Assembly: GCA_947259685.1 (NCBI GenBank)
Contig: CAMYNC010000161.1
Span: forward strand, 1 to 7,505
Direction of reading: 5' to 3'
Length of the DNA: 7,505 nt
From: an uncultured Desulfuromonadales bacterium
GTDB taxonomy: Bacteria; Desulfobacterota; Desulfuromonadia; Desulfuromonadales; Geopsychrobacteraceae
How positions within the stretch are numbered: position 1 is the first letter of the stretch; every line of letters begins with the position of its first letter. Below the pieces are notes generated by a model. That model saw only the letters and a list, made by a program, of their open reading frames with translations, was not told the DNA's origin and did not search any database. The translations under genes were made by a program, and so were the position numbers. Of the stretch, positions 1 to 7,505 are shown piece by piece.

Positions 1-399
1 TGTTTTCGATTGATTTGAGATTGCCAATCGGGAAAGAAAACCTGCATTCTGAAGCTTCCACAATTCAATACTCCGTGGCCACGATTATCAAAACTTAGCC
101 CTTTTGCCTGTCCCTCAGACCTCCCTATAACCCCCTGAGAACTCTGTTGCCAAAAGTCCTTCCAAAATGCTTTGCATATATCCTTAGGATTTTTGAGGTC
201 AGCTTGTAGTGGTTCTCAGTATGGATCTTAAGTTCTTTCCGACACAAGAAAGGCCCTACCTGATGATGTTATGTGGGCCTTTTCGGTCTCATTTTTGACT
301 TTTCAAACCCTCTTAAAAAACTTTGCATCTGTGGTGTGTCGCCTCAGCTGCGAATCAACTCAGGTGATGGGCGGGGATAAACTGAAATAGACCGAAAAA
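1..399. other. Region without a supported gene at the left edge
   Basis: No start-to-stop reading frame of useful size is present on either strand. The stretch looks more AT-rich than the operon to the right. It holds a terminator-like hairpin at 248-283, listed separately. It also holds short dyads: GATTG-C-CAATC at 19-29, nested in an outer pair GTTTTC at 2-7 and GAAAAC at 36-41, and ATCCT-T-AGGAT at 180-190. A minus-strand frame is open from 215 off the left edge, but it has no start codon before an ATG at 47-45, so I do not call a gene. I saw no tRNA, rRNA, CRISPR repeat or insertion-sequence end. Confidence 0.6.
248..283. terminator. Rho-independent, probably bidirectional terminator
   Basis: AAAGGCCC at 249-256 pairs perfectly with GGGCCTTT at 275-282, and 248/283 add a G-T wobble on the plus strand. 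The loop is 18 bases, which is long. On the minus strand the stem ends in GGGCCTTTCTT, and it lies about 117 bases past the stop of the outer-membrane gene, so it can end that transcript. On the plus strand it ends in GGGCCTTTT with another T-run at 292-296, so it could also stop a gene entering from the left. The A-run/T-run flanks of a GC-rich stem are typical of intrinsic terminators. Confidence 0.7.
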
Positions 400-1389
400 T
401 TACCAGAATGCTGAGAATCCCAAAGCGAAGGTGTCTGAATCCATGCCGGTAGATTCCTGGGTGCGGGTGCCGATGTACGCTACCTTAACGCCCAAGTGAC
501 GATTGATGGGAAGACCGAAGCTTAACGCCCAAGCCAGGTTCTGCTTTCGATCGTTCTTTTTTACCTCATCTACAGTGGATCTCCCTCCATAGTTATAGCC
601 GGCACTTGCACCCGCCCAGACTCCCGGTCGGAAGGTATAAATCAGATGGCCGTGAATTGCGTAGAGCGGATCCTGCTCGAGTTTTGATTCGTTAAAAAAC
701 TCATCGTTGTCGGAGTATAAAACGATCATTCCTGTTGCTTCCATCGACCATTTCCCACGCGTGTGAACTAGCCCTAGTTGGGGTCGGAAGGTGAACCGAT
801 TTGTACCGAGATTAATCAGCTTATCGTCCATGTATTCACCGGTCGGTAACTGTACTGAGAATCCCGCACCAACAATGGTTTCAACCTTCTTCGACGCTCG
901 GTATGCAGCGTATTCCTTGCCCTGCAGCGGCGGGGCACCGTACAGGTTGACTGCAAAGCGCAACACTGTGTCGGTCCAACCATCCCTATGGACCGTCTTG
1001 GGAGCGCCGTCAAGTAGTCCAGACCAACGTCCCTTCTGGTGGGCTTGCAGGAGTCCGATCCTTGCCGTTTTCTCGAACAATGAAAATGTCCGGATGAATT
1101 TCGCCGCCCAGGTATGCATTTCCATCTGCGCATCTTCGATCTTGAGGACAGGGGAAAAGCCAATGTCCGCATCGGTGTAGGCATATGCAGCACCGGCAAA
1201 GGTTGTGTTGATCGGAAGATGCGTCCAGCGCCTGGGTTCTAGCTCCTCAGCTAGGCATGGAGATGCAAAAACTAAAACCAATGGGACGAGAAGACTGACC
1301 AGAAGAAAACTATTTATGAATTTGAAGAGGATAGCCAAACAACGATTCTTTTGTTGTCGTCCTGTTTTCAGCCCGTCCAAAAAACCCAT
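400..1389 (-). CDS. Outer-membrane beta-barrel protein, MetA-pathway phenol degradation transporter-like
   Basis: The product is 329 residues and looks like an exported outer-membrane channel of the Phenol_MetA_deg family, members of which are thought to pass hydrophobic or aromatic compounds. The basic N-terminus is followed by a hydrophobic stretch (about residues 17-43) and a plausible signal peptidase I site after Ala47 (PCLA/EELEP). The mature part shows alternating beta-strand patterns, the family-like block LPTGEYMDDKLINLGTNRF (181-199) and a C-terminal aromatic residue (FSAFW), the usual barrel-insertion signal. The frame is open to 1434 with ATGs at 1434, 1407 and 1389. I chose 1389 because it alone has a well-spaced Shine-Dalgarno (AAGGAG, 6 bases upstream). 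The n-region is still long for a signal peptide. The gene lies 239 bases downstream of the hydrolase and has its own promoter-like box, so it may be transcribed separately. The substrate is unknown. Confidence 0.8.
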   Translation of the reverse strand: MGFLDGLKTGRQQKNRCLAILFKFINSFLLVSLLVPLVLVFASPCLAEELEPRRWTHLPINTTFAGAAYAYTDADIGFSPVLKIEDAQMEMHTWAAKFIRTFSLFEKTARIGLLQAHQKGRWSGLLDGAPKTVHRDGWTDTVLRFAVNLYGAPPLQGKEYAAYRASKKVETIVGAGFSVQLPTGEYMDDKLINLGTNRFTFRPQLGLVHTRGKWSMEATGMIVLYSDNDEFFNESKLEQDPLYAIHGHLIYTFRPGVWAGASAGYNYGGRSTVDEVKKNDRKQNLAWALSFGLPINRHLGVKVAYIGTRTQESTGMDSDTFALGFSAFW

Positions 1390-1395
1390 CCTCAG

Positions 1396-1401
1396 CTCCT
1401 T
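1396..1401 (-). promoter_or_regulatory. Ribosome binding site of the outer-membrane gene
   Basis: The minus strand reads TAAGGAGCTGAGGATG. AAGGAG is 6 bases before the ATG at 1389-1387. The upstream ATGs at 1407 and 1434 have no usable Shine-Dalgarno: at 1434 an AGGAA directly abuts the ATG, which is too close. This site therefore decides the start. Confidence 0.75.
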
Positions 1402-1414
1402 AGCCATGATTTCA

Positions 1415-1451
1415 ATTATAAATAAAAAGTCCATTTCCTGAGGACAGGAAA
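1415..1451 (-). promoter_or_regulatory. Candidate promoter with overlapping dyad, outer-membrane gene
   Basis: A perfect TATAAT lies on the minus strand at 1420-1415. It would start transcription near 1408 and give a short leader of about 19 bases carrying the Shine-Dalgarno. No good TTGACA lies 16-18 bases further upstream. In that place is a perfect 7-bp inverted repeat, TTTCCTG (1434-1440) AGGA CAGGAAA (1445-1451), centred around -35. This arrangement suits a promoter with a regulator bound at or near -35. The TATAAT and the dyad are seen directly; promoter activity is inferred. Confidence 0.4.
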
Positions 1452-1580
1452 CAACATGGTTTTATCAGAAAGCGAGATAGATAAGAAGGGATTTTCACCA
1501 CTCACCTGTATCAGCAAAGGTATTGGGCAGTGAGAGACGCTATTGAAAGTTTGTGTGCGCTTGGGGAAAATTGATCTGGC

Positions 1581-1604
1581 ACTCATAGAGTGATAGGGTC
1601 ACTC
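1581..1604. repeat. ACTC/GAGT inverted-repeat cluster between hydrolase and outer-membrane gene
   Basis: GAGTGA (1588-1593) pairs with TCACTC (1599-1604) around a 5-base loop. An extra ACTC at 1581-1584 can instead pair with GAGT at 1588-1591. The cluster lies 25 bases past the hydrolase stop. It could be a weak terminator or mRNA 3' hairpin for the operon, but no immediate U-run follows on the minus strand. It could equally be an operator. Nothing decides between these. Confidence 0.35.
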
Positions 1605-1628
1605 AGCGTAACTTCAGAGTAGGAATTA

Positions 1629-2411
1629 TTAAGTAAGTTTTTGCAGAAAATCAGTGAAGGTCTGCAGCGTCTTAGTTGGCTGATCGCGGAAGGGAGAATG
1701 CCCGCAGTCGGGCAGGAGGGTCAGTTCTACTTCCCCTAACAGATGATCTTGGATTTTTTTCAGTTGTTTGATCGTCCCATAGTTATCCAATTCACCCTGA
1801 ATCAAAAGGACTGATATCTCAATCTTTACCAGGTATTCCTCCAGGTTCCAATCCAGAAAATCCTTATCCAACCAGGCTTGATTCCAGCCCCAAAACGCAC
1901 AGCCGACATTGTCGCCATGATAACGGGTCAGTCGTTGGCGCAGATCGGTATTTTCAAAAGCGATTTTGGCTTCACGAATACTCGCCAAGGTGAGTTCTTC
2001 AACAAATACGTGCGGGGCCATCAGGATCAAGCCCTGGATGCGCTCGTCGGAGCAGCCTCCTGCATTGATCAGGGCGATGGACGCTCCGTCGCTGTGTCCC
2101 ACCAGGACAGCCTTCTGGACTCTGGCAGCATTGAGGATTTGCGGCAGGACAACGAGGGCTTCGTCGTGCATGAAGCTTAAGGGGCGTGGCAAAGGGCAGG
2201 GGGTTGAGTTTCCGTAGCCTGCCCGGCTGTAAATCAGCACCGGGCAATCGGTTGCCCTGGCGACCAGACGCGGAAAATCCTTCCACATGGCGACACAGCC
2301 AAGCCCTTCGTGCAGGAAAATTAACGTCCGATCCTTGCTCTGGGCGGGCGTGAGCAGCTGATACTCCAGCTGCAGCCCTTCGATGTCGAAAAAGCCGTGC
2401 TCTTCATGCAA
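1629..2411 (-). CDS. Alpha/beta hydrolase
   Basis: The product is 260 residues, a usual length for a single-domain alpha/beta-fold hydrolase, and has no signal peptide, so it is cytoplasmic. The catalytic triad is visible: nucleophile Ser107 in the elbow GHSDG (105-109), acid Asp209 in QGELDNYG, and His238 in DCGHSPF. An oxyanion-loop motif LHEGLG lies at 33-38, and a Trp-rich lid (about 140-195) sits before the acid. Such enzymes cleave esters, thioesters or C-C bonds; the substrate cannot be read from the sequence. The start is TTG: there is no in-frame ATG nearby, GGAGG lies 12 bases upstream, and the family homology (FFDIEGLQLEY) begins at once. The gene begins 8 bases after the AOR stop, so the two are probably translationally coupled and may act in one pathway. 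Confidence 0.88.
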   Translation of the reverse strand: MHEEHGFFDIEGLQLEYQLLTPAQSKDRTLIFLHEGLGCVAMWKDFPRLVARATDCPVLIYSRAGYGNSTPCPLPRPLSFMHDEALVVLPQILNAARVQKAVLVGHSDGASIALINAGGCSDERIQGLILMAPHVFVEELTLASIREAKIAFENTDLRQRLTRYHGDNVGCAFWGWNQAWLDKDFLDWNLEEYLVKIEISVLLIQGELDNYGTIKQLKKIQDHLLGEVELTLLPDCGHSPFRDQPTKTLQTFTDFLQKLT

Positions 2412-2419
2412 TGGACAGT

Positions 2420-4744
2420 TTATCCTCCGGAAACGTAGGAGATCAGACTGATCTCGCTGCCGTTGGGAATTTCGGTCTGGTCTTCGCCGGCCAGGATCAT
2501 CTTGTCGTTGATGACGATATTAAGGTTCGGATCATCCAGGAGCTGATTGGCTTCGGGCAGTTGGCGTCGCAGCAACTGACGCAATTCGGTAAGGCTGGCG
2601 ACCTGCTCATCGACGATGAGGCTCTGTTCCGGAGCGCCGGGCAGCGGGCAAGGGAATTTGATCTTAATGCTGTAGCCGGTGACAACCTGCGAGAGCTGAC
2701 TGTGCCAGTTAAGTGCCGGAACCCCTTCGCGGTTGAGTCCGGTTAGCTGGTAGAAGCGCTGCTTGAGTTCACTGAACTGCTCCCGGTCGATTTTTTCTCC
2801 CTTGAAGGGGCCAACCTTGATCGGTTCATCGAACCAGCGCTTCGGTAGGCTATCATCCTGCTCCCGCAGCCCGAAGCGGAAATTGAGCATCCGTTCCAGC
2901 CCGGTGATGTTACGGCCGATTTCGTCCAGTTGTTCGGCGTCAAACTGCAACTGAGTGAGTTCGCTTAACTGGCTGGCAAAGTCCTCCAGATCGGGGGTTG
3001 AGGGTGAGTTGAACAATTTGGTGTTGAAGCGACACATGCCGACCGCATCACCGACGGCAAAGGTATTTTCGCAGCGCCGCACAGCGTACTCCTTGCCTTC
3101 ATAAGAGGTCGGTTCGGGGGAGACCACGCCGCCGTAAAGGGCGGTCTTGAACGCAGCGTCATCGTTGATCCGAGCGTTGATCTCCAGGGTGACCCGGTTG
3201 CGCAGGTGATCCATGCCGCGGGTAGAAACCGCCAGCCCTAAGGCGAAGGCTTTGAGTATCCGTGCATCGTGGGGATCGGACTGAAACAGTCCCTTGGAGG
3301 CCATGCTGTATTTAAGGGCCTCGACCGGGTATTTGCCCTGTTCGACTGCACGGCTGGAGGAGGCGATGGTGTCACCGAAGCCTTCTCGTTTGGCGGTCAT
3401 GAACAGCAGCTGTTCAATGACTGGATAGTTCCCCCAGGTTAGCTCCAGGCCGCCGGTGATCTGCTGATCGATGATGCCGCGCTGGTAGAGCTCCATCGCC
3501 CAGGCGATGGCACTGCCGGTGCTTGAGGCATCAAGGGCCAGGTCGTTGAGGATGTTGTTCAGCCGCAGCACCTGCTCCGGTTCTTTGATGCCGATATTCG
3601 GGCCGAACTTGCCGACGGTGATGTATTCGGGGCCTTCCCCCTTGTCATATTTGTCGAATCTGCCGTCGTTGTTGATGCCGTTATAAGTCCGCTGCTTGTG
3701 ATGTTCGAGGGTGCTCTGCTGTTTATCGTAGCTGGCGTTGCCGTTGACGCCGGTCAGCGCGCTGGCGCCCCAGCCACCTTTGCCACCGGGGAGCATGTCG
3801 TTATTGGCACGGCAGCAGACCGGGCACTTGTAACAGCCGCTCATTCCCGGACGATAGGGGTCGAAGTTGTCGGCGTCGAGGCTGTCGTGCCAGGTGGTTT
3901 CCTGATTGTTCTTGGTCCCCATGGCGCCGAGCACCCGACTTGGTTTGTAGAGAAAAGGGGTGCCAACCTTTTTCAGCGCGTTCTGCACCACGCTGGCTGC
4001 GAGGATTTTTTTACCGATCTCCCGGTTCTTCTGCTTGTAGGCGTCAGAAAGATCAAATTCCGGCAGCTTGCCCTGGATGAGGATCGCCTTCAGCTGCAAC
4101 GCGCCCATCTTGGCGCCACCACCACCACGCGCCCAGATCGCTTTTTCCCCCGCCATGATGCCGCTGCAGAGCACCCGGTTTTCGCCGGCGCTGCTGATCC
4201 GTGCCATCGCCATATCTTTCCGCTCATGACAGTCGAAATCCCGCTCGATCGCCGCGGTGAATTCGATGTTGTCCATGCCGCGATAGGGGCTGGCATCAAC
4301 AAAGTCGACCTGTTGTTGCTCGATCTTAAGCAGTGTCCACTGCGGGTTGCGACCATAGAGCACCAGGTGGTCGTAACCTTGACGTTTCAGATAGCTGGGA
4401 AGGAAGTCTCCGGCGTTGCTGTCGAGGATCGCCTGGCTCTCCGGTGAGCGGCTGGTGACGTTGCCGCGGGTGGCGGCAGGCATGTTGCCGGTCAGAACTC
4501 CAGCACCGAAGATCAGTGGCACTTCGGGATCGAGGGCATCTTTTTCTTCCTGCAGCAGGTTGTAGAGCAGGTACATGTTGCCGCCCCGTCCGGCCAGAAA
4601 GTGTCGTGTCGCCTCAAGTGGCAGGTACCCGCGCTGGCAGCTGCGCTGTGCGAGGTCAACAAACAGCACCGCACCCTGAGTCGGGTATTGAGGTTCTGCA
4701 TGCATTCGGTTGAGAAGTCTTGTAACCCGCTGTCTGATATCCAT
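2420..4744 (-). CDS. Aldehyde:ferredoxin oxidoreductase family protein with C-terminal MoaD/ThiS domain
   Basis: The 774-residue product is a tungstopterin enzyme of the AOR family, whose members interconvert aldehydes and carboxylates using low-potential electrons. The pterin-binding N-terminal part (to about 220) shows AGRGGNMYLLYN (51-62), TGNMPAATRG (85-94), SSAGENRV (184-191) and ARGGGGAKMG (205-214). The [4Fe-4S] ligands are complete: C304-x2-C307-x3-C311 plus C571 in DAVGMC. Other family blocks are GPEYITVGKFGPNIGI (371-386), LDASSTGSAIAWAMELY (404-420) and STRGMDHLR (507-515). The AOR part ends near 685. Residues 692-774 form a beta-grasp MoaD-like domain ending VSGG. The protein is far longer than a standard AOR (about 600 residues) because of this tail and an insert between C311 and GPEY. 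GAGG lies 5 bases before the ATG. No ferredoxin-like partner subunit is in the window. BamB-type or YdhV-type functions remain possible, so the substrate is open. Confidence 0.92.
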   Translation of the reverse strand: MDIRQRVTRLLNRMHAEPQYPTQGAVLFVDLAQRSCQRGYLPLEATRHFLAGRGGNMYLLYNLLQEEKDALDPEVPLIFGAGVLTGNMPAATRGNVTSRSPESQAILDSNAGDFLPSYLKRQGYDHLVLYGRNPQWTLLKIEQQQVDFVDASPYRGMDNIEFTAAIERDFDCHERKDMAMARISSAGENRVLCSGIMAGEKAIWARGGGGAKMGALQLKAILIQGKLPEFDLSDAYKQKNREIGKKILAASVVQNALKKVGTPFLYKPSRVLGAMGTKNNQETTWHDSLDADNFDPYRPGMSGCYKCPVCCRANNDMLPGGKGGWGASALTGVNGNASYDKQQSTLEHHKQRTYNGINNDGRFDKYDKGEGPEYITVGKFGPNIGIKEPEQVLRLNNILNDLALDASSTGSAIAWAMELYQRGIIDQQITGGLELTWGNYPVIEQLLFMTAKREGFGDTIASSSRAVEQGKYPVEALKYSMASKGLFQSDPHDARILKAFALGLAVSTRGMDHLRNRVTLEINARINDDAAFKTALYGGVVSPEPTSYEGKEYAVRRCENTFAVGDAVGMCRFNTKLFNSPSTPDLEDFASQLSELTQLQFDAEQLDEIGRNITGLERMLNFRFGLREQDDSLPKRWFDEPIKVGPFKGEKIDREQFSELKQRFYQLTGLNREGVPALNWHSQLSQVVTGYSIKIKFPCPLPGAPEQSLIVDEQVASLTELRQLLRRQLPEANQLLDDPNLNIVINDKMILAGEDQTEIPNGSEISLISYVSGG
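2423..2428 (-). promoter_or_regulatory. Hydrolase ribosome binding site inside AOR Gly-Gly codons
   Basis: The minus strand reads TCC GGA GGA TAA at the end of the AOR gene. GGAGGA is at once the last two glycine codons and a strong Shine-Dalgarno for the TTG start at 2411-2409, with a spacer of about 12 bases. Ribosomes ending the AOR gene would sit on the hydrolase start region, which favours coupled translation. Confidence 0.7.
2423..2671 (-). other. MoaD/ThiS-like beta-grasp domain at the AOR C-terminus
   Basis: Residues 692-774 of the AOR protein match the plan of the sulfur carrier MoaD: a first strand SIKIKFPCP, a helix LTELRQLLRRQLPEA (718-732), then NIVINDKMI (742-750), which matches MoaD's conserved V-N-x-x region, then IPNGSEISLISYVSGG (759-774), which parallels MoaD's DGDEV...PPVTGG ending. 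The Gly-Gly is the extreme C-terminus, directly before TAA, as required for adenylation and thiocarboxylation by MoeB/ThiF-type enzymes. Whether it is activated in this fusion is unknown. Confidence 0.82.
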
Positions 4745-4769
4745 TTTATCCTCGTAAAAGAAATCTATG

Positions 4770-4792
4770 CAGGCGACCCAGCGGGTCGCCCG
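4770..4792 (-). repeat. Intercistronic hairpin before the AOR gene
   Basis: GGCGACCC (4772-4779) and GGGTCGCC (4783-4790) form a perfect 8-bp stem around a 3-base loop. On the minus strand a G-U and a C-G pair extend it to 10 bp. It begins 3 bases after the TGA of the transglutaminase-like gene and ends 16 bases before the AOR Shine-Dalgarno (4750-4753). No immediate U-run follows, so it is a poor classical terminator. An attenuator, an RNA-stabilising stem or an mRNA processing site are the likelier roles. Confidence 0.6.
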
Positions 4793-4795
4793 ATG

Positions 4796-5452
4796 TCACT
4801 GAGATCGCTCCGCATCGGCCCCGAAATCACCGCCAGTGTTATCTCCGAGCAGCTTAGGGCTGTATTTTTGGTAGGTGGCAGTAATCTCCGCAAAGGGAAC
4901 ATCGGCAAAGAAGCCGCGCTCATGGACATATTCCATATGCTTGCGCTGATCGGCATCGAAAGGATGGAAAATCGAATCCTCACGACCGTTGAATTCGAGC
5001 GGCATGACCCGGAACCTGTTGCAGAGTTCCAGATTGAAAGCCGGGGTCGCTTTGACCCAGACACCCTCCAGATAGAGTTCACTGAAGGCATGCCAACGGA
5101 ACAGGTCGCCGCCATTCAATTCGCTTAATCGGGGAGTGTTGAGATGGTTCTGCACATCGGCGAACCCGAGACGCGAAGGAATGCCGACGACACGGCAGCA
5201 AGCTGCCAGCAGCGCAGCTTTGGATATACAGAAGCCATAACGGTTGTGCAGGACCTTGCTGGCCCGGTAGGTATCTGGATCGCTAAAATCGAGATAGGGC
5301 GTGTAACTGATCTCGTCGCGGATTCGATAATAGAGGGCCACCGCTTTTTGCCGAGTGGATTGCGCAGGGTCGACCGTTGCTTTGGCGTAGGCCTGAATGA
5401 TAGCGGCATCGCTATCGACATATTCAGCGCTCTGAAGAAATTGCGGATCCAT
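4796..5452 (-). CDS. Transglutaminase-like (papain-fold) domain protein
   Basis: From the chosen start the product is 218 residues with no signal peptide. It carries a transglutaminase-like core: Cys75 in YGFCISKAALLAAC, the usual nucleophile at the start of a helix, and His121 in WHAFSELYLEG. The third residue, normally Asp in a WVxxDP-like strand, appears to be Thr136 (WVKATPAFN). Family members act as cysteine proteases, amidases or acyltransferases; I cannot name a substrate. The frame is open to an ATG at 5500, which would add 16 residues and overlap the UspA gene by 22 bases. I prefer 5452: it has an A-rich leader with AAGAGG 11 bases upstream, the 5500 ATG has no Shine-Dalgarno, and the DPQFLQSAEYVDSD opening looks like a natural N-terminus. 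The gene lies 26 bases after UspA and 51 before the AOR gene. Confidence 0.82.
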   Translation of the reverse strand: MDPQFLQSAEYVDSDAAIIQAYAKATVDPAQSTRQKAVALYYRIRDEISYTPYLDFSDPDTYRASKVLHNRYGFCISKAALLAACCRVVGIPSRLGFADVQNHLNTPRLSELNGGDLFRWHAFSELYLEGVWVKATPAFNLELCNRFRVMPLEFNGREDSIFHPFDADQRKHMEYVHERGFFADVPFAEITATYQKYSPKLLGDNTGGDFGADAERSQ

Positions 5453-5463
5453 TCGCCACGAAG

Positions 5464-5469
5464 CCTCTT
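5464..5469 (-). promoter_or_regulatory. Ribosome binding site that decides the transglutaminase-like start
   Basis: The minus strand reads AAAGACAAGAGGCTTCGTGGCGAATG. AAGAGG is 11 bases before the ATG at 5452-5450 and lies in the gap after the UspA stop. The in-frame ATG at 5500 is preceded by UspA codons without a purine-rich site. Confidence 0.5.
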
Positions 5470-5478
5470 GTCTTTTGT

Positions 5479-5904
5479 TTAAAATAACAATATCGGACAT
5501 TTAGCGTTACGGATAAGGGCGTTAGCGACCGAGCCGAACATCATGTCGCGAAAGCCACCGCCACCTGGGTGTCGGCCGATAATCACTAACTGAACCTGTT
5601 GTTCAGCGATGACTTTCAGGATTTCTTTGCCGGGCGGTCCCAGTTCAAGTAGCAGCTGCGGTTCAAAACCGGCCGCAAGAAAAGGTTCAGCCAGTTTTGC
5701 AAGGATGCGCTTGCCCGATTTTTCCGCTGCCTCGTAAACCATTTTTTTCTGGATGTCGGGAACCAGGCGCTGGACAAGATGCACATCAACCACATGCAAC
5801 AGCATGATCTCACGCGGCATCAGATCTTGGTTGGCGATGATGGCATCAATCGTATGCTGGGCCGTTTCCGATTCATCGATTGGGATCAGTATTCTTGGTT
5901 TCAT
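5479..5904 (-). CDS. Universal stress protein, UspA family
   Basis: The 141-residue product is a single-domain UspA protein, a cytoplasmic nucleotide-binding dimer in this family. Visible features are the N-terminal strand and Asp of RILIPIDESE (4-13), the LLHVVDVH strand (35-42) and the C-terminal phosphate-binding loop. That loop reads G110-RHP-G114-9 residues-G124-S125, against the usual G-2x-G-9x-G-S/T, so the first spacing is one residue longer and the loop is glycine-rich (GGGG, 114-117). ATP binding is therefore likely but not certain. AGGAG (5915-5919) is 10 bases before the ATG. The gene starts 22 bases after the TRAP permease. A UspA protein encoded with a TRAP transporter has a precedent in TeaD, which regulates ectoine uptake by TeaABC, and a similar role is inferred here. 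Confidence 0.9.
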   Translation of the reverse strand: MKPRILIPIDESETAQHTIDAIIANQDLMPREIMLLHVVDVHLVQRLVPDIQKKMVYEAAEKSGKRILAKLAEPFLAAGFEPQLLLELGPPGKEILKVIAEQQVQLVIIGRHPGGGGFRDMMFGSVANALIRNAKCPILLF

Positions 5905-5926
5905 TTCCAGCAGGCTCCTAAGACGA

Positions 5927-7213
5927 TTAGCCGTAAACCAGGCGCGGTAAGAAGAGCACCAGGTCAGCCCAATAGGTCAAAATCAGCAGGATTCCGATCT
6001 GAATCATCAGAAACGGCATGACCGCCTTCGAGACGTAAAGCAGGTTGCGGTCGACCGCCGCTCCAGAAATATAGAGGCTGACACCCAAGGGTGGAGTGCA
6101 GTAGCCGATCCCCAGGTTGATAGTCATCAGCAGCCCAAAGTGCATGGTATCGATGCCGAAGGAAGCGAGCAGCGGCAGAAAGATCGGCGTCAGGATCAGG
6201 GTGGCCGAGATGATATCCATGAACATGCCGACCACCAGCAGCATGATATTCACTGCCAGCAGGAACACCCAGGGAGAGGAGATCTGGCTGACCACGGCCG
6301 TGGCGATCTTATCCGGAATTTGTTCAAAGGTCAGGTACTCACCGAAGACCGAAGCTCCGGCGACAATCACCAGCAGGGTCGCTGAAGTGACCGATGATGC
6401 TACGATGACTTTTTTAATGTCTTGGAATTTCATATCCTTGTGGATGAAAACCTCGACAAAAAATGCATAGAAACAGGCCACCACCGCTGCTTCGTTGGCA
6501 GTAAACATCCCGGAATAGATTCCGCCGAAGATCAGCAGCGGCAGGCACAGCGCCCAGATGCTCTCTTTGAGGACCGCGATAACTTCCTTAAAATTTGGCC
6601 GATCGAGAGTCTTGTAATTTCTGCGTTTGCAGTAAAAGTAAGCGTACAGGCTCATTGCCCCCATGATCATGATTCCCGGGATAAAGCCGGTCAAAAACAG
6701 GGCTTCAATCGGGTCGTTACTGACCATGGCGTAAAGGATCATCGCGATCGACGGCGGGATAATGATGCCCAGGTTCGGGGCGGTGGTCATGATGCCGACG
6801 GAGAACTTTTCGTCATAGCCGTTTTCGATCAGTGCCGGAATCATGAAGCCGCCGATGGCGACCACGGTGGCGACCGTCGAGCCTGAGATGGCCCCGAAGA
6901 AGCCGCAGGCCAGGACGCCGGCCATTGCCAGCCCGCCCGGCAAAAAGCCGACCAGGGCATTGGCGGTCTTGATCAGCTTATGCACGATCGTGCCGGTGGT
7001 CATGATGTTGCCGCAGAGGATAAAGAACAGCACTACCACCAGGGCAAACTTATCCATGCTGCGGTAGAGCACTTCGATGACAATCTGCGGATCGATGCCG
7101 ATCATGAAGACCAGGCCGACGGTGCCGGTAAAGAACACCGCCATAAAGACCGGCACGGTCGAAGCGAGCAGTCCGAGCAGCAAGAACAGGATTATCAGGT
7201 AGCTGGAGTCCAT
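5927..7213 (-). CDS. dctM: TRAP transporter large permease, DctM family
   Basis: The 428-residue product has the normal length and character of a DctM subunit, the inner-membrane transport domain of a tripartite ATP-independent periplasmic transporter, which uses ion gradients to import mostly organic acids. It is hydrophobic along its whole length with about a dozen membrane segments. The two family signature regions are present: GAISGSTVATVVAIG (107-121) followed by TTAPNLGIIIPPSIAMILYA (143-162), and LGIGYCTPPLGVSLYISG (367-384). The N-terminus is a membrane segment directly after the ATG, so the start is natural, though its Shine-Dalgarno is weak (GGAT about 5-9 bases upstream). It lies 44 bases downstream of the small permease gene. 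The substrate cannot be read from the permease. Confidence 0.95.
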   Translation of the reverse strand: MDSSYLIILFLLLGLLASTVPVFMAVFFTGTVGLVFMIGIDPQIVIEVLYRSMDKFALVVVLFFILCGNIMTTGTIVHKLIKTANALVGFLPGGLAMAGVLACGFFGAISGSTVATVVAIGGFMIPALIENGYDEKFSVGIMTTAPNLGIIIPPSIAMILYAMVSNDPIEALFLTGFIPGIMIMGAMSLYAYFYCKRRNYKTLDRPNFKEVIAVLKESIWALCLPLLIFGGIYSGMFTANEAAVVACFYAFFVEVFIHKDMKFQDIKKVIVASSVTSATLLVIVAGASVFGEYLTFEQIPDKIATAVVSQISSPWVFLLAVNIMLLVVGMFMDIISATLILTPIFLPLLASFGIDTMHFGLLMTINLGIGYCTPPLGVSLYISGAAVDRNLLYVSKAVMPFLMIQIGILLILTYWADLVLFLPRLVYG

Positions 7214-7238
7214 AAATTATCCGGGCGTTTCAGCTGAG

Positions 7239-7256
7239 GATCGCGGACTGGCGATC
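7239..7256 (-). repeat. Hairpin between the TRAP small and large permease genes
   Basis: GATCGC (7239-7244) and GCGATC (7251-7256) form a perfect 6-bp stem around a 6-base loop, one base after the TGA of the small permease gene. There is no U-run, so it is not a classical terminator. It could tune the ratio of the two permease subunits or protect the upstream mRNA end. Confidence 0.4.
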
Positions 7257-7257
7257 T

Positions 7258-7505
7258 TCAATTGACAGCCTCCTCCTTCCAGTCTTCGACCATGACAAGC
7301 AGGGTGCGGAAAAACATCATCACTCCCATCGTTGGCAATACGGCATAAAAAATCCATTCGGGAACCTGCAGGCTGGCGGTCCGGGCGTATTCATCCTCAT
7401 ACATCATCACAGTCATCGTCCAGCCGAGATAAACCATCGCTCCGGCAAAGATCAGTTTTGCTGTGTGGGAGAACATCGCCAGATATTTTTTCAGCCCAGG
7501 GACCA
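7258..7505 (-). CDS. dctQ: TRAP transporter small permease, DctQ family (partial, 5' end outside window)
   Basis: Only the C-terminal 81 residues are present. The frame is open through the right edge (VPGLKKYLA precedes the internal Met at 7476), so that Met is not the start. Two membrane segments are visible, AKLIFAGAMVYLGWTMTVMM and WIFYAVLPTMGVMMFFRTLL, separated by a short polar loop. A membrane segment beginning with a 'VPxWxxYxxLP'-like entry near the C-terminus is typical of DctQ. A full subunit is about 160-190 residues with four segments, so roughly half is missing. It pairs with the adjacent DctM in the membrane. The periplasmic binding protein gene is expected beyond the right edge. 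Confidence 0.85.
   Translation of the reverse strand, partial: VPGLKKYLAMFSHTAKLIFAGAMVYLGWTMTVMMYEDEYARTASLQVPEWIFYAVLPTMGVMMFFRTLLVMVEDWKEEAVN

What the first reader, a model, noticed from the sequence alone, without database searches (positions are those of the whole stretch)
2420..4744. Tungsten AOR fused to its own MoaD-like tail with a free Gly-Gly end
Standard AORs are about 600 residues and have no sulfur-carrier domain. Here a full AOR with all four cluster cysteines is followed by a complete beta-grasp MoaD/ThiS-like domain ending exactly in VSGG-stop. MoaD donates sulfur to the pterin dithiolene that holds tungsten or molybdenum, so the enzyme may carry the sulfur donor for its own cofactor. 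The tail could also be a dedicated carrier for a small sulfur pathway, or a ubiquitin-like handle. A Gly-Gly kept at the very end argues that it is chemically used rather than a relic.
Basis: partly seen in the sequence, partly recalled or inferred. Interest (0 to 1): 0.8.

Follow-up and report, generated by a model that had tools for sequence, protein, structure and literature searches.

The report
Tungsten oxidoreductase with built-in sulfur carrier
One gene encodes a tungsten-enzyme relative that carries, as its own tail, a small sulfur-carrier protein whose chemically important end is kept in its relatives; the arrangement was first noted in 2006, but it offers a direct way to find out what these carriers do for tungsten enzymes.

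Summary
One uninterrupted 774-residue gene (2420-4744, minus strand) has an AOR/WOR body and a C-terminal MoaD domain ending in Gly-Gly-stop. It is no frameshift: 78 of 79 copies compared end in GG; the other is cut by its contig. All four glycine codons occur at both positions, so the protein end is under selection. The architecture is not new: Iyer, Burroughs and Aravind reported it for Azoarcus in 2006, under tungsten-cofactor biosynthesis. New here: the fused enzymes form one clade in Desulfuromonadales, Beta- and Gammaproteobacteria, with a 53-residue insert and without the catalytic glutamate of characterised AORs, so aldehyde oxidation is unproven. None of 37 fused genes shows a second ThiS-family gene within 4 kb (some contigs end sooner); 56 of 104 unfused homologues do. 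In Desulfuromonadales none of 23 genomes with the fusion has a recognisable MoaE, the usual MoaD partner. Best reading: a dedicated sulfur carrier (a fused 'WorX') that matures this enzyme's own metallopterin cofactor. Charging of the tail and the receiving step (dithiolene or terminal ligand) are inferred.

The parts
2420..4744 (-). WOR/AOR-MoaD fusion gene, 774 codons plus stop
   Evidence: 78 genome loci with the gene
4070..4672 (-). AFOR_N domain, residues 25-225
   Evidence: Pfam PF02730 E 1e-46
2699..4024 (-). AFOR_C domain, residues 241-682, with C304, C307, C311, C571
   Evidence: Pfam PF01314 E 6e-88; cysteines in all 20 fused proteins aligned
3647..3805 (-). 53-residue insert (residues 314-366) of the fused clade; 3-18 residues there in 40 unfused homologues
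   Evidence: alignments (22 unfused; 18 unfused)
3620..3622 (-). Ile375 codon, at the position of catalytic Glu313 of P. furiosus AOR
   Evidence: phmmer alignment to 1aor, residues counted by hand, and MAFFT
2423..2671 (-). MoaD-like beta-grasp tail, residues 692-774
2423..2428 (-). terminal Gly773-Gly774, stop codon at 2420-2422
   Evidence: invariant in 78 of 78 intact copies, all four Gly codons used
1629..2411 (-). alpha/beta hydrolase gene, 8 bases downstream of the fusion; its cluster lies near the fusion in 9 of 15 Desulfuromonadales loci
4796..5500 (-). transglutaminase-like protein, 51 bases upstream; cluster recognised in 8 of 15 Desulfuromonadales loci and 0 of 64 others
5479..5904 (-). 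universal stress protein (Usp); cluster in 6 of 15 Desulfuromonadales loci
5927..7213 (-). TRAP transporter large permease DctM; cluster in 12 of 15 Desulfuromonadales loci
7258..7503 (-). TRAP transporter small permease DctQ, cut by the window edge

Best explanation
The gene product is a WOR-family metallopterin oxidoreductase with a dedicated MoaD-type sulfur carrier fixed to its C-terminus: the fused counterpart of the separate 'WorX'/MoaD genes beside many WOR genes. The likely working: an E1-like MoeB/ThiF enzyme encoded elsewhere adenylates Gly774; a cysteine-desulfurase or rhodanese system turns it into a thiocarboxylate; the tethered carrier then gives sulfur to the pterin cofactor destined for the same polypeptide, most likely at the dithiolene-forming step. 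Tethering gives one carrier per enzyme and steers the cofactor to this apo-enzyme. Shown here: fusion, MoaD fold, GG conservation, one clade, no separate ThiS-family gene seen near the fusion. Inferred: activation, thiocarboxylate, the acceptor, and tungsten rather than molybdenum. The reaction of the body is probably ferredoxin-linked chemistry on an aromatic or 2-oxo-acid-derived compound, not proven aldehyde oxidation.
For: GG invariant in 78 of 78 intact copies with GGC/GGA/GGG/GGT all used at both positions, while the rest of the tail averages 67% column identity and only 8 of 91 tail columns are invariant in 50 tails. Tail fold is that of MoaD. 0 of 37 fused genes has another ThiS-family gene within 4 kb, against 18 of 26 and 38 of 78 unfused AFOR_C genes in the same two genome sets. 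6 of 18 nearest unfused relatives have a separate MoaD-like gene ending in GG 553-1046 bases downstream, a plausible pre-fusion state; three of the six (L155-L157) are near-copies. Fused bodies are one side of a branch, 100/100. In print: separate ThiS-like WorX predicted to act in pterin biosynthesis, exact function unknown (PMC13328260, passages); AOR-adjacent MoaD proposed for W cofactor (PMC1779556, passages); in T. [quoted passage not shown] All 20 genomes hold ThiF-family genes (MoeB was not told from other ThiF-family members).
Against: No ThiF-family gene lies on the fusion's contig in 20 of 20 genomes. 16 of those 20 genomes also have MoaE, in 12 of them with a ThiS-family gene directly beside it by coordinates (8 fetched), so molybdopterin could be made without the tail. 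In the 3 Desulfuromonadales genomes of that set no MoaE was found, so the textbook partner of a MoaD is missing there. The tail profile is closest to canonical MoaE-adjacent MoaD, not to the AOR-adjacent carriers. 48 of 104 unfused homologues have no ThiS-family gene within 4 kb, so a neighbouring carrier is not required, and at least 6 of the 37 fused genes lie within 4 kb of a contig end. In T. kodakarensis all three Ubls can serve AOR and FOR, against strict pairing. The tail changes 1.8 times faster than the body. I found no biochemistry of a fused member. The genome-profile statistics are not corrected for kinship.
Confidence: 0.55

Rival explanations
1. The tethered carrier delivers a terminal sulfido ligand to the tungsten (a maturation-by-sulfuration role like that of XdhC or FdhD), not the dithiolene sulfurs.
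For: In C. autoethanogenum AFOR sulfide adds to reactivation by ferredoxin and Ti(III), and the authors discuss a hypothetical axial sulfido ligand and a sulfurase-like gene nearby (PMC12727526, passages). Genomes with a MoaE-adjacent MoaD still keep AOR-adjacent carriers or the fused tail, which suggests a job beyond general molybdopterin synthesis.
Against: Sulfide alone did not activate that AFOR. Known terminal sulfurases are not MoaD-like (recalled). The 2025 review describes oxygen ligands on W in AOR (PMC12096430, passages). MoaD chemistry as known makes the dithiolene.
Confidence: 0.15
2. The tail is a general MoaD that happens to be covalently attached: it serves the cell-wide molybdopterin pool with MoaE and MoeB.
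For: The tail profile is closest to MoaE-adjacent MoaD; GG is kept.
Against: 12 of the first 20 genomes have a ThiS-family gene directly beside moaE already; the 23 fusion-bearing Desulfuromonadales genomes have no recognisable MoaE; the tail occurs with one enzyme clade.
Confidence: 0.1
3. The tail is a ubiquitin/SAMP-like handle for conjugation or turnover of the enzyme.
For: Archaeal MoaD/ThiS-type Ubls double as protein modifiers (PMC11323500). In Desulfuromonadales a transglutaminase-like gene is near the fusion in 8 of 15 loci.
Against: That gene cluster was recognised in 0 of 64 other loci although GG is equally conserved there. A handle on a 774-residue enzyme would make the whole enzyme the modifier. 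No JAB or E2-like family was among the hits shown for the 14 neighbour representatives scanned.
Confidence: 0.05
4. The tail is a structural or docking domain (for example for ferredoxin), and GG is kept for packing or by chance.
For: Beta-grasp domains are often docking modules (recalled); no direct evidence of activation exists.
Against: The last three residues have pLDDT under 50, unlike a packed end; the two terminal columns are both fully conserved whereas 6.7% of the other tail columns are.
Confidence: 0.15

Closest known systems
AOR-MoaD fusion of Azoarcus (Iyer, Burroughs and Aravind 2006, PMC1779556)
   Same: MoaD fused C-terminal to AOR; listed under tungsten-cofactor biosynthesis. 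Aromatoleum/Azoarcus proteins found here are 68-69% identical over all 774 residues.
   Different: That paper gives one genus and says 'might be fused' in the text; no GG conservation, clade, active-site or MoaE analysis of the fusion was in the passages read. The identity of its protein with the hits here was not checked by accession.
WorX, ThiS-like gene beside WorL genes (PMC13328260)
   Same: MoaD/ThiS-type carrier tied to WOR-family enzymes; 'exact function is unknown', predicted pterin biosynthesis.
   Different: WorX is a separate gene and is described as not a subunit; here it is part of the same chain. The word MoaD does not occur in that text, and its only use of 'fused' concerns ModBC.
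Characterised AORs: P. furiosus AOR (1aor), A. aromaticum AORAa (8c0z), A. mobile bifurcating AOR (9mqx)
   Different: 604-616 residues with no tail; P. furiosus Glu313 is Ile/Val here, Tyr427 His492, Tyr452 Arg517; no 53-residue insert. Thr243 and His448 equivalents are kept (Thr262, His513).
E. coli MoaD (molybdopterin synthase small subunit, 1fm0_D)
   Different: Stand-alone 81-residue protein working with MoaE; here fused, and MoaE is not recognisable in the 23 Desulfuromonadales genomes with the fusion.

Membership tests
WOR/AOR family (large subunit WorL) | AFOR_N and AFOR_C domains | tested here: met
   both far above cut-off
WOR/AOR family (large subunit WorL) | four [4Fe-4S] cysteines | tested here: met
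   C304, C307, C311, C571 in all 20 fused proteins aligned
WOR/AOR family (large subunit WorL) | tungsten-bis-molybdopterin bound | not testable with these tools
   needs purified protein
aldehyde oxidoreductase (AOR sensu stricto) | second-shell residues Thr243, Glu313, Tyr427, His448 (Pf numbering; listed in PMC12096430) | tested here: not met
   T262 and H513 kept; Glu313 is Ile/Val375 and Tyr427 is His492, a change also reported for one AOR
aldehyde oxidoreductase (AOR sensu stricto) | aldehyde oxidation activity | not testable with these tools
   no assay
MoaD/ThiS sulfur carriers | beta-grasp fold of MoaD | tested here: met
MoaD/ThiS sulfur carriers | free C-terminal Gly-Gly | tested here: met
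   78 of 78 intact copies
MoaD/ThiS sulfur carriers | E1-like activating enzyme in the genome | tested here: met
   ThiF family in 20 of 20 genomes with the fusion, on its contig in none; the window's own genome is not held
MoaD/ThiS sulfur carriers | C-terminal thiocarboxylate formed | not testable with these tools
   needs mass spectrometry
canonical molybdopterin synthase small subunit | MoaE partner encoded in the genome | tested here: inconclusive
   MoaE in 16 of 20 mixed genomes, in 0 of 23 Desulfuromonadales genomes with the fusion; a very divergent MoaE could be missed and the window's own genome is not held
WorX (ThiS-like companion of WORs) | separate gene close to worL | tested here: not met
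   here it is the same reading frame; it may work like WorX, it is not a separate gene

The most novel reading that the evidence does not exclude
[quoted passage not shown] The fusion would be the frozen form of a mechanism that separate WorX carriers use in trans.
Probability: 0.07. Interest if true: 0.88.

Novelty: new member of a known kind. Interest (0 to 1): 0.52.

Why it matters
What the WOR-associated ThiS-like carriers (WorX) do is stated as unknown in a 2026 classification paper, and how Geobacter metallireducens gets a working molybdoenzyme without MoaE was stated as unknown in 2009. A natural single-chain fusion fixes the carrier-to-enzyme pairing at 1:1, so removing two glycines tests the carrier's role on exactly one enzyme without touching the cell's other carriers. 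The clade also lacks the catalytic glutamate of characterised AORs and has a large insert after the cluster motif, so it may have a different reaction.

Tried and rejected
Sequencing error or two genes: rejected, 78 of 79 copies in genome loci plus window and 119 of 120 other proteins of the homologue searches run through to the same GG end; the two sets overlap. Fusion on plasmids: 85 plasmid records matched; the 20 listed matches end at residue 685 or earlier and all 85 are under 60% identical. A longer fusion in L162 (frame open for 1351 aa): the upstream part is an open stretch with masked bases before the usual MDIREKVE start, not taken as a real domain. MoaE substitute beside moaC in MoaE-less genomes: in four regions (G082, G001, G015, G123) the frames beside moaC looked RadA-like and DksA-like, read by eye and not by profile, and nothing MoaE-like was noticed. 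Closest sequence relatives of the tail in the PDB: none at E 0.01 by profile, although the fold comparison is clear. The absence of other folds from the list is not used as evidence. The AlphaFold job used only 20 close sequences and gave a poor body (mean pLDDT 66.7); coordinates are not returned, so the distance from the GG end to the active site could not be measured, and I did not spend the second job. Comparison of carrier groups by hhalign is rough because the groups differ in size (50 tails, 11, 8, 7, 7 and 6 sequences). My first neighbourhood gene calling picked many antisense frames and was replaced; the second is also only heuristic, and cluster names rest on one representative each.

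Rows dropped: 77 locus tails plus the window's were available, 58 of the 77 remained after an 88% identity filter, and 49 of those 58 plus the window went into A3. Column identities used 76 of 78 intact copies without realignment, distances 71. The tree used 17 fused bodies (18 named, L070 was not in the set) and 22 unfused ones. In one search, 27 and 92 unfused matches were cut to 26 and 79 by a 900-base limit; G031:C309 was counted as unfused but is a fused gene cut by its contig, hence 38 of 78 instead of 38 of 79, and 56 of 104 in all. The 23 genomes with the fusion include two fragmentary cases (G090, a 97-residue stretch; G097, split over contigs) and G021, where the match is in two frames. 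One search lists only the best 120 of 1876 homologues, so weaker relatives were not inspected there. In my notebook I wrote 17 unfused relatives; the correct number is 18 (L145-L161, L163; L162 belongs to the fused clade and L164 is a 161-residue fragment).

Full report

Conservation. 78 genome loci with the gene were fetched. Of 79 main copies (78 loci plus the window), 78 end in GG; the other, L010, runs off its contig. Of 9 extra copies in the same loci 8 end in GG and one runs off its contig. Of 121 proteins from the homologue searches, the window's own among them, 120 end in GG, the exception being a 631-residue truncation; the two sets overlap. Both glycines use all four codons, so the constraint acts on the protein. 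Tail columns average 67% identity and body columns 80% (76 rows); the tail diverges 1.8 times as fast as the body but in step with it (r 0.86, 71 rows). That fits one old fusion inherited as a unit, and the tree of 17 fused and 22 unfused bodies puts the fused ones on one side of a branch at 100/100 (the tree has long branches). The gene is patchy: 4 of 399 genomes drawn from the order of Aromatoleum buckelii at E 1e-36, 23 of 136 in the order of Geothermobacter, fragments included.

What the body is. In two alignments (phmmer to 1aor, residues counted by hand; MAFFT) the residue at P. furiosus Glu313 is Ile or Val in all 20 fused proteins aligned. His448 is kept as His513, Thr243 as Thr262, Tyr427 is His492 and Tyr452 is Arg517. 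A 2025 review lists Thr243, Glu313, Tyr427 and His448 as conserved in most AORs and gives Glu313 and His448 roles in acid-base catalysis; it also names one AOR with His for Tyr427 (PMC12096430, passages). Residues 314-366 form an insert of 53 residues where 22 other AOR-family proteins have 3-18. A phylum scan (395 genomes) found the nearest unfused relatives at 35-49% identity over the best segment: 18 of them (L145-L161, L163) all lack Glu at that position (Ala, Gly, Ser or Thr), have 4-11 residues instead of the insert, and have no tail. Six of the 18 have a separate MoaD-like gene ending in GG 553-1046 bases downstream; three of these six are near-copies of each other. So the loss of Glu is probably older than the fusion, and a carrier gene near the enzyme is a plausible precursor of the tail. 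Against a simple fusion of such a gene: by hhalign the tail is closest to MoaE-adjacent MoaD (97-98%), then to these six (92-93%), to AOR-adjacent carriers of the Beta genomes (83-93%), and less to those of the Desulfuromonadales and to ThiS (group sizes differ).

Carriers and partners. In 20 genomes with the fusion, 0 of 20 fused genes and 18 of 26 unfused AFOR_C genes of at least 900 bases have another ThiS-family gene within 4 kb. In 19 Desulfuromonadales genomes it is 0 of 17 and 38 of 78. At least 6 of the 37 fused genes lie within 4 kb of a contig end, so a neighbour could be unseen there. ThiF-family genes occur in 20 of 20 genomes, on the fusion's contig in none. MoaE (PF02391) occurs in 16 of 20; the four without are Geothermobacter hydrogeniphilus, two Desulfuromonadales MAGs and a Rhodocyclales MAG. 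In 12 of the 16 a ThiS-family gene lies directly beside moaE by coordinates. Across 136 genomes of the Geothermobacter order MoaC is found in 119 and MoaE in 41 by either of two profiles; 81 have MoaC and no MoaE. Of the 23 genomes with the fusion none has MoaE, of the other 113 41 do (Fisher 1.2e-4, not corrected for kinship); one of the 23, G083, also lacks MoaC. Many are MAGs, but G082 has a 4.24-Mb contig of the same length as that listed for Geopsychrobacter electrodiphilus. A very divergent MoaE remains possible. The gap is known: the Geobacter metallireducens genome paper states that it lacks a moaE homologue and that how its nitrate reductase can function with an incomplete molybdopterin synthase is unknown (PMC2700814, passages); moaD and moaE were also not found in Thermotoga thermarum (PMC4148951, passage).

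Context. In the window the order is DctQ-DctM-Usp-transglutaminase-like-fusion-alpha/beta hydrolase, all on the minus strand with gaps of -22 to 51 bases. Clusters of DctM (12), DctP (11) and a small gene between them taken as DctQ without a profile scan (11) recur in 15 Desulfuromonadales loci, the window counted, and IorA/IorB-type indolepyruvate:ferredoxin oxidoreductase genes lie in 8 and 7 of those loci. In the other 64 loci a 2-oxoacid:acceptor oxidoreductase alpha subunit (29), a YfhL-type ferredoxin (18), its beta subunit (14), a MarR regulator (28) and a PaaK-family CoA ligase (27) recur within six genes, named from one representative of each cluster. This points to ferredoxin-linked metabolism of 2-oxo acids or aromatic acids; the substrate is inferred, not shown.

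Mechanism. Best reading: a dedicated carrier in cis that is charged by a MoeB/ThiF enzyme and gives sulfur to the enzyme's own cofactor. Shown: anatomy, conservation, one clade, lack of a separate carrier gene seen nearby. Inferred: charging, thiocarboxylate, acceptor, metal. Two literature points bear on the acceptor. [quoted passage not shown] In Clostridium autoethanogenum AFOR, sulfide alone gave no activity but raised reactivation by ferredoxin and Ti(III), and a sulfido ligand on W is discussed (PMC12727526, passages). The first leaves room for dithiolene insertion at the enzyme, the second for a terminal ligand. The Desulfuromonadales genomes without MoaE make the first question sharper, but the G. 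metallireducens paper takes its nitrate reductase to be functional without moaE, so a general route must exist there and the fused enzyme cannot be the only place of sulfur insertion.

Known or new. The architecture was printed in 2006: 'In Azoarcus, the MoaD is fused carboxyl-terminal to the aldehyde ferredoxin oxidoreductase', in the row on tungsten cofactor biosynthesis (PMC1779556, passages). Separate ThiS-like WorX genes and their unknown function are described in 2026 (PMC13328260, passages). Searches for discussion of the fusion (listings, with passages read in only some papers) showed me no further treatment in the held library, which lacks most subscription journals. I therefore file the finding as a new member of a known kind whose clade, conservation, active-site change and MoaE-less setting I did not see described.

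Noticed in passing
136 genomes of the order of G001 (Geothermobacter): 81 of 119 MoaC-positive genomes have no recognisable MoaE. Of the 39 genomes with a PF02391 match 31 have only weak ones (under 50 bits), a short divergent MoaE that lies directly beside moaC in the four cases compared by coordinates (G046, G053, G055, G072). The molybdopterin synthase large subunit of the 81 is unidentified.
   Followed up: partly
L145-L161, L163: A wider WOR subclade (613-746-residue frames, one 377-residue fragment; 35-49% identical to the fused body) lacks the AOR catalytic glutamate; its reaction is unknown.
   Followed up: partly
L029, L032, L033, L034, L038, L043, L044, L046, L063: Nine betaproteobacterial loci carry a second fused gene (some cut by the locus end) within a few genes of the first.
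   Followed up: no
window 4796-5500: Transglutaminase-like protein just upstream of the fusion, its cluster seen in Desulfuromonadales loci only; Cys and His motifs are visible by eye, the usual Asp seems replaced. A papain-like fold beside a ubiquitin-like tail may be a coincidence.
   Followed up: no
window 400-1434: Outer-membrane protein of the Phenol_MetA_deg family (Pfam E 1.5e-16), 194 bases beyond the hydrolase gene on the same strand.
   Followed up: no
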